Positions 1 to 64,000 of a DNA stretch of 64,000 bases are shown here, in pieces. The position numbers were made by a program, and so were the translations under genes. The notes under the pieces were generated by a model. The model saw nothing but the letters and a program-made list of their open reading frames with translations, did no database searches and was not told the origin of the DNA. The DNA comes from Alphaproteobacteria bacterium (GTDB lineage: Bacteria; Pseudomonadota; Alphaproteobacteria; Rhodobacterales; Rhodobacteraceae), in the NCBI GenBank assembly GCA_030429495.1, contig JAUIFH010000003.1, positions 310,001-374,000 on the forward strand, written 5' to 3'. Numbering within the stretch: position 1 is the first letter of the stretch; every line of letters begins with the position of its first letter.

Positions 1-160
1 TGTGCATAACCAGCGCCTGCCGGCTTTCCCAATAGGGCGGACGCGGCCCCTCGCCCTCGCGCAGCCACCAGCGGTGATAGTCGGGCCAGTACTCGTGAAA
101 GAGCGCGGCCCATGCCGGGCCGGGCTCTTCAATATCAATCGCACGCCACAGATAGTCCAT
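1..160 (-). CDS. C45-family acyltransferase/peptidase-like protein, N-terminal part only
   Basis: The window holds only the first 53 or so codons, starting at the ATG complement at 158-160; the gene runs off the left edge. The start of the protein (MDYLWRAIDIEEPG, then WPDYHRWWLREGE) resembles, from memory, the N-terminus of C45-type autoproteolytic acyltransferases (penicillin acyl-CoA:6-APA acyltransferase family) found in roseobacters. The catalytic Cys of that family would lie beyond the edge, so activity cannot be judged here. It follows the ATP-grasp gene by 38 bp on the same strand and is probably the last or next gene of that operon. The family call is an inference from a short fragment; the gene itself is well supported by its frame and spacing. 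Confidence 0.55.
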   Translation of the reverse strand, partial: MDYLWRAIDIEEPGPAWAALFHEYWPDYHRWWLREGEGPRPPYWESRQALVMH

Positions 161-198
161 TGGTCATGGCGGCCGGACCCGAGGGCCCGACCCCGTCC

Positions 199-1662
199 CT
201 ACATGATCTTGAAGGCCGGATCGGCCAGAGCCGGGCCGGCTTCGACCGACGGCAGGGGGCGTGCGGCGAAGCCCTGCTTGATGCCGTGAATCCACCGCTT
301 CGCCCGCTCGTTAAGCTGGAAGCCGTTCGTCATCGACCGCCCCCGGGTCACCAGAATACCCAGATCGGCGCCTTCGTAACGGTAGTCACCGGGCCGGAGG
401 ATGCGCAGGAAGAAGGCCTCGTTCTCGGATTCGACCGCGCGGCGGTGATAGTCGAAGCGGTCATAGACGACGCGGCCGTCCTCTAGCATCCGGTAGATGC
501 CCGTCTGAGGCGCCTGGGTGACGATATCAACGCTGTCGTCGGTATGCTTGATCACCATCTGGCTCCAGGAGTCGATCATCGACGGGTCGGCCCAGCGGGC
601 GTTCAGCTCCTCCACATCGAGGTGGAAGGCCTTTTTCGAGAACTCGAGAAGATGGAACAGGAACAGGGGTGCGTCGGCATGGGCGAAGGCCGCGTGATTG
701 GTCATCGACGACGCCCCCGTGATGCGTGGGTTCAGTTCGCCCAGCCAGATGTCGCCGGTTTTCTTGTCGATGAGGAAGTCGAGCTCGAAATAGCCGCGAT
801 AGCCTTCCTTGCGGAGCTGTTCACCGAACTTGAAGGTCAGCTCCCGCGCCCTTTCGCGCGTCTTCGGCGGGAAGGCGGTCGCGAATATCTCGTTTCCGCA
901 CCAGCCGCCGCGATAGGGGGTAAGCTCCTTGAAGCCGACAAGCTCGGTCATCAGCGGGCCAACGATGGTGCCCTCCTTCGTCGCGCAGGCCTCGATCGCC
1001 GATCCGCGGCAGTCGATGCGCTTCATGATCTTGATCTCGCCCTCGCCGACGATCTCGTGTTCATGGCGGCGGAAATCAGCCTCGGACTTGATGAAGAAGG
1101 TGGTGTGGCCGCTGTCGCCGAAGGCCGATTGCAGGACGAGGTCATGGCCGAGCCCGGCCTTGTCGCAGATCTTCTTCAGATGATCGTAGCTGTTGACCTC
1201 GGACAGCGTGTTCGGCACCGAGGGCACACCGGCCTTGTTCCCGATCCGCACCGTTTCGATCTTGTTATCCATGTTGGTCCGGAGTTTCGCCTTCGGGAAC
1301 CAGACCTCGGCGCCCAACTCCTTCGACAGGCGCTCCGTCTCCTCGTCGAACATGAGGAAGACGAATTTCGGCTTGCCGCCGCGCCGCTTGATGAGGTCGA
1401 TCACCTCCTTGTGCTGGAGGAGGTAGTTGTTGATTTCCTCGATCGACTGGAATTCGGCATGCGGCTGCTCTGACGGGCAGAACACGTTCGGATGCCGGCC
1501 ATCATAGCAGTCAATATAGCATATGTACTTGAAATTCTTGCACCATTCGTCGATGCCCAGCAGGTTGAAATTGGTCGCCGAGATGAAATAGACCGGGTCT
1601 TCGTTGCGATGGAAGTGCCGGCGGATTTCAGAAATGTTCTTCAGGTCAATCTTTTTGGCCAT
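199..1662 (-). CDS. Free-standing ATP-grasp ligase (biotin carboxylase-like)
   Basis: The product is 487 residues with an ATP-grasp fold from about residue 130 to 340. The Mg-ATP ligand motif is clear: an acidic pair in YFELDF (E293, D295) followed by ELNPRITG (E309, N311). There is no biotin carboxyl-carrier or carboxyltransferase domain here or next door, so it is unlikely to be a true biotin carboxylase, although automatic annotation often uses that name. ATP-grasp enzymes join a carboxylate to an amine, thiol or similar group through an acyl-phosphate. Its neighbours make an amine (decarboxylase upstream, 14-bp gap) and handle amides (amidohydrolase, C45-like protein), so an amide-forming role is the simplest inference. 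The substrate is unknown. Confidence 0.8.
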   Translation of the reverse strand: MAKKIDLKNISEIRRHFHRNEDPVYFISATNFNLLGIDEWCKNFKYICYIDCYDGRHPNVFCPSEQPHAEFQSIEEINNYLLQHKEVIDLIKRRGGKPKFVFLMFDEETERLSKELGAEVWFPKAKLRTNMDNKIETVRIGNKAGVPSVPNTLSEVNSYDHLKKICDKAGLGHDLVLQSAFGDSGHTTFFIKSEADFRRHEHEIVGEGEIKIMKRIDCRGSAIEACATKEGTIVGPLMTELVGFKELTPYRGGWCGNEIFATAFPPKTRERARELTFKFGEQLRKEGYRGYFELDFLIDKKTGDIWLGELNPRITGASSMTNHAAFAHADAPLFLFHLLEFSKKAFHLDVEELNARWADPSMIDSWSQMVIKHTDDSVDIVTQAPQTGIYRMLEDGRVVYDRFDYHRRAVESENEAFFLRILRPGDYRYEGADLGILVTRGRSMTNGFQLNERAKRWIHGIKQGFAARPLPSVEAGPALADPAFKIM

Positions 1663-1676
1663 TTAGTTGTCCCCTG

Positions 1677-4415
1677 TTATTCCGCCGCCTTGGGCATGTT
1701 GTTCTGAACGCGCTTGCTCAGCGCCTCGTCGGTGAAGACGCGAAGGCCGAGATCGGCGCGGTATCCGTGGATTTCATTGACGTCGAGCGCACGCATGAAG
1801 GCAAGGATTTCCTCGCTCACGACCTGTCCGGGCACGAGGATCGGAAAGCCCGGCGGATAGGGAATGATGAAGGAGGCAGAAACCACCTCGCGCCCGCTTT
1901 CCATCGCCTCCCGGATCGACCCGTTGAGGTCGAGATAGTCGCAGTTCGTGTCGTCGTAGCTGAGGAAGAAGGCGGTGCGGATGTCGCCCTCGGTCGTGTC
2001 GCCGCCCGAACGGAACGCATCATGGAAGCGCGAGAAGTCCGGCAGCGGCGGCAGGTCTTCCATCAGCGCCTTGACGCGGTGCTCGAATGCGCGCCGCTCC
2101 ATGTTCGAGGCGTCGTCGAGCCGGTCGTCCAGTTCCTTGGCGATCTCGACCAGAACCTCGATCAGATAGGCGACCGAGGACCGCGTCGTGCCGATATTGG
2201 TCATGAACAACACGGTGTTGCGTGAGGTCTTGTTGATCTGGATGCCGTACTTGTCCATCAGGATCTGGGTCTTGAACGTATCCCCGTCCCAGCCCGTACC
2301 GCCGACAGCCAGCGTCACGCGCGTCGCGTCAAGAACGAATTCGTCCTGCTCCCAGCATTCCCAGATATCGGTCCAGCCCTGTTCGGGATCATAGTAGCTT
2401 TGCACGCCGCTTTCGCGGAACTGCTCGGGGATCATGTCGCCGGCGGCGAGAACCTTGAAGTACTTCTGCAAAAGCGGGTGGGTCGAGATCGCCTTGCGCA
2501 TCGACATCGCCGCCTCGACCTGGCGCTGGACGAATTCGAAGCCCTCAAGCTCCACCTGCCTGCGGCCGACATCGAGCGAGGCGATGATCTGGTAGTTGGG
2601 GCTGGTGGATGTGTGGGTCATGTAGGCTTCGTGGAACGACTGCTCCACCTCGCCCTTGAAGTCCTGATCGTTGACATGGATCATCGACCCCTGCCTGAGC
2701 GAGGTCAGCGTCTTGTGGGTCGACTGCGTCGCATAGGTCCTGACCCGCGCATTCGGTGGCGCGACAAGGCGGGTGTCGAGAAGTGTCTTCTCGTCAGCGT
2801 CCTTCAGCTTTTCCTTTTGCTTTTCCCACGCCTTGACCTGCTCCGGGCTTCTCAGCCGTTCGCGCAGGTTGTTGGCGGCGTTCATCGCGGTGCGTTGACG
2901 ATAGGTCGGGCCGAACCGCGCGAAAGCGAACCACGCCTCGTCCCACAGGAAGATGAGGTCGGGTTTGATGGCGAGGCATTCCTCCATCACCCGCTCGACG
3001 TTGTAGACGACGCCGTCGAAGGTGCAGTTGGTCAGGAGAAGCATCCTGACCCGGTCGAGCTTTCCGGCCGCCTTCAGTGCCAGAAGCTGGTGCTTGATCT
3101 CTTTCAGCGGCACCGCGCCGTACATCGAGTATTCGTTAAGCGGATAGCTGTCGAGATAGACGACCTGCGCGCCCGCAAGCACCATCCCGTAATGGTGCGA
3201 TTTGTGGCAATCCCGGTCTACAAGGACGATATCCCCCGGCCTGACAAGGGCTTGCACGACGATCTTGTTGCAGGTCGAGGTGCCGTTCGTGGCGAAGAAC
3301 GTCTGTTTCGACCCGAAGGCGCGGGCCGCCAGTTCCTGCGCTTTCTTGATCGGCCCGTGCGGCTCCAGCAAACTGTCGAGCCCGCCCGAGGTTGCCGAGG
3401 TCTCGGCGAGGAAGATGTTCGGCCCGTAGAACGCGCCCATGTCCTGAATCCAGTGCGACCGGGAAATCGACTTCCCGCGCGAGATCGGCATCGCGTGGAA
3501 GACTCCCGTCGGCTGTTTGGAATACTCCACCAGCGCGGTGAAGAACGGCGTCTTGTAGCGTGACTGGACGCCCCGCAGGATGTTCAGGTGAAGTTCCTGG
3601 AAGTCTTCCTGATTGTAGAAGACCCGCCGGCAGATACCCAGATCCAGCCCGGCGATTTCCTCGACCGAACGGTCGGTGACAAGATACGCATCCAGTTCCG
3701 GCCGCACCGCAGCGATCAGCCGGCAAAGTTCCGGCCCGTAATTCTCGGGTTTGAGCCCTTCCAGCCATTCCGCGCCACCGGCGCGGTTGAGGTAGCGCTT
3801 CAGGATCGGCAGTTCGACCCCGGATTTCAGGCGCAGGCCGGGGCGTACGACGACCGCCTGAACGTTGTGATTGAAGAGAACGCCGATTAACGCGTCCTCA
3901 AGGCTTGGGACGACGACCGTTTCGTAGATGAACGGATCCTCGAACCGCCGCATCCTCTGGACATTGGTCTTCAGCCAACGCTCCTGATGCTCGTTCAGAT
4001 CATCGACGATCATCACCTCGAAATAGGGCTTGGTCAGCGCGCGCGCCTCGGGCGACAGCATCGCCTCGTCCTCGTGATCCTCGGCATCGGCGCTTTCGCG
4101 ATCGAGCGGGATGTGCCGGCGGCGATAGGCGCCCGTCGTCAGCGCACGGGTGACGCGGTGCACGCCGAAGGCGAGATCGTCGAGATTGGCGTGTTCGTAT
4201 TGCCGACGAAGATGGTCGAAGGCCTGAACGCCCGGAAAAGCCCAGTAGCGTTCGATCAATGCAAGCGAAGCGAACAGGCCTTCGATCTGCTTGCGAAGGG
4301 CGTCTGCCTTCCTGCCCTGCGGGTCGCGGCTGAGCGCGCCGGCGGCCTCGCGCAGCGCGCTCCACCGATCCGCCCGCAGTTGAATGGCGGAATAATAGTC
4401 GTTTACCGATTGCAT
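1677..4415 (-). CDS. Orn/Lys/Arg decarboxylase, PLP-dependent, with N-terminal wing domain
   Basis: This is a 912-residue fold-type I PLP decarboxylase, longer than the E. coli inducible lysine and arginine decarboxylases (about 715-755). The PLP lysine is K568 in the motif STHKTL, and the PLP-ring Asp is D492 in WDEAW; DCHKSHHYG at 402-410 matches the conserved cofactor pocket. Residues 130-260 look like the receiver-like wing domain of this family. The enzyme should remove CO2 from a basic amino acid to give a diamine or agmatine-like amine; which one cannot be read from the sequence. It lies between an amidohydrolase gene (68-bp gap) and an ATP-grasp ligase gene (14-bp gap) on the same strand, indicating one pathway rather than acid stress alone. 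I see no antiporter gene nearby. Confidence 0.9.
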   Translation of the reverse strand: MQSVNDYYSAIQLRADRWSALREAAGALSRDPQGRKADALRKQIEGLFASLALIERYWAFPGVQAFDHLRRQYEHANLDDLAFGVHRVTRALTTGAYRRRHIPLDRESADAEDHEDEAMLSPEARALTKPYFEVMIVDDLNEHQERWLKTNVQRMRRFEDPFIYETVVVPSLEDALIGVLFNHNVQAVVVRPGLRLKSGVELPILKRYLNRAGGAEWLEGLKPENYGPELCRLIAAVRPELDAYLVTDRSVEEIAGLDLGICRRVFYNQEDFQELHLNILRGVQSRYKTPFFTALVEYSKQPTGVFHAMPISRGKSISRSHWIQDMGAFYGPNIFLAETSATSGGLDSLLEPHGPIKKAQELAARAFGSKQTFFATNGTSTCNKIVVQALVRPGDIVLVDRDCHKSHHYGMVLAGAQVVYLDSYPLNEYSMYGAVPLKEIKHQLLALKAAGKLDRVRMLLLTNCTFDGVVYNVERVMEECLAIKPDLIFLWDEAWFAFARFGPTYRQRTAMNAANNLRERLRSPEQVKAWEKQKEKLKDADEKTLLDTRLVAPPNARVRTYATQSTHKTLTSLRQGSMIHVNDQDFKGEVEQSFHEAYMTHTSTSPNYQIIASLDVGRRQVELEGFEFVQRQVEAAMSMRKAISTHPLLQKYFKVLAAGDMIPEQFRESGVQSYYDPEQGWTDIWECWEQDEFVLDATRVTLAVGGTGWDGDTFKTQILMDKYGIQINKTSRNTVLFMTNIGTTRSSVAYLIEVLVEIAKELDDRLDDASNMERRAFEHRVKALMEDLPPLPDFSRFHDAFRSGGDTTEGDIRTAFFLSYDDTNCDYLDLNGSIREAMESGREVVSASFIIPYPPGFPILVPGQVVSEEILAFMRALDVNEIHGYRADLGLRVFTDEALSKRVQNNMPKAAE

Positions 4416-4483
4416 CGCCTCTCCCCGTCGTCGGAGGCCGAGACTTTGCGGATCGTCCGCTGTCGATGCGAATTTGCCGTCGC

Positions 4484-5473
4484 TCAGCCGCTTGTTGTTC
4501 TATCCGCGTGAAGCGGAGATCCGGCGGTTCCCGCTGGCGCCGAATGCCGGTCGCTATTGGGGGTAGAATGCGACAACAGGTCGCTCGCCGCAACTGGAAT
4601 ATCCAGACCCGCGCGCGAACCCTGGCGCGGAATTTCAAGCGGTCCGAGCGTCTTGAGGTAGGAGTCCGCACCGCTGGCGCGATCATAGACGGTGAAATCC
4701 GCGGCCCTGTCGCGGAAGCTCTTGAGGACCTGACCAAGCCCCTTGATACCGGTTTCACGCTGCCGCCGGACAAGGTCCAGATCGACCTCGAGCGGGAACA
4801 TGTCCTCCTGTCCGGCCGACTGGTGCAGCACCGTGGCGGCCGGGTCGATGAACAGCGACCGTCCGACCCCGCCGGCACCAAGACCGTTGACATCGACGAC
4901 GTAGCATTGGAACTGCGCTGCCGTCGCCCGCGCGATAGCCAGTTCCGCGTCACGGTCGGTCGTGCCGGTCAGGACCGGGTGCAGCAGCACTTCCGCCCCC
5001 GCACTGGTCAGCTGGCGGGTCGTCTCGGGGAACCAGATATCGTAGCAGATCGACAGGCCGAAGCGGCCGACATGGGGCACGTCGAACGTGCAGAACTCTG
5101 TCCCCGCCGCGACCTCGTTCTCGTACGGGCGGAACGGAAACATCTTGCGGTAGCGGGTAACGATCTGGCCGTCGGGATCAATGACGGCGCAGGTATTGTA
5201 GATCCGCCCGTCTTCCACTGTCTCGAACATTGAGCCGGGGATCAGCCAGACCTTGTAGCGACGCGCGGCGGCGCGAAACTGGTCAAGCGCCTCGTTCTCG
5301 AAAGGCTGGGCAAAGCGGGTCAGCGGCCCGAACGGCGCCAGTTCGCTGAACAGCACCATCTGCGTCCACGGGAAACGCGCCATCAGGATGTCGAGGCGGT
5401 GCAACATCGCTTCGACATTGGAAGTGAGTGCACTGACATGCATCTGCACGCCGGCAATCGCAAAAGGCGTCAT
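4484..5473 (-). CDS. Carbon-nitrogen hydrolase (nitrilase superfamily amidohydrolase)
   Basis: The 329-residue product carries the full Glu-Lys-Cys triad of the nitrilase superfamily: E44 in FSELAPF, K110 in YRKMFPF and C143 in LSICYDIWFPE. I chose the ATG at 5473 (MTPFAIAGVQ), because the domain begins directly after it; the frame stays open upstream but without family-like sequence. Members hydrolyse or transfer amide, carbamoyl or nitrile groups; N-carbamoylputrescine amidase is one member that works beside amino-acid decarboxylases. It is the first gene of the minus-strand cluster leading into the decarboxylase and ATP-grasp genes, and diverges from the DUF4202 gene, so the 209 bp at 5474-5682 should hold its promoter. 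The C-terminal 50 residues are low in recognisable features. Confidence 0.88.
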   Translation of the reverse strand: MTPFAIAGVQMHVSALTSNVEAMLHRLDILMARFPWTQMVLFSELAPFGPLTRFAQPFENEALDQFRAAARRYKVWLIPGSMFETVEDGRIYNTCAVIDPDGQIVTRYRKMFPFRPYENEVAAGTEFCTFDVPHVGRFGLSICYDIWFPETTRQLTSAGAEVLLHPVLTGTTDRDAELAIARATAAQFQCYVVDVNGLGAGGVGRSLFIDPAATVLHQSAGQEDMFPLEVDLDLVRRQRETGIKGLGQVLKSFRDRAADFTVYDRASGADSYLKTLGPLEIPRQGSRAGLDIPVAASDLLSHSTPNSDRHSAPAGTAGSPLHADRTTSG

Positions 5474-5682
5474 ATCTCGTCTCCGTGGCGGCGGCTGTTT
5501 CCGGTTATCCGGCGGCTGGCCTGTCCGATGATCAGCGCATTCAATATCCGTTTCCCGCGCGGAGGCAAACCACGTCGCGAAAATGTGTGGCCGAGAAGCC
5601 GCGCCCACCCGGCCCCGGCCGCTTGACCCCGGCCGGGGCCGATGCCACGGTGGCGACCGCCCTCGCGGACCGGAGATTGACC

Positions 5683-6243
5683 ATGCCCCGCCTCGCCCAA
5701 GTTCTCGCCGCCATTGATGCCGCGAACGATGCCGACCCGGACCGGAGTGAGGGCAGCCCCGCCGCACGCCTCTACGGGGAACGGATGACGGCCGAACTGG
5801 AGCGGCTGTTCCCCGACGCGTCGGACGCACTCCGCATCGCTGCACGCGGCCAGCACATCGAGCGCTGGACCTCGCCGCGCGCGAATTATCCGGAAGGACG
5901 CGAGGGTTACCTGACCTGGCGCCGCGATCTGGGCGCGTATCACGCAGGGCGCGTCGGCACGATAATGACCGAGGCAGGATATGACGCCCCGACAATCGCA
6001 CAGGTCGGCGCGATGCTGCGCAAGGAGGGGATCAAGCGCGACCCGGAGGTGCAGGCGCTGGAGGATGTTATCTGCTTCACCTTCCTGCGCTGGTATTTCA
6101 AACCCTTCGCGTCGGGCCGTGACGCCGACGCGCTTCAACGCATCGTCGTCAAGACGGCCCGCAAAATGTCGGCCGACGCCCGCGCGCGGGTTCTGGCCGA
6201 GTTCGACCTGCCCGCCCCCCTCGCTGCGGCATTCCGCGCCTGA
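5683..6243 (+). CDS. DUF4202 domain-containing protein
   Basis: The ATG at 5683 begins a 186-residue protein matching DUF4202 over its whole length; the segment RGQHIERWTSPRANYP is the most characteristic part. The protein has no signal peptide or membrane segment and is presumably cytoplasmic. The function of the family is unknown. The reading frame is open further upstream to 5485, but that part overlaps the divergent promoter region of the amidohydrolase gene and does not resemble the family. It appears to be a single-gene unit. Confidence 0.85.
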   Translation: MPRLAQVLAAIDAANDADPDRSEGSPAARLYGERMTAELERLFPDASDALRIAARGQHIERWTSPRANYPEGREGYLTWRRDLGAYHAGRVGTIMTEAGYDAPTIAQVGAMLRKEGIKRDPEVQALEDVICFTFLRWYFKPFASGRDADALQRIVVKTARKMSADARARVLAEFDLPAPLAAAFRA

Positions 6244-6419
6244 GCCCGTCCGGGCCGGCACAAGCCATGGTTGCGAAAAGCCGCGATCCGTCGCGTAATT
6301 TTGTTTCGCAACGGGAATTTCGGACGGTCGCCGTTACAAAACTGTTGCTTCAAAGACTCGCAATCAAGCGGAATGCCGCGCTGCGGCTTGGCGAATGGGG
6401 CAGCATCGCGCAGAATCCC

Positions 6420-6446
6420 TTGACGGTGACCATAAGCGGCCATAAC
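6420..6446 (+). promoter_or_regulatory. Candidate promoter in the 6244-6537 gap
   Basis: TTGACG (6420-6425), 15 bp, then CATAAC (6441-6446) resembles a vegetative promoter with a short spacer. It points at the small ORF starting at 6538 and would give a leader of about 85 nt. I see nothing else in the 294-bp stretch 6244-6537. Support is by eye only. Confidence 0.3.
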
Positions 6447-6537
6447 AGCGCCGCGCCAAAGCCACCGTTGCATGTGAGTGTGGCCCGAGACAGTAGTCAG
6501 TGCGGCTTTCACGGCCGCCCCGGGAAGGGACGAAAGA

Positions 6538-6705
6538 ATGGATATGCCCAAGCAAATGGACGCAGGCCAGACGCATTCGCGTCGGCAGGTTCAGCAGGGT
6601 CAGCCGGAAGAGACGCAGGAGCGTCGCAAGCCGGCATCCGACACTGCCGAAACCGCAGCCGAGCAGATGCAGGCGACGCATTTCAGCGACTGGGCCTCAA
6701 TCTGA
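6538..6705 (+). CDS. Small hydrophilic hypothetical protein (55 aa)
   Basis: An ATG at 6538 follows a purine-rich stretch (GGGAAGGGACG) at ribosome-binding distance and opens a 55-residue ORF, beginning MDMPKQMDAG and ending THFSDWASI. It is very rich in Gln, Glu, Arg and Thr with no hydrophobic core, so it would be disordered. I do not recognise a family. A candidate promoter lies at 6420-6446, and the ORF stops 27 bp before a dispersed palindromic repeat. It could be a real small protein or a chance ORF in a 600-bp gap. Confidence 0.35.
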   Translation: MDMPKQMDAGQTHSRRQVQQGQPEETQERRKPASDTAETAAEQMQATHFSDWASI

Positions 6706-6732
6706 GGCTTTCCGCGCATTTTCGCGGAGGTT

Positions 6733-6825
6733 GAAGCGTTTCGGGTTTCGGTTGAAACCGCAACCATCAGAATTCGAACGGAAAAGGTTCGATTTCTGAT
6801 TCAATGCAAAGCCGAAACGCTGTAG
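6733..6825 (+). repeat. Dispersed nested palindrome, copy 1
   Basis: A roughly 90-bp element with an outer inverted pair (AAGCGTTTCGG ... CCGAAACGCT) and an inner pair (GAATTCGAAC ... GTTCGATTTC) around a short A-rich loop. The same layout, in the same orientation, recurs at 46669-46757 and 47988-48075. The spacer between the left outer and inner arms (ttgaaaccgcaaccatc) is also conserved between copies, so this is a repeat family rather than three chance hairpins. It lies between a small hypothetical ORF and the tfoX-like gene. Confidence 0.85.
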
Positions 6826-6848
6826 GCTAAGGCCCCCGGAAGGTGCCC

Positions 6849-7241
6849 ATGGCCGAGCCAGTAACATCGATACCCAATCTCGGCCCTGCCGCGGCGGACG
6901 CATTTGCGCGCGCTGGCATTCAATCGGCCGAAGAAATCCGCGCCCTTGGCCCGGATGACGCCTATCTCCGACTGCTTCAATCCGGCACCCGGCCGCATTT
7001 CATCGGCTACTACGTTCTGGTGATGGGATTGCAGGGCCGCCCGTGGAACGACTGCCACGGCGCGGAAAAGGCCGCGCTGCGGAAGCGTTTCGACGCGCTG
7101 AAGGCCCGCGTCGTGGCCTCGGGAGAGGACGGCCCAAATGAAAAGGGCCGCTCCCGGCTGGAAGCGGCCCTTGATGAAATCGGGCTCAGGCCCCGCGTTG
7201 CGGCGGCTCAGCCGACCAGTTCGAGACCGGAGAAGAAATAG
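6849..7241 (+). CDS. TfoX/Sxy C-terminal domain protein
   Basis: Residues 1-85 or so match the TfoX C-terminal domain, a helix-hairpin-helix-like module ([17 protein letters not shown], then [12 protein letters not shown]). Family members regulate natural competence in gamma-proteobacteria; stand-alone C-terminal domains in alpha-proteobacteria have no established role. I take ATG 6849 rather than the GTG two codons earlier. The last third of the ORF is not family-like and overlaps both the ndk terminator hairpin (7141-7172) and the last 34 bp of ndk on the other strand, so the C-terminal tail may be a passive read-through extension. The start region abuts repeat copy 1. Confidence 0.75.
7141..7172 (-). 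terminator. Rho-independent terminator of ndk
   Basis: A perfect 10-bp stem (arms 7143-7152 and 7163-7172) with a 10-nt loop is followed on the minus strand by TTTT, 36 bp past the ndk stop. It lies wholly inside the 3' part of the convergent tfoX-like ORF. Confidence 0.75.
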
Positions 7242-7630
7242 GCGATCTCCACCGCAGCGGTTTCCGGCGCGTCCGAGCCGTGGACCGAGTTCTCGCCGAC
7301 CGACAGCGCGAATTCCTTGCGGATCGTGCCCGCATCGGCATTGGCAGGGTTGGTGGCGCCCATCACTTCGCGGTTCTTGGCGATCGCGCCTTCCCCTTCG
7401 AGAACCTGCACGACGACCGGCTCGGAGATCATGAATTCGGTCAGTTCGCCGAAGAACGGACGGTCCTTGTGGACCTCGTAGAACTTCTGCGCCTGGGCGA
7501 GCGTCATCTGGATGCGCTTCTGCGCGACGATACGCAGGCCCGCATCCTCGAACTTGGCATTGATCTTGCCGGTCAGGTTGCGCTTGGTCGCGTCGGGTTT
7601 GATGATGGACAGCGTGCGTTCGATCGCCAT
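7208..7630 (-). CDS. ndk: Nucleoside diphosphate kinase
   Basis: The 140-residue protein matches Ndk end to end. It transfers the gamma-phosphate of ATP to other (d)NDPs through a phospho-histidine; the active-site His is H117 in ENSVHGSD, and the nucleotide-binding IIKPDA motif is at residues 9-14. It has normal length for the cytosolic bacterial enzyme. It is a single-gene unit ending in the terminator at 7141-7172 and overlaps the tfoX-like ORF tail-to-tail by 34 bp. Confidence 0.98.
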
Positions 7631-7743
7631 TGCTTCAGCCTTTGAATTGGGGGCACCGGGGTTCGCGCCCCGCGCCGGATTTGGATCGCGCGCCTGCTAT
7701 CATGGCCGAAGCCCTTTTGAAAGGCGGATCAGCCGTGCAGCGG

Positions 7744-8181
7744 TCAGAACAGGCTCTGCGTGGCCCGCGCCACCGAGAAACCGCGCCCGTTGCCATTGGT
7801 GCAGGTCATCCCGGTCCTCTCCGACCGGCAGGTGACGCCCGCGAAGGTCACCCAACGCCCGTAATCCAACACCTTCGGCTGCTGCATCATCACGAAGCTC
7901 GGATCGGTGCAGACCGCGCGCCCGACGCCCTGATGATCGACGAAAAAGCCCCAGGCCTGCGCACAGCCCTGGGCCGCAAGCTGCGGCGCGGGCGTGAACC
8001 GGCGCAGGTAGCATTCGGCCACCACGCCGTCACCCGCGGTGATCGCGCACCAGATATTGCCGGAGGGCGAACGAAAGAACGCCTCGTTGCCGGACTCGGA
8101 GATCACGGACGGGTCGTCCTGCGCAATGGCAGTTCCGGCACCAAGACAGAGGATCGCGGCGAGAAAAGCACCCGGTTTCAT
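7744..8181 (-). CDS. Secreted DUF6636-type hypothetical protein
   Basis: ATG 8181 follows AGGAGCAATTTC, a good ribosome-binding site, and opens a 145-residue protein with a signal peptide (MKPGAFLAAILCLGAGTAIA, cleavage after residue 20). The mature part has six Cys, probably forming disulfides in the periplasm, and motifs such as SPSGNIWCAI and CTNGNGRGF typical of DUF6636. No function is known. The frame is open upstream to 8406 but the signal peptide fixes the start. Confidence 0.75.
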   Translation of the reverse strand: MKPGAFLAAILCLGAGTAIAQDDPSVISESGNEAFFRSPSGNIWCAITAGDGVVAECYLRRFTPAPQLAAQGCAQAWGFFVDHQGVGRAVCTDPSFVMMQQPKVLDYGRWVTFAGVTCRSERTGMTCTNGNGRGFSVARATQSLF

Positions 8182-8322
8182 GAAATTGCTCCTGCGAAGG
8201 TCTTTGAAAAACTGGTGCCCGCAGCCTAGCACGACACCGTGACAGGGCCACAACGCTTCTCTCACTCCGGCCCTATAACGCCCCGTTGACCTTTGTTCCG
8301 GCTTCCGGCATGCCCTCGCCTC

Positions 8323-10215
8323 ATGCTCAGGATCGCCGACATCACCTATTCCGTCGAAGGACGACCGCTGTTCGAGGCGGCATCGGCGGTAATTCCAACC
8401 GGCCACAAGGTCGGCCTCGTGGGCGCGAACGGCACCGGAAAGACCACACTCTTCCGCCTGATCCGGGGCGAGATCGCGCTGGAGAGCGGTGAGATCGCCC
8501 TGCCCGCACGGGCCCGCATCGGTGGCGTGGCGCAGGAAGTGCCCTCATCGGACGTATCGCTGCTCGATACCGTGCTTGCCGCGGACGAGGAACGCGCTGC
8601 CCTTATCGCCGAGTCCGAGACCGCGACAGACCCTATCCGTATCGCCGAGATCCAGGCGCGCCTTGCCGATATCGACGCCTGGTCGGCAGAGGCCCGCGCG
8701 GCGGCGATCCTGCGTGGTCTCGGCTTCGATCACGAGGCACAGAAGCGCCCCTGTTCGGATTTTTCCGGCGGCTGGCGGATGCGCGTGGCGCTGGCCGGCG
8801 TGCTGTTCGCGCGCCCAGACCTGCTGCTGCTTGACGAACCGACCAACTATCTCGACCTGGAAGGTGCGCTCTGGCTCGAAAGCTATCTGGCGAAATACCC
8901 GCACACGGTCATCATCATCTCGCACGACCGCGGCCTGCTTAACCGGGCTGTCGGTGCGATCCTGCACCTGGAAAACCGCAAGCTGACGCTCTGGTCGGGT
9001 CCCTACGACACCTTTGCCCGGACACGTGCAGAGCAACGCGCGGTACAGGCGGCCGAGGCCCGGAAACAGGAAGCCAGGCGCGCGCATCTCCAGAGCTTTG
9101 TCGACCGTTTCCGCTACAAGGCATCGAAAGCGGTGCAGGCCCAGAGCCGGATCAAGATGCTGGAGAAGATGACGCCGATCCTTGCCCCCGAGGATGCAAG
9201 GCGGGCCGTGTTCACCTTCCCGGCTCCGGAACCGCTCTCCCCCCCGATCGTGGCGATGGAAGCGGCGGCGGTGGGATATGGCGGCGCACCCGTCCTGCGA
9301 CGGCTTGACCTGCGGATCGACCAGGATGACCGTATCGCGCTTCTGGGCCGCAACGGCGAAGGCAAGTCGACATTGTCAAAACTGCTTGCCGGGAAACTCG
9401 CCGCGTCAGAGGGCCGGATCACCAGCGCGTCGAAACTGCGCGTCGGGTATTTCGCTCAGCATCAGGTCGATGAACTACACCTCTACGAAACCCCACTGCA
9501 GCATGTGATGCGGCTTCGCCCCACCGAACCGCAAGCGAAGCTGCGTGCACGGCTGGCAGGATTCGGCCTGGGTGCAGACCAGGCGGAAACGGAGGTGGGC
9601 AGGCTGTCGGGTGGCCAGAAGGCGCGGCTTTCGCTGCTGCTCGCCACAATCGACGCGCCGCATATGCTGATCCTCGACGAACCCACCAACCACCTCGACA
9701 TCGAAAGCCGCGAGGCGCTGGTGGAGGCGCTGACGGAATATACCGGCGCAGTCATTATCGTTTCGCACGACATGCACCTGCTTGGGCTCGTCGCCGATCG
9801 GCTATGGCTGGTGAAGGACGGCGCTGTTTCACCCTACCCAAACGATTTGGACACCTACCGTCGTGAGCTTCTGGCGGGCGACGGAGCAGCACGTCCTGCC
9901 GAGAAACCGAAATCGCGTGAACCACGGCCAAGCCGGGACGCGATCCTCGCGTTACGCGCGGATGTTCGAAAATGCGAGGAGCGGCTCGAAAAGCTGTCCG
10001 AAATGCGCGAGCGGCTGTCGGACAAGCTCGCCGATCCCGCCTTGTACGATGATGGGCGCGTGGCGGAACTGGAGGGCTGGAACCGAAAGTTCGCCGAGTT
10101 GGAAGAGGCGATGGCCCGCGCCGAGACATTGTGGCTTGCGGCGCAGGAACGGCTCGAAACGGCAGAGCCACGTTCTGTGCCCTTGCCGGAGTCGCTTCCC
10201 ACCCTTAAGGCATAG
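8323..10215 (+). CDS. ABC-F family ATP-binding protein
   Basis: A 630-residue soluble protein with two ABC cassettes and no membrane domain. Walker A motifs are GANGTGKT (34-41) and GRNGEGKS (about 342-349), signatures FSGGWRMR (147-154) and LSGGQKAR (about 427), and each cassette has a LDEPTN Walker B. The two are joined by a basic helical linker (about 230-270) and followed by a C-terminal coiled coil (about 535-615), the layout of YheS/Uup-type ABC-F proteins. These act on the ribosome, or in Uup on DNA replication intermediates, rather than in transport. The marC gene starts 2 bp after its stop, so the two are co-transcribed. I use ATG 8323, since the preceding ten codons of open frame are not conserved. 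Confidence 0.93.
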   Translation: MLRIADITYSVEGRPLFEAASAVIPTGHKVGLVGANGTGKTTLFRLIRGEIALESGEIALPARARIGGVAQEVPSSDVSLLDTVLAADEERAALIAESETATDPIRIAEIQARLADIDAWSAEARAAAILRGLGFDHEAQKRPCSDFSGGWRMRVALAGVLFARPDLLLLDEPTNYLDLEGALWLESYLAKYPHTVIIISHDRGLLNRAVGAILHLENRKLTLWSGPYDTFARTRAEQRAVQAAEARKQEARRAHLQSFVDRFRYKASKAVQAQSRIKMLEKMTPILAPEDARRAVFTFPAPEPLSPPIVAMEAAAVGYGGAPVLRRLDLRIDQDDRIALLGRNGEGKSTLSKLLAGKLAASEGRITSASKLRVGYFAQHQVDELHLYETPLQHVMRLRPTEPQAKLRARLAGFGLGADQAETEVGRLSGGQKARLSLLLATIDAPHMLILDEPTNHLDIESREALVEALTEYTGAVIIVSHDMHLLGLVADRLWLVKDGAVSPYPNDLDTYRRELLAGDGAARPAEKPKSREPRPSRDAILALRADVRKCEERLEKLSEMRERLSDKLADPALYDDGRVAELEGWNRKFAELEEAMARAETLWLAAQERLETAEPRSVPLPESLPTLKA

Positions 10216-10217
10216 GG

Positions 10218-10832
10218 ATGGACACGGCTTTCCTGATCACATCCTTCGCGACGCTCTTCGTGGTTATCGACCCGCCGGGCCTGGTACCGCTGTTCATTGC
10301 GCTGACACAGGGTATGGGAGCAGACCGGCGCCGGCGCCTCGGGCTGCGTGCCTGCGTTATCGGCGGCATCCTGCTGACGATGTTTGGCCTGTTCGGCGAA
10401 TCCATCCTCGGCTTTATCGGCATTTCGATGCCGGCCTTCCGGATCGCCGGCGGAATTCTGCTGTTCCTTACCGCGCTCGACATGCTGTTCGAGAGGCGCA
10501 CCCAACGCCGGGAAGGCCAACAAGCCGATCCGCATCACGATCCGTCGGTCTTCCCGCTGGCAACCCCACTGATCGCCGGGCCTGGCGCCATCGCGACGAT
10601 GATCCTGCTGATGGGGGAGTCCGGTGGCGGCTGGGTAGGAACGCTGACAGTCCTCGGCCTGCTCTTCGCGATGTTGCTTGTGACCTTCCTCTTCTTTCTT
10701 GCTTCCACACCGCTCGAACGTCTGCTGGGACGAACCGGAACGCTCGTCATCACAAGGCTCCTGGGGATGCTCCTGGCGGCGCTTTCGGTTCAGTTCGTCA
10801 TCGACGGCGTTCGCGGAACCGGCCTGATCTGA
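10218..10832 (+). CDS. MarC family integral membrane protein
   Basis: The 204-residue product has six hydrophobic segments and the conserved MarC pattern, including FVVIDPPGLVPLF near the N-terminus and FPLATPLIAGPGA around 112-124. MarC proteins are inner-membrane proteins of unknown function; the early link to multiple antibiotic resistance was not upheld. The gene lies 2 bp after the ABC-F gene and 1 bp before the aspartic protease gene, forming a tight three-gene unit. Confidence 0.9.
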   Translation: MDTAFLITSFATLFVVIDPPGLVPLFIALTQGMGADRRRRLGLRACVIGGILLTMFGLFGESILGFIGISMPAFRIAGGILLFLTALDMLFERRTQRREGQQADPHHDPSVFPLATPLIAGPGAIATMILLMGESGGGWVGTLTVLGLLFAMLLVTFLFFLASTPLERLLGRTGTLVITRLLGMLLAALSVQFVIDGVRGTGLI

Positions 10833-10833
10833 G

Positions 10834-11409
10834 ATGGAGACGGCTGATCTTCCCCGCCTTGTCTATCTCGGACTTCTGCTGGCGGTGATCGGCGGCTATT
10901 TCCTGATCGAGAACCGCCGTCGCCTCGGGAAGACCGCACAGCAGGCGGCAATCTGGGCGCTGATCTTTCTTGGCGCTGTGGCAATCGCAGGAATGTGGGG
11001 TGACATACGGCGCGGCGCCCAGCCGGCGCAGGTCACGGTGCGGGGCGACCGGATCGACGTTCCTGCCGCACGGGACGGGCACTTCTATGTCACCGCCGAA
11101 ATCAACGGAGCGAATGTCTTGTTCGTGGTGGATACGGGAGCGTCGGACATCGTGCTCACGCAGCGCGACGCCGAGCGTGCCGGGCTGAACCCGGCGTCAC
11201 TCAACTATTTCGGCACGGCCATGACGGCGAACGGAAGGGTCGAAACGGCACCGGTCCAGCTGGAAAGCTTCGCGCTCGGCGGCGTCACCGAAAGCGGTAT
11301 CCGGGCCGTCGTGAACGGTGGTGAACTGGACACGTCGCTGCTGGGGATGAGCTATCTTGGCCGTCACGAGGTCACGATCAGCCGCGACATCCTGACTCTC
11401 AGGCGCTGA
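10834..11409 (+). CDS. TIGR02281-type retropepsin-like aspartic protease, membrane anchored
   Basis: A 191-residue protein with two N-terminal hydrophobic segments (about 8-25 and 36-52) followed by a clan AA aspartic protease domain. The catalytic motif VVDTGASDIVLT lies around residue 98. One Asp per chain implies a dimer, as in retroviral proteases. The TIGR02281 family is common in alpha-proteobacteria and has no established substrate; topology suggests that the protease domain faces the periplasm. It ends the abcF-marC-protease unit and converges on cysE with a 10-bp gap. Confidence 0.85.
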   Translation: METADLPRLVYLGLLLAVIGGYFLIENRRRLGKTAQQAAIWALIFLGAVAIAGMWGDIRRGAQPAQVTVRGDRIDVPAARDGHFYVTAEINGANVLFVVDTGASDIVLTQRDAERAGLNPASLNYFGTAMTANGRVETAPVQLESFALGGVTESGIRAVVNGGELDTSLLGMSYLGRHEVTISRDILTLRR

Positions 11410-11419
11410 AGCGCAGCAC

Positions 11420-12229
11420 TCAGTCCGCGCCGTCGATAAGCTGGTCCATCGTCAGAGCGGGCTGCGCACAGCCTGCCTCGCCGATCACCTTGGCCGGAAC
11501 GCCCGCAACGGTCGTGCATTTCGGCACATCATGCAGCACCACCGATCCCGCGGCGATGCGAGAGCAGCCACCAACAGAAATATTCCCGAGAATCTTCGCC
11601 CCGGCGCCAATCAGGACTCCGTTTCCGATCTTCGGATGACGATCGCCGTCTTCCTTTCCTGTCCCGCCAAGCGTCACGGAATGCAGCATGGAGACATTGT
11701 CGCCTACAACCGCGGTTTCACCAATGACGATGGAATGGGCGTGGTCGATCATGATCCCCTTCCCGATCCGGGCATTGGGATGGATATCGACACCAAAGAC
11801 CTCGCTCACCCGCATCTGTACGAAGTAAGCCAGATCGCGGCGACCCTGCCGCCACAGCCAATGGCCGATCCGGTAACATTGGACCGCCTGGTAGCCCTTG
11901 AAGAAGAGGACCGGCTGCAAAAAACGATGGCACGCCGGATCGCGATCATAGACGGCAACCAAGTCCGCACGCGCTGCCTGTCCGATCTCGGGGTCGGCCG
12001 CGTAGGCCTCGTCCGCAATTTCCCGCAGAATCTGTTCGCTCATCTCGCCGGATGCCAGCTTCAGAGAGAAACGATATGACAACGCTCTTTCCAGCGAAGC
12101 ATGGTGCAGCAGGCTCGAATGAATCAGACCGCCAAGAAGCGGCTCGTCGCGCACCGCCGCGCGCGCCTCTTCGCAGATATGCGACCAAACCGGGTCAATC
12201 TGGGCAACGTTGCGTTTGATCTCGGCCAT
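11420..12229 (-). CDS. cysE: Serine O-acetyltransferase
   Basis: The 269-residue protein has the CysE layout: an N-terminal helical domain (about 1-140) and a left-handed beta-helix of hexapeptide repeats (about 150-245). The catalytic Asp-His region (KGIMIDHAHSIVIGET) and the loop HSVTLGGTGK are present. It acetylates serine with acetyl-CoA, the first step of cysteine synthesis, and is usually feedback-inhibited by cysteine through the C-terminal tail. It starts 84 bp past the end of the small gene that closes the GTA unit, so read-through is possible though not shown. Confidence 0.97.
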   Translation of the reverse strand: MAEIKRNVAQIDPVWSHICEEARAAVRDEPLLGGLIHSSLLHHASLERALSYRFSLKLASGEMSEQILREIADEAYAADPEIGQAARADLVAVYDRDPACHRFLQPVLFFKGYQAVQCYRIGHWLWRQGRRDLAYFVQMRVSEVFGVDIHPNARIGKGIMIDHAHSIVIGETAVVGDNVSMLHSVTLGGTGKEDGDRHPKIGNGVLIGAGAKILGNISVGGCSRIAAGSVVLHDVPKCTTVAGVPAKVIGEAGCAQPALTMDQLIDGAD

Positions 12230-12313
12230 GATGAAGCCCTCCGCTTTCTGCCTCGTTTATATCAGATAGGCGGAATGCACAAAACGGGAAGAAGCAACGA
12301 CACCAAAGTGTCA

Positions 12314-12598
12314 TCATGCACGGCGGCGCCAGTCGAGAAGCGTCTCAAACACGGAGGAAAGTGCCTCAAGGTACTGCGTATCTGACAGGAATGGCTCCGC
12401 CGCCGGGACTCGGCCGACGGCGGATGCGAGGCTCCCGTTGCCCCAGAAGGGATGAACCTTTCCAAGGCGCTTTCGATATGCATCGGCAGCATGGGCACGG
12501 TCGAGATAACGAATGATCTCGTCACCGCGTAACGACGCAGGCAGAGTGCGCACGGCCATCGCCGCGGCGACCACATCACCGTGAATGACCGTCCGCAT
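12314..12598 (-). CDS. Small conserved-looking hypothetical protein at the end of the GTA unit
   Basis: A 94-residue protein (MRTVIHGDVVAAAMAV..., ending DWRRRA) with Arg, Leu and aromatic residues in a helical pattern and no signal peptide. Its ATG lies 3 bp after the stop of the DUF2793 gene, so it is almost certainly translated from the same mRNA as the GTA tail genes. I recall similar small proteins next to roseobacter GTA clusters (DUF7742-like), but this is memory and no function follows. Confidence 0.65.
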   Translation of the reverse strand: MRTVIHGDVVAAAMAVRTLPASLRGDEIIRYLDRAHAADAYRKRLGKVHPFWGNGSLASAVGRVPAAEPFLSDTQYLEALSSVFETLLDWRRRA

Positions 12599-12601
12599 GG
12601 C

Positions 12602-13312
12602 TCACAGGTCCGGCAGCGCGATTTCGAAATAGTGAATCGCGATCCGTACCGAACCGCCTGCGAAATCGCCACCGACCGCATCAAGTTGCATCGGCTCCGG
12701 CACGTAGAAGGCAGTCGGCTGCGACAGCACTCCACGCGCCCAAGATCCGGCGGAAAGCCCAAGCCCCGATCCATAACGCCCGGCCGCACCGGGATTGCCA
12801 AGCTGCCAACTCGCCAGCGTGCCGGTGATATCGACCGTTACCCTTGCCGTCACCCCGATCACCACACTGTTTGACGGGATCATGATTGCGGTGGTCGATA
12901 CCGGCCCGACACCGATGACATGGTCGACTTCACTGACCCGAACGGCAAGGCCGGCATTGTGGGACGAAAGCGTGACGAAACCTCTCCGCCAAGCTGTACC
13001 ATCGTGGATCGCGCCGACGCCCTCATCGAGGATCATCGCCCGCCACCCCCTTCCGGGTTGGGCAAACTCCCATCCGCCGTTGACGCCGATCGCGATCCGC
13101 CCGTCCTGACCGGCCCAGCCGTTAACTGCGCCGACCGGGACGCCGTAGCAAATACCGTCTTGCACCACGGCAGGGGGCAGTGTGACGCTCTCGGACACGA
13201 GGACAAGCTCGACAAGCCCGTCGAGCCGCGCCAAAGCCTCGTTCACCGTTACATGCTTCTGCGCCTGGGCGGGCTGCAGCAGCGGCAGTCCCAGTTGGTT
13301 CGTTTTAGACAT
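12602..13312 (-). CDS. DUF2793 domain-containing protein downstream of the GTA hub gene
   Basis: The ATG at 13312 overlaps the last codons of the GTA hub gene by 8 bp, giving a 236-residue protein. Residues 1-100 (LGLPLLQPAQAQKHVTVNEAL, a typical opening) are DUF2793; the rest is beta-rich. The same family is often found among phage tail and GTA genes and may be a tail-tip or fibre-associated protein, but this is inferred from context. Position and overlap argue that it belongs to the GTA transcript. Confidence 0.85.
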   Translation of the reverse strand: MSKTNQLGLPLLQPAQAQKHVTVNEALARLDGLVELVLVSESVTLPPAVVQDGICYGVPVGAVNGWAGQDGRIAIGVNGGWEFAQPGRGWRAMILDEGVGAIHDGTAWRRGFVTLSSHNAGLAVRVSEVDHVIGVGPVSTTAIMIPSNSVVIGVTARVTVDITGTLASWQLGNPGAAGRYGSGLGLSAGSWARGVLSQPTAFYVPEPMQLDAVGGDFAGGSVRIAIHYFEIALPDL

Positions 13313-16300
13313 CGACAATGATCCTTCTGAAGGGACCCGGACCGAACGAGTCCGACATCTGGGCCACATGGATTTCGAAAGGTCCGGCCAGACCATCTGC
13401 GGCCTGTATCGCCACGGGATAGATCCAGGCCGACTGCCCGAGGGTGACCTCCCGCAGAACGGTTGGCCCCGTCACCACCCGAAGGAGATAGCTTTCACCG
13501 GCTTCTCCAAGCGGCACATCGGCTCCCGACCAGCTATCGCCGTCGATCCGCGTTCGCCGAATCCAGCGCAGACCAAGGTCACCGTTGGGGGCCCGCCTCG
13601 CACGCAGATGCACCGGCGACAGCGGCCGAAGGCCGATCCCTGCGAACGCACTGACGCGGTGCAGGAACGACGGGTCGTCGTATCCGCGCCCCGACGGGCC
13701 GATCCGGTAGTGTCGTGAAAGATCGCGTGCAGCGAGCGGAAGATCGATCTGGCGCGCCGCCCCGTCCATAAGCACCACCAGACTTCCTGCCGGCCAACTT
13801 GCCGGCAAGACCGAGTCGGTCCCCGCCTGCCCCCGTAGGCGTAACGCCAGATCATATGTGTCGGGCGCCACCAAAGCCGCCTCGGCGAACTGGAACAGTT
13901 CCCAATTGTCCGCACTGCCGTCACCGATCGCCATCAGGTTCGCCCCGTTCAGGAGCCGATCAGCGCTCACGGAACTTAAGGCTCCGCCGGAAACTTTGAC
14001 GCGCAAAGGCGCGCCCCGGTCCCACATTCCCGGCCGCGCGGCATCAAGTGGCCCTTCCGTCTGACCGATCACTGCCCGGGTCGTGACAAGCCGGTTGAGT
14101 TGGTAACCCGCATCGAAATCCGACGAATAGACCGCTGCCGAGCCGGGCCAAGGCGTTGCCGTCACCGCAATATGCGGCTGATGCGGAACCTCGGCACCAC
14201 TCATCAGCGGCAGGTCAAGGAACAGCGGAAAGACCGGCACAGGCGCTGCGAACGTGCGTGGTGTGACGCGTTCCTCCGTCTCGTCCGATGGTTCGTAGAT
14301 CGACGGCTCGACCCGCACGGCTTCGATTGCGATCGCGCCGGCTTGCTCGACCCTGTCAATCCGGTAGCTCCCGGCAGCTCCGAGATCAACGACATCGCCG
14401 GCACCGAGATGACCCAATGACGGCGGCAGTGCGAACCGTGCGCCATCCCGGGCGACACGCGCCTCCGAGAGCCACCGCTCCACGATCCGCTGGCCTTCGG
14501 ACCGGGTAAGGGCGAGCGCCAGTTCCGACTGGGCGACACCGTGTGTCTCTTCATCCGGAAATATCGCCTCGACTGTCCTGGTCTCGTAGTCTCCCTCTGC
14601 CTCGATGTAGTTAAGCCTGACGCGCCCCGTTGCCTCAGCTTCCATCGCGCGGCTTGTCTCGACCCAGCCGTCCGTTTCCTCCCCCACCGCCAGTTGATCG
14701 TCGCCGACAACCGTCCGGGCGACGCCATTGCGCATCCCGAAGCGCAGAACACCGTCCCGCTCCAGCGCCTCAAAACCGTAGGCCAGCATCAGCGGCTGCA
14801 ACGCTGCCCGACCGGAAGAGACGTCCGCCACCGCATATCCGCGAAGCAGACCATGGAGACCATGTGTATCGACATCCGTGACGCCTGACGCTTCGCATAT
14901 ATCGGCGACGACGCTGGCCAGCGGCTGCGCCGACGCGCGACCGTTCAACCAGTGCCCACGCGCATAGTTCTCACCATCCGCCCAAAGGTCGGCGTTGGAG
15001 GGAAAGAACGGAAATGGTCGCGCGTCCCATGCCCAGACGTGAGCACGACCCATGTCGATCATCGGCCCGCCATATTCCGCCGACTGAGGATTGTTTTCGG
15101 GTTTGCGCCAGTAGTCGATCATCGCGCGCAGATATTGCATCTGTATCAGGTCATCGCGGCGACCATTCGAGTAGGCCGGCAATCCGGATTCCGAGGATTT
15201 CGGATCGAGGAACCGGTTCGGTTGGTTTGTGCCCTTGTCGATGGCCGCGCAACCGAACTCTGTGAACCAGATCGGCTTGGATTGTGGGACCCAAGGACTC
15301 TGCGCACCCTTTACACCACCAACCCGATCGAAATGCGCGTTCTGCCACCAAGACCGGATGTCCTTCACGCGCCACACCCAATCTTCGCCATGGCTTCCAT
15401 CAGCGATCGGCGTGCGGATCTGCGCGTCGCGATGGGCCTGGCTCGAGTAGTACCAATCGTAGCCCTCGCCACCTTCGATATTGGCCTGGAGGTAAGCGAG
15501 GTCGTAGGTTGAACCCCAGCCGGCATCGGCGTGGTCGGACCCGTCCCTCCAGTCCGACAGGGGCATGTAGTTGTCGATGCCGATGAAATCGATGTTCGCG
15601 TCGGCCCAAAGCGGATCGAGGTGATAGTAAAGGTCGCCCGTACCGTCCTGATAGCCCGAATACTCGCTCCAGTCGGCGGCATAGCCGATCTTGGTGTCCG
15701 GGCCGAGGATCATGCGGACATCGGCAGCCAGCGACCGCAGCGCTGCCACCGCGGGAAATCCATCCCCCACGCCCCGAACCTGCGTCAGACCACGCATCTC
15801 CGACCCGATGCAGAACGCGTCGACTCCACCCGCTGCGGCACATAGGTGCGCATAGTGCAGAATGAAGCGGCGATACGACCACTCGGTCGGCCCCGAATAA
15901 TCGACTTCCGTTCCGTTCAGTGTGAAATCCGACACCTGTGCCGTTCCGAAGAACGCCGTCACCTCTGCATCTGCGGCCGCCGTCTGGTCCGGGGACCCGC
16001 TCTGACCGGGCGCCATCGACAAAGTAATTCGGCCACGCCATGGTAAGACCGGCTGATCCGCTGCGCCGCTCCACGGATCGATCAGCCCGTTCCCCGCCAT
16101 TTGTTCCATCAGAATGAAGGGATAGAACACAGCCGCCTGTCCCCCGGCCCGAAGCGCGGCGATAGCCTCGACGACCGCCGCGTCCGCCGGCGTGCCGCCA
16201 TAGACCGACCGCCCGTCATCCCGCGCCACTTCCTCTGCCTCGGCACGCGTGAGACCTCCGGCCCGCCACGCCATTCCGACGCCGTCGAACCTTTTGTCCT

Positions 16301-17210
16301 CGACCTTGGGCTTCAGCGTGCAGGCGCCACAGCGCAGGTCGTCGCCGAACCACGACACAACGAGAGTCGCTGACTGGCAGGCGGGAAGCTCCTCGCGCAA
16401 TGCCTCCAGCGACACGATGAAATCGGTGCTTCCCCCGGGGCTGTGGACGTTCGCCGAAACGTTTCGCCCAACGCCGGTCGCGTAGTGGACCGGTGTCGTC
16501 GCAAGCGCATATTCGCCCGTGCCCGGCACGATCGCAACGCCGCTCACACCGCGCGCAAGATCCGTTACCGCGTCAATCGAGCCGCCCTGCGCCGGGCGCA
16601 GGACCTCGAAACTGAACTGTGGCACTCGGTTGCCGAACTGAGCGAGGTCAAGATCTTCGAAGACGGCATAGGCAATACCGCGATAGGCGGGAACCATCCC
16701 CGCCCCCTCGACCGCCTCCATCTTCGGGTCAGGAAACTGATCTTCACTGCCACGATAGACCCGCAACGCGACATCGTCACGCGAGATCTCGATGCCATCG
16801 GCCCAGACCCGTGCGACGCGTGTGATCTCCCCCTCGCAAAGCGCGACGGCAAGACTGACAGAGTACGAATATTCCGTGACCTTTGGCGCCGACGGTGCGC
16901 CTTTGCCGCCGCCGCCCGATCGTGTCGCGTGCTCGGTGAAACGCGAGGCCCATATCACCTGTCCCGCGACCCGCATACGGCCCCAGACCTTACCGACAGA
17001 AGCCCCCTCGCCCGCCCCGGTTAGTCGAAAACGGTCCACCCGACCGGTTTCGACGGCGCGCGAACCCGATCCCATCAGCCGTTGATCGATCACCCGGCCC
17101 AACGTCGCGCCGACGGCACGTCCGATCACCGCGCCAGACAGGCCAAGAACCGTTCCGCCAAAACCGGCACCGACGGCGGCCCCGGCCGCCGAAAGCAATA
17201 AGGTCGCCAT
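13305..17210 (-). CDS. GTA baseplate hub/megatron protein (gp15-like, glycoside hydrolase and phage tail domains)
   Basis: The 1301-residue product is the largest GTA protein. The N-terminus has a Gly/Ala-rich hydrophobic stretch (1-45), followed by a tail-hub region. The middle part (about 430-740) is a TIM-barrel glycoside-hydrolase-like domain, with segments such as WFTEFGCAAIDKG and FIGIDNYMPLSDW. The C-terminal half is beta-rich tail-tip domain. In RcGTA the equivalent protein forms the tail tip and is thought to contact and cross the cell envelope of recipients. It overlaps the DUF2793 gene and follows the NlpC/P60 gene by 12 bp. Length matches the family, with no frameshift, so it appears intact. 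Confidence 0.93.
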   Translation of the reverse strand: MATLLLSAAGAAVGAGFGGTVLGLSGAVIGRAVGATLGRVIDQRLMGSGSRAVETGRVDRFRLTGAGEGASVGKVWGRMRVAGQVIWASRFTEHATRSGGGGKGAPSAPKVTEYSYSVSLAVALCEGEITRVARVWADGIEISRDDVALRVYRGSEDQFPDPKMEAVEGAGMVPAYRGIAYAVFEDLDLAQFGNRVPQFSFEVLRPAQGGSIDAVTDLARGVSGVAIVPGTGEYALATTPVHYATGVGRNVSANVHSPGGSTDFIVSLEALREELPACQSATLVVSWFGDDLRCGACTLKPKVEDKRFDGVGMAWRAGGLTRAEAEEVARDDGRSVYGGTPADAAVVEAIAALRAGGQAAVFYPFILMEQMAGNGLIDPWSGAADQPVLPWRGRITLSMAPGQSGSPDQTAAADAEVTAFFGTAQVSDFTLNGTEVDYSGPTEWSYRRFILHYAHLCAAAGGVDAFCIGSEMRGLTQVRGVGDGFPAVAALRSLAADVRMILGPDTKIGYAADWSEYSGYQDGTGDLYYHLDPLWADANIDFIGIDNYMPLSDWRDGSDHADAGWGSTYDLAYLQANIEGGEGYDWYYSSQAHRDAQIRTPIADGSHGEDWVWRVKDIRSWWQNAHFDRVGGVKGAQSPWVPQSKPIWFTEFGCAAIDKGTNQPNRFLDPKSSESGLPAYSNGRRDDLIQMQYLRAMIDYWRKPENNPQSAEYGGPMIDMGRAHVWAWDARPFPFFPSNADLWADGENYARGHWLNGRASAQPLASVVADICEASGVTDVDTHGLHGLLRGYAVADVSSGRAALQPLMLAYGFEALERDGVLRFGMRNGVARTVVGDDQLAVGEETDGWVETSRAMEAEATGRVRLNYIEAEGDYETRTVEAIFPDEETHGVAQSELALALTRSEGQRIVERWLSEARVARDGARFALPPSLGHLGAGDVVDLGAAGSYRIDRVEQAGAIAIEAVRVEPSIYEPSDETEERVTPRTFAAPVPVFPLFLDLPLMSGAEVPHQPHIAVTATPWPGSAAVYSSDFDAGYQLNRLVTTRAVIGQTEGPLDAARPGMWDRGAPLRVKVSGGALSSVSADRLLNGANLMAIGDGSADNWELFQFAEAALVAPDTYDLALRLRGQAGTDSVLPASWPAGSLVVLMDGAARQIDLPLAARDLSRHYRIGPSGRGYDDPSFLHRVSAFAGIGLRPLSPVHLRARRAPNGDLGLRWIRRTRIDGDSWSGADVPLGEAGESYLLRVVTGPTVLREVTLGQSAWIYPVAIQAADGLAGPFEIHVAQMSDSFGPGPFRRIIVDV

Positions 17211-17222
17211 GCGGACTCTCCT

Positions 17223-17660
17223 TCAGGGAAACACAAACCGCGCCGCGATCCGGCGAAGCCATGGCGCGGAAAGGGGACTTTCCACTACGCCGTGCCCGGA
17301 ATAGGCGTGGATGAAACTCGGCCGGTTGCCACATCCGGCCACCAGCCCGAGATGTTTGGCGACAACGCCCTGCCGCATCCGGAACAGAAGGACGTCTCCG
17401 GGGAGAACCTCCTCCTCCGGCACTGCCTCTCTCAAGTGTCGCGCGGCTGCCCGCCACAGCCGCTCCTCTCCCTCGGGCTCGGACCAGTCGCGGGTGTATG
17501 CTGGAACAGGTTCAGGCTCCGTTCCATACAGCTCTCGCCAGACCCCCCGCAGCAAGCCCAGGCAGTCCGTGCCCGCGCCCTTGACCGACGCCTGATGAAG
17601 GTACGGCGTCCCGATCCAGCCGCGCGCTATCGCGACCGCGCGTCTGCCTGCGCCACTCAT
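17223..17660 (-). CDS. GTA NlpC/P60 peptidase (gp14-like)
   Basis: A 145-residue NlpC/P60 cysteine peptidase. Catalytic Cys is C33 in GTDCLGL and the His is H103 in AKHLGLV. In RcGTA the equivalent is the tail peptidase that cuts cell-wall peptide cross-links during DNA delivery. Its ATG overlaps the stop of the gp13-like gene (ATGA), so the two are translationally coupled. Confidence 0.93.
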   Translation of the reverse strand: MSGAGRRAVAIARGWIGTPYLHQASVKGAGTDCLGLLRGVWRELYGTEPEPVPAYTRDWSEPEGEERLWRAAARHLREAVPEEEVLPGDVLLFRMRQGVVAKHLGLVAGCGNRPSFIHAYSGHGVVESPLSAPWLRRIAARFVFP

Positions 17661-18547
17661 CGCCGTCTGCTCCCGCCATCATTGCCGGCGGCACTGACCG
17701 GGTAGGACATTAGCCAATCCTCCCCGGGGATATCGGGGAAGCCGCGGAAGTTGTCGAAGTTGGAAAACTTCACGCGGCAGGTATCGGCACGCCGGTCGCA
17801 CCCGGCCTCAATCCGCACCAGATCGCCCGCAGACGGTGCAGTACCCAGCGACTGCCACAGTTCCACGACCCTCATGCCGCCACCGCCGATGCGGTCATTC
17901 TTGACCACACCGACCAAACCCGCGGCCTTGCCGGTCACGACACGCAACCGGCCCTTCTCAAACCAACGATCGTCATAGCCGTCGAAGCCGGTGAACCGGA
18001 ATACACGCCCGTCAACAGTCTCCTGCACCGGCAGTTCGGCGGAATATCCCGGTTGGTCAGGGTCGAACCCACAGCGCCGATCGCCAAGCACCGCTGAGCA
18101 CCGCGCATGGTAAATCTGTCCCTGCGGACGGTTCATGGCTTCAGCCAACCCGCGCAATTCCGCATTGAACGCACCGCCGGATCTCACAATCTCACCAAGT
18201 GTCCCGCGGAACTGCAGCACGCGGGCCGAAACATCCTGCCAGTTCACAAGCCATCCGCGCACGTCAGCCGCGTCGTAGCGGCCCGCAAGGATATCTGCCT
18301 CGGTAATCGCCTCCGACTGCAGCGCGCCGAACGCCTCGGTATTGTCAACCGACAGGCCAGTCGCCTGCTGGATCGCCTTCGCCGTCAGGCCAGAGCCCGC
18401 GCGGAATGAGATTCCCTCGAAGAACAGATCGCGGTCATGATCGGTGAAACCCAGTTCCAGCCCGTCTGCCCGCTTCACCGCGAACGCCCGCGCAAGTGTC
18501 GTGACCCCGGCAGCGAGGTGATCCTTCATTGCCTGCGGATAGGTCAC
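17657..18547 (-). CDS. GTA DUF2163/tail hub-associated protein (gp13-like)
   Basis: A 296-residue protein of the DUF2163 family; the central DUF2163 part (about 20-190) is followed by a Cys-bearing C-terminal domain that includes CDRRADTCRVKFSNFDNFRG. In RcGTA the homologue is a baseplate/tail tip component (gp13). The most likely start is the GTG at 18547, which overlaps the gp12-like stop codon (GTGA); an ATG lies six codons further in. It overlaps gp14 by 4 bp. Confidence 0.92.
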   Translation of the reverse strand: MTYPQAMKDHLAAGVTTLARAFAVKRADGLELGFTDHDRDLFFEGISFRAGSGLTAKAIQQATGLSVDNTEAFGALQSEAITEADILAGRYDAADVRGWLVNWQDVSARVLQFRGTLGEIVRSGGAFNAELRGLAEAMNRPQGQIYHARCSAVLGDRRCGFDPDQPGYSAELPVQETVDGRVFRFTGFDGYDDRWFEKGRLRVVTGKAAGLVGVVKNDRIGGGGMRVVELWQSLGTAPSAGDLVRIEAGCDRRADTCRVKFSNFDNFRGFPDIPGEDWLMSYPVSAAGNDGGSRRR

Positions 18548-19176
18548 AGCCGCACCTCCACAACGGGAACCTGCGGCACGTCGCCGGCTTGGAAGGACGC
18601 GACGGAAACCTGGATGCGGTCAGTATCGAACCGCACGGGCACATCGAACTCGTAGCCGGCCGTCACCCGCTCATCGATGGCGGGAGGGCTGGCGAAGGTG
18701 ACTATCCCGGTCGTCACATCGACCGTGTAGTGCACTCCCTCCTGCAACGCGTCCCCCTGAAGGCCGACACGTATGGTCCCGGCGACCGGCTTGCGGATCA
18801 CGCGGCTCTGCGTCTCTGCGCCGGACGCGTAAGTCTTGGTCAACTGGTAGCCTACAGCGACACCATCCCCGACCCCGATCAACTGGTCGTCGAAGGCGGG
18901 CGACGCAGACGCGGTGCAGGACTTGTAGTCCGCCCAGTCCTTCCACCGGAACGCGTTCAACTGCCCCTGCCGCGCTTCGAAAAACGCGATCAACGACCCG
19001 ATATCGTCGAGACTGCGCAGGCTCACACCCGCGTCATAGCGCCGGCGCGACTGTGCCCAGGGCGTGTTGCGCTCCTCGAACCCGTTGGTCAGCGCCACCA
19101 CTTCCGTCCGCCGCTCAGGCCCGCCGACCGAGCCGAAGCTGAGATTCGCCGGAAACCGCACCTCATGAAATGCCAT
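18544..19176 (-). CDS. GTA distal tail protein, DUF2460/TIGR02217 (gp12-like)
   Basis: ATG 19176 opens a 210-residue protein (MAFHEVRFPANLSFGS...), a typical TIGR02217 beginning. The homologue in RcGTA is the distal tail protein between tail tube and baseplate. The frame is open for another 31 codons upstream, but these overlap the tape measure gene and are not family-like. The gene ends overlapping gp13. Confidence 0.92.
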   Translation of the reverse strand: MAFHEVRFPANLSFGSVGGPERRTEVVALTNGFEERNTPWAQSRRRYDAGVSLRSLDDIGSLIAFFEARQGQLNAFRWKDWADYKSCTASASPAFDDQLIGVGDGVAVGYQLTKTYASGAETQSRVIRKPVAGTIRVGLQGDALQEGVHYTVDVTTGIVTFASPPAIDERVTAGYEFDVPVRFDTDRIQVSVASFQAGDVPQVPVVEVRL

Positions 19177-19186
19177 GCCGCCCTCC

Positions 19187-19858
19187 TCACCGGTTCCTGT
19201 CGCCGCGCGACAGCGCCCGCGCCATCTGCGCCGCGATCTGGCTCTGACTGCGGGCAAAGCCCTGCACATCGGGGGTAGAGACGTTCATCACGATGCTCAC
19301 CGCCCGTCCGCCGCCCTGCGCCTGCACGCCCAGCCGTCCGTCGGCGCCCCGCGCCAGCGGCATGATCGCCTCTGGCCCGGCCTCGCCCATCAGGCCGCGC
19401 CCGCGCCGCATCGGGAACATCGTGGGCGAGGACACGACACCGCCCCGCGCGAAGGGCATGACGCGGCCCTGCGCGAAACTGCCGCCCTTCTCGAACGGGA
19501 AGAGCCCGCTCAGCAGGCTGTTCACCCCGCCCGCGACCGCGCCGCCCAGAGCGTTCTGGATCGGCCGCATCGCGATGTTGTAGACGCTGTCGATCATCGT
19601 CTGCGCCACCCCGCGCAGCGCGTCCGACAACTTCATCCCGTCGAAGATCAGCCCGTCGAAGGCACGGCGCAGCCCGCCACCGATGCTCTTCGACAGGGTG
19701 CCGACCTCGCGGCCGGTAAAGACCATGCTCTCCCGCATCCGCTCCAGTTCGCCGCCGAAGGCCGCGGTCATCGCCTGCGCGCCTCCAAGGCTCGTCTCCA
19801 GCGCCGCGGCCTGCGCCGCCAGCCCCTCGATCCCGTCCAGTCCGTCCGTCACCGCCAT
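19187..19858 (-). CDS. GTA tail tape measure protein (gp11-like)
   Basis: A 223-residue protein, helical and Ala/Gly-rich, with a hydrophobic patch in the middle (AGGVNSLLSGLFPFEKG). It is far shorter than phage tape measure proteins, as expected for the short RcGTA tail. The tape measure sets tail length and is ejected ahead of DNA. ATG 19858 (MAVTDGLDGIEGL) is preferred to the ORF start 15 codons earlier, which overlaps gp10.1. Confidence 0.88.
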   Translation of the reverse strand: MAVTDGLDGIEGLAAQAAALETSLGGAQAMTAAFGGELERMRESMVFTGREVGTLSKSIGGGLRRAFDGLIFDGMKLSDALRGVAQTMIDSVYNIAMRPIQNALGGAVAGGVNSLLSGLFPFEKGGSFAQGRVMPFARGGVVSSPTMFPMRRGRGLMGEAGPEAIMPLARGADGRLGVQAQGGGRAVSIVMNVSTPDVQGFARSQSQIAAQMARALSRGDRNR

Positions 19859-19859
19859 G

Positions 19860-20078
19860 TCAGTCTTCCTTCGTTTCCTCGGGTGTTTCCTCGGGTCGCG
19901 CATCGGGCCAGGCGCGCGCCAGTTCCTCCAGCCGCGCCCGGTTCAGGGGCGGCACCGCATCCGGATCGCCCAGCATCAGGACCAGTTCGGCCGGCGTCAG
20001 CCGCCAGAACGCATCGGGTGTCAGCCCCAGCCGCCCCAGCCCCGCCCGCATCAGCCCCGGCCAGTCGAGGCCGCTCAT
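19860..20078 (-). CDS. GTA tail assembly chaperone, small subunit (gp10.1/rcc01693-like)
   Basis: A 72-residue protein beginning MSGLDWPGLMRAGLGRLGL, the usual opening of the rcc01693/TIGR02216 family, with an acidic tail rich in Glu, Pro and Thr. It overlaps the gp10 stop by 4 bp. The arrangement gp10/gp10.1 before the tape measure parallels the G and GT frameshift chaperones of lambda; here the two are separate overlapping ORFs. Confidence 0.88.
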   Translation of the reverse strand: MSGLDWPGLMRAGLGRLGLTPDAFWRLTPAELVLMLGDPDAVPPLNRARLEELARAWPDARPEETPEETKED

Positions 20079-20395
20079 CGCGTCTCCGGCACCGTAAAGG
20101 CCCGCGCCAGAAGCTCCGCCGCCGCCCGGGCCGCCTCGACCGGCCCGCCGCCGATCTCCACCGTGCGCAGATCCTCCGCCGTGCCCGCCCAGCCGCCGCC
20201 GCGCAGCCCCGCAACGATCAGCATCAGCACGTCGCGGGTCGAAAACCGCCCCGCCTCGAACCGCTCGACCAGCTCGATCAGCGTCCCGGTTCCCAGCCCC
20301 GCCTCCAACTCCGCCAGCGCGCCCAGCGTCAGCTTGGCGACATGGCGCTCGCCATCGAGGATCAGCGCCACCTCCCCCGTCCAGGGATTGGCCAT
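20075..20395 (-). CDS. GTA tail assembly protein (gp10-like)
   Basis: A 106-residue GTA-family protein (GTA_TIM/gp10): MANPWTGEVALILDGERH followed by LGALAELEAGLG is the diagnostic N-terminal pattern. It probably helps tail tube assembly on the tape measure. It overlaps the major tail protein stop by 1 bp and the gp10.1 start by 4 bp. Confidence 0.9.
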   Translation of the reverse strand: MANPWTGEVALILDGERHVAKLTLGALAELEAGLGTGTLIELVERFEAGRFSTRDVLMLIVAGLRGGGWAGTAEDLRTVEIGGGPVEAARAAAELLARAFTVPETR

Positions 20396-20808
20396 CAGAT
20401 CGCCGTGAAGCTCAGCGCGCCGGCCGAGGCCAGCGAAAGCTCATAGGTCGCCTCGCCGTTGTAGCTGCCGGCATATTCGATCGCGGTGATCTGGAACGGC
20501 CCCTCAACGATGCCGAAATCGGGGATGATCACCTGGAACTGCTCGACCGTCCCGGCAAAGAAGATCTGCCGCGCCCGGTCGTCCGTGGCGCTGTCGACGA
20601 AGACGCCCGAGCCCGAGACGGATGCGGACCGCACGCCCGCCCCGCCCAGAAGCTCGCGCCAGCCGCCCTGGCTTTCCAGGCTGGTGACATCCACCGTCTC
20701 GGCGTTGAAACTGATCCGCGTGGCGCGCAGGCCCGCGATCGTGGTGAATTGCCCGCCCCCGGTCAGGTCGAGCTTGATCAGAAGGTCCTTGCCGTTCTGG
20801 GCAGCCAT
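20395..20808 (-). CDS. GTA major tail protein, TP901-1 family (gp9-like)
   Basis: The 137-residue product starts MAAQNGKDLLIKLDLTGGG, the standard TP901-1 major tail protein motif, and is beta-rich throughout. It forms the tail tube. A 127-bp non-coding gap separates it from the gp8-like gene, which is unusual in this otherwise overlapping cluster and contains a hairpin at 20904-20923. Confidence 0.93.
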   Translation of the reverse strand: MAAQNGKDLLIKLDLTGGGQFTTIAGLRATRISFNAETVDVTSLESQGGWRELLGGAGVRSASVSGSGVFVDSATDDRARQIFFAGTVEQFQVIIPDFGIVEGPFQITAIEYAGSYNGEATYELSLASAGALSFTAI

Positions 20809-20903
20809 GTCCGTTCTCCGATTAGTGAAAGGTTTGGGCCGTCAGCGAAGAACCGACACCCGGAATTGTTCGAAAAGCACAAGCGTTCGAGTGCGCCAAC
20901 GCC

Positions 20904-20923
20904 GTCCCGGACCCGTCCGGGAC
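20904..20923 (-). other. Stem-loop in the gp8-gp9 gap
   Basis: A perfect 9-bp inverted repeat (GTCCCGGAC / GTCCGGGAC, 2-nt spacer) lies 12 bp past the gp8-like stop. No T-run follows on the minus strand, so it is more likely an mRNA stabiliser or processing site than a terminator. Confidence 0.4.
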
Positions 20924-20935
20924 CTCCGCCGCGCC

Positions 20936-21343
20936 TCAGTCCTCGACCCGCGCCCGGAAGGTCAGGTCGATCCGTCGCATGTCGGCCTTCTCCACCCGCC
21001 GCGCCCGCGCGGCCAGGAACCACAGCCCGACAAGCCGCCCCCGCGCGAGGATAAGCGTCGTCCCCGTCAGCGCGTCCGACACCGCCGCCGCGACCGCCTT
21101 GGCGTTCTGGAACCCCGCCTGATCGGTGACGACCGAGACCACGAGTTCGTGCACCGCGCCGCGCCCCACCTGATCGGACGCATCGCGCACATTCTCGGGG
21201 CCGAGCGAGACGTACGTGCCCGTCGTCGTCCCAGGCGGCACGGAATCGTAGATCGCGCCCGAGACCAGCGCATCGAGCGCGCTGTCGGCCGTCAGCCGCT
21301 GATAGATCGCCGCCTGAAGCGCGGCGCCCGCACCGTAGCTCAT
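20936..21343 (-). CDS. GTA DUF3168 tail terminator/completion protein (gp8-like)
   Basis: ATG 21343 opens a 135-residue DUF3168 protein (MSYGAGAALQAAIYQRL...). DUF3168 proteins resemble tail terminator proteins that cap the tail tube. The gene overlaps the end of the head-tail adaptor gene by 4 bp. The longer open frame upstream lies inside gp7 and is not real. Confidence 0.9.
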   Translation of the reverse strand: MSYGAGAALQAAIYQRLTADSALDALVSGAIYDSVPPGTTTGTYVSLGPENVRDASDQVGRGAVHELVVSVVTDQAGFQNAKAVAAAVSDALTGTTLILARGRLVGLWFLAARARRVEKADMRRIDLTFRARVED

Positions 21344-21678
21344 GCCAGAACCTCCTCCTGCGCGAAACAGGTCAGGTAATGCCCTTCCGCATCCTCCTCG
21401 GTCACCGCGGTGATGCGGAAGACCCGCGCCCCGTCGCGGAACCGCTGCTCGGGCTTGGGCCGCGACGGCGCGCCCTGCGGCGCGGCGCGCACCGTGATCC
21501 GGTAGGGCACCGCCGACAGCGTGACGAACTCGCCCGCCCGTTCGCGCCCCGTGCCGGGATCGAGCCGCGCCCACAGCGTTCCCAGCGCCACCCAGGTCAG
21601 GCCATAGCCGCCCGCCCCGTCCGGCACCCTCTGGGCCTCTTCCAGCACCAGCTTGCGGTTCAGACGTGGCGCGCTCAT
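21340..21678 (-). CDS. GTA head-tail adaptor protein (gp7-like)
   Basis: A 112-residue phage head-tail adaptor/stopper family protein (LNRKLVLEEAQRVPDGAGG near the start is typical). It joins the portal-adaptor ring to the tail. It overlaps both neighbours by 4 bp. Confidence 0.9.
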   Translation of the reverse strand: MSAPRLNRKLVLEEAQRVPDGAGGYGLTWVALGTLWARLDPGTGRERAGEFVTLSAVPYRITVRAAPQGAPSRPKPEQRFRDGARVFRITAVTEEDAEGHYLTCFAQEEVLA

Positions 21679-22271
21679 GGCCTGCCCCCGCCGAGAACCC
21701 GCACGGTCCGCCAGCGTTCGATCAGCGCCATGACGCCGAAGGGCATCGCCTTCGCCGCGCCCGCCTCGTGCCGGGTCTCGTGATACTGGGCGGCCAGAAG
21801 GAACACCGCCTGCGCCAGATCGACCGGCACATCCGCCCAGGCCGGGCCGAACCCGGCGGTAAAGACGACCTCCACGGTTCCGCCCACCGGAACGCCGGGC
21901 AAAAGCGCGCCCGTCGCCACGATCTTCGGCCGGTGCGCATCACGCTCCAGCCGGTAGCGCGACGGATCGATCAGATCGGCCACCCCGTCGCGATCCTTCA
22001 CCGTGACCGCGCCGACCGCCGCCACCGGCGCCAGCGGAAACGCCTGGCTGTCCGGCCAGCGCCATCCGTTCAGCTCCAGCAGGAAATCCCGCGCGACCAG
22101 CGCCTTGCCGATCCGTCCCTCCACCGCCGCGATCGCCGCGCGCAGATAGCTCTCCGCCAACGCGTCCTGCGCCCCGTCATCGGCGAACCCGGTGCCGAGC
22201 CGCAGATGATCCTTGAATTCCGCCACCGGCAGCACCGCCTGCGGCACCGGTGTCACTTCGCTCAGCATCAT
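21675..22271 (-). CDS. GTA head-tail connector/adaptor (gp6-like)
   Basis: The 198-residue protein has a phage gp6-like connector domain (VAEFKDHLRLG, helical N-terminal half; FTAGFGPAWADVP in the centre). Two tandem ATG codons occur at 22271 and 22268; I give the first. The gap of 158 bp to the capsid gene carries a stem-loop. Confidence 0.9.
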   Translation of the reverse strand: MMLSEVTPVPQAVLPVAEFKDHLRLGTGFADDGAQDALAESYLRAAIAAVEGRIGKALVARDFLLELNGWRWPDSQAFPLAPVAAVGAVTVKDRDGVADLIDPSRYRLERDAHRPKIVATGALLPGVPVGGTVEVVFTAGFGPAWADVPVDLAQAVFLLAAQYHETRHEAGAAKAMPFGVMALIERWRTVRVLGGGRP

Positions 22272-22392
22272 GGATAGTCTCCGATAGTCGCGCCCCTCCT
22301 TCACAAGGATCGGACGCGGGCCGGCGCCCCGCATTGCTCGGACGGAGGGAGCAGCTAGACAACACGAGGGAAAAGGCGACCCGCGCCCGAAC

Positions 22393-22416
22393 GGCCGGGG
22401 ACAGATGCCCCCGGCC
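22393..22416 (-). other. Stem-loop downstream of the capsid gene
   Basis: GGCCGGGG ... CCCCGGCC (8 bp, 8-nt loop) lies 14 bp past the capsid stop, with no clear T-run. Such hairpins after a highly expressed gene often protect the 3' end of a processed mRNA. This would fit the need for more capsid than connector, but it is an inference. Confidence 0.4.
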
Positions 22417-22429
22417 GATCCGCGACCGC

Positions 22430-23635
22430 TTACGAGATCGCGAATTTCAGAAGCTTGATCGCCCCGAAGTCGCTCACATCGCCGCCCACCCGCTTGGAGG
22501 CGTAGAAGAGGACATGCGGCTTGGCCGAGAACGGATCGCGCAGGACACGCATGTTCGGGCGCTCCGCGACCGTATAGCCACTGTGGAAATCGCCGAACGC
22601 GATGGCATAGGCGTCCGAGGCGATGTCGGGCATGTCCTCGGCCACCAGCACCGGATAGCCCATCAGCCGCGCGGGCTCGCCCGCCGCCAGACCGTCGGAC
22701 CACAGGAAGCGGCCATCGGCATCCTTCATCTTGCGTACGGCGCCGGCAGTCTTCGAATTCATCACGAAGGTCGCGTTGGCGCGGTATTCCGCGTTCAGCG
22801 CATAGACGAGGTCGATGATCGAATCCGAGGCGTTGGTGGCCGAGAAATCGCCATTCGCGCCGGTCGGCACGTAGCCGAGATTGCCCCAGGCCCAGACCCC
22901 GTTGTCGACGGCGGTGTGGTTGAGAAAGCCCATCGGCTTGTCCACCCCGTCGCCCGAGATGAAGGCCTGCGCCTCGGCGCGCGAGAACTTGTCGGCGATG
23001 CGCTCGGCCAGCCAGCCCTCGACGTCGAAGGCGCTGTCGTCCAGAAGCCGCTGCGAAGCCTTGGGCATCGCGGCAAGCTCATGGAGCGGGATCGAGATGC
23101 GGTCGATCTGCGGCGTGCCGGTCTCGGTGACAGAGCCGGTCTCGGTCGCCCAGCCGGAGCCGAGATCGGTGTGATCGACCAGCACGTCGAACGAGGTCGC
23201 CTCGACGCTGACCACATTGGCGATGGAACGCAGCGACGAAGTCGCCTTCAGCACGCCGCGGATGCGGTCCGAGGTCTCGGGATCGACGAGGAAGCCGCCC
23301 TCGGCATTGACCTGGGTGTTCAGCGCCTTGCCTTCGAGGTGAAGGCCCCGCAGCCCGTCATCGTCGCCCGACCGCAGATAGGAGGCGAAGGCCTTCCTGT
23401 GCGGCGCGTCATGGTCGACGGCATTGGACAGAACCGGGCGCCCGGGCGTGTACGATTTGCGATCCAGCATGGTCAGTCGCTCTTCCTGTTGTTGCAGCTT
23501 CGATGTCATGTCGTCCTGAAAGCCCTTGAACTCGCTCAGGAAACCCTCAAGCGCGGATTTCACGTCCCCGGCCGGAGCGTCGGACACGCCTTCCCCGGCC
23601 CGAGCCTTCGTCTCGGTCGTCTTCATACCCATCAC
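22430..23635 (-). CDS. GTA major capsid protein, HK97 family (gp5-like)
   Basis: A 401-residue HK97-fold capsid protein. Residues 1-100 form a charged helical delta-domain (SALEGFLSEFKGFQDDM, then LQQQEERLTML) expected to be removed by the prohead protease encoded just upstream; the mature capsid domain begins near LNTQVNAEGGFLVDP. The cleavage point is inferred from the family. The C-terminal part ends FGAIKLLKFAIS. Confidence 0.95.
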   Translation of the reverse strand: MMGMKTTETKARAGEGVSDAPAGDVKSALEGFLSEFKGFQDDMTSKLQQQEERLTMLDRKSYTPGRPVLSNAVDHDAPHRKAFASYLRSGDDDGLRGLHLEGKALNTQVNAEGGFLVDPETSDRIRGVLKATSSLRSIANVVSVEATSFDVLVDHTDLGSGWATETGSVTETGTPQIDRISIPLHELAAMPKASQRLLDDSAFDVEGWLAERIADKFSRAEAQAFISGDGVDKPMGFLNHTAVDNGVWAWGNLGYVPTGANGDFSATNASDSIIDLVYALNAEYRANATFVMNSKTAGAVRKMKDADGRFLWSDGLAAGEPARLMGYPVLVAEDMPDIASDAYAIAFGDFHSGYTVAERPNMRVLRDPFSAKPHVLFYASKRVGGDVSDFGAIKLLKFAIS

Positions 23636-23641
23636 CTCAAG

Positions 23642-24226
23642 TCAGGGGTTGCGTCGGGAGGGGCGCAAGGCGCGCCCCGCCAGCATCCGGCGCGCATCCT
23701 CGAAAAGCGCCGCCAGCTCGCGCGGATCGGTGGCCCCGGGCGCATCGCCCTTGGCCCCGACCCGCGCCTCGGGAAGCATCGGGAAGGTGACAAGCGACAC
23801 TTCCCAAAGCTCCACCTCGCGCAAGAGGCGCTGCCCCTTCGCGTTTCTCTCCGCCGTCACCGTGCGGTAGCCGATCGACAGGCCGTCGATGGCGCCCGCG
23901 GCGACAAGGGCCGCCGCCTCGCGGCCCTTCTCGACCTCGGTCAGGATCCGCCCCTTCACCCGCAGCCCGCGCCCGTCCTCGGCGATTTCGTCCCAGACCC
24001 CGATCGGCTGGGCCGGATCGTGCTGCCACAGCATCTTGACCGCGCGCCCCTCCGCCTTCAGCCGCGCCAGCGAAGCGCGATAGGCGCCGGTCTGCACCAC
24101 ATCGCCCCCCTGATCGGCCATCCCGAAGAGAGAGGCATAGCCCTCGATCCGGCAGCCATCGGTGACGGCGATCTCGTCGCCCAGCCGGCAGAACTTCGTC
24201 TCCAGCCCGTAATCACTTGTCATCAT
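23642..24226 (-). CDS. GTA HK97-type prohead protease (gp4-like)
   Basis: A 194-residue serine protease of the U35/HK97 prohead family. Catalytic residues are H69 in LWQHDP and S117 in GLSIGY. It matures the capsid by removing the scaffold-like N-terminus. The capsid gene begins 6 bp after its stop. Confidence 0.93.
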   Translation of the reverse strand: MMTSDYGLETKFCRLGDEIAVTDGCRIEGYASLFGMADQGGDVVQTGAYRASLARLKAEGRAVKMLWQHDPAQPIGVWDEIAEDGRGLRVKGRILTEVEKGREAAALVAAGAIDGLSIGYRTVTAERNAKGQRLLREVELWEVSLVTFPMLPEARVGAKGDAPGATDPRELAALFEDARRMLAGRALRPSRRNP

Positions 24227-24236
24227 TTGAGATTTC

Positions 24237-24473
24237 CTATTTCGGCCCGAATTCGATCAGCGATTGCACCGCCTGGCTCAGGATCACGCCGACCACCCCG
24301 AACACCGTCATCCACAGACGCTTCTCCACGCCCTCGATCATCGCTTCGATGCGGCCCAACCGTTTCTCGACGGCCTCGAACTGCAGTTCCATGATCTTCT
24401 CGGTCGCCTCGAAGCGATGCTCATGCGCGCATTCGAACGGTTCCTTGAGGTAACGCGACCCCGCCCCCGCCAT
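24237..24473 (-). CDS. GTA head formation protein (rcc01685/gp3.5-like)
   Basis: A 78-residue protein between portal and protease genes, the position of rcc01685 in RcGTA. It has a charged helical N-terminal half (EKIMELQFEAVEKRLGRIEA) and one C-terminal transmembrane segment (about 54-70). Despite the membrane helix, the RcGTA homologue is annotated as required for head formation. A holin-like role cannot be excluded from the sequence alone. Confidence 0.8.
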   Translation of the reverse strand: MAGAGSRYLKEPFECAHEHRFEATEKIMELQFEAVEKRLGRIEAMIEGVEKRLWMTVFGVVGVILSQAVQSLIEFGPK

Positions 24474-24475
24474 CC

Positions 24476-25648
24476 TCAGCCCTCATCCGCCAGCGGCGGC
24501 AGGCCGAGGATGCGGCGCTTCTCGGCATCGCTCAGGAAGCTCGCCTCGCCCACGCGCTTCCATTGCTGGTCACGCTCGGCCGCCAGCGCCGGCACCTGGT
24601 CGAGATCGGGGCGCAGCTCCACCTGCGCGCCGAGATGGGTGGACAGCCAGTAGCTCACCGCCGCCGTCACCCGCGTCGCGAGCGGCAGCACCGTCAGCCG
24701 GTAGAAGGCGCGGTTTGCCTCCTGATAATTGGCATAGGTCGCATCGCCGGGAATGCCCAGCAGCATCGGCGGCACGCCGAAGGCCACCGCGATCTCACGT
24801 GCCGCCGCCTCCTTGGTCTTCTGGAACTCCATGTCCGACGGGCTGAACCCCATCGGCTTCCAGTCCAGACCGCCCTCCAGCAGCATCGGCCGCCCGGCAT
24901 TGCGCGCGCCCTGATGATGCATCTCCATCTCGTGGATCAGCCTGTCGTACTGGTCGCCCGAGAGCTGCGCCTGTCCGTCCGCCCCCTTGTAAACGATCGC
25001 GCCCGAAGGCCGCGCGGCATTGTCCAGAAGCGCCTTCGACCAGCTCGACGCGCTGTTATGGACATCGACCGCCACCGCCGCCGCCTGCATCGGCGAAAGG
25101 CCGTAATGGTCGTCCTGCGGGTGGAAGCTCTTGATATGGCAGACCGGATCGACCGGCCCGGTCATGTCGAAACGGTGCTTGCGCCCGCCCACCGCGTATT
25201 CATAGGCCACCGGCCAGCCATCCGCGCCCGGCACCAGCGACATCCGGTCCGAACGCAGCACATGCAGCTCAACCGGCAGATCGGCACCGCCCACCGCCTC
25301 GACATAGCCGTTCCCGCTCAGCAGAAGCTGGCCGTAGAGCGCCTCGAACAGCTCCGCCCGCCCCTGCCCCGGATTGGGCCGGCGCATCAGTTCCATGACC
25401 GGATGCTGCTCGTAGCGCCGCTCCCCGTCCTGGCAGACCAGCGGCAGCGCCGCCGCCGCGTCGGCGATCAGCTTCACCGCCCGGAACCCCACCGGATTGC
25501 CGGAAAACCCCGTCTTGGTCAGGCTCACCACATCGCGCGGGGACCAGGCCACGCGCCCCGACGACCCCCAGGCCACCACCCGCCCCGTGGCCGAAGCCTT
25601 CTGCTCCGCAACCGCGCCCTCCGCGCGCCGGAAGATATTCCATGCCAT
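24476..25648 (-). CDS. GTA portal protein, HK97 family (gp3-like)
   Basis: The 390-residue protein matches the HK97 portal family, with GNPVGFRAVKLIADAAAALP near residue 50 and a tail rich in Glu and Arg. The portal is the DNA entry and exit ring at one head vertex. The 129-bp gap upstream to the terminase gene contains copy A of a G-rich dispersed repeat. Confidence 0.94.
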   Translation of the reverse strand: MAWNIFRRAEGAVAEQKASATGRVVAWGSSGRVAWSPRDVVSLTKTGFSGNPVGFRAVKLIADAAAALPLVCQDGERRYEQHPVMELMRRPNPGQGRAELFEALYGQLLLSGNGYVEAVGGADLPVELHVLRSDRMSLVPGADGWPVAYEYAVGGRKHRFDMTGPVDPVCHIKSFHPQDDHYGLSPMQAAAVAVDVHNSASSWSKALLDNAARPSGAIVYKGADGQAQLSGDQYDRLIHEMEMHHQGARNAGRPMLLEGGLDWKPMGFSPSDMEFQKTKEAAAREIAVAFGVPPMLLGIPGDATYANYQEANRAFYRLTVLPLATRVTAAVSYWLSTHLGAQVELRPDLDQVPALAAERDQQWKRVGEASFLSDAEKRRILGLPPLADEG

Positions 25649-25710
25649 CCGTCAACTCCTGTCTCGACCCGCGCACCGAAACGCCGCCGCTCGCGCCCGC
25701 GGACCGCCTG

Positions 25711-25771
25711 GCTTTCATCTTGGTTCAAATACCTTCGGGGGGTGCGGGGGGCAGACGGCCCCCCGCTCCGG
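25711..25771 (+). repeat. G-rich dispersed intergenic repeat, copy A
   Basis: Reads TTTCATCTTGGTTCAAATAC, then CTTCGGGGGGTGCGGGG and a GC hairpin (GGGGGGC ... GCCCCCC). Closely related sequences occur at 33481-33543 (plus) and 62881-62933 (minus), always between genes. Here it separates terminase and portal genes and is antisense to them. Confidence 0.75.
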
Positions 25772-25777
25772 CGCCCG

Positions 25778-27121
25778 TCACAGGCTCCGGACCTGCGGCC
25801 GGCGCCACTTCGCCGCCGGCTCCACGATCAGTTCCGTCAGCGCCCAGACCAGCGCATCCACCCGGTCGGGCGATCCCCGGCCCTCATATCCCCGCGCCGT
25901 CACCCGGCACATCTGGTCTTCCAGCACGGCCAGACCGCGCAGGTGATGCACCCGGCCCTGCTCGTAAAGCGCCGCGACCGGTTCGGCCCGGACCACCTTG
26001 CCGCGCGTGGCATGGACGGCGCGATAGGGCACGGTCGGATCGACCTGCCGCACCACGCTTTCGACCAGCGCGCCGCCCTGGTTGACCTCGGCCACCAGCC
26101 GGTCCGCCCCGTGCCGCTCCATCGCCGCCACCGCCGCGCGCGCCCAGGCATCCGGGCTCGCCGCCGCGACCGAGGCATCCTCCAGCACCCAGGCCCGCCA
26201 GTCCGACGGCGGGCCCTCGGTCATCGCGCCCACGACGACGATGCCGCATTCGTCCGATCCCTTGTGGCCGGTCACCGGCGGGTCCACCGCCACCACGATC
26301 CGGCTCATCCGGCCCGCCGCCTCGACCCGCGCCGCCTCCAGCATCGCCGTGGTCCAGAGCGCGCCCTCGGCATCCTCCAGCAGGACCCCGTCCAGCTCCT
26401 GCCGCCCCTTGCGGGTCCCGGCATAGCGCGCGCGAACCTCCTCCAGGAACGAGGCCGCGAGATAGGCCCGGTTGGCCTCGGTCGGCGCCTGCGTCAGCAC
26501 GGTCGAGGGGTTCTTCAGGATCGCCTTCAGCACGCCGATATTCTGCGGCGTCGTGGTCACCACCTGCTGCGGATGCTCGCCCAGCCGCAGCGCGAACTGC
26601 AACATGTCCCAGGCCTCCTCCGCCTTCGACCATTTCGCCAGCTCGTCCGCCCAGGCCGCGTCGAATTGCGGACCCCGAAGCGAATCCGGGCTGAAGGCGG
26701 AATAGACTTCCGCCACCGCCCCGTTCGGCCAGACCAGCCGCCGGCGCGTCGCCTCCCAGACCGGTTTGCGGTCGGGCGGCGAACAGGCAAGGATACCGCT
26801 GTCGCCGAAGATCATCACCTCGCGGACCTGATCGACCGTCTCGCCCAGAAGCGCCACGCGCCGCGCCCGGCCCGGATCGAGCGGCCGCGGCCCCTCGACC
26901 TGCGCCCGCACCCATTCGGCCCCGGCCCGCGTCTTGCCCGCACCGCGCCCGCCCATGATCACCCAGCTCTTCCAGGCGCCCTCGGGCGGCAGCTGATGCG
27001 GTAGCGCCCAGAACTCGAAAAGCCAGGGCAGCGCCATCAGCGCCTCGTCGCTCAGGTCCGCCAGGAACCCGTCAACCGTCTCCGGCGTCGCGGAGGCGAG
27101 CCAGGCGGCGGCAGATCTCAT
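25778..27121 (-). CDS. GTA terminase large subunit (gp2-like)
   Basis: With ATG 27121 the protein has 447 residues. The ATPase domain carries Walker A GGRGAGKT (57-64); the nuclease half starts near VVAVDPPVTG, with an acidic metal ligand. It packages DNA into GTA heads, in RcGTA without strong sequence specificity. The frame is open up to 27190, and ATGs at 27154 and 27190 are alternatives; 27121 already overlaps the gp1 gene by 50 bp, and the family normally starts close to this point. Confidence 0.92.
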   Translation of the reverse strand: MRSAAAWLASATPETVDGFLADLSDEALMALPWLFEFWALPHQLPPEGAWKSWVIMGGRGAGKTRAGAEWVRAQVEGPRPLDPGRARRVALLGETVDQVREVMIFGDSGILACSPPDRKPVWEATRRRLVWPNGAVAEVYSAFSPDSLRGPQFDAAWADELAKWSKAEEAWDMLQFALRLGEHPQQVVTTTPQNIGVLKAILKNPSTVLTQAPTEANRAYLAASFLEEVRARYAGTRKGRQELDGVLLEDAEGALWTTAMLEAARVEAAGRMSRIVVAVDPPVTGHKGSDECGIVVVGAMTEGPPSDWRAWVLEDASVAAASPDAWARAAVAAMERHGADRLVAEVNQGGALVESVVRQVDPTVPYRAVHATRGKVVRAEPVAALYEQGRVHHLRGLAVLEDQMCRVTARGYEGRGSPDRVDALVWALTELIVEPAAKWRRPQVRSL

Positions 27122-27389
27122 CTCGGGCCGCGTCGAGATCGAGCGCGTAGTCATAGACGACCCCGGCTTCCTGCTTGTCGAGTTTCGCAACTTTCGCCCT
27201 TTCCTCGAACACCATCAAAAGCGCCTGCCGCAGGTCCCGGCAGGACCGCGAGGCGTCTTTCAGGTCTTCGAACTGGTCCTGTTTCAACCGGCTCATCGCG
27301 GCGTGTATTTCCGCCGCGATCTCTCCAAGCAGCCCCATGGCCTGATCGACCATGGGCGTCGGCCCCTCGCCCGCGTTCCCTGTTGTCAT
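27072..27389 (-). CDS. GTA small terminase (gp1-like)
   Basis: A 105-residue, mostly helical protein at the head of the cluster, matching RcGTA gp1 in position, size and pattern (two helices around 15-75, with KQDQFEDLKDASRSCRDLR). In RcGTA this protein is a small terminase lacking the usual DNA-recognition domain, which fits packaging of random host DNA. It overlaps the gp2 gene by 50 bp. Confidence 0.85.
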   Translation of the reverse strand: MTTGNAGEGPTPMVDQAMGLLGEIAAEIHAAMSRLKQDQFEDLKDASRSCRDLRQALLMVFEERAKVAKLDKQEAGVVYDYALDLDAARDEICRRLARLRDAGDG

Positions 27390-27407
27390 ACAGTCAGTGC
27401 CCGCCTC

Positions 27408-27485
27408 TCATGCCTGTCCGCACGAGCGAAATGAAAAAGCGGCCCCGGGGTCGCCCCCGCGCCGCTTGCCCACTTCTTCTAGCAT
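27408..27485 (-). CDS. Possible GTA leader ORF (25 aa)
   Basis: ATG at 27485 begins MLEEVGKRRGGDPGAAF and runs to a TGA at 27408, 18 bp before gp1. The ATG sits about where transcription from the candidate promoter at 27493-27521 would begin, so it would be leaderless. The terminator-like hairpin lies inside it. I do not recognise the peptide, and it may be fortuitous. Confidence 0.25.
   Translation of the reverse strand: MLEEVGKRRGGDPGAAFSFRSCGQA
27434..27467 (-). terminator. Terminator-like hairpin in the GTA leader
   Basis: On the minus strand AAGCGGC pairs with GCCGCTT around an inner GC-rich stem (GGGG/CCCC) and is followed by a run of five T (27438-27434). It lies 45 bp upstream of the gp1 start and downstream of the candidate promoter, so it could end the mltG/dioxygenase transcript, attenuate the GTA transcript, or both. 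Confidence 0.6.
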
Positions 27486-27492
27486 GCCCGAA

Positions 27493-27521
27493 GGTATATC
27501 CGAGACCGTCCGAAAAGTCAA
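27493..27521 (-). promoter_or_regulatory. Candidate promoter of the GTA operon
   Basis: On the minus strand TTGACT (27521-27516), exactly 17 bp, then TATACC (27498-27493): a near-consensus vegetative promoter about 105 bp upstream of gp1. It is the best promoter match I see in the 258-bp gap 27390-27647. Binding sites for GTA regulators cannot be assigned by eye. Confidence 0.55.
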
Positions 27522-27647
27522 GAAAAACTGTGTTATCAGATGGTTAACGCATAGAGCGTAAGTCCGATCAAGGGCGGTAGCTGAGAGGAAGGCGGTTAGA
27601 ACCCACCTTACTCCAAAGCGCCTGATCCAGTTGTCGCAGGCCGCTGC

Positions 27648-28307
27648 CTACAGTGCCCAATCCAATGGTGGAGGCAAAGTATCCACCGCAAAATCAATGC
27701 GAAGTACGCGCCGAGGGGCTGCCCCCCCAGACGGGACGGAACGATGCAGCGTCAACATTTGCAGCAGCAGTACATCGCCCGCTTCGGCTTCTTCGATTTC
27801 GACAGGGAAGCGCTCCGCAAAGGCTTCAGCGCGGTCGAACGGAACCGCAGCTGCCCGATGGCTCCCTACTGCAAAATGCATGCCACCGTTGTCCACACCG
27901 AGCGGGTCAAGAAACACCCGCGCGAAGACCATCCGCTCCAGGAACTCGACGGGCGGCTCGCAATGCCAGATTCCGGCCTTTTGCGTCCACCCTTGCCACC
28001 CGGGAATCTCGGCTTTTTCTGAGCACGCGACAACCCGATCCTGATGCCACGGAACACCCCAATTTCGTGAGGAAGCACTTTTGTTGAACCCGACCGCGCG
28101 AACGGCCCGCGCACCCGGAAGCAGCCGCACAACAACTTCGCTCAGCGGGACTAAAGCATGGCCAAGTTCACTGACGCTCAGTCGCTGACCGGGACGAGAG
28201 CTAAGATCGACAACCGCTTCTAGGCGGCTCAACGCTTCCGTATCGAGAACTCCGCGCAGCCAGACACGACCGTCGCGGCGAAACACCTCGCGTGTCGAAT
28301 GGGTCAC
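27648..28307 (-). CDS. Phytanoyl-CoA dioxygenase-family Fe(II)/2-oxoglutarate oxygenase
   Basis: A 219-residue protein with the PhyH double-stranded beta-helix. The iron-binding triad is H88 and D90 in PWHQDR and H188 in TLHRS, and an Arg near residue 200 is placed to bind 2-oxoglutarate. The substrate is unknown. I take the GTG at 28307, which lies 4 bp after the mltG stop; the frame extends further upstream only inside mltG. The two genes are probably co-transcribed. Confidence 0.82.
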   Translation of the reverse strand: MTHSTREVFRRDGRVWLRGVLDTEALSRLEAVVDLSSRPGQRLSVSELGHALVPLSEVVVRLLPGARAVRAVGFNKSASSRNWGVPWHQDRVVACSEKAEIPGWQGWTQKAGIWHCEPPVEFLERMVFARVFLDPLGVDNGGMHFAVGSHRAAAVPFDRAEAFAERFPVEIEEAEAGDVLLLQMLTLHRSVPSGGAAPRRVLRIDFAVDTLPPPLDWAL

Positions 28308-28311
28308 CCGA

Positions 28312-29469
28312 TCAGTTCCCCGAACCCTGCTCCGCCTCGATCGCCCGCCACTTTGCGACGTTTTCATTGTGCTCTTCCAGCGTCTCGGCAAAGGCATGGC
28401 CGCCCGTACCGTCCGCAACGAAGAACAGGAACGGAGTCTCGTCGGGATTGAGAGTTGCGGCAATGCTCTCACGCCCGGGATTAGCGATGGGCGTCGGCGG
28501 CATACCTTCGATCACGTAGGTATTGTAGGGCGTCCGCCCCCTCAGCTCGCTCTGCCGCAAACCGCGCCCAAGCACGCCCTGCCCCTTGGTGATCCCGTAG
28601 ATCACCGTCGGGTCCGTCTGAAGCTTCATGCCACGTTCAAGGCGGTTGAGGAACACGCTCGCCACGCGGCCGCGCTCCTCCGGCACCCCGGTTTCCTTTT
28701 CGACGATAGAGGCCATGATCAGCGCATCTTGTGGCGTCTCGTACGGCAGCCCGTCGGCGCGCGCGGCCCAGAGGTCTGCCAGAACCGCCTCCTGCCGGGC
28801 TTGCATGTCGGCCAGCAGGTCCGCGCGTTGCGCGCCGCGCACCACCTCGTAGCTGTCGGGCGCAAGCATTCCCTCGGCCGGAACCGCACCGGGCTCGCCG
28901 TCAAGGAATTCTGCCCGCTTCAGCGCCTCGACGACCTGCCAGCTCGTCGCGCCTTCGGCGAGGGTCACGCGGAAGCGCACATCCGACTCCGCCGCGCGAT
29001 CAAGATACTCGTCCGGCGCGGCCTCGGACACCGGATCGAACTTCGCCACTTCGACATAGCGATTGGTCGCCGGATCAAGCTCACGAAGGACGACATCCGA
29101 TCCGTTCACGCCGATCCGGAAATTCACCTCGGTGCCGCAGGTCGACTGACCGCTCCGCGTGATCGCATCGACGATCTCGTCCATCGAGGCACCGGGCTGA
29201 ATCAGGAAAGATCCCGCCTTGAGATTGCCGGACTTGTCCTGATAGTCGGCACCGACCCGGAAGATATAGGCCGATCCGATGGCTCCCTCGTCGGCAAGAT
29301 CCGCGGCCACGCCGCGCATCGTCGCCCCGCTCTCGACCCGGTAGCAGACCGCATCGGCCAGCGGTCCCGGCCCGCTATACTGCTGCTGCCCCCAGGCCAC
29401 CAGACCGGCCGCCGCAACCAGAAGCAGGATCGCGATGGTCAGGAAGTTCGAGGCGATGTTCCGCCACAT
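28312..29469 (-). CDS. mltG: Endolytic murein transglycosylase MltG
   Basis: The 385-residue protein has one N-terminal transmembrane segment (about 8-28) and a YceG/MltG domain. The catalytic Glu lies in ASIVEKETG and is followed by the typical DPTVIYGI and PYNTY(V)IEGMPPTPIANPG motifs. It cleaves nascent glycan strands at the inner membrane and so limits their length. Its ATG overlaps the fabF stop by 1 bp. In many proteobacteria mltG also sits in the fab cluster. Confidence 0.95.
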   Translation of the reverse strand: MWRNIASNFLTIAILLLVAAAGLVAWGQQQYSGPGPLADAVCYRVESGATMRGVAADLADEGAIGSAYIFRVGADYQDKSGNLKAGSFLIQPGASMDEIVDAITRSGQSTCGTEVNFRIGVNGSDVVLRELDPATNRYVEVAKFDPVSEAAPDEYLDRAAESDVRFRVTLAEGATSWQVVEALKRAEFLDGEPGAVPAEGMLAPDSYEVVRGAQRADLLADMQARQEAVLADLWAARADGLPYETPQDALIMASIVEKETGVPEERGRVASVFLNRLERGMKLQTDPTVIYGITKGQGVLGRGLRQSELRGRTPYNTYVIEGMPPTPIANPGRESIAATLNPDETPFLFFVADGTGGHAFAETLEEHNENVAKWRAIEAEQGSGN

Positions 29470-30731
29470 CAGCCGTCCACCCGACCGAGGACGAGCGAGG
29501 CATTGGTCCCGCCGAAACCGAAGGAATTCGAAAGCGCCACGTTAATCTCGCGCTTCACTGCCTTGTTCGGGGCAAGGTCCAACTTCGGTTCCACCGCCGG
29601 ATTGTCGAGGTTGATCGTAGGCGGCGCCACCTGATCGCGGATTGCGAGTATGCAGAAGATCGCCTCGACCGCCCCGGCAGCACCAAGAAGGTGCCCGATG
29701 GACGACTTGGTCGACGACATCGTCGCCTTGGCCGCCGCATTGCCCATCAGCCGCTCGACCGCACCCAGCTCGATCGTGTCCGCCATGGTCGAGGTTCCAT
29801 GGGCGTTGATATAGTCGATCTGGTCCGGCGTGATCCCCGCCCGGTTCAACGCCGCCTGCATCGAGCGGTAGCCGCCATCGCCATCCTCAGACGGGGCAGT
29901 GATGTGGTAGGCATCGCCCGACAGCCCATAGCCCAGCACCTCGGCGTAGATCTTGGCGCCCCGCGCCTTGGCGTGCTCATATTCCTCCAGCACCACGACG
30001 CCCGCGCCTTCGCCCATCACGAACCCATCGCGATCGGCATCGTAGGGGCGCGAAGCCTTCTCAGGCTCATCCGCCCGCTTCGTCGACAGCGCCTTGCAGG
30101 CGTTGAAGCCGGCGATCCCGATCTCGCTGATCGGGTTTTCCGCGCCGCCGGCCAGCATCACATCGGCATCACCCCACTGGATGAGCCGCGCCGCATCGCC
30201 GATCGCATGGGCACCCGTTGAACAGGCGGTCACAACAGCATGGTTCGGCCCCTTGAAGCCGTAGCGGATACCCACCTGCCCCGAAATCAGGTTGATGAGC
30301 GATCCCGGAATAAAGAACGGCGAAACCCGCTTGGGCCCGCGCTCCTTGATCAGGTTCGCCGTTTCGGCGATGGACGAGAGGCCACCGATACCCGAGCCGA
30401 TCATGACCCCGGTGCGCAACCGGCTTTCCTCGTCCTCGGGCATCCAGCCCGCATCCCGCACCGCCTGATCGGCGGCGGCCATGCCGTAGAGGATGAAGTC
30501 GTCGACCTTGCGCCGCTCTTTCGGCTCCATCCAGTCGTCTGGATTGAAGGTGCCATCCGATCCGTCGCCGAAAGGAATTTCGCACGCATAGGTGGTCACG
30601 ACATTCGCCGTGTCGAACCGCGTGATCGGGCCTGCGCCCGACTTGCCGGCAATGAGCCGCTTCCAGGTTTCCTCGACACCGCAAGCCAGCGGCGTCACCA
30701 TGCCCAGCCCCGTTACGACAACCCGCCTCAT
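29469..30731 (-). CDS. fabF: Beta-ketoacyl-ACP synthase II
   Basis: The 420-residue protein has the Cys-His-His triad of KAS I/II: C170 in VTACSTGAH, H311 in NAHGTS and H347 in SSIGHLLG. It elongates acyl-ACP with malonyl-ACP. ATG 30731 (MRRVVVTGLGMV) is the usual start of the family; an in-frame ATG four codons earlier is less likely. It is followed without a gap by mltG; acpP and fabG lie 1.5-3 kb upstream on the same strand, with the HisA-like gene and a membrane protein in between. Confidence 0.97.
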   Translation of the reverse strand: MRRVVVTGLGMVTPLACGVEETWKRLIAGKSGAGPITRFDTANVVTTYACEIPFGDGSDGTFNPDDWMEPKERRKVDDFILYGMAAADQAVRDAGWMPEDEESRLRTGVMIGSGIGGLSSIAETANLIKERGPKRVSPFFIPGSLINLISGQVGIRYGFKGPNHAVVTACSTGAHAIGDAARLIQWGDADVMLAGGAENPISEIGIAGFNACKALSTKRADEPEKASRPYDADRDGFVMGEGAGVVVLEEYEHAKARGAKIYAEVLGYGLSGDAYHITAPSEDGDGGYRSMQAALNRAGITPDQIDYINAHGTSTMADTIELGAVERLMGNAAAKATMSSTKSSIGHLLGAAGAVEAIFCILAIRDQVAPPTINLDNPAVEPKLDLAPNKAVKREINVALSNSFGFGGTNASLVLGRVDG

Positions 30732-30826
30732 CGCGTTCCCCACTCAGATTTCATCCGGGGTTAGATACACGCCTAAGACACGGGCGGGCAAGGCCCGTTC
30801 CCCGTCGGGCAGCGGGCCATTGCCGT

Positions 30827-31570
30827 TCAGATGAATTCCGCCACATGCGCGGTGTCTGGCCGCGCCTCCCGCAGCGCTTCGCCGAGGTCGATGGTCTTGT
30901 TGAAAAGCGCCCGGCCGACGATCGCGCCCGAAACCTCACCCAGAAGCCGGAGGCGGGAAACATCATCCACCGTTCGAACGATACCGCTGGCGATGACCGG
31001 CACCCGCGACTTCTCGGCAATGGCCGAGATCACGCCAAGAGCGGCATCCGATTCCCGCAGATCGTAGTCGATGTCGGTAACGATGATCGCCGCGAAGGGC
31101 GTGCCCTCGAAGGCCTCCAGGAACGCCTCCGGCGTGTACGAACTCTCGGTCTTCCAGCCATGCGTCATCACATGGCCCTTCCAGACATCCACCGACAGAA
31201 CGATCTGGTCGGGATGATACTTGGCGATTTCCTTGACCAGATGCGGGTTCTGAGCGGCAAGCGTCGAGACGACGATTCGCCCGGCGCCGAGGTCGATCCA
31301 TTCCTCGATCCTGTCGCGGGTCCGGAAACCGCCGCCAAGCTGGACGGGGATGCCCGCTCCGCGAATGATGCTCACGATCAGGTCGCGGTTCTTGTTGCTG
31401 CCCTCCATGGCATCGAAATCGGTGACATGCATCCATTCCGCGCCCGCATGGGCGAATTCCTGTGCCTTGCCAACGGGATCGACATGCCAGATCGACGGCT
31501 CCTCGATACGCCCGCGGACAAGGCTCACGCAGCGGCCGTTCTGAATTTCGATCGTGGGATACAGGATCAT
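30827..31570 (-). CDS. HisA/HisF-related TIM barrel protein with altered active site
   Basis: The 247-residue protein aligns with HisA (ProFAR isomerase) over its full length, for example VPVQLGGG(F)RT and AIVGRALF, but key sites differ. The catalytic Asp near residue 8 in HisA (PAIDL) is Glu here (PTIEI), the DISRDG phosphate/catalytic loop is replaced by DIDYDLRES, and the second phosphate loop SGG has become SGI; the other catalytic Asp (VDVWKG) remains. It is not near his genes but between fabF and acpP. It is probably a paralogue with another activity or a relic; a second, normal hisA elsewhere in the genome is expected. Confidence 0.8.
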   Translation of the reverse strand: MILYPTIEIQNGRCVSLVRGRIEEPSIWHVDPVGKAQEFAHAGAEWMHVTDFDAMEGSNKNRDLIVSIIRGAGIPVQLGGGFRTRDRIEEWIDLGAGRIVVSTLAAQNPHLVKEIAKYHPDQIVLSVDVWKGHVMTHGWKTESSYTPEAFLEAFEGTPFAAIIVTDIDYDLRESDAALGVISAIAEKSRVPVIASGIVRTVDDVSRLRLLGEVSGAIVGRALFNKTIDLGEALREARPDTAHVAEFI

Positions 31571-31592
31571 TTGCGCGCCTCCATGTCATTGC

Positions 31593-31612
31593 GATGCGGG
31601 CTTGCCCGCATC
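31593..31612 (-). other. Inverted repeat in the leader of the HisA-like gene
   Basis: A perfect 9-bp palindrome (GATGCGGGC/GCCCGCATC, 2-nt centre) lies 23 bp upstream of the HisA-like ATG, before its GGAGG-like site. It could be a leader hairpin or a small repeat; the rest of 31571-31731 shows nothing else. Confidence 0.35.
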
Positions 31613-31731
31613 CGCGCCCGGTCAGGGAGTGCCGCCTCCCGCAGCGCTGCCCACCAGTTCGATCCTAGGCCCGCTAGCGCTAAACCCAAAGGTGATTCCG
31701 ACGCTTTTGCGATGATCGCGTCAAATCCCGC

Positions 31732-32100
31732 CTAGCGGCGGCGCCAGACCGCCAGCGCCTGCAGTACAAGCGTCAGCGCCGCGGCCACCGTGATCCAGCC
31801 GAAAAACCACATCCGGCCTGCCAGCGCGTCCTCTGCGTAGGAGGCCGCGAACCGCGCGGCGCCGATCCGCGCCACTGCGAAGGCAAGGCCCAATCCGGCC
31901 AGACCGATGCCAATTCGCGTCGTCGCGGTGACCCGAAAGGCGATCATCACCGCCACCAGAACGACCCCGACCGCGCCACCGGTCCAGCCGATCCTGACTG
32001 CCCAGTACGGATGCGCGCCAAGCCATTCCGGAATGCCGGCCCAGGCCAGCATACCGACCGCCACGAACGCGCTGGCAAGTGCCAGCCCCTGTCTCATCAT
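31732..32100 (-). CDS. Small integral membrane protein, unknown
   Basis: The tandem ATG at 32100/32097 follows GGAGAAGGCGG, a good ribosome-binding site, and opens a 122-residue protein with four hydrophobic segments (about 5-22, 32-52, 58-75 and 95-115). I do not recognise a family. The open frame continues upstream to 32220 with Arg-rich sequence, which I reject as start because it runs toward the acpP terminator. Confidence 0.6.
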   Translation of the reverse strand: MMRQGLALASAFVAVGMLAWAGIPEWLGAHPYWAVRIGWTGGAVGVVLVAVMIAFRVTATTRIGIGLAGLGLAFAVARIGAARFAASYAEDALAGRMWFFGWITVAAALTLVLQALAVWRRR

Positions 32101-32244
32101 CCGCCTTCTCCACCGCGACACCGGTCCGAAGGCAACAAGCTTGAAACGACGCCGTCGCGCAACCGCCCGCACGCAGACGTGATGGGCCACTCCGGCCATC
32201 GCAGTGGTGCCCGTCGCCATAGAAGGCCGCGCACAAACGAAAAC

Positions 32245-32268
32245 GGCGCCCCGTGGGGCGCCGCATCG
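32245..32268 (-). terminator. Terminator of acpP
   Basis: GGCGCCCC/GGGGCGCC (8-bp stem, 2-nt centre, 32245-32262), followed on the minus strand by GTTTTCGTTTG. It lies just past the acpP stop and separates acpP from the downstream membrane-protein gene. The T-tract actually lies at 32244-32234. Confidence 0.7.
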
Positions 32269-32286
32269 AAGCTCTTTCGGAACCGC

Positions 32287-32520
32287 TCAGGCGGCTTCGG
32301 AGATGAACTTCACCGCGTCGCCGAAGGTCTGGATGGTCTCGGCTGCGTCGTCGGGGATCTCGATCCCGAACTCTTCCTCGAACGCCATGACCAGCTCGAC
32401 CGTGTCGAGGCTGTCCGCGCCCAGATCGTCGATGAAAGAGGCGCTCTCGGTCACCTTGTCTTCACCTACGCCCAGATGCTCGACGACAATTTTCCTAACG
32501 CGATCTGCGATGTCGCTCAT
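32287..32520 (-). CDS. acpP: Acyl carrier protein
   Basis: A 77-residue acidic four-helix protein with the phosphopantetheine Ser S37 in [10 protein letters not shown]. It carries growing acyl chains in fatty-acid synthesis. It has its own terminator at 32245-32262. The 213-bp gap to fabG (32521-32733) should hold its promoter; I see no clear box. Confidence 0.98.
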
Positions 32521-32733
32521 GTCAAATCCTCATTCTTGCGGACCGTTCCGCATTTTCGTCCCTTGCTCATTCCGAGCGGCTCAGCCCCCGCTCGATGCAA
32601 GGGTCGCCGGAAACGAAGATCGCCCCCGGCCTGTCGTCGCCGCCTATAGCACAGTCTATTCCTTAGGCAAACGCTTTCGCAATGGTCCAGACACCGCCGG
32701 AGGCCACCCTTCCGGACGGCACGGATGCGGGCG

Positions 32734-33471
32734 TCAGACCATGTCCATTCCGCCGTTCACATGCAGCGTCGCGCCGGTGACATAGGCCGCCTCGTTGCTC
32801 GACAGGTACAGCGTGGCGGCGGCGATCTCTTCCGGCAGGCCCATCCGCCCGGCCGGAATCTGCGCCGAAATCTTCGCCTTCTGCTCGTCGTTCAGCTTGT
32901 CGGTCATGGCCGTGGCGATAAAGCCCGGCGCCACGCAGTTGACCGTGACCCCCCGGCTTGCGACCTCATGGGCCAGCGATTTCGTCATCCCGGTCAGCCC
33001 CGCCTTGGCGGCGCAATAATTGCCCTGTCCCGGATTGCCCGTCGTTCCAACGATCGAGGTGATATTCACGATCCGGCCCCAGCGCGCCTTCATCATGCCA
33101 CGCAAAACACCCCGGCATAGCCGGAAGCCCGAGGTCAGGTTCACGTCAATAACCGATTGCCATTCCTCATCCGACATCCGCATGAAGAGGTTGTCGCGCG
33201 TGATCCCCGCATTGTTCACGAGGATGTCGAGCGACCCCATGGCCTCGATGGCCCGCTTCGGCAGCGCCTCCACGGCCTCCGCGTCTGACAGGTTGCAGGG
33301 CAGCACATGGACCCGCCCACCCAGTTCCGCCGCAAGCGCCTCAAGCGGCACCTCGCGCGTTCCCGACAGCCCGACCACCGCGCCGGCACCATGCAGAGCC
33401 TTTGCGATCGCTCCTCCGATCCCACCCGACGCGCCGGTAACCAGCGCCGCTTTCCCCGTCAGATCGAACAT
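32734..33471 (-). CDS. fabG: 3-oxoacyl-ACP reductase
   Basis: A 245-residue short-chain dehydrogenase with the NADPH motif TGASGGIG (12-19), NNAG at 86-89 and the catalytic S139, Y152, K156. It reduces 3-oxoacyl-ACP in fatty-acid elongation. It lies downstream of fabD, separated by 89 bp that include copy B of the G-rich repeat. Confidence 0.97.
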   Translation of the reverse strand: MFDLTGKAALVTGASGGIGGAIAKALHGAGAVVGLSGTREVPLEALAAELGGRVHVLPCNLSDAEAVEALPKRAIEAMGSLDILVNNAGITRDNLFMRMSDEEWQSVIDVNLTSGFRLCRGVLRGMMKARWGRIVNITSIVGTTGNPGQGNYCAAKAGLTGMTKSLAHEVASRGVTVNCVAPGFIATAMTDKLNDEQKAKISAQIPAGRMGLPEEIAAATLYLSSNEAAYVTGATLHVNGGMDMV

Positions 33472-33480
33472 CGCCCGCTC

Positions 33481-33543
33481 CTCATCTTCTTCTGTTCAAA
33501 AATACTCCGGGTGGGGTCCGGGGAGGGCAGCGCCCTCCCCGGC
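33481..33543 (+). repeat. G-rich dispersed intergenic repeat, copy B
   Basis: Reads CTCATCTTCTTCTGTTC, then AAAAATACTCCGGGTGGGG and a hairpin (GGGGAGGGC AGC GCCCTCCCC). It has the same order of parts as copies A and C. It fills most of the fabD-fabG gap and is antisense to those genes. Confidence 0.75.
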
Positions 33544-33560
33544 TTCCGATCCCGGTCGTC

Positions 33561-34490
33561 TCAGCCCTTCGCCGCCGCGATGTCCTCCGGCGTGCCGATA
33601 GCCCTGGTCTCCGCTTCCCTGGCGATACGCCGGATCATCCCCGACAGCGCCTTGCCGGCGCCGACTTCCCAGAATTCGGTCACGCCTTTCGCGGCCATGA
33701 ATTCCACGCTCTCACGCCAGCGGACGGATCCGGTGACCTGCTCCACCAGCAGGCTGCGGATGGTCGCCGGATCGGTCACGTCATGCGCCGTCACGTTGGT
33801 GACGACGGGAACAGCCGGCTCCGAGATATGCACATGGCTCAGCGCATCGGCCATCGCGACCGCCGCCGGCCCCATCAGAGCACAGTGGAAGGGTGCGGAC
33901 ACAGGCAGCAGGATCGCACGCTTGGCGCCCTTGGCCTTTGCGATCTCGACGGCGCGCTCCACCGCCGCGCGGTCGCCGGACACCACGACCTGCGCCGGAT
34001 CGTTATCGTTCGCGGCCTGGCAGACCGCACCCTGCGCCGCCTCCTTCGCGACGGCCGTGGCGCCTTCGAAATCGAGGCCAAGCAACGCGGCCATCGCGCC
34101 AGCACCGACCGGAACCGCATCCTGCATGGCGGTCCCGCGCAACCGCAAAAGCCGCGCGGTATCGGCAAGGCTGAGCGCACCGGCCGCGCAAAGGGCAGAG
34201 TACTCTCCCAGTGAATGCCCCGCGACAAAGGCCGCCGTGCCCACCGTGATCCCCTCCGCCTCAAGCGCCCGCATCGCAGCGATCGAGGTCGCCATCAGCG
34301 CCGGCTGCGCGTTCCGCGTCAGCGTCAGGTCCTCCTGGCTACCCTCCCAGATCAATGCCGAAAGCTTCTCCCCAAGCGCCTCGTCGACCTCGTCGAAGAC
34401 CGCCATCGCCGCCGGATATGCCTCGGCCAGCGCGCGCCCCATGCCCGTCACCTGCGCCCCCTGGCCTGGAAATACGAATGCGCGCGACAT
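33561..34490 (-). CDS. fabD: Malonyl-CoA:ACP transacylase
   Basis: The 309-residue protein has the catalytic S93 in GHSLGEYSAL and H202 in APFHCALM. It loads malonate onto ACP. It heads the fabD-fabG gene pair on the minus strand and is divergent from the secreted-protein gene at 34685; the 194-bp gap carries both promoters. Confidence 0.97.
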   Translation of the reverse strand: MSRAFVFPGQGAQVTGMGRALAEAYPAAMAVFDEVDEALGEKLSALIWEGSQEDLTLTRNAQPALMATSIAAMRALEAEGITVGTAAFVAGHSLGEYSALCAAGALSLADTARLLRLRGTAMQDAVPVGAGAMAALLGLDFEGATAVAKEAAQGAVCQAANDNDPAQVVVSGDRAAVERAVEIAKAKGAKRAILLPVSAPFHCALMGPAAVAMADALSHVHISEPAVPVVTNVTAHDVTDPATIRSLLVEQVTGSVRWRESVEFMAAKGVTEFWEVGAGKALSGMIRRIAREAETRAIGTPEDIAAAKG

Positions 34491-34684
34491 GCTTTTCTCC
34501 CCGTTGCAGTTTTTCTCCGCATAGCCTGACGGGCGGCGTGGCGCAATGCGGGACCGCGCATGGCGCCCCGCCTCAACGCCCGCGGGACAGCCCCCGCCTG
34601 CATTCGCATGACAGGCGAGCGAGACCGTGCTATATTCGCGCTTATTGCACAGCCATTTGTTTTGCCACGTATTTGGAGCTACCC

Positions 34685-35194
34685 ATGTCCTTCCGACCGA
34701 ACCGCGCCTTCGCGATCACCGCGCTGCTGGCAGTGGCGGCTGGTGTTGCGCCCGCCGCGGCGCAGGAACTGGCCGGTCAACTGCTTCAGCCGACCCAGCC
34801 CGCCCCGATCCGCGCCGCCCCTCCCTCGGGCTTCTGGCGTACGCCCGGAGAACAGGTCGCCGAGACCGCGATCGGTTCGGACTACCTGATCCTCGACCAT
34901 ATGGATGTCCAAAGCGGCCTCGGCGCGTCCCAGACCTGGGTGCAGATCGCACCAGTCGATCCGGTCACCCGCACGGTCGACCCGAACGCCTCCGGCTGGG
35001 TCTACTTCGGCGAGACCGCAACCTCCCGCAGCATGAACTTCGCGCCCGGATCGATTGATCAGTCGCAAAGCATGAACTTCACGCCGGGCAGCACCGTCAC
35101 AACCCGCAGCCTCGCGGTGACGCCCGAGGCGGCAGCGCCCGCAGACACGGCTCCGCAACAGCCCATCATCATCCTCCGTCCGCAGGGGAACTGA
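34685..35194 (+). CDS. Secreted hypothetical protein, SH3-like
   Basis: ATG 34685 opens a 169-residue protein with a signal peptide (about 1-27, ending APAAAQ). The mature part contains a small beta-rich segment around PSGFWRTPGEQ and TWVQIAPVD ... SGWVYFG, which resembles bacterial SH3-like repeats, then two near-identical short motifs (RSMNFAPGSID and QSMNFTPGSTV) and a low-complexity Ala/Pro tail. Probably periplasmic; function unknown. The next gene starts 2 bp later. Confidence 0.7.
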   Translation: MSFRPNRAFAITALLAVAAGVAPAAAQELAGQLLQPTQPAPIRAAPPSGFWRTPGEQVAETAIGSDYLILDHMDVQSGLGASQTWVQIAPVDPVTRTVDPNASGWVYFGETATSRSMNFAPGSIDQSQSMNFTPGSTVTTRSLAVTPEAAAPADTAPQQPIIILRPQGN

Positions 35195-35196
35195 CC

Positions 35197-35562
35197 ATGG
35201 AACCGGCATTCTTCGACATGACGATCAAGCTTCTGGCCCTCGCCTATCTGGTGCCGTTCATCGCCTTCTTGTTCGGCGTACTGATCTGCGACCAGCTCAA
35301 GCTGCATTCGATGCGGCGGCGGCGGCACCTCTGGCTTGTTTCCGCGCCCGTCGCGATGTTCACGATCGGGATGATGGTCTCTTCCACCAAGGTGAAAAGC
35401 GCCCAGAACGATGTCATCACCTACCAGTATGCGCATGTGACGGAGTTCGATCAGTACCTGATGTTCCTCGCCATCGCGATCTTCCTCGGTACGATGGCAC
35501 CGACCACGTTCGACAGGCTGCGCGACAAGCTCGCCAAATCCGGGCCGGGCACCACCCCGTGA
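35197..35562 (+). CDS. Small membrane protein, unknown
   Basis: A 121-residue protein with three hydrophobic segments (about 9-30, 45-62 and 87-103) and a basic loop (SMRRRRH) between the first two. It follows the secreted protein gene by 2 bp, so the pair is co-expressed. I do not recognise a family. Confidence 0.7.
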   Translation: MEPAFFDMTIKLLALAYLVPFIAFLFGVLICDQLKLHSMRRRRHLWLVSAPVAMFTIGMMVSSTKVKSAQNDVITYQYAHVTEFDQYLMFLAIAIFLGTMAPTTFDRLRDKLAKSGPGTTP

Positions 35563-35579
35563 CCCGCGCACGGCAAGGC

Positions 35580-35607
35580 TTGCATCCCGGTCAAAGGCCT
35601 GTATAAG
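35580..35607 (+). promoter_or_regulatory. Candidate promoter of the rpsF operon
   Basis: TTGCAT (35580-35585), 16 bp, then TATAAG (35602-35607): a convincing vegetative promoter about 100 bp upstream of rpsF, just after the preceding gene. Confidence 0.55.
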
Positions 35608-35650
35608 GCCGCATCCTTCCGCATTCACGGGAACCGGCGTAGCCTCTCGT

Positions 35651-35678
35651 GGCGGGCAGCGGAGGGTCTTCGCCCGCC
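35651..35678 (+). promoter_or_regulatory. Hairpin in the rpsF leader, possible S6:S18 autoregulatory element
   Basis: GGCGGGC (35651-35657) pairs with GCCCGCC (35672-35678) around a 14-nt loop (agcggagggtcttc). Leader hairpins that bind the S6:S18 complex are known upstream of rpsF in several bacteria. Position fits, but I cannot confirm the conserved loop, so this is tentative. Confidence 0.35.
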
Positions 35679-35709
35679 TATGAAGCCGCCTGAAAAGACA
35701 GGAGCACGC

Positions 35710-36072
35710 ATGCCGCTTTACGAGCATGTCCTCATCGCGCGTCAGGACCTTTCCAACGCGCAGGCCGAAGGCCTCGTCGAACATTTCTCCACGGTCCTCG
35801 CGGACAACGGCGGCAAGGTCGTCGACAGCGAGTACTGGGGCGTCAAGACGATGGCCTACAAGATCAACAAGAACCGCAAGGGCCACTACGCCTACCTCCG
35901 TTCGGACGCCCCCTCGGGTGCTGTGCTGGAGATGGAGCGTCTTGCCCGTCTGCATGACGACGTGATGCGCGTGATGTCGATCAAGGTCGATGCGCACGAG
36001 GAAGGCCCCTCGGTCCAGATGCAGAAGCGCGACGAGCGCGGCGACCGCCGCGATCGCGGCGACCGCCGTTGA
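35710..36072 (+). CDS. rpsF: Ribosomal protein S6
   Basis: ATG 35710 (after ACAGGAGCACGC) gives a 120-residue S6. The core (1-100) is typical: [15 protein letters not shown] and [18 protein letters not shown]-like helices. The C-terminus ends in an Arg/Asp-rich tail ([11 protein letters not shown]), common in alpha-proteobacteria. First gene of rpsF-rpsR-rplI. Confidence 0.97.
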
Positions 36073-36100
36073 TCAGAGCCTGAGGAAAGGAACCCAAACC

Positions 36101-36328
36101 ATGGCGAACAAACCGTTTTTCCGCCGCCGCAAGGTCTGCCCCTTCTCGGGTGATAACGCGCCGAAGATCGACTACAAGGATGTCCGTCTTCTCCAGCGCT
36201 ACATCTCCGAGCGCGGCAAGATCGTGCCCGCCCGCATCACCGCCGTTTCGGCGAAGAAGCAGCGTGAACTGGCCCGCGCCATCAAGCGCGCCCGCTTCCT
36301 CGCCCTGCTGCCCTATGCCGTGAAGTAA
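36101..36328 (+). CDS. rpsR: Ribosomal protein S18
   Basis: A 75-residue S18 ([17 protein letters not shown]...), starting after TGAGGAAAGGAACCC. It pairs with S6 on the small-subunit platform. The frame is open upstream inside rpsF, but the family start and ribosome-binding site are clear. Confidence 0.98.
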
Positions 36329-36340
36329 GGAGACACGACA

Positions 36341-36925
36341 ATGCAAGTGATCCTTCTCGAACGCGTGGCCAAGCTTGGCCAGATGGGCGAAGTCGTCAAA
36401 GTGAAAGACGGCTACGCGCGCAACTTCCTTCTGCCGCAGGGCAAGGCGCTCCGCGCCTCGGAAGACAACATCAAGTCCTTCGAAGGCCGCAAGGCGCAGC
36501 TCGAAGCACAGAACCTCGAGACCAAGAAAGAGGCCGACAAGGTCGCTGAAAAGCTCGACGGTCAGACCTTCATCGTGATTCGTTCGGCCTCCGACGCAGG
36601 TGCGCTCTACGGCTCCGTCACCACCCGTGACGCCGCCGATGCCGCGACTGACGCGGGCTTCTCCGTCGATCGCAAGCAGGTCGTCCTGACCCGCCCGATC
36701 AAAGAGCTTGGCCTGCACGGGGTCGAGGTCGTGCTTCACCCGGAAGTCTCGGCGACGATCACGCTGAACGTCGCCCGGTCGATGGAAGAAGCCGAGCTTC
36801 AGGCCTCTGGCAAGACGATCCAGGACATCGCCCACGAGGAAGAAACCGCAGCCGATTTCGAGATCGCCGAACTCTTCGACGATATCGGCGCTGCCGGCCA
36901 GGACGACGAGGAACGCGCCGAGTAA
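36341..36925 (+). CDS. rplI: Ribosomal protein L9
   Basis: The 194-residue protein has the L9 N-terminal domain ([32 protein letters not shown]), the long connecting helix and the C-terminal domain, plus an acidic tail (about 170-194) that makes it longer than the 149-residue E. coli protein. It ends the operon at the terminator 36957-36988. Confidence 0.97.
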
Positions 36926-36956
36926 TCCGCGCATCCCACTCGAACACAGTCAGAAA

Positions 36957-36988
36957 CCGCGCCGGCCCGTCCGGCGCGGTCTTCTTTT
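36957..36988 (+). terminator. Terminator of rpsF-rpsR-rplI
   Basis: CCGCGCCGG/CCGGCGCGG with a 5-nt loop, then TCTTCTTTT; 31 bp past the rplI stop. Confidence 0.85.
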
Positions 36989-37029
36989 ACGCCCCGCAGC
37001 GGGCAGTCAACGCTTGCCCGCCATATATA

Positions 37030-37055
37030 TTTCCATAATACATGAATTATGGAAA
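37030..37055 (+). promoter_or_regulatory. ArsR-type operator overlapping the regulator's start codon
   Basis: A perfect 10-bp inverted repeat, TTTCCATAAT (37030-37039) and ATTATGGAAA (37046-37055), with a 6-bp spacer. The right arm contains the ATG of the ArsR gene, and the left arm contains CATAAT, a good -10 box. The predicted transcript would start at or within a few bases of the ATG, so the mRNA may be leaderless. AT-rich dyads are normal ArsR-family targets. Confidence 0.65.
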
Positions 37056-37372
37056 AGAATCGCGCTATAACCTCCCTCGCCGCACTGGCCCACGATCAGC
37101 GCATCGACGTCTTCCGCCTACTGGTCAAGGCAGGCCCCGGCGGCATGATCGCTGGCCAAATCGCCCAGACACTGGCGATCCGCGCGAATACTCTGTCGAA
37201 CAACCTCAACATCCTGTCGGGTGCCGGGCTGATCCGCTCGACGCGCGAAGGCCGCTCGATCCGCTACTTCGCGGACATGGAGGGGATGCGCGTGCTGCTC
37301 TCCTTCCTTATGGAAGATTGCTGCGGCGGGCATCCTGAACAGTGCCAACCCGTTCTCAATCAGATCGCATGA
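37049..37372 (+). CDS. arsR: ArsR-family metalloregulator
   Basis: A 107-residue winged-helix repressor. The recognition helix region is about 38-58 (TLAIRANTLSNNLNIL). The inducer site appears to be C-terminal: C91, C92 and C99 in DCCGGHPEQC, not the CxC of the alpha3 helix seen in E. coli ArsR. Release by arsenite is likely because an arsenate reductase gene follows by 18 bp. No Shine-Dalgarno is visible and the operator overlaps the ATG, indicating autoregulation and perhaps leaderless translation. The ORF beginning at 37042 in another frame is a shadow. Confidence 0.85.
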   Translation: MEKNRAITSLAALAHDQRIDVFRLLVKAGPGGMIAGQIAQTLAIRANTLSNNLNILSGAGLIRSTREGRSIRYFADMEGMRVLLSFLMEDCCGGHPEQCQPVLNQIA

Positions 37373-37390
37373 AGCCAACCGAGGTCCGAT

Positions 37391-37894
37391 ATGTCTGACA
37401 AGCTCAACGTCCTCTTTCTCTGCACCGGAAACTCCGCCCGTTCGATCATCGCCGAGGCCATCATGAACCGCGAAGGCATGGGCCGGTTCCGCGGCTTCTC
37501 GGCCGGGTCGACACCGAAGGGAGAGGTTCATCCCTACACGCTGCAACTGCTCGAGAGGCTGAATCACGACGTTTCCGGCTTTCGCTCGAAAAGCTGGGAC
37601 GAATTCGCGACGCCGGACGCACCGCAGATGGACTTCGTCTTCACCGTCTGTGATCAGGCCGCGGCCGAGGAATGCCCGTTCTGGCCCGGTCAGCCGATGA
37701 CGGCGCATTGGGGAATGCCCGACCCGGCCGCCGCCGAAGGCAACGACGCGGAACGGCACCTCGCCTTCTCCGAGACCTACCGGATGCTGCGGAACCGGAT
37801 CTCGATCTTCGTGAACCTTCCGCTGCCGTCGCTCGACAAACTGTCGCTGCAAAAGCATCTGGACGATATCGGGCGCGACAAAGGCAAGGCCTGA
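37391..37894 (+). CDS. arsC: Arsenate reductase, low-molecular-weight phosphatase type
   Basis: The 167-residue protein has the phosphatase loop CTGNSAR (C11-R17) of thioredoxin-coupled ArsC and LMW tyrosine phosphatases, and a second Cys region (VCDQAAAEECPFWPG) that supplies the cysteines for the disulfide cascade. It should reduce arsenate to arsenite. No arsenite pump gene follows in this window, so export must be encoded elsewhere or the pair has another role. Confidence 0.85.
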   Translation: MSDKLNVLFLCTGNSARSIIAEAIMNREGMGRFRGFSAGSTPKGEVHPYTLQLLERLNHDVSGFRSKSWDEFATPDAPQMDFVFTVCDQAAAEECPFWPGQPMTAHWGMPDPAAAEGNDAERHLAFSETYRMLRNRISIFVNLPLPSLDKLSLQKHLDDIGRDKGKA

Positions 37895-38014
37895 CCGCCA
37901 GTCCGAACCGGCCCCAAGACGAGGCGGCGCGGCGCGGCCCCCAGAACGGTTGCGCAACGCGCCCAATCCCTTCAAAAGAAGGCGCGCCCGTCGGCAAAGG
38001 ATTCGGACCCGCCC

Positions 38015-38707
38015 ATGACCATGCTCTCGACCTTCATCAAGCCGATGCACCGCGAGGGTTATCGCTTTGTCGGCATCTTCGCCGCGGTCACGCTTGTCCT
38101 CTTCCTGATCTGCGCGCCGCTGGGCTGGATCGGTGTCGGCCTCACCGTCTGGTGCTACTACTTCTTCCGCGACCCCGCCCGCGTGACGCCCACGCGTGAG
38201 GGGCTGATCGTCTCTCCCGCCGACGGGATCGTCCAGATGATCGGCGAAGCCGCCCCGCCGGAGGAACTTGGCCTCGGCACCGAGACGATGACCCGCGTTG
38301 CAGTCTTCATGAACGTCTTCAACTGCCACGTGAACCGGACGCCCATCGCGGGACGCGTGGAGAAGATCGCCTATCGGCCCGGCAAGTTCTTCAACGCCTC
38401 GCTCGACAAGGCCAGCGTCGACAACGAACGCAACGGTCTTGCGATCCGCCTCGATGACGGCCGCGCCATCGCGGTGGTGCAGATCGCCGGCCTCGTCGCC
38501 CGCCGCATCGTCTGCGAGGTCAAGGAGGGAACGGCGCTCCAGACCGGGCAGCGTTTCGGCATGATCCGCTTCGGTTCGCGCCTCGACGTTTACCTGCCCC
38601 AAGGCGTCGCCCCGCTCGTCGCGGTCGGTCAATCGACCATCGCCGGCGAGACGGTGCTGGCCGATCTTGGCTCCTCGGAGGCGCCCCGCCTCGGGGCGGT
38701 TCGCTGA
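38015..38707 (+). CDS. psd: Phosphatidylserine decarboxylase proenzyme
   Basis: A 230-residue Psd of the short type. Autocleavage at S188 in MIRFGSRLD would create the pyruvoyl cofactor and a small alpha chain of about 43 residues. An N-terminal hydrophobic region (18-50) anchors it in the inner membrane. It makes phosphatidylethanolamine from the product of pssA, which starts 2 bp downstream. An internal ATG at 38021 is an alternative start. Confidence 0.95.
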
Positions 38708-38709
38708 CG

Positions 38710-39471
38710 ATGAACAGACCCGAACGGCCGGAAAACCAAAGTGAAAGCCTGCCGTTCATCGCGCTTGTCCCGAACCTTGTGACCATGCTCGGCCTCTGCG
38801 CCGGCCTCACGGCGATCCGTTTCGTCATGGCCGGACGGTTCGAACTTGCGGTCGCGCTGATCCTCTTCTCGGCGGTCATCGACGGTTTCGACGGGCTGAT
38901 CGCGCGGCGCCTTCAGGCGACAAGCGACATGGGCGCACAGCTCGACTCGCTGTCCGACTTCCTCAATTTCGGGGTCGCACCCGGCCTGCTGGTCTACCAG
39001 TTCGCGCTGGCCGAAAGCGAACGCGCCGGAGGGTGGATTTTCGTTCTCGCCTATGTGAGCTGCGCCTGCATGCGGCTGGCGCGGTTCAACGTGGCGCAGA
39101 ACCTCGCCGCAACGAATGGCGAGAAGCCGCCGGCACATTTCACCGGCGTGCCGGCACCGGCGGGGGCGCTTCTCGCGCTGCTGCCGGTCTTCATCAGCTT
39201 CGAGACTTCGTTCCACGCATCGGCGGCGCCCTTCGCCACCGGCTTCTACCTCGCTTTCGTGGGCCTACTGATGGCCAGCCGCCTGCCGACATTCTCACCA
39301 AAGTCGCTGCGGGTCCCGCGCGAAAAGGCACTCTGGCTCTATGTCGCCGTGCCGCTGGTGGCCGGCGCGCTCTTCACACGATTCTGGCTTTCCCTGATCG
39401 CCATCTGCGCGGTCTATGGCGTATCGCTGTTACATTCCGCTGTCAGATACCTGCTTGCAAGGCGCGGCTAG
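38710..39471 (+). CDS. pssA: CDP-diacylglycerol-serine O-phosphatidyltransferase
   Basis: A 253-residue integral membrane enzyme with the CDP-alcohol phosphotransferase motif D-G-x2-A-R-x8-G-x3-D-x3-D starting at D61 (DGLIARR ... GAQLDSLSD), and about six to eight membrane segments. It makes phosphatidylserine. Together with psd and pmtA it gives PS to PE to PC in one operon. Confidence 0.95.
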   Translation: MNRPERPENQSESLPFIALVPNLVTMLGLCAGLTAIRFVMAGRFELAVALILFSAVIDGFDGLIARRLQATSDMGAQLDSLSDFLNFGVAPGLLVYQFALAESERAGGWIFVLAYVSCACMRLARFNVAQNLAATNGEKPPAHFTGVPAPAGALLALLPVFISFETSFHASAAPFATGFYLAFVGLLMASRLPTFSPKSLRVPREKALWLYVAVPLVAGALFTRFWLSLIAICAVYGVSLLHSAVRYLLARRG

Positions 39472-39496
39472 CGGCCATCACCCGGAAAGGAACGCA

Positions 39497-40132
39497 ATGG
39501 AAATCGCGGCGGTAAAAACCTCGTACCGGTACTGGGCGCCCGTCTATGATTATACGTTCGGCCTGATTACCCGGCGCGGGCGCGCGCAAGTGGTCGACCA
39601 TGTGAATGCCCGTACCGGCCGCGTGCTGGAGATCGGCGTCGGCACCGGTCTGTCGCTGCATCGCTACGGCAAGCATCTCGATGTGACCGGCATCGACGTA
39701 TCGCCCGACATGCTCGACAAGGCCCGCCGCAAGGTCGAGGAGCGGAAGCTGACGCAAGTCACCCGGATCAGCGAGATGGACGCACGCACCCTCGCCTTTC
39801 CCGATGACCATTTCGACAGCGTCGTGGCGATGTATGTCGTCTCCGTGGTGCCCGAACCCGAAAAGGTCGTGGCCGAGATGGCGCGCGTCTGCAAGCCGGG
39901 CGGCGAGGTCATCATCATCGGTCATTTCGCCCGCCAAAAGGGCTTTCTGGCGGCGCTGGAACGGATCTTCGCGCCATTGGCCGATGTGATCGGCTGGCAC
40001 TCCGACTTCGAGATGGAGCGGGTCCTCGGCGAGACCCGGCTTGAACCCGTGGGAATGCGCCCGATCACGCCGTTCGGGATTTTCACCTTCCTCGTCCAGC
40101 AGAAGCGCGCGGTGGCGGAACGCGCCGCCTGA
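39497..40132 (+). CDS. pmtA: Phosphatidylethanolamine N-methyltransferase
   Basis: ATG 39497 after GGAAAGGAACGC gives a 211-residue class I SAM methyltransferase. SAM motif I is VLEIGVGTGLSL (43-54), and the N-terminal YRYWAPVYDYTFG is typical of Rhodobacter-type PmtA. It methylates PE three times to PC. Its place 25 bp behind pssA and psd supports this specific assignment over other methyltransferases. Confidence 0.92.
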   Translation: MEIAAVKTSYRYWAPVYDYTFGLITRRGRAQVVDHVNARTGRVLEIGVGTGLSLHRYGKHLDVTGIDVSPDMLDKARRKVEERKLTQVTRISEMDARTLAFPDDHFDSVVAMYVVSVVPEPEKVVAEMARVCKPGGEVIIIGHFARQKGFLAALERIFAPLADVIGWHSDFEMERVLGETRLEPVGMRPITPFGIFTFLVQQKRAVAERAA

Positions 40133-40235
40133 GCCGGTCCGCGCCGGCCAGAGGCGTTCCTGCCAAGCACCGACGCCCACGCGATTCCGGATTGCCGCCA
40201 GGGGGGTCAGCCCAAACCACAAGAGGCCGGAACAG

Positions 40236-40267
40236 AAAAGGCCGCACCCGGACGGGTGCGGCCTTTG
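40236..40267. terminator. Bidirectional terminator between pmtA and tig
   Basis: AAAGGCCGCACCC/GGGTGCGGCCTTT with a 4-nt loop. T-rich sequence follows on both strands, serving the convergent pmtA and tig genes. Confidence 0.85.
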
Positions 40268-40305
40268 TTCATTCGCTGACAGGCGCCGGGCCAACCGGCA
40301 CGAGA

Positions 40306-41640
40306 TCAAAGCTCGTCAAGCGCCTCGACGGCCTTCTGGAGCTTCTCTTTGGTGACTTCCTTTTCGGTCACCTTCGCGCCCGCGACGACAAGATCGACGA
40401 CCTTGTCCTCGAAGATCGGCGCGCGGAGCTGCTGCTGCATCTGCGGGTTCTTCTGCACGAACTCGAAGAAGGCGCGTTCCTGGCCGGGATATTGCCGCGC
40501 CTGAGCCAGCACCGCCTGCGTCATCTCGGCATCCGTGACCTCGACGTTCTCCTTGCGGCCGATCTCGGCAAGCACCAGGCCAAGGCGCACGCGACGTTCG
40601 GCCAGCGTCAGATGCTCTTCCGTCGGCTTGATCTCACCGTGGTCGTGGCCGTGGTGGTCGGGATTCTCGTCATGCCAAAGCTGGTGCGCGATCTGGCCGG
40701 CTTCGGCATCGACAAGGCTCGGCGGCAGTTCGAACTTCACCAGCTTGTCGAGCTGGTCGAGAAGCGCGCGCTTCATGACCGACCGCGCGGCCCCGGTGTA
40801 CTCGGCCTCCAGCCGCTCCGAGATCTGACCCTTGAGCGCATCGAGGCTCTCCGCGCCGAACCGCTTGGCAAGCTCGTCATTGACCTCGGCCGGCTTCGGC
40901 TCCTTCACCGCGTTCACGGTGCAGTCGAAGACCGCTTCCTTGCCGGCGAGATGCGTCGCACCGTATTCGGCCGGGAATGTCACCGTCACGGCGACCTCGT
41001 CGCCGGCCTTCGCGCCGACAAGCTGCGCCTCGAAGCCCGGGATGAAGGAGCCGGAGCCGAGCTCCAGCGGATAATCCTCGCCCGCGCCGCCTTCGAAGGC
41101 CTCGCCGTCGATCTTGCCGATGAAGTCAATCACGACCTGATCGCCGTCCTTGGCCTTGGACCCCTTCTTACGGTCCTCGAAGTTCTTCGCGGATTTCGCG
41201 AGGTTGTCGAGCGCTTCCTGAACCGCCGCGTCATCGGCCTTCACGACCAGTTTTTCGATTTTCAGCTTCGCGACATCGACCTCTGGGATCTCCGGCAGCG
41301 CCTCGTAAGAGACCTCGACCACGACGTCGTCGCCCTTCTTCCAGGTCTCGCCGCCCTTCATCTCGACCTTCGGCTGCAGCGCCGGACGATCGCCGCTCGC
41401 CTCGAAATGCGTCTTCATCGCGCCGTCGATCGCATCCTGCATCGCGTCGCCCAGAAGCCGTTCGCCGAACTGCTTCTTCAGGATCGACATCGGCACCTTG
41501 CCCTTGCGGAAGCCCTTCATCTCGACTTCCGGCTGCGCCTCGGCGAGCTTTTCATTGACCTTCACGTCGAGATCGGCGGCAGGCACGGTGATCGTGTAGC
41601 TGCGCTTGAGGCCGTCTTTCAGGGTCTCGGTGACCTGCAT
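40306..41640 (-). CDS. tig: Trigger factor
   Basis: The 444-residue protein has the ribosome-binding domain with the signature loop GFRKGKVPM (43-51), an FKBP-type PPIase domain (about 155-240) and a long helical C-terminal chaperone domain (with a His-rich loop [14 protein letters not shown]). It binds nascent chains at the exit tunnel. It ends before the bidirectional terminator and lies directly downstream of a tRNA-Leu gene. Confidence 0.98.
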
Positions 41641-41659
41641 TCCTTCGTCCTTTTATCCA

Positions 41660-41744
41660 TGGTGCGGGTGGAGGGACTTGAACCCCCACGCCTTGCGGCG
41701 CCAGAACCTAAATCTGGTGCGTCTGCCAATTTCGCCACACCCGC
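41660..41744 (-). tRNA. tRNA-Leu (UAG anticodon)
   Basis: Minus-strand cloverleaf: acceptor GCGGGTG (41744-41738) pairs with CACCCGC, with encoded CCA at the 3' end (41662-41660). The anticodon stem CCAGA/TCTGG encloses loop TTTAGGT, giving anticodon UAG; the long variable arm (CGCCGCAAGGCG) is of class II, as expected for leucine. T-loop GTTCAAGTC is present. Confidence 0.95.
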
Positions 41745-41846
41745 GATGCCCAAAGAAGCGGCCCTGGCAAGGACCGCCCCCAAAATCCGCGTCCTTCTAG
41801 CAAGAAGCCGGGCGCGATGCGAGGGCAAAATACCGCGCCGGACGGA

Positions 41847-44201
<2,355 letters not shown>

Positions 44202-44249
44202 GTTCCGGGCGGGGCCCGGCCACCGAACAGCAACAGAAGGACTACAGAG

Positions 44250-45656
44250 ATGAGCGTAAAGAACGCCCTCAAGCTGATGAAGGAAGAAGAGGTCGAATAT
44301 GTCGACATCCGCTTCACCGATCCCAAGGGCAAGCTCCAGCACGTGACGCTGGTCGTGGACCTCGTGGATGAGGAGTTCTTCGAGGAAGGCTTCATGTTCG
44401 ACGGTTCCTCCATCGCCGGGTGGAAGTCGATCGACCAGTCCGACATGAAGCTGATCCCGGATGCGAGCTCGGTCTATATCGACCCGTTCTATGCCGAGAA
44501 GACGATGTGCGTGCACTGCAACGTCGTCGAGCCCGACACCGGTGAACCCTATGCCCGCGACCCGCGCGGCACCGCCGTGAAGGCGGAAGCCTACCTCAAG
44601 GCCTCCGGCGTTGGCGACGCGGCCTATTTCGGCCCCGAGGCCGAATTCTTCATCTTCGACGACGTGCGCTATTCGGTGACGCCGCAGAAGGTGGCCTACG
44701 AGATCGACGCGCATGACGCGGCGTGGAACACCGACACCGAATACGAGATGGGCAACCAGGCCCACCGCTCGCAGCACAAGGGCGGCTACTTCCCGGTCAA
44801 CCCGGTCGACGCCTCCCAGGACCTGCGGGGCGAGATGCTCTCGACCATGAAACGCATGGGCATGAAGGTCGACAAGCACCACCACGAGGTGGCGACCGCC
44901 CAGCACGAGCTTGGCCTGATCTTCGGCGGCCTCGTCGAGCAGGCCGACAACATCCAGAAATACAAGTACGTGATCCACAACGTGGCCCACGCCTACGGCA
45001 AGTCGGTGACCTTCATGCCGAAGCCGATGAAGGGCGACAACGGGTCCGGCATGCACGTCAACATGTCGATCTGGAAAGGCGGCAAGCCGCTTTTCGCGGG
45101 CGACAAATACGCTGACCTCAGCCAAGAGGCGCTGTGGTTCATCGGCGGCATCCTGAAGCATGCCAAGACGCTGAACGCCTTCACCAACCCGTCCACCAAC
45201 TCCTACAAGCGCCTGATCCCCGGCTTCGAGGCCCCGGTTCTGCGCGCCTATTCCGCCCGCAACCGGTCTGGCTGCGTCCGTATTCCGTGGACCGAAAGCC
45301 CGAAGGCCAAGCGCGTCGAGGCCCGTTTCCCCGATCCGGCGGCGAACCCCTATCTCGCCTTTGCGGCGCTGCTGATGGCCGGCCTTGACGGGATCAAGAA
45401 CAAGATCGATCCGGGCCCGGCTTCGGACAAGGACCTCTACGACCTGCCGCCCGAAGAACTGGCCGGCATCCCGACGGTCTGCGGCTCGCTCCGCGAGGCA
45501 CTGGAATCGCTTGAGGCCGATCACGGCTTCCTGCTCGCCGGCGACGTCTTCACCAAGGACCAGATCGAGGGCTACCTGGCGCTCAAGTGGGAAGAGGTCT
45601 ACGCCTACGAACACACGCCGCATCCGGTTGAATACCAGATGTACTACAGCTGCTGA
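44250..45656 (+). CDS. glnA: Glutamine synthetase, type I
   Basis: The 468-residue GSI-beta enzyme has the N-terminal beta-grasp domain, FDGSSIAGW (50-58), the ATP-binding KPMKGDNGSGMH and NRSG(C)VRIP. The adenylylation Tyr is Y397 in KDLYDLPPEE, so the enzyme can be turned off by GlnE. It joins ammonia to glutamate. It forms the standard glnB-glnA operon, closed by a strong terminator. Confidence 0.98.
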   Translation: MSVKNALKLMKEEEVEYVDIRFTDPKGKLQHVTLVVDLVDEEFFEEGFMFDGSSIAGWKSIDQSDMKLIPDASSVYIDPFYAEKTMCVHCNVVEPDTGEPYARDPRGTAVKAEAYLKASGVGDAAYFGPEAEFFIFDDVRYSVTPQKVAYEIDAHDAAWNTDTEYEMGNQAHRSQHKGGYFPVNPVDASQDLRGEMLSTMKRMGMKVDKHHHEVATAQHELGLIFGGLVEQADNIQKYKYVIHNVAHAYGKSVTFMPKPMKGDNGSGMHVNMSIWKGGKPLFAGDKYADLSQEALWFIGGILKHAKTLNAFTNPSTNSYKRLIPGFEAPVLRAYSARNRSGCVRIPWTESPKAKRVEARFPDPAANPYLAFAALLMAGLDGIKNKIDPGPASDKDLYDLPPEELAGIPTVCGSLREALESLEADHGFLLAGDVFTKDQIEGYLALKWEEVYAYEHTPHPVEYQMYYSC

Positions 45657-45675
45657 TCGCGGCGAAACCGACTGG

Positions 45676-45705
45676 AAAAGGGCGCCGTCAGGCGCCCTTT
45701 TTCGT
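45676..45705 (+). terminator. Terminator of glnB-glnA
   Basis: AAAAGGGCGCC/GGCGCCCTTTTT with GTCA loop, 19 bp past the glnA stop; T-run included. Confidence 0.88.
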
Positions 45706-45771
45706 TGCCCGCAACGCTGGCCGGGGCCGCTGTTCCGGTCTAGCCTGTCCCCGCCACGAAACGGAGGACGC

Positions 45772-46644
45772 ATGACTAACGGGATTGGGAACGAAAGGAT
45801 CGGCATCGTCGGACTTGGCCGGATGGGGCGCGCGATCGCCGAGCGGCTTGCCGATACCGGTTTTGCGGTCGCCGGCTGGAACCGGACGCCACGCGGCGAT
45901 GCCGGCCTTCCGCCCGACCAGCTCTGCGCCGAGCTTGAGGCCCTTGCCGGGCGCAGCGACATCCTCGTCCTCTCGCTGTTCGACGATGACGCCCTTCGGG
46001 ACGTTCTGGAACGACTTCTCGCGGCCGACCTGACGGGCAAGCTGATCGCCGATACCAGCACCGTGCGCCCCGACACGCTCGCCGCCTATTCCGCGCGCAT
46101 CGGCGTGGCGGGCGCCGCCGCCATCGACGCGCCGATCTCTGGCGGGCCGGAAATGGTGACCGCGGGCGGGGCCGGCATGTTTCTCGGCGGGAACGAGCGC
46201 GACGTGGCGCGGTTCGCACCTGTCGCAGGTGCCCTGTCGCGTAGCGCCCGTCATATCGGCCCCCTTGGCGCGGGGTCGGCCGCCAAGATCGTCAACAACA
46301 TGTTGCTGATGGGGTGTTGGGAGGCGTTGAGGGAAGCCGTCTCAGTCGGCCGGAAAGCCGGCCTCGACCCGCGTGTCATGATCGACTTCCTCTGCGACGG
46401 ACCGGCCGCGAACGGCGCGCTGAAAGGCCGCCGGGCGGAGGTTCTGGGCGACAGCGACAGGGTCGGCTTTCCGGTGTCCGGCGTCATCAAGGATGCGGTC
46501 ATGTTCCGATCCGTTGCCGAAAGCTTCGGCGTCGAAACGCCAGCCGTCGATGCGGCCCTGTCGGGTTTCCGTGACGCGGAAGCCGCCGGGCTTGGTCAGG
46601 ACGACCTCGCCGCGTTGATCCGGGTCGCCCTGCGGGGCGCCTGA
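45772..46644 (+). CDS. NAD(P)-dependent beta-hydroxyacid dehydrogenase family protein
   Basis: ATG 45772 after ACGGAGGACGC opens a 290-residue protein with a Rossmann motif GIVGLGRMG (11-19), the DAPISGGPEM substrate loop and the catalytic Lys in AAKIVNNMLLMG. This is the 3-hydroxyisobutyrate/tartronate-semialdehyde reductase family (or the related imine reductases). The substrate cannot be assigned. It stands alone after the glnA terminator and 25 bp before repeat copy 2. Confidence 0.85.
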   Translation: MTNGIGNERIGIVGLGRMGRAIAERLADTGFAVAGWNRTPRGDAGLPPDQLCAELEALAGRSDILVLSLFDDDALRDVLERLLAADLTGKLIADTSTVRPDTLAAYSARIGVAGAAAIDAPISGGPEMVTAGGAGMFLGGNERDVARFAPVAGALSRSARHIGPLGAGSAAKIVNNMLLMGCWEALREAVSVGRKAGLDPRVMIDFLCDGPAANGALKGRRAEVLGDSDRVGFPVSGVIKDAVMFRSVAESFGVETPAVDAALSGFRDAEAAGLGQDDLAALIRVALRGA

Positions 46645-46668
46645 AAGCCGCGGCGACCGGAAGGGGCA

Positions 46669-46757
46669 AAGCGTTTCGGGTTTGATTGAAACGGCAACCA
46701 TTGGAATTCGAACGAAAAAGGTTCGAACTCTGTTTTAGCGTGAACCCGGAACGCTTC
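46669..46757 (+). repeat. Dispersed nested palindrome, copy 2
   Basis: Outer arms AAGCGTTTCGGGTTT and (G)AACCCGGAACGCTT, inner arms GAATTCGAAC and GTTCGAACTC; same orientation as copies 1 and 3. Its right end overlaps the stop codon of the methyltransferase gene (46756-46758), so the last bases of that gene come from the repeat boundary. Confidence 0.85.
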
Positions 46758-47961
46758 AGGCCGCCAGCCGGGAATAAAGAAGAACACCCGCAGCAATCAG
46801 CGCCCGTTCCGCCGGGCGCCAGAGAGCGTTGAATGCGAAGGGGTCAAGCTGTGCTGCCGAAGCGATCGCCGAAAGGCTCTTGCGACCGTCAATCCCGACG
46901 ATCAGCGGCGCGGCCGCGCGCGCAATCGCGATGCGGCTTTTCTCCGGCCCCCGCGTCAGGGTGAACTCTCCCGCGCGCGCGATCTGACGGGCAAGATCCG
47001 CGCCCCCCACCCCCTTGAGGTGAGGGACCGACGCCATGTCCTTGCCGGCCACCGGCACCACCCTGCCCTTCGGCACCGCATAGACGACATGGGTCTTGAT
47101 CGTCCCGTCGAACTGTTCGGCCAGCGCCATGCGCCCGGCCGTGCCAAGCCCTTCAGGCAAGACCACGCCATCGGGCAGAAACCGCGCGGGATCGTAGAGT
47201 CCGGCCTGCGGCGCACCCGCGAACTCGAGCCCCGCCGCCTCCAGCGCCGCGATCAGTTCGGCGATGGTAAAGGGCCGGTCCTGCGAATGCAGCAGAAGGT
47301 CATAGAACCCGGCATCGCCCTGTTCGTGATCGACAAGGTGGGGATTGCGCCGGAACGGATGACCCTCCGGCAGCCGCGCATGGACAGCGCGCGCCGCCTT
47401 CAGCCGGGCCTTGGGATCAAGCCCGGCGGTCAGCGTGCCGAACGCCTCCTGCAACGGATAGACGCCCGACCGGCCATAGGGCGCGTAGACCATGATCCCC
47501 ATGCCACCCTCCGGCGCGAGCGCGCGGGCGAGTGCGTCGAAGCCTGCCTGCGGCTCTGGCAGATGATGCAGCACGCCGCAGCAGTCGATGTAGTCGAAAC
47601 TGCCGTAGTCAGCGGCATCGAGAAGGCTGCCGGTCTCGAACCGGATGCCGTCAAGCCCCCGGGCCCTCGCCCGCTCCTCCGCAATCTTCCGCGACGCGCG
47701 GGAAAGGTCGAGATAGGTGATCTCGTAGGGTTTGCGTGCCGCCGTCAGAACTGCGGCAAGCTGGATCAGCGCGTCCCCGGTACCACCCCCGGCGACGAGC
47801 GCGCGCAGGGGCCGCGACCAGTCGCGCATCCCACCCCACAGGAAATGATCCATCTCCAGCGGATGCGACGGCGACCCGGTGATCAGCCGCTTCTTCTCAT
47901 CCGCCGGATCGCGTTCGGGATAGGGATAGGCCTCGTATTGTTCGCTGACCCTGTCCATCAT
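46756..47961 (-). CDS. Class I SAM-dependent methyltransferase
   Basis: The 401-residue protein has SAM motif I ALVAGGGTGDALI (about 53-65), followed by YLDLS and a CCGVLHHLPEPQ motif, all standard for class I methyltransferases. The N-terminus (SEQYEAYPYPERDP) and the C-terminal 140 residues (a winged-helix-like region ending RALIAAGVLLYSRLAA) are features of a family seen in marine alpha-proteobacteria; the substrate is unknown. The gene is alone and bracketed by palindromic repeat copies 2 and 3, about 1.3 kb apart in direct orientation. Confidence 0.85.
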   Translation of the reverse strand: MMDRVSEQYEAYPYPERDPADEKKRLITGSPSHPLEMDHFLWGGMRDWSRPLRALVAGGGTGDALIQLAAVLTAARKPYEITYLDLSRASRKIAEERARARGLDGIRFETGSLLDAADYGSFDYIDCCGVLHHLPEPQAGFDALARALAPEGGMGIMVYAPYGRSGVYPLQEAFGTLTAGLDPKARLKAARAVHARLPEGHPFRRNPHLVDHEQGDAGFYDLLLHSQDRPFTIAELIAALEAAGLEFAGAPQAGLYDPARFLPDGVVLPEGLGTAGRMALAEQFDGTIKTHVVYAVPKGRVVPVAGKDMASVPHLKGVGGADLARQIARAGEFTLTRGPEKSRIAIARAAAPLIVGIDGRKSLSAIASAAQLDPFAFNALWRPAERALIAAGVLLYSRLAA

Positions 47962-47987
47962 CCGCCTCCTCGTCCTAGGCCCTCCTG

Positions 47988-48075
47988 AAGCGTTTCGGGT
48001 GTCGACTAAAACAGCAACTATCAGAATTCGAACAAGAAAGGTTCGAATTCTGACTCAACGCAAACCCGAAACGCT
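47988..48075 (+). repeat. Dispersed nested palindrome, copy 3
   Basis: Outer arms AAGCGTTTCGGGT and AAACCCGAAACGCT, inner arms GAATTCGAAC and GTTCGAATTC (perfect 10 bp). It lies between the methyltransferase and dddP genes, so it could sit in the leader of either divergent transcript. Confidence 0.88.
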
Positions 48076-48190
48076 ATAGCAACCAGCCCCGCCGAGGCAA
48101 AGCCGAAAACGGACGGCACCGATGTCGCAATCGAGCGGGACGCGACGGCAGCCGCATCCGATCCTTCGGCGCAACAACGGAGAAAACCGC

Positions 48191-49534
48191 ATGAACACGC
48201 ACTACTCCGATACGCGCAAGATCGACCCCACCAAGGGCGCGTCCTTGCCCGACGGCAGCCCGAATGACGCCAACCGGGTGGAGATCGGGCCAACCCTTCT
48301 CGCCTTCAACGAATGGGAGGCGGCGGGGCTTACCCTGCCAAACCTCGCCCGGATGCGGGAATATCGCTGGAAACGGCTGACGGATCACGTCGTCGCGCGC
48401 GGCTGGGGCGGCATCCTTCTCTTCGATCCGCTGAACATCCGCTACGCGACGGATGCGACCAACATGCAGCTCTGGAACACCCACAACCCGTTCCGCGCGC
48501 TCCTCCTCTGTGCGGACGGCCACATGGTGTTGTGGGAATACAAGAATTCCCCCTTCCTTGCCGAGCACAATCCCCTTGTCCGCGAAATCCGCTCGGGCGC
48601 GTCGATGTTCTACATGGCGACCGGCGACCGGGGCGAGGCCGCCGCAGCGGCCTTTGCCGCCGATGTCGCGGATGTGATGCGCGACCATGCCGGCCCGAAC
48701 CGTCGGCTTGGCGTCGACAAGATCATGGTCCACGGCCTTCGCGCGCTTGAGGCCGCCGGCTTCACTGTCGAGGAGGGTGAGGAATGCACGGAAAAGGCCC
48801 GCGCCATCAAGGGGCCGGATGAAATCCTCGCCATGCGCTGCGCCCATGACGCCTGCGAGAAATCCATCGCGGCGATGGAGAAAGCCTGCCGGGAAGGTGT
48901 GCCCGGCGGCAACATGAGCGAGAACGACGTCTGGGCCGTCCTTCACGCCGAGAACATCAGGCGCGGCGGCGAGTGGATCGAAACGCGGCTTCTGGCGTCT
49001 GGTCCCCGCACCAATCCCTGGTTTCAGGAATGCGGGCCGCGGATCATCCAGCCGAATGAGATCGTCGCCTTCGACACCGACCTGATCGGCAGCTACGGCA
49101 TCTGCATCGACATTTCCCGCACCTGGTGGGTGGGCGACGCGAAACCCACTAATTCCATGATCTACGCCATGCGCCACGCGCATGAGCACATCATGACGAA
49201 TATGGAGATGTTAAAGCCGGGCGTGCCGTTCAAGGAGCTTGTGTTCGGCGGCCACAAGCTCGACCCCGAATTCGACCGGCTGAAATACGGAGTCAAGATG
49301 CACGGCGTCGGGCTATGCGACGAATGGCCATCGATCGTCTATCCCGATCATTGGCAGGACGGCGCCTTCGAGTATGAGGTCCAGCCGGGCATGGTGCTTT
49401 GCGTCGAGGCGCTCGTCTCGCCCGATGGCGGAAATTTCTCGATCAAGCTGGAGGATCAGGTTCTCATCACCGAAAGCGGATACGAGAACCTGACGAAATA
49501 TCCATTCGACGAAAGGCTGATGGGGCTGGCCTGA
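48191..49534 (+). CDS. dddP: Dimethylsulfoniopropionate lyase DddP
   Basis: ATG 48191 (after AACGGAGAAAACC) gives 447 residues that follow the known DddP sequence from MNTHYSDTRKIDP to YPFDERLMG. DddP belongs by fold to M24 peptidases but cleaves DMSP to dimethyl sulfide and acrylate. All six reported iron ligands are present at the reported numbering: D295, D297 and D307 in AFDTDL ... ICIDIS, H371 in KMHGVG, E406 in CVEAL and E421 in KLEDQ. The open frame for 23 codons upstream is not family-like. It stands alone, downstream of repeat copy 3; no acrylate or DMSP uptake genes lie next to it. Confidence 0.95.
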   Translation: MNTHYSDTRKIDPTKGASLPDGSPNDANRVEIGPTLLAFNEWEAAGLTLPNLARMREYRWKRLTDHVVARGWGGILLFDPLNIRYATDATNMQLWNTHNPFRALLLCADGHMVLWEYKNSPFLAEHNPLVREIRSGASMFYMATGDRGEAAAAAFAADVADVMRDHAGPNRRLGVDKIMVHGLRALEAAGFTVEEGEECTEKARAIKGPDEILAMRCAHDACEKSIAAMEKACREGVPGGNMSENDVWAVLHAENIRRGGEWIETRLLASGPRTNPWFQECGPRIIQPNEIVAFDTDLIGSYGICIDISRTWWVGDAKPTNSMIYAMRHAHEHIMTNMEMLKPGVPFKELVFGGHKLDPEFDRLKYGVKMHGVGLCDEWPSIVYPDHWQDGAFEYEVQPGMVLCVEALVSPDGGNFSIKLEDQVLITESGYENLTKYPFDERLMGLA

Positions 49535-49676
49535 CCGGCCCTGACCGGCCTGCCGCTTCGCCATCGCCAGCCCCGGTTCGCTACCGGTCACCACTGCGTG
49601 ACCGAATTGCCGCTTGCCTTGCCTCGCGCGGTCCCGGCCCCCACTCTCCACCCGAACGCGGAATAAGGAGACCCCG

Positions 49677-50894
49677 ATGGCAACCGAACGCATCACCTTC
49701 CCAGGCCATTCCGGTGCCGAACTCTCGGCGCGACTCGACCTGCCCGAAGGCCCGCATCTGGCTACCGCGCTCTTCGCCCACTGCTTCACCTGCGGCAAGG
49801 ACAACATCGCCGCCCGCCGCATCTCGGCGCGCCTTGCGGCGATGGGGATCGCAGTGCTGCGCTTCGATTTCACGGGGCTTGGTCAGTCCGGCGGCGATTT
49901 CGCCGAAACCGGCTTTCTCTCGAACGTGTCCGATCTTGTTGCCGCGTCCGAACATCTCGGCCGGCGCGGCATGGGGCCCGCGCTTCTGATCGGTCACTCG
50001 CTCGGCGGCGCGGCGGTGCTACGCGCCGCCGCCGCCATTGCCACGGCCCGCGCCGTCGTCACTATCGGCGCGCCCTTCGACCCGGGCCATGTCACCCACA
50101 ACTTCGCCGGCGCGCTGGCGCAGATCGAGGCTGACGGCGTGGCCGAGGTCGACCTCGGCGGCCGCCCGGTCCGCATCGGCCGCACGCTGGTGGAGGACGT
50201 CGCGCGCGAAAAACTCACCACCGATATCGCGGCGCTGCGCCGCGCACTCCTTGTTCTCCATGCCCCGCGCGACGCGGTGGTCGGAATCGAGAACGCGACC
50301 GGGATCTTCACCGCAGCAAAGCACCCCAAGAGCTTCGTGACCCTGGACGATGCCGACCATCTACTGACCCGCGCCGTCGATGCCGACTACGCGGCGGACG
50401 TGATCGCCGCCTGGGCCGGCCGCTATCTGGACCTGAAGGCCGACCCGGCACCGAAAGGCGCTCCCGAAGGCATCGTCCGCGTATCGGAGGCCGATCCCGA
50501 AGGCTTTCTCCAGAACGTGCTGTCCGGCCCGCGCCACCACGCCTTCGCGGACGAACCGGCAGGTTTTGGCGGCACCGACCGGGGGATGACACCCTACGGC
50601 TTCCTCGCCGCCGGTCTTGGCGCCTGCACCTCGATGACGATCAGGCTCTATGCCCGCCGCAAGAAATGGCCGCTTGTCCATGTCCGGGTCGATGTCAGCC
50701 ATGACAAGGTCCATGCCGAGGATTGCGAGGGATGCGAGGGCGGCGCGAAGGTCGACCGTTTCCGCCGCCACATCACTCTCGAAGGCGAACTTGATGCCGA
50801 CCAGCGTGCGAAACTTCTTGAGATCGCGGACAAATGCCCGGTCCACCGGACGCTGGAAGCCGGCGCACGGGTCGAGACGCGCCTCGCCGACTGA
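49677..50894 (+). CDS. Alpha/beta hydrolase fused to OsmC-family protein
   Basis: A 405-residue two-domain protein. Residues 1-255 form an alpha/beta hydrolase with nucleophile S108 in GHSLGGA and a C-terminal His in DDADHLL. Residues about 270-405 form an OsmC-like domain with Cys in GLGACTSMTI and in DKCPVHRTLE, the pair that reduces organic peroxides in OsmC/Ohr proteins. The fusion is widespread but poorly characterised; it may detoxify lipid or acyl hydroperoxides. ATG 49677 follows AATAAGGAGACCCC. Single-gene unit. Confidence 0.9.
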   Translation: MATERITFPGHSGAELSARLDLPEGPHLATALFAHCFTCGKDNIAARRISARLAAMGIAVLRFDFTGLGQSGGDFAETGFLSNVSDLVAASEHLGRRGMGPALLIGHSLGGAAVLRAAAAIATARAVVTIGAPFDPGHVTHNFAGALAQIEADGVAEVDLGGRPVRIGRTLVEDVAREKLTTDIAALRRALLVLHAPRDAVVGIENATGIFTAAKHPKSFVTLDDADHLLTRAVDADYAADVIAAWAGRYLDLKADPAPKGAPEGIVRVSEADPEGFLQNVLSGPRHHAFADEPAGFGGTDRGMTPYGFLAAGLGACTSMTIRLYARRKKWPLVHVRVDVSHDKVHAEDCEGCEGGAKVDRFRRHITLEGELDADQRAKLLEIADKCPVHRTLEAGARVETRLAD

Positions 50895-50941
50895 ATGGCG
50901 GCGCCTCATCCGTCACCGCGAGACGAAACGCCGCGACACCG

Positions 50942-51361
50942 TCATTCGCCGCGCGAATAGCGGCTGGTCATCGTGTAATCCTTGCGCGGGCCGGAAACGG
51001 TCCAGACCGCCACCCAGTCCGGCCAGCGCGAGAAATCGTAGCGCACCCGGTAGTCGTCGGGCGGGCAGGCATGCCGTGCCTCCGGCCGTGCCGGGTCGAA
51101 GTCGTGAAACGGCCGCCCGTCGCCATATGCGACCACGATCCGTCCCGCCTCCTCCCGCCAGAGATAGTCGCGTGTCGCCACCATCGCCGGTCTCGTGCCC
51201 AGCGCCAGACGGCCTTCCTCGCGATAGGCGAGTGCACCGCCGTCGGGTCGGAACACGGCGCGCCCCTCGAACCGGCCGTCCTGTCCGGACAGCCGATCCT
51301 CTATCAATCGCCCGATAGTCCATTTCCCTGCGAAGTCATAGAGTTGTGGAACAAAACTCAT
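50942..51361 (-). CDS. DUF6314 family protein
   Basis: A 139-residue, beta-rich cytoplasmic protein matching DUF6314 (FAGKWTIGRLIEDRLSG at the start, FSRWPDWVAVWTVSGPRKDY near the end), probably a lipocalin-like barrel. Function unknown. Its ATG overlaps the stop of the upstream secreted protein gene by 4 bp (ATGA), so the two are coupled. Confidence 0.8.
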   Translation of the reverse strand: MSFVPQLYDFAGKWTIGRLIEDRLSGQDGRFEGRAVFRPDGGALAYREEGRLALGTRPAMVATRDYLWREEAGRIVVAYGDGRPFHDFDPARPEARHACPPDDYRVRYDFSRWPDWVAVWTVSGPRKDYTMTSRYSRGE

Positions 51362-51705
51362 CCTTCCGGGTAGCGCCCCACCGCCATATTTTCGGACGCG
51401 CCGAAGAACCGGAGCCGCCCGCTCTCGCTGTCGCGCTGAAGTTCATAACAACTCCAGCTATCGGTCGGGGGCCAGTTGGAACAATAGCTGTCACCCTCTA
51501 CCCGCCAGCGCCCGTCGCTGGTCGCCGTGCCGTCGCCATAGGTGGTCGTCCCCCCGTCGCGGAAGCTCTGCCGCGCGCCGTTCTCATATTCCAGCTCGCG
51601 GCCGGTCAGCGCCTCGGCGATCTCTGCCCCGGTCAGCGCCTGCCATTGCTCGGCCAGCGCCGGAGAGGCAAGCCCAAGCGCCAGCGCCACGACCAATCTT
51701 CGCAT
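51358..51705 (-). CDS. Secreted small hypothetical protein
   Basis: ATG 51705 gives 115 residues with a signal peptide (about 1-18, ...GLASPALA). The mature part includes LTGAEIAEALTGRELEY, GGTTTYGDG and a C-x-N-W-P ... W-S-C-Y pair of cysteines that may form a disulfide. It recalls roseobacter periplasmic proteins of unknown role. The open frame far upstream is antisense to purB and is rejected. The stop overlaps the DUF6314 start. Confidence 0.75.
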   Translation of the reverse strand: MRRLVVALALGLASPALAEQWQALTGAEIAEALTGRELEYENGARQSFRDGGTTTYGDGTATSDGRWRVEGDSYCSNWPPTDSWSCYELQRDSESGRLRFFGASENMAVGRYPEG

Positions 51706-51786
51706 ATTCGCCTGCCTCTGCTTGCCACACGATGCGCGCCAGTCTAGGACACGCCCGCGCGTCCCACAACGGAAAGGCAAGGCCCG

Positions 51787-53091
51787 ATGATCCCCCGCTA
51801 TTCCCGCCCTGACATGGTCGCCATCTGGTCGCCCGAGACCAAGTTCCGCATCTGGTACGAGATCGAGGCCCATGCCTGCGACGCGCAGGCCGCGCTCGGC
51901 GTGATCCCCAAGGCCAATGCCGAGGCGGTTTGGAAGGCAAAGGACGTCGAATTCGACGTCACCCGGATCGACGAGATCGAGGCCGTGACCAAGCACGACG
52001 TCATCGCCTTCCTGACCCATCTGGCCGAGCATATCGGGTCGGAGGACGCACGCTTCGTCCATCAGGGCATGACCTCGTCCGACGTACTCGACACCACGCT
52101 GAACGTGCAGCTTGTGCGGGCCGCCGACATCCTTCTGGCCGACATGGACCGGGTGCTGGAAGCGTTGAAGACACGCGCCTACGAGCACAAGGACACGGTC
52201 CGCATGGGTCGCAGCCACGGCATCCATGCCGAACCGACGACGATGGGCCTGACCTTCGCCCGCTTCTACGCCGAGATGAAGCGCGGCAAGGCGCGTCTGC
52301 AATATGCCCGCGCCGAGATCGCCACCGGCGCGATTTCCGGGGCTGTCGGCACCTTCGCCAATATCGACCCGGCGGTCGAGGAGCATGTCTGCGCCAAGAT
52401 GGGTCTCCGGCCCGAGCCGATCAGCACGCAGGTGATCCCGCGCGACCGCCACGCGATGTTCTTCGCGACCCTCGGCGTCATCGCGAGCAGCATCGAGAAC
52501 ATCGCCATCGAGATCCGCCACATGCAGCGGACCGAGGTGCTTGAGGCCGAGGAGTTCTTCTCCCCCGGCCAGAAGGGTTCCTCGGCAATGCCGCACAAGC
52601 GGAACCCGGTGCTGACCGAGAACCTCACGGGCCTTGCGCGCCTTGTCCGCATGGCGGTGGTCCCGGCGATGGAGAACGTGGCGCTCTGGCACGAACGCGA
52701 CATCTCGCATTCCTCCGTCGAACGCGCCATTGGACCGGATGCGACGATCACGCTCGACTTCGCGCTGAACCGGCTGGCGGGGGTTGTCGAGAAACTGGTC
52801 GTCTACCCTGAGAACATGCTGAAGAACATGAACAAATTCAAAGGGCTGGTGATGTCCCAGCGCGTGCTTCTGGCGCTGACGCAGGCCGGCGTCAGCCGCG
52901 AGGATGCCTACCGCCTCGTGCAGCGGAACGCGATGAAGGTCTGGGAAAAGGGCGCTGACTTCAAGACCGAGCTTCTGGGCGACGCCGAGGTCACGGCCGC
53001 CCTTTCGCCCGCCGAGATCGAGGAGAAATTCGACCTCGGATACCATACCAAGCATGTGGACACGATCTTCCGCAGGGTATTCTCCGACTGA
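51787..53091 (+). CDS. purB: Adenylosuccinate lyase
   Basis: A 434-residue fumarase/aspartase superfamily enzyme of the PurB group. The signature loop SSAMPHKRNP (about 263-272) holds the catalytic Ser, and GRSHGIHAEPT carries the catalytic His. It acts twice in purine synthesis, on SAICAR and adenylosuccinate. MIPRYSRPDM is the family start. Confidence 0.97.
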   Translation: MIPRYSRPDMVAIWSPETKFRIWYEIEAHACDAQAALGVIPKANAEAVWKAKDVEFDVTRIDEIEAVTKHDVIAFLTHLAEHIGSEDARFVHQGMTSSDVLDTTLNVQLVRAADILLADMDRVLEALKTRAYEHKDTVRMGRSHGIHAEPTTMGLTFARFYAEMKRGKARLQYARAEIATGAISGAVGTFANIDPAVEEHVCAKMGLRPEPISTQVIPRDRHAMFFATLGVIASSIENIAIEIRHMQRTEVLEAEEFFSPGQKGSSAMPHKRNPVLTENLTGLARLVRMAVVPAMENVALWHERDISHSSVERAIGPDATITLDFALNRLAGVVEKLVVYPENMLKNMNKFKGLVMSQRVLLALTQAGVSREDAYRLVQRNAMKVWEKGADFKTELLGDAEVTAALSPAEIEEKFDLGYHTKHVDTIFRRVFSD

Positions 53092-53195
53092 GGCCGGCGG
53101 CACACGTTTTCGTGAGGCGTCGTTTTCAGGGCCGGTTTTGTTTGCGCGAACGGCACCTCGGCTGGCACACTTGCCGTAACGGAATGGAGGATGCC

Positions 53196-53360
53196 ATGAC
53201 GATCAAGGTACTTGTCGCCGCGCTTGCCCTCACCGCCTCGCTCACGCCCGCCATCGCGCGCGGAGCCTGCAGCGGACATGACCGGCAGGCCCAGATGAGC
53301 TGCGCTGACGGCAAGGTCTGGGACAGCACCAGCAACAGCTGCATCACGGTCGGCAGCTGA
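53196..53360 (+). CDS. Small secreted Cys-containing protein (54 aa)
   Basis: ATG 53196 after GGAGGATGCC opens 54 residues: a signal peptide (about 1-22) and a mature peptide of about 32 residues with three Cys (GACSGHDRQAQMSCADGK, then NSCITVG). The spacing recalls small chitin-binding-like or disulfide-bonded adhesion peptides, but the assignment is only by pattern. It follows purB by 104 bp and may be read from the purB transcript. Confidence 0.65.
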   Translation: MTIKVLVAALALTASLTPAIARGACSGHDRQAQMSCADGKVWDSTSNSCITVGS

Positions 53361-53444
53361 CGCGCCCCGGGCGCGGACGATAACCGCGCCTTAACCGCTT
53401 TCGTGAGAGCGTTGCCTCCGGATCGTATTCGGAGGAACTGGCTT

Positions 53445-54524
53445 TTGAACGCCCTGACGCCTGTATCGCGCCGGCGCGACGGCGCTTCCCTATCCCCGAC
53501 AGCACCCGTGCAGGCCGTGCAGAGCATGACAGGTCGCGAGAAGGCCGCGATCATCGTGCGCCTGCTCCTGTCCGATGGCAGCGAATTGCCGCTGCGCGAC
53601 CTTCCAGACCATCTTCAGGCCGCACTGACCGAGCAGATCGGCTCCATGCGCAGCGTCGACCGCGCAACCCTGCGCGGCGTGGTGGAAGAATTCATCGCAC
53701 GCCTCGAAGCGGTGGGCCTCTCCTTCCCCGGCGGGATCGACGGTGCGCTGAAGATGCTCGACGGCCATATCTCCTCTACGGCAGCAAGCCGGTTGCGCCG
53801 CCTCGCCAGCGCCTCGGTCAAGGCCGACCCATGGGACCGCATCGCCGCCCTGGATCCCGAGAAACTGCTTCCCGTCCTGACCGAAGAGAGCGTCGAGGTC
53901 GGCGCGGTGATGCTGTCGAAGCTCGCCGTGCCGCGCGCCGCGGAACTTCTCGGCAAGCTGCCCGGCGACCGTGCCCGCCGCATCGCCTATGCCGTCAGTC
54001 AGACCGGCAATATCGACCCCGAAACCGTGCGCCAGATCGGCCTGTCGCTTGTCGGCCAGCTAGAGGCGCAGCCGGTCCGCGCCTTCGAATCCGATCCTGA
54101 CAAACGTGTGGGCGCGATCCTGAACTTCTCGCCCGCCGCCACGCGCGACGACGTTCTCGAGGGTTTGTCCGAGGCCGATACCGACTTCGCGCAGCGTGTC
54201 CGCAAGGCGATCTTCACCTTCGCCGACATTCCCACCCGGATCGAGGGCCGCGACATTTCCGCCGTCATCCGGGGGGTCGACCAGGCCGTGCTGATCACCG
54301 CGCTTGCCGGCGCGACGACAGCAGGCGACATGGCTGCGGCGGAGTTCATCCTGTCAAACACGTCAAGCCGCATGGCCGCCTCGCTACGGGAGGAAATGGC
54401 CGAGCGCGGCACTCCCCGCGACCGCGACGCCGAAGCCGCGATGACCGCGATCATCATCGCTATCCGCGACCTCGAAGCGGCCGGCGATCTGCGGTTGAAG
54501 GTGGACGAAACGGATACCGGATGA
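53445..54524 (+). CDS. FliG-like flagellar motor switch protein
   Basis: The 359-residue protein aligns with FliG: an N-terminal GREKAAIIVRLL motif, a middle helical repeat domain and a C-terminal domain with ISAVIRGVDQAVLITALAGA and TAIIIAIRDLEAAGDLRL, which correspond to the FliG motor region. The charged torque residues of FliG-C are partly different. I choose TTG 53445, because GGAGGAA (53431-53437) lies 7 nt upstream; the GTG at 53403 has no such site and the next ATG (53526) would cut into the N-terminus. No other flagellar gene is in the window. Confidence 0.75.
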   Translation: MNALTPVSRRRDGASLSPTAPVQAVQSMTGREKAAIIVRLLLSDGSELPLRDLPDHLQAALTEQIGSMRSVDRATLRGVVEEFIARLEAVGLSFPGGIDGALKMLDGHISSTAASRLRRLASASVKADPWDRIAALDPEKLLPVLTEESVEVGAVMLSKLAVPRAAELLGKLPGDRARRIAYAVSQTGNIDPETVRQIGLSLVGQLEAQPVRAFESDPDKRVGAILNFSPAATRDDVLEGLSEADTDFAQRVRKAIFTFADIPTRIEGRDISAVIRGVDQAVLITALAGATTAGDMAAAEFILSNTSSRMAASLREEMAERGTPRDRDAEAAMTAIIIAIRDLEAAGDLRLKVDETDTG

Positions 54525-54675
54525 CCCCGCCAACGGCCGGTGCCGCGGCGTCGCCGGACCCAGCTGGACCGGGCACTGGGCACCGCGGGCGGTTCCGTCG
54601 CTTGTGATCGAAGGTCCGCGGCTCTATGTCTTGCGCCGATGGAGGGCCGCGAACGCCCTTGACCGGAACCGACGG

Positions 54676-55551
54676 ATGACCGCACGCACCCAGCCAAGAT
54701 CGAGTCTCAGCCACCGGCTGACGGACGGCGCGTTCCGCCTGTTCCTGGGTCTTGCGCGAACCCTGCCCTATGACCGCCGCGTGCCGGTTGCCGGCTGGAT
54801 CGTCTCCCGCATGGTCGCTCCGCTCGCAGGCTGGAACCGCCGGATTCGCGACAACCTCGCCCTCGTCGCCCCGGATATGCCGCCCGAAGAGGTGAAGCAG
54901 CTCGTCCGCACCGTCTCCGACAATGTCGGGCGCACCATGGTGGAGCTTTATTCGGGCCGCGAATTCGTCGCCCGGGTGCGCGACCTGCCGCTGACCGGGC
55001 CGGGCGCGGAGACGCTGATCCAGGCCCAGCGCGAGGGCCGCCCGGTAATCCTCGCCACCGGCCATTTCGGCAATTACGACGTCGCGCGCGCGGCGCTGAT
55101 CGCGCGCGGCTATCGGGTCGGCGCGCTTTACAAGCCGCTGAAGAACGCGCTGTTCAACGCCCACTACCTCGATACGATCTCACAGATCGGAACGCCGCTT
55201 TTCCCGCGCGGGCAGAAGGGTATGGGTGGCATGGTCCGGTTCCTGAAATCGGGTGGGATGCTCGGCCTCCTGATGGACCAGCATATGGGGCACGGTGCCG
55301 CGCTCACCTTCTTCGGCCAGACCGCCCATACCGCGACCTCTGCCGCCGATCTCGCCCTGAAATACGGCGCGGACTTGATCCCGATCTACGGCATACGCCA
55401 GCCAGACGGACTGAATTTCCAGATCGTGGTCGAAGCGCCGATCCCGCATACCGATCCGCTGACCATGACCCAAGCCATCAACGACAGCCTTGAGGCGCTG
55501 GTACGTCAACACATGGATCAGTGGTTCTGGATTCACCGCCGCTGGAAATAG
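54676..55551 (+). CDS. LpxL/HtrB-type lysophospholipid (lauroyl) acyltransferase
   Basis: A 291-residue member of the LpxL/LpxM family. The HX4D catalytic motif is HFGNYD near residue 137, and the second conserved block is MDQHMGHG; the C-terminus ends with QWFWIHRRWK, as in most family members. It adds a secondary acyl chain to lipid A (or a related lipid) at the inner membrane. ATG 54676 is chosen; an upstream GTG adds 24 non-conserved codons. It converges on the DUF1223 gene with a 7-bp gap. Confidence 0.88.
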   Translation: MTARTQPRSSLSHRLTDGAFRLFLGLARTLPYDRRVPVAGWIVSRMVAPLAGWNRRIRDNLALVAPDMPPEEVKQLVRTVSDNVGRTMVELYSGREFVARVRDLPLTGPGAETLIQAQREGRPVILATGHFGNYDVARAALIARGYRVGALYKPLKNALFNAHYLDTISQIGTPLFPRGQKGMGGMVRFLKSGGMLGLLMDQHMGHGAALTFFGQTAHTATSAADLALKYGADLIPIYGIRQPDGLNFQIVVEAPIPHTDPLTMTQAINDSLEALVRQHMDQWFWIHRRWK

Positions 55552-55558
55552 CTGCGCC

Positions 55559-56266
55559 TCAGCGCAACCGCGCCGCGCCGAGGACCGGACCCGGCCCGGG
55601 TTCCTGAACGATCACCACCACCGGCTCGTCCCCGCGCGCGACGAGATCGAGCGAAAGCTCCTTCGTCCCGTCCCATTCGGCGACCGTCTTCCAGTCGGTG
55701 ACGATGTTGTTGTAGTCGAGCGTTCGGCCAGCATTCTCACCACGCCCGATCTGCACGCTCTGACGCGGGATGTAGCGGACAAGCTGAACCACCGCGCCGC
55801 GTTTCAGCGGGGTCGTGCTGCGTGCGCGCAGGCGGACCTTCTCGCCGCTGCGCTGAAGCGTCAGGGTCACCGGCTGCGCCTTTCCGCCGAACCGCCGGAT
55901 CAGACCGTCAAGCTCGGCCGGGCGCGCGCCGACCAGATGGTCCATGCCGCCAACGATCATCTGCGGCGTATAGACCGTCCGCGCGCCGGCGACGCGGGCA
56001 TAGGCGCGCTGCCGGTCGGAATAGGCGCGGTCGGCAAAGATGTCCTTCCAGCCGATATAGTCCCAGTAGTCGACATGCAGCGCCAGCGCGATCACGTCGT
56101 CGCGCCCGGCAAGCTTGCCGAGGATGGAATCGGCCGGCGGGCAGGACGAACAACCCTGCGAGGTGTAGAGTTCAACAACGACGGGATTCGTCGTGCCGGA
56201 CTGTGCCAGCGACGTTCCCGCAACCCCGAGCCAGAGGCCCAGTGCAGTGATGATTTTCCGGCGCAT
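55559..56266 (-). CDS. DUF1223 secreted thioredoxin-like protein
   Basis: The 235-residue protein has a signal peptide (about 1-21) and then the DUF1223 opening VVVELYTSQGCSSCPPAD, with a CxxC pair on a thioredoxin-like fold, and VYTPQMIVGG further on. The periplasmic function is unknown. It diverges from acnA; the 222 bp between them hold a dyad. Confidence 0.88.
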   Translation of the reverse strand: MRRKIITALGLWLGVAGTSLAQSGTTNPVVVELYTSQGCSSCPPADSILGKLAGRDDVIALALHVDYWDYIGWKDIFADRAYSDRQRAYARVAGARTVYTPQMIVGGMDHLVGARPAELDGLIRRFGGKAQPVTLTLQRSGEKVRLRARSTTPLKRGAVVQLVRYIPRQSVQIGRGENAGRTLDYNNIVTDWKTVAEWDGTKELSLDLVARGDEPVVVIVQEPGPGPVLGAARLR

Positions 56267-56373
56267 TGGATTGTTCCGATCCCCTTGTCCCCTTCTTCGT
56301 AGTCAATCGGATCGCACATTGCCAATCAAGGTTTTGCGAGACCCCGTGATGGCGTTCGAGACCGGTTGCGGAA

Positions 56374-56397
56374 GTTTGTGCACAATGGTATACAAAC
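56374..56397 (+). promoter_or_regulatory. Possible operator upstream of acnA
   Basis: GTTTGT ... ACAAAC spaced by 12 bp, enclosing the palindrome TTGTGCACAA and a GTATAC core. The arrangement resembles a GntR/LacI-type regulator site between the divergent DUF1223 and acnA genes. No regulator gene is adjacent, so its owner is unknown. Confidence 0.4.
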
Positions 56398-56488
56398 GCG
56401 CGTAACAGACTTGATCGGCCCACGGCATTGCGGCACAACGCGGCCGAGACAGATCGCTGAGCCACTCTCAATGAGAAGGGAGACCCGA

Positions 56489-59179
56489 ATGCCCATCGTC
56501 ACCGGCCAGGACACCGCGAAGACCCGCAGAACGATTTCTGCCGGCGGAGCCACCGTAGCCTACTATTCGATCCCGGCCGCCGAAAAGGCCGGCCTCGGCG
56601 ACTTTTCAAAGCTCCCCGCCGCGCTGAAGGTGGTGCTGGAGAACATGCTCCGGTTCGAGGATGGCGGCCGCACGGTCTCCGTCGACGACATCAAGGCGTT
56701 TTCCGACTGGGGCAAGCAGGGCGGCCAGAACCCGCGCGAGATCGCCTATCGACCTGCCCGCGTGCTGATGCAGGACTTCACCGGCGTTCCCGCCGTCGTC
56801 GACCTTGCCGCGATGCGCGACGGGATCAAGGCGCTTGGCGGCAATGCGCAGAAGATCAACCCGCTGAACCCGGTCGATCTGGTCATCGACCACTCGGTCA
56901 TGATCGACGAATTCGGCAACCCGCGTGCGTTCCAGATGAACGTGGACCGCGAATACGAGCGGAACATGGAGCGTTATGTTTTCCTGAAATGGGGTCAGAA
57001 CGCGTTCGAGAATTTCCGCGTCGTGCCGCCAGGCACCGGCATCTGCCACCAGGTGAACCTCGAATACCTCGCCCAGACCATCTGGACCGATACCGACCAG
57101 AACGGTGATACCGTGGCCTATCCCGACACGCTTGTCGGCACCGACAGCCACACCACGATGGTCAACGGCCTTGCCGTCCTCGGCTGGGGCGTCGGCGGGA
57201 TCGAGGCCGAGGCCGCGATGCTCGGCCAGCCTGTCTCGATGCTGATCCCCGAAGTGGTGGGCTTCAAGCTGACCGGCGAGATGGTCGAGGGCACGACCGC
57301 CACCGACCTCGTCCTCAAGGTCGTCCAGATGCTGCGCAAGCACGGCGTCGTCGGCAAGTTCGTCGAATTCTACGGGCCGGGTCTGGATCACCTGCCCTTG
57401 GCCGACCGCGCGACCATCGCCAACATGGCCCCCGAATATGGCGCGACCTGCGGCTTCTTCCCGATCGACAACGAAACGCTCCGCTACCTGCGCCAGACAG
57501 GCCGCGACGAGAACCGCATCGCGCTGGTCGAAGCCTATGCAAAGGAAAACGGCTTCTGGCGCGGCGCGGATTACGATCCGGTCTATACCTCGACGCTGGA
57601 ACTCGACATGTCCACCATCGTCCCCGCGATCTCGGGACCGAAGCGGCCACAGGACTATCTGGCCCTGACCGGCGCCAAGGCGGCCTTCGCCAAGGAAATG
57701 GCTGAGACCTTCAAGCGTCCGCAGGGCAAGGAAGTGGCCGTGAAGGGCGAGGATTACACCATGTCCTCGGGCAAGGTCGTGATCGCCTCGATCACCTCCT
57801 GCACCAACACCTCGAACCCCTATGTGCTGATCGGCGCGGGCCTCGTCGCCCGCAAGGCGCGGGAACTGGGCCTGAACCGCAAGCCCTGGGTGAAAACCTC
57901 GCTCGCGCCCGGTTCGCAGGTCGTCAGCGAATATCTTGAGGCTGCGGGCCTGCAAGAGGACCTCGACGCCATCGGCTTCAACCTTGTCGGTTACGGCTGT
58001 ACCACCTGCATCGGCAATTCCGGGCCCCTTCAGCCCGAGATTTCGGCCGCCATCGCCGAAGGCGACCTCGTCGCGACCGCCGTTCTCTCCGGCAACCGCA
58101 ACTTCGAGGGCCGGATCAGCCCGGACGTGCGGGCGAACTACCTCGCCTCGCCGCCCCTCGTCGTCGCCTACGCGCTGGCCGGGGACATGAACATCGACCT
58201 GACGACGGAGCCCTTGGGCACCTCGAAGGACGGCAAGCCGGTCTATCTGAAGGATATCTGGCCAACCAACAAGGAAATCGCCGATCTGGTGCACAAGACC
58301 GTCACGCGCGAGGCGTTCCTCAAGAAATACGCCGATGTCTTCAAGGGCGACGCCAAGTGGCAGGGCGTGAAGGTCACGGAGTCGGAAACCTATGACTGGC
58401 CCGCGACCTCGACCTATATCCAGAACCCGCCCTATTTCCGGGGCATGTCGAAGGACAAGGGCGCGATCCACAATATCGAGGGCGCACGTATCCTCGCCCT
58501 TCTTGGCGACATGATCACGACCGACCACATCTCGCCGGCCGGTTCCTTCAAACCGACAACCCCGGCCGGCCAGTACCTGACCGAACGGCAGGTGGCACCG
58601 CGTGAGTTCAACTCTTACGGTTCGCGGCGCGGCAACCACGAGATCATGATGCGCGGCACCTTCGCCAATATCCGCATCAAGAACGAGATGCTGGACGGGG
58701 TCGAGGGCGGCTATACGCTCGGCCCCGACGGCCAACAGACCTCGATCTACGAGGCGTCCGAGGCCTATCAAGCCGCCGGTACGCCGCTGATCGTGATCGG
58801 CGGCATCGAATACGGCGCCGGCTCCTCGCGCGACTGGGCAGCGAAGGGCACCAACCTCCTGGGCGTCAAGGCGGTCATCGCAGAGAGCTTCGAGCGCATC
58901 CACCGCTCGAACCTCGTCGGCATGGGTGTCATCCCGTTCGAATTCACCGGCGGCGACAACCGCAAGACGCTCGGTCTGAAGGGTGACGAGGTGATCTCCA
59001 TCCACGGGCTTGAAGGCGATCTGAAACCACTCGCCGAAGTGCCCTGCACCATCCGCTACGCCGACGGGACCGAGAAGACGATCCAGATCAAGTGCCGGAT
59101 CGATACCGAGGTCGAGATCGAGTATGTCGAGAATGGCGGCGTCCTGCACTACGTGCTGAGAAACCTCGCCAAGGCCTGA
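56489..59179 (+). CDS. acnA: Aconitate hydratase A
   Basis: The 896-residue enzyme is of the AcnA/IRP type. The [4Fe-4S] cluster ligands are C438 in ITSCTNTSN and C504 and C507 in [10 protein letters not shown]. It isomerises citrate to isocitrate in the TCA cycle. ATG 56489 follows GAAGGGAGACCCGA; the open frame upstream is not conserved. It ends at the terminator 59200-59227. Confidence 0.98.
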
Positions 59180-59199
59180 TACGGCATCCAGCGATACCG

Positions 59200-59227
59200 G
59201 GCCGCGCCATCAGGCGCGGCCTTTTTT
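59200..59227 (+). terminator. Terminator of acnA
   Basis: GGCCGCGCC/GGCGCGGCC with ATCA loop, followed by six T; 20 bp past the stop. Confidence 0.9.
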
Positions 59228-59341
59228 GTTGTGCGAGAACCGGTTACCCGGCTTTATTGACGCCGCCCCGGAAATTGTCGGCGCTCTCGCGCGGGCTTGT
59301 CGCGCTCTCGGCATCATCAACGGCCGCATTCCCCGGTTTTC

Positions 59342-59370
59342 TTGACGCTCTGCAGACGATCGCCCATGCA
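59342..59370 (+). promoter_or_regulatory. Candidate promoter of the micro-gene after acnA
   Basis: TTGACG (59342-59347), 17 bp, then CATGCA (59365-59370). The -35 is good and the -10 poor. It would start a transcript that ends at the terminator 59504-59546. Confidence 0.3.
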
Positions 59371-59399
59371 GGTGGCAGACGAGAAGACGGGACATTGAT

Positions 59400-59498
59400 T
59401 TGAAGAAACTGGTTGATCGGTTGCCGTTCGTTCCGAGTGTGACGTGGCTGGAGACCGCAGGGCTGTTGATCCTGATCTACGCGACGCGGACGCACTGA
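59400..59498 (+). CDS. Candidate 32-aa micro-protein
   Basis: A TTG at 59400 opens a 32-codon ORF (LKKLVDRLPFVPSVTW..., then a hydrophobic stretch GLLILIYA and stop). It is enclosed between the acnA terminator upstream and an independent plus-strand terminator 6 bp after its stop, so the 59228-59550 interval must hold its own transcription unit. An Arg/Lys-rich start and a short hydrophobic end suggest a small membrane-associated peptide. An sRNA is the alternative. I do not recognise it. Confidence 0.4.
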   Translation: MKKLVDRLPFVPSVTWLETAGLLILIYATRTH

Positions 59499-59503
59499 CG
59501 GCC

Positions 59504-59548
59504 GGCCGCCGCGGAGAGCAGCTACTCCGCGGCGGCCTATTTCCTTTC
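59504..59548 (+). terminator. Second terminator after acnA
   Basis: GGCCGCCGCGGAG/CTCCGCGGCGGCC (13 bp perfect, 8-nt loop) followed by TATTTCCTTTC on the plus strand only. The facing minus-strand gene therefore does not use it. Confidence 0.75.
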
Positions 59549-59563
59549 ATTTCTGGCCGGCAC

Positions 59564-59920
59564 TCAGCCGTCCTTCAGATCGCACCAGGCGCGGATCACG
59601 GCCTCAAGCTCGGCCCGCTTCATCTTCAGATCGGCGGCATCGGCAAACTTCATCGTACGCGCCGCCTTGCCGTCACCTTCCAGGCTCGGGAAGGTTCCGG
59701 GAATATCCGCACCCGAATGGAACATGAGCGAGGCGTGCTTGCGCGCCTTTGGAAAGAAGCTCGCGATATTGCCCTTGTAGGTGAAGGTCGGCGCCTGCCA
59801 CTTGATGCATTCCGTCACGCGCAGGTCGGCCGCGAGGATCGCCTCGCGGACCGCCTGCACCAGCGCCTTCTGTGGATTGTCGTAATCCGCCATCCAGCGA
59901 TCGACATCCGAACCGCTCAT
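59564..59920 (-). CDS. DUF1801 domain-containing protein
   Basis: A 118-residue protein of the DUF1801/YdhG-like group (VTECIKWQAPTFTYKG is typical), a small cytoplasmic fold related to frataxin-like iron chaperones in some annotations, without experimental proof. It overlaps the end of the upstream NTF2-like gene by 4 bp. Confidence 0.85.
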   Translation of the reverse strand: MSGSDVDRWMADYDNPQKALVQAVREAILAADLRVTECIKWQAPTFTYKGNIASFFPKARKHASLMFHSGADIPGTFPSLEGDGKAARTMKFADAADLKMKRAELEAVIRAWCDLKDG

Positions 59921-60288
59921 CCCTCGCCCTCCCCCGTCAAGACCGTCCTCAGTTCCGCAATCAGCCCATCGCGCATGACGTAGTGGTTGCTCCCGCGTCC
60001 GGCGCCGCCGGGCAGCGCGAGCGACAGGCAGGTCCAGTCCACCCGGATGCGCGCGCCGTCAGTTTCGACGTGATCGATGCGGATATGCATCTCGGGCAGC
60101 GGGCGCTCCCATCCGGTCGCCATCGCGGCCAGGATCGCCTCGCGCCCCTCGTGGCAGCGCGTCTCTCCGCTGAACGGCTCTTCGTAGATCGCATCCTGCG
60201 CGAAGACTGCGCGGAGCGTTTCCGCCCCGGCGCGCCCGGCTTGCATGGCCAGAAAGAAGTTGCTTACCTCGGCGGGTAGCCGGTCCAT
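59917..60288 (-). CDS. NTF2-like/SnoaL family protein
   Basis: ATG 60288 gives 123 residues with the NTF2-like pattern: an N-terminal helix (SNFFLAMQAGRAG), FAQDAIYEEPFSGE and a C-terminal beta sheet (RIDHVETDGARIRVDW). Such folds serve as small-molecule isomerases or binding proteins; the function here is unknown. Its start codon lies only 14 bp from that of the divergent LuxR-type regulator, which suggests joint control. Confidence 0.8.
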   Translation of the reverse strand: MDRLPAEVSNFFLAMQAGRAGAETLRAVFAQDAIYEEPFSGETRCHEGREAILAAMATGWERPLPEMHIRIDHVETDGARIRVDWTCLSLALPGGAGRGSNHYVMRDGLIAELRTVLTGEGEG

Positions 60289-60302
60289 CGGGGGATTCCT
60301 CC

Positions 60303-60689
60303 ATGTTGACAGAGAAAGGCAGAGCGGCGCTTGCCGAAGCGCTCGACGCGTTGCGCGATGGCGACCGCGCGCCCTGGGCAGCGCTCGCCCCCTTGGCACG
60401 GCTGCCGGGTGAAGGCACCGACGTCTCGATCGACTTTTCCGCCGAGGCCGATCTTGGCGCGGCACTGGTCGTGGTCCGGCCGGCCTCCGCGCTGCCCTCT
60501 CTCACGGCACGTCAGACCGCGGTGGCGGTGGCCTTGGCCGACGGCTTGTCGAACAAGGATATCGCGCGGCGTCTTGGCATCAGTCCGACCACGGTCAAGG
60601 ACCATGTGGCGGCCGTTCTCAGGCGTCTTGGCGCGCGGAACAGGACGGAAGCTGCGGCACGTCTGCATGGCCTCAAGACTAGCGTCTGA
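60303..60689 (+). CDS. LuxR-type helix-turn-helix regulator
   Basis: A 128-residue protein with a C-terminal LuxR/FixJ HTH (about 65-122): LTARQTAVAVALADGLSNKD, IARRLGISPTTVKDHVAAVL. The N-terminal 60 residues are not a receiver or autoinducer domain that I recognise. It is divergent from the NTF2-like gene with a 14-bp gap and could repress or activate that pair. Confidence 0.85.
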   Translation: MLTEKGRAALAEALDALRDGDRAPWAALAPLARLPGEGTDVSIDFSAEADLGAALVVVRPASALPSLTARQTAVAVALADGLSNKDIARRLGISPTTVKDHVAAVLRRLGARNRTEAAARLHGLKTSV

Positions 60690-60722
60690 GGCACCCGCGT
60701 CGCCACCCTCCTGATGGAGGGT

Positions 60723-61265
60723 TCATTCGGCTGCGGCGGCGCGTTCGATCGCGGGATAGATGTCGGTGGTTAGTACGCGTTCGGTGATCGGCCCGGCGAA
60801 GCGCAGAACGACGCGGCCCTTGCCGTCGATCACGAAGGTCTCTGGCACGCCGTAGAGACCCCAGTCGATCCCCATGCGCCCGCTCTCGTCCGCGCCGATG
60901 GCGGCGAAGGGATTACCGAGGTCATCAAGGAACTTCAGCGCCGCCGGCGGCTTGTCCTTGTAGTTGACGCCATAAATCGTGACGCCTTCCGCTGCGAGTT
61001 GTTCCAGGATCGGATGCTCTGCCCGGCAGGGCGCGCACCAGCTGGCCCAGAAGTTCACGAGCCGCACCTCGCCGCCGCGCAGATCGGCATCGCCGAAGAC
61101 CGGCTCATTTCCAAGAGGCGTCACCACGACCGCCGGCGCCCCGCGCCCCTCCAGTGTCGACGGCAGCGCATCCGGGTCATCGCGGCCCATTCCGAGGACG
61201 AACATCGCCGTCAGCCCGGCGAAGATCGCCGGCGGCAGGATCATCAGCGGTGAAATCCTAGCCAT
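60723..61265 (-). CDS. ccmG: Thiol:disulfide interchange protein CcmG/DsbE
   Basis: A 180-residue membrane-anchored thioredoxin: transmembrane segment about 8-26 and active site C77-A-P-C80 in WASWCAPC, followed by YGVPETFVIDGKG with the cis-Pro. It keeps apocytochrome c cysteines reduced for haem attachment. It is the last ccm gene; its start overlaps ccmD by 8 bp. Confidence 0.95.
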   Translation of the reverse strand: MARISPLMILPPAIFAGLTAMFVLGMGRDDPDALPSTLEGRGAPAVVVTPLGNEPVFGDADLRGGEVRLVNFWASWCAPCRAEHPILEQLAAEGVTIYGVNYKDKPPAALKFLDDLGNPFAAIGADESGRMGIDWGLYGVPETFVIDGKGRVVLRFAGPITERVLTTDIYPAIERAAAAE

Positions 61266-61413
61266 GGCGCCCCATCCGCTTTTCCTGCGCCTCCAGCCGG
61301 CGGCGCATCTCCGCACCCTTGCGGAGCGTGATCCAGACCAGACCGAGGAGAAGTGCGATCGTAACCCCATAGGCGCCAAGCACGGTGCCCGCGTATTTTC
61401 CGAGCTCGACCAT
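61258..61413 (-). CDS. ccmD: Haem exporter protein CcmD
   Basis: A 51-residue protein with one transmembrane helix (about 10-30, TVLGAYGVTIALLLGLVW) and a charged cytoplasmic tail (RRRLEAQEKRMGRHG). It is usual for CcmD, which frees holo-CcmE from CcmABC. It overlaps the stop of ccmC by 1 bp and ccmG by 8 bp. Confidence 0.9.
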   Translation of the reverse strand: MVELGKYAGTVLGAYGVTIALLLGLVWITLRKGAEMRRRLEAQEKRMGRHG

Positions 61414-62141
61414 CACGCCATCCTTTCCCGCGCCTCGAGCGCACGAAGCCGGCGCGCCCGGATCTCGGTCCGGGTGCGCAAAAGGACGAGCGCCACGAAG
61501 AGAAGCACGAAGCCCGCCATGGAGACCCAGAGCGGGAAGGCATAGACGTCCGACACGTGCTCTTCCTTGTCGAGCGAGAGCGATGCGCCCTGATGCAGAC
61601 CCTGGTTCCAGAAAAGGACCGCGTAGCGCGACAGGATCGCGAAAACCGAGCCTACGAGGCAGAGGACCGAGGTGAGGTCAGCCGCCGTGTCGGGGTCATC
61701 CACCGCTTCCCAGAGCGCGATATAGCCGAGGTAGAAGAGGAAAAGGATCAGGAACGAGGTCAGCCGCGGGTCCCATGCCCACCATGTCCCCCACATCGGC
61801 TGGCCCCAGATCGCCCCCGTGAATAGCGCGATCAGCGTCATCGTCATGCCGATCGGCGCGGCGGCCTTGGCGGCAAGAACGCTGACATGGTGGCGCCGCA
61901 CCAGCCAGATGAGCGAGGTGACGAGCATCATCGCCCAGGCATTGATCGCCATCATCGCGCTTGGCACATGGATATAGATGATCTTGACGGTCGAGCCCTG
62001 ACGGAAATCGTCGGGCGTGAAGAAGAAGCCCCAGACGAGGCCCGTCAGCAGTGTCACCACGGCCATCCCCGTCACCCAGGGGAGCGCCCAGGACGAGGTC
62101 TGCATGAACTTCTTCGGGTTCGCGTATTCCCAGATCGACAT
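61413..62141 (-). CDS. ccmC: Haem exporter subunit CcmC
   Basis: The 242-residue protein has six membrane helices and the WWD tryptophan-rich periplasmic motif WGTWWAWDPRLT that binds haem, flanked by conserved His (IYIHVPSA and RRHHVS). It loads haem onto CcmE. The 56 bp to ccmB carry no gene. Confidence 0.97.
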   Translation of the reverse strand: MSIWEYANPKKFMQTSSWALPWVTGMAVVTLLTGLVWGFFFTPDDFRQGSTVKIIYIHVPSAMMAINAWAMMLVTSLIWLVRRHHVSVLAAKAAAPIGMTMTLIALFTGAIWGQPMWGTWWAWDPRLTSFLILFLFYLGYIALWEAVDDPDTAADLTSVLCLVGSVFAILSRYAVLFWNQGLHQGASLSLDKEEHVSDVYAFPLWVSMAGFVLLFVALVLLRTRTEIRARRLRALEARERMA

Positions 62142-62197
62142 GATCGCCTAGCTAAACCCTTCGGATAGCGCTCTCAATACACATAACACGGAGCAGC

Positions 62198-62854
62198 CTA
62201 TCGCAGATTGACGCGGATTGCCGCAGCCGCCGCGAAGGGCAGGATCGCGGCGGTGCCCGCCGTGATGCCCGCGAGCATCAGGAGCGGCGTCGCCGTCGCC
62301 AACCCCTCCGCCCCGCGTTTCGCGGCCTCGGCGCCGAAGATCAGCGTCGGGATGTAGAGCGGCAGGACCAGAAGCGAAAGGAGCAGACCGCCGCGCTTCA
62401 ACCCCACGGTCAGCGCCGCGCCGAACGCGCCGATGACGGAAAGCGCCGGTGTTCCGACAAGGAGTGACAGCGTCAGCCAGCCGAAACCCGCCGTCGGCAG
62501 GTTCAGGAGCACGCCGAGAATGGGCGCTGCGAGCGTCAAAGGCAGGCCGGTCGTCAACCAGTGCGCCAGCGCCTTGGCCGCGACGGCACCCTCCAGCGGG
62601 ATCGGCGCGGTGGCGAGCAAGTCAAGCGAGCCGTCCTCCCGATCCAGCGCGAAGATCCGGTCGAGCGACAGGAGACAGGCGAGAAGCGCGCCGACCCAGA
62701 GGATGCCCGGCGCGATGCGGGCAAGGACGCCGCCCTCTGGCCCGACACCGAAGGGGACCAGCACCGTGACGATGAGGAAGAAGGCCAGCGACAGGCCGAA
62801 GCCGCCGCCCGCGCGGGTCGCGAGACGCAGGTCGCGGAGAAGGAGCGCTAGCAT
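62198..62854 (-). CDS. ccmB: Haem exporter subunit CcmB
   Basis: A 218-residue six-helix permease (MLALLLRDLRLATRAGGG, then PFGVGPE). It is the membrane partner of CcmA. ATG 62854 is chosen; the open frame upstream runs through copy C of the G-rich repeat and is not real. Confidence 0.95.
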   Translation of the reverse strand: MLALLLRDLRLATRAGGGFGLSLAFFLIVTVLVPFGVGPEGGVLARIAPGILWVGALLACLLSLDRIFALDREDGSLDLLATAPIPLEGAVAAKALAHWLTTGLPLTLAAPILGVLLNLPTAGFGWLTLSLLVGTPALSVIGAFGAALTVGLKRGGLLLSLLVLPLYIPTLIFGAEAAKRGAEGLATATPLLMLAGITAGTAAILPFAAAAAIRVNLR

Positions 62855-62880
62855 AGGCGGGCCTCCGCCCCGCGGTGGGC

Positions 62881-62933
62881 GCCGGGGGCGCTGCCCCCGG
62901 ACCCCCGAGGTGTTTCTCGCAAGATGAAAGGCG
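62881..62933 (-). repeat. G-rich dispersed intergenic repeat, copy C
   Basis: Minus strand: CTTTCATCTTGCGAGAAAC, ACCTCGGGGGTCC, then hairpin GGGGGC AGC GCCCCC. Same parts as copies A and B, here in sense with the genes, filling the 82-bp gap between ccmA and ccmB. Confidence 0.75.
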
Positions 62934-62936
62934 GGG

Positions 62937-63563
62937 TCATGCGAAGGCCTCGTCGAAGCCGCCGCCCTGCCCCGGTTCGGGATGCCGGGCGCGGAAAGGC
63001 GTAAGATCGAGGATCGCGGCCTCGTCCAGCCCAAGGTCGATATGGGTGGCCATGAGTGCCGCCCCGCCCGCCGCGAGATGGGCGCGGACGGACGCGCCAA
63101 AAAGCGCGACGGAGGCCGCGTCGAGCGAAACCGTGGGTTCGTCGAGAAGCCAGAGCCGGCGCCCGGTGACGAGAAGCCGCGCGAGGCCGAGGCGGCGCTT
63201 CTGGCCGGCGGACAGGTTCTGTGCGGGGCGCTCCTGAAGCGCGTCGAGGTCCATCGCGGCCAGTGCGGGCGCGATCCCGGACTGGCCGTAGATGCCGGCC
63301 CAGAAGGTCAGGTTCTCCGCCACCGTCAGCGTCGCCTTCAGCCCGTCGGCATGGCCCGCATAGGCCGCGCCTTCGGGTGGCAGGGTGATGCTGCCGGCCA
63401 CTGCGGGCTGAAGTCCGGCGACGGCGCGCAAGAGCGTCGTCTTGCCGATGCCGTTCGGACCCCGGAGCACCATCGCCTGCCCCGCGCCGAGCGCGAGGCT
63501 CACCCCCTCGAGAAGGCGGATACCACCACGGGCGACGGCGAGGTCCTGGATTTCAAGCATCAT
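62937..63563 (-). CDS. ccmA: Haem exporter ATPase CcmA
   Basis: A 208-residue ABC ATPase: Walker [10 protein letters not shown] (35-43), signature LSAGQKRR (about 132) and [10 protein letters not shown]. It drives CcmABC release of haem-CcmE. Tandem ATGs at 63563/63560. It precedes ccmB, C, D, G on the same strand. Confidence 0.96.
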
Positions 63564-63603
63564 GGCCACGGGGTTAGCCGATCCCGGCGGCAAGGCAAAG
63601 CGC

Positions 63604-63963
63604 CTATTCCACGGGCAGGAGCGCCGCCGCGACCCGCCGCCCTTCGGAGAGAAGCACGTTGTAGGTGCGGGCGGCGGCATCGCTTGCCATCGGCTCGACC
63701 CCGATCCCGGCCTCTTCCAGCGCCTGCCGGAACGCGGCAGGCGGATGGGCGATGGTCCGCCCGGTGCCGACCAGCACTACGTCGACCTCGTGCTTCAGTG
63801 CCAGGAGCGGAGCGGTATCGTCGAAACCGCCCCAGCTCTTCGCACTTCGTGCGGTGACAAGGACCGCGCCCCCGATCACCTCGCCACCGATCCGGAAGAA
63901 ACCCGGCCCGTAGCCGTCGATCGGCGTGGCACCCTGGAACGGAATCTCGTTCAGCTGGATCAT
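63604..63963 (-). CDS. Mth938-like domain-containing protein
   Basis: A 119-residue protein of the Mth938/NDUFAF3 family ([20 protein letters not shown] at the start, [19 protein letters not shown] near the end). The mitochondrial homologue helps complex I assembly; the bacterial role is not established. It lies 40 bp upstream of ccmA and 7 bp after the partial gene at the edge. Confidence 0.88.
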
Positions 63964-63970
63964 TGCCCGG

Positions 63971-64000
63971 TCACTTGCCGGTGGCGAACTGGGTGCCCGC
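63971..64000 (-). CDS. C-terminal end of an upstream gene, probably secF
   Basis: Only the last nine codons (AGTQFATGK) and stop are in the window. In many alpha-proteobacteria secD-secF precede the Mth938-like gene, so secF is the likely identity, from context only. Confidence 0.4.
   Translation of the reverse strand, partial: AGTQFATGK

What the first reader, a model, noticed from the sequence alone, without database searches (positions are those of the whole stretch)
1..5473. Uncharacterised amine/amide cluster: amidohydrolase, Orn/Lys/Arg decarboxylase, ATP-grasp ligase and C45-like acyltransferase
Four genes on the minus strand combine an amine-forming decarboxylase (K568 PLP site, unusually long at 912 aa), a stand-alone ATP-grasp ligase (E309/N311) without carrier or carboxylase partners, a nitrilase-type amidohydrolase (E44-K110-C143) and the start of a C45-like acyltransferase. 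Together they could make, ligate and trim an amide-linked polyamine or aminoacyl compound. I know of no named product for this set. The genes continue past the left edge.
Basis: partly seen in the sequence, partly recalled or inferred. Interest (0 to 1): 0.72.

Follow-up and report, generated by a model that had tools for sequence, protein, structure and literature searches.

The report
Conserved four-gene amide and amine operon
Four neighbouring bacterial genes, for enzymes likely to build, decarboxylate and cut amide-bonded nitrogen compounds, travel together in many bacteria, probably to use an imported nitrogen compound whose identity is still unknown.

Summary
The four genes are real: one minus-strand operon of CN-hydrolase (4484-5473), Rv2531c-type decarboxylase (1677-4415), ATP-grasp protein (199-1662) and a C45/AAT-family Ntn-hydrolase that starts at 160 and runs off the left edge. 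The unit is conserved: all four in one order in 18 of 19 fetched relatives and 74 of 80 named loci, with other orders or without one member in distant lineages.
The ATP-grasp protein, called 'biotin carboxylase' by NCBIfam, lacks the QVEH motif of biotin carboxylases. The decarboxylase keeps the PLP lysine, but two glutamates of ordinary Arg/Lys decarboxylases are Asn and Gln, suggesting a substrate with an uncharged far end.
Neighbours point to catabolism: TAXI-TRAP or Dpp importers, PuuR-like regulators, class III aminotransferases; in some loci the decarboxylase is absent and a 2-ketoarginine route shares the operon, and in two genera the set lies inside an ectoine-degradation cluster. I read it as an uptake-linked ligate/decarboxylate/hydrolyse pathway; substrate unknown, mechanism inferred. 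Seven searches of the held library found no paper on the set.

The parts
4484..5473 (-). CN-hydrolase (nitrilase superfamily) amidase, first gene of the operon, 329 aa; catalytic E44-K110-C143
   Evidence: translation; PF00795 E=1.3e-32; triad invariant in 85 of 85 rows
1677..4415 (-). PLP decarboxylase of the long Rv2531c type, 912 aa; PLP lysine K568; N728 and Q864 where ordinary decarboxylases have Glu
   Evidence: PF01276 E=1.9e-77; PDB 9n0o E=2.5e-246; residues
199..1662 (-). Stand-alone ATP-grasp-type enzyme, 487 aa, motif GELNPRITGAS (E309/N311/R313); labelled biotin carboxylase by NCBIfam NF005096
   Evidence: NF005096 766.6 > 684 bits; profile match to biotin-carboxylase domains without the QVEH motif
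1..160 (-). First 53 codons of a C45/AAT-family Ntn-hydrolase; the whole gene is G000:C17:309165-310160 (331 aa, nucleophile Cys90)
   Evidence: PF03417 and NF040521 over cut-off

Best explanation
The four genes form one functional unit, an uptake-linked amine/amide utilisation pathway. SHOWN: the four enzymes occur together across many genomes, their catalytic residues are intact, and in part of the loci they stand beside importers (TAXI-TRAP or Dpp), PuuR-like or Lrp regulators, class III aminotransferases and, in a few lineages, arginine- or ectoine-catabolic genes. INFERRED: the ATP-grasp enzyme is a carboxylate-amine (amide) ligase, not a biotin carboxylase. The decarboxylase removes the alpha-carboxyl of an amino acid whose far end is uncharged (amide- or ureido-capped). 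The C45 Ntn-hydrolase and the CN-hydrolase then cut the amide bonds. The released amine or omega-amino acid is passed to the neighbouring aminotransferase and aldehyde dehydrogenase towards GABA-type metabolism. This is the logic of the Puu pathway (cap, convert, uncap; recalled) built from other enzyme families. The substrate and the order of steps are not known; an arginine-related or other diamino acid is my best guess.
For: Synteny: 18 of 19 fetched regions, 74 of 80 named loci, rearranged but together in more distant genomes. In 61 related genomes every near-identical decarboxylase hit (72% identity or more) lies in a genome with the ATP-grasp gene, except in the draft G007. Pairwise identities of the four proteins correlate at r=0.85-0.93 over the 64 loci with all four complete (relatedness alone can give this). 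Catalytic residues invariant. QVEH motif absent from the ATP-grasp. N728 in 119 of 119 and Q864 in 118 of 119 decarboxylase rows (one gap), against E/E in 7 of 7 ordinary paralogues. Neighbours in 139 cassette loci against 20 control loci taken from 20 of the genomes: fused TRAP permease 46 v 0, class III aminotransferase 46-49 v 0-1, PuuR-like 25 v 0. In Shinella, Roseateles sp. XES5 and Sinorhizobium sp. RAC02 plasmids no decarboxylase gene was found in the fetched stretch, and AruI, ureohydrolase, aldehyde dehydrogenase, D-amino-acid dehydrogenase, racemase and RidA share the operon. Two genera carry the set inside an ectoine cluster (DoeA and EhuR over cut-off, measured in one of the two), followed by an aldehyde dehydrogenase and an aminotransferase.
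Against: No biochemistry. The ATP-grasp has no close relative of known reaction in the PDB search, and its model was poor (pLDDT 51.7). No probed importer or aminotransferase lies beside the focal operon; 36 of 139 mapped loci show only the four genes. The CN-hydrolase is missing near the others in several distant lineages and in the rhizobial plasmids, so it is not always part. Contexts differ (arginine route, ectoine route, TRAP, Dpp), so no single substrate fits them all. Ureohydrolases beside the set (9 of 139) suggest an intact, charged guanidino group, which sits badly with an uncharged far end. In one search most probes were chosen because they had already been seen beside the set, loci are related, and several genomes occur twice.
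Confidence: 0.4

Rival explanations
1. Arginine catabolism: the decarboxylase is an arginine decarboxylase making agmatine, and the other three enzymes process agmatine-derived or GABA-derived amides.
For: In three plasmid loci without the decarboxylase, AruI, ureohydrolase, D-amino-acid dehydrogenase and racemase are in the operon. A ureohydrolase precedes the four genes in five loci of one family. Outside the Rv2531c type, the best PDB sequence match is a chain labelled biodegradative arginine decarboxylase (6q6i).
Against: Both glutamates kept by 7 of 7 ordinary paralogues are Asn and Gln in the cassette decarboxylases. Two genera place the set in an ectoine cluster. An ordinary agmatine route needs no ligase (recalled).
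Confidence: 0.22
2. Biosynthesis: the genes make an amide-linked polyamine or aminoacyl compound, for example a solute or signal.
For: A ligase plus a decarboxylase is a common biosynthetic pairing (recalled); 36 of 139 mapped loci, the focal one among them, show no importer or catabolic partner among the probes used.
Against: Two amide hydrolases in one unit; importers, PuuR-like regulators and aminotransferases are the commonest neighbours among the probes; known catabolic genes surround it in some lineages.
Confidence: 0.2
3. Salvage of imported N-acyl amino acids: C45 and the CN-hydrolase act first and free an amino acid, which is then decarboxylated (or racemised and oxidised where the decarboxylase is absent); the ATP-grasp enzyme re-conjugates the acid released.
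For: Dpp-type peptide importers and a signature-family amidase follow the genes in rhizobial plasmids; both the decarboxylase-containing and the D-amino-acid operons could start from a free amino acid.
Against: Gives the ATP-grasp enzyme, the one with the highest mean identity of the four, only a side role; does not explain the N728/Q864 change.
Confidence: 0.13
4. The ATP-grasp protein is a true biotin-type carboxylase and the set fixes CO2 on an amine or urea-like compound.
For: NCBIfam equivalog name 'biotin carboxylase'; the best PDB matches are biotin-carboxylase domains.
Against: QVEH is replaced by T/S/C-G-A/C/I-S/T in 111 of 111 rows. No biotin carrier or carboxyltransferase is listed in the seven annotated plasmid stretches, whose gene tables are incomplete.
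Confidence: 0.05

Closest known systems
M. tuberculosis Rv2531c (PDB 9n0n, 9n0o, 9n0p), 'probable amino acid decarboxylase'
   Same: Full-length homologue of the decarboxylase (E=2.5e-246; 1098 bits with the profile), same PLP lysine motif and the same Asn in QINKTS and Gln in PGQ.
   Different: Activity not clarified (PMC12910592, passages seen). Whether the other three genes lie beside it was not tested here.
Puu putrescine pathway (PuuA ligase, PuuB, PuuC, PuuD)
   Same: Proposed logic of amide capping and later hydrolysis, and a PuuR-like regulator near the set in 25 of 139 loci.
   Different: ATP-grasp-type instead of a glutamine-synthetase-type ligase, C45 and CN-hydrolase instead of PuuD, a decarboxylase in the set; the one regulator scanned is below the PuuR cut-off (128 v 211 bits). 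The Puu enzyme classes are recalled.
D-arginine / 2-ketoarginine catabolic route (DadA, AruI, aldehyde dehydrogenase, guanidinobutyrase)
   Same: Shares an operon with the ATP-grasp and C45 genes in Shinella, Roseateles sp. XES5 and Sinorhizobium sp. RAC02 plasmids.
   Different: Does not include these enzymes in its described form (recalled).
Ectoine degradation cluster (DoeA, DoeB, DoeC, DoeD, EhuR)
   Same: Surrounds the four genes in two genera of one family.
   Different: Only DoeA and EhuR were scored over cut-off, in one of the two; DoeB, DoeC and DoeD are my labels from position and family. In the other loci with the set the DoeA probe found nothing (2 of 139).

Membership tests
Biotin carboxylase (NCBIfam NF005096 name) | Score over the curated cut-off of NF005096 | tested here: met
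   766.6 against 684 bits; over cut-off in 21 of 120 genomes of the family and 0 of 14 control genomes
Biotin carboxylase (NCBIfam NF005096 name) | Q-V-E-H catalytic motif after the E-x-N-x-R motif | tested here: not met
   Alignment to pyruvate carboxylase shows NPRITGAS against NPRIQVEH; T/S/C-G-A/C/I-S/T in 111 of 111 rows. The role of the motif is recalled
Biotin carboxylase (NCBIfam NF005096 name) | Biotin carrier and carboxyltransferase partners nearby | tested here: inconclusive
   None listed in seven annotated plasmid stretches (incomplete gene tables) and none recognised by eye among ORF starts; no search with carrier models was made
ATP-grasp superfamily | E-x-N metal ligands and ATP-grasp fold | tested here: inconclusive
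   E309 and N311 in 111 of 111 rows; profile matches to biotin-carboxylase domains and CPSase; the 50 listed Foldseek matches are ATP-grasp proteins, but on a model of pLDDT 51.7 with TM 0.24-0.36; no Pfam match at all at E 0.01
Orn/Lys/Arg decarboxylase, AAT fold (PF01276) | Profile score and PLP lysine | tested here: met
   261 bits, cut-off 27; K568 in 119 of 119 rows
Orn/Lys/Arg decarboxylase acting on free basic amino acids | Glu at the LdcI E526 position and Glu in the PPGxPxxxPGE motif | tested here: not met
   N in 119 of 119 and Q in 118 of 119 rows (one gap), against E/E in 7 of 7 ordinary paralogues and E/E in 6q6i and 6y3x. E526 as substrate contact is a docking prediction and an earlier proposal quoted in PMC5607190; a role for the second Glu is my inference
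Rv2531c-type decarboxylase | Full-length homology including the long N-terminal part | tested here: met
   Residues 14-901 aligned, E=2.5e-246
C45 / AAT (PF03417) Ntn-hydrolase | Profile scores and Cys nucleophile | tested here: met
   105 bits v 23.2, 166 v 85, C90 in 105 of 105 rows
C45 / AAT (PF03417) Ntn-hydrolase | Self-cleavage before the Cys | not testable with these tools
   Needs the purified protein
Nitrilase superfamily (PF00795) | Glu-Lys-Cys triad | tested here: met
   E44, K110, C143 in 85 of 85 rows
N-carbamoylputrescine amidase AguB (TIGR03381) | Score over curated cut-off | tested here: not met
   71.6 against 410.25 bits
Puu pathway | PuuR regulator over curated cut-off | tested here: not met
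   128 against 211 bits for the one representative scanned, L107

The most novel reading that the evidence does not exclude
An independently evolved 'cap, decarboxylate, uncap' pathway: an ATP-grasp ligase caps the side-chain amine of a diamino acid as an amide, the Rv2531c-type decarboxylase acts only on the capped amino acid, and C45 plus CN-hydrolase release the product. It would give a reaction class to an orphan decarboxylase family that includes an M. tuberculosis enzyme of solved structure and unclarified activity.
Probability: 0.2. Interest if true: 0.75.

Novelty: new variant of a known kind. Interest (0 to 1): 0.52.

Why it matters
The set is widespread but patchy in the Roseobacter group (21 of 120 family genomes) and occurs on rhizobial plasmids and in other Pseudomonadota, yet its substrate is unknown and its ATP-grasp enzyme bears the name 'biotin carboxylase', apparently wrongly. 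Its decarboxylase belongs to the family of Rv2531c, whose activity is unclarified (PMC12910592). The conserved neighbours give concrete hints of what this decarboxylase family might act on, and they make the question testable in harmless marine bacteria.

Tried and rejected
Viral contigs: 30 pattern matches, none a relative. ATP-grasp structure from an alignment of the window protein and 23 of the 80 search for related loci sequences gave pLDDT 51.7, so its Foldseek matches count only as weak support for the ATP-grasp fold. VIA-align was not available. Rfam: no RNA family over the operon. Rejected: an HDAC-like gene as a partner (1 of 139 v 1 of 20). Antisense ORFs appeared as false neighbours (for example components 4, 15 and 19, my judgement by eye) and were not used as probes; three of the seven 'ordinary paralogues' were antisense ORFs picked by length, and the comparison was redone. 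Seven searches for the gene combination returned no paper; they need several terms in one text, so a paper that names the genes otherwise would be missed. Searches were on single enzymes.

Full report
OBSERVATION. The window is G000:C17:310001-374000. Reading leftwards past the edge completes the fourth gene. The operon on the minus strand is CN-hydrolase (4484-5473), decarboxylase (1677-4415), ATP-grasp (199-1662) and C45 (window 160 to G000:C17:309165), with gaps of 68, 14 and 38 bp. A convergent ORF follows C45.

IT IS A UNIT. Of 61 related genomes, 20 hold a strong ATP-grasp match (E under 1e-100, my count). In 18 of the 19 regions I fetched, all four genes stand in the same order and direction (in L051 the ATP-grasp gene appears in two matches); the nineteenth (L052) is a second, divergent set without the decarboxylase in a genome that also has the full set (one short contig, L007, was not fetched). 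Six lack one gene, five of these at contig ends, so only L112 (Roseovarius dicentrarchi, no CN-hydrolase) is a real exception. In more distant genomes the order changes: CN-hydrolase/ATP-grasp/C45/decarboxylase in L088 and L089, two divergent pairs in L090. The CN-hydrolase is not found near the others in L091 and L092, L189 and L190 or the rhizobial plasmids L173-L175, L182 and L183. L084 has the ATP-grasp gene without the other three. Pairwise identities of the four proteins correlate at 0.85 to 0.93 over 64 loci, as expected of genes inherited together, though shared ancestry alone gives the same. The set is patchy: the ATP-grasp family is over cut-off in 21 of 120 genomes (119 genera) of the family, and found in 11 of 385 of the class and 9 of 299 of the phylum, the own genome counted in each.

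ENZYMES. The decarboxylase is a full-length relative of M. tuberculosis Rv2531c (PDB 9n0o). A 2026 review calls that enzyme a putative amino acid decarboxylase and says its cryo-EM study did not clarify the activity (PMC12910592; passages seen). Against ordinary AAT-fold decarboxylases, the Glu of the VVEK motif and the Glu of PGE are replaced by Asn728 (119 of 119 rows) and Gln864 (118 of 119, one gap), while 7 of 7 ordinary paralogues from related genomes keep both. The first position is LdcI Glu526 by my count from the printed alignment, a predicted substrate contact (docking and a quoted earlier proposal in PMC5607190; passages seen). I infer that the usual charged side-chain end is not bound in the usual way. 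The ATP-grasp protein matches biotin-carboxylase domains best but has TGAS-like residues in place of QVEH in 111 of 111 rows, so the NCBIfam name is unlikely to describe its reaction. C45 and CN-hydrolase have intact nucleophiles. The CN-hydrolase is far below the AguB cut-off.

CONTEXT. I mapped 26 neighbour probes in 139 cassette loci and in 20 control loci taken from 20 of the genomes. Fused TRAP permease 46 v 0, TAXI receptor 39 v 0, universal stress protein 33 v 0, class III aminotransferase 46-49 v 0-1, PuuR-like regulator 25 v 0, FMN glutamate-synthase-like 24 v 0, Dpp binding protein 12-13 v 1, Dpp permease 12 v 2. Most probes were picked because they had been seen beside the set, the loci are related to each other and some genomes came in twice, so these numbers are descriptive, not a test. 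Where TRAP genes are present they stand upstream in the same direction as the set; 36 of 139 loci, the focal one among them, show only the four genes. In rhizobial plasmids the decarboxylase, ATP-grasp and C45 genes are followed by a Dpp-type importer and an amidase, once next to nifHDK.

TWO TELLING VARIANTS. In Shinella, Roseateles sp. XES5 and Sinorhizobium sp. RAC02 plasmids no decarboxylase gene was found in the 21-25 kb fetched. The ATP-grasp and C45 genes lie in an operon with AruI (737 v 500 bits), ureohydrolase, aldehyde dehydrogenase, D-amino-acid dehydrogenase, racemase and RidA, and the CN-hydrolase with an Lrp regulator is divergent (bit scores measured on Shinella only). The Roseateles record is marked UNVERIFIED_ORG and the three operons look alike, so they may be one lineage. 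Cupriavidus necator N-1 also shows no decarboxylase in the fetched stretch and has an aldehyde dehydrogenase and a weak D-amino-acid dehydrogenase match (158 v 383 bits) nearby; Cupriavidus oxalaticus has all four. In two genera of one unnamed family of the phylum the four genes lie between ectoine genes (DoeA 654 v 613 and EhuR 596 v 480 bits in one genome; the other by similarity) and a following aldehyde dehydrogenase (below the SSADH cut-off) and aminotransferase. Both variants fit removal of an alpha-carboxyl followed by aldehyde oxidation, and both hosts are breakdown operons.

READING. I think the set is an uptake-linked pathway that makes and then breaks amide bonds around a decarboxylation. 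What is shown is conservation, intact catalytic residues and context; what is inferred is the ligase activity, the order of steps and the substrate. The guanidino-handling neighbours (ureohydrolase in 9 of 139 loci) fit arginine, but the changed pocket does not fit a free basic amino acid; I could not reconcile the two.

LITERATURE. Seven searches for gene combinations in the held open-access library returned no paper. The cryo-EM paper on Rv2531c is not held; I know it only through the review. PMC8503589 (passages) says that a considerable number of B. subtilis SpeA homologues are unlikely to be arginine, ornithine or lysine decarboxylases. PMC7806604 (passages) gave the domain layout of lysine decarboxylases.

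Noticed in passing
L175:1142-4969 and L182:620-4454: A Nif11-like leader peptide gene with radical SAM epimerase and C-methyltransferase (annotated RiPP genes) lies upstream of the decarboxylase/ATP-grasp/C45 genes on two Rhizobium plasmids.
   Followed up: no
L052:7933-11993: A second, divergent set (ATP-grasp 44%, C45 45%, CN-hydrolase 55% identity) without the decarboxylase, in a genome that also has the full set, beside ORFs that look like a DctP-type TRAP importer (by eye).
   Followed up: partly
L181:9141-13682 and plasmid hits H25-H32: Broken copies of the set on some Rhizobium and Sinorhizobium plasmids (split decarboxylase, short C45 next to transposases, ATP-grasp in pieces), so the set seems to be decaying in some symbionts.
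   Followed up: no
L084:7419-8951: An ATP-grasp homologue (45% identity) with none of the other three genes within about 7 kb.
   Followed up: no
   Followed up: no
NCBIfam NF005096, window 199-1662: The family is named 'biotin carboxylase' although the 111 rows examined lack the QVEH motif; the annotation is probably misleading.
   Followed up: partly
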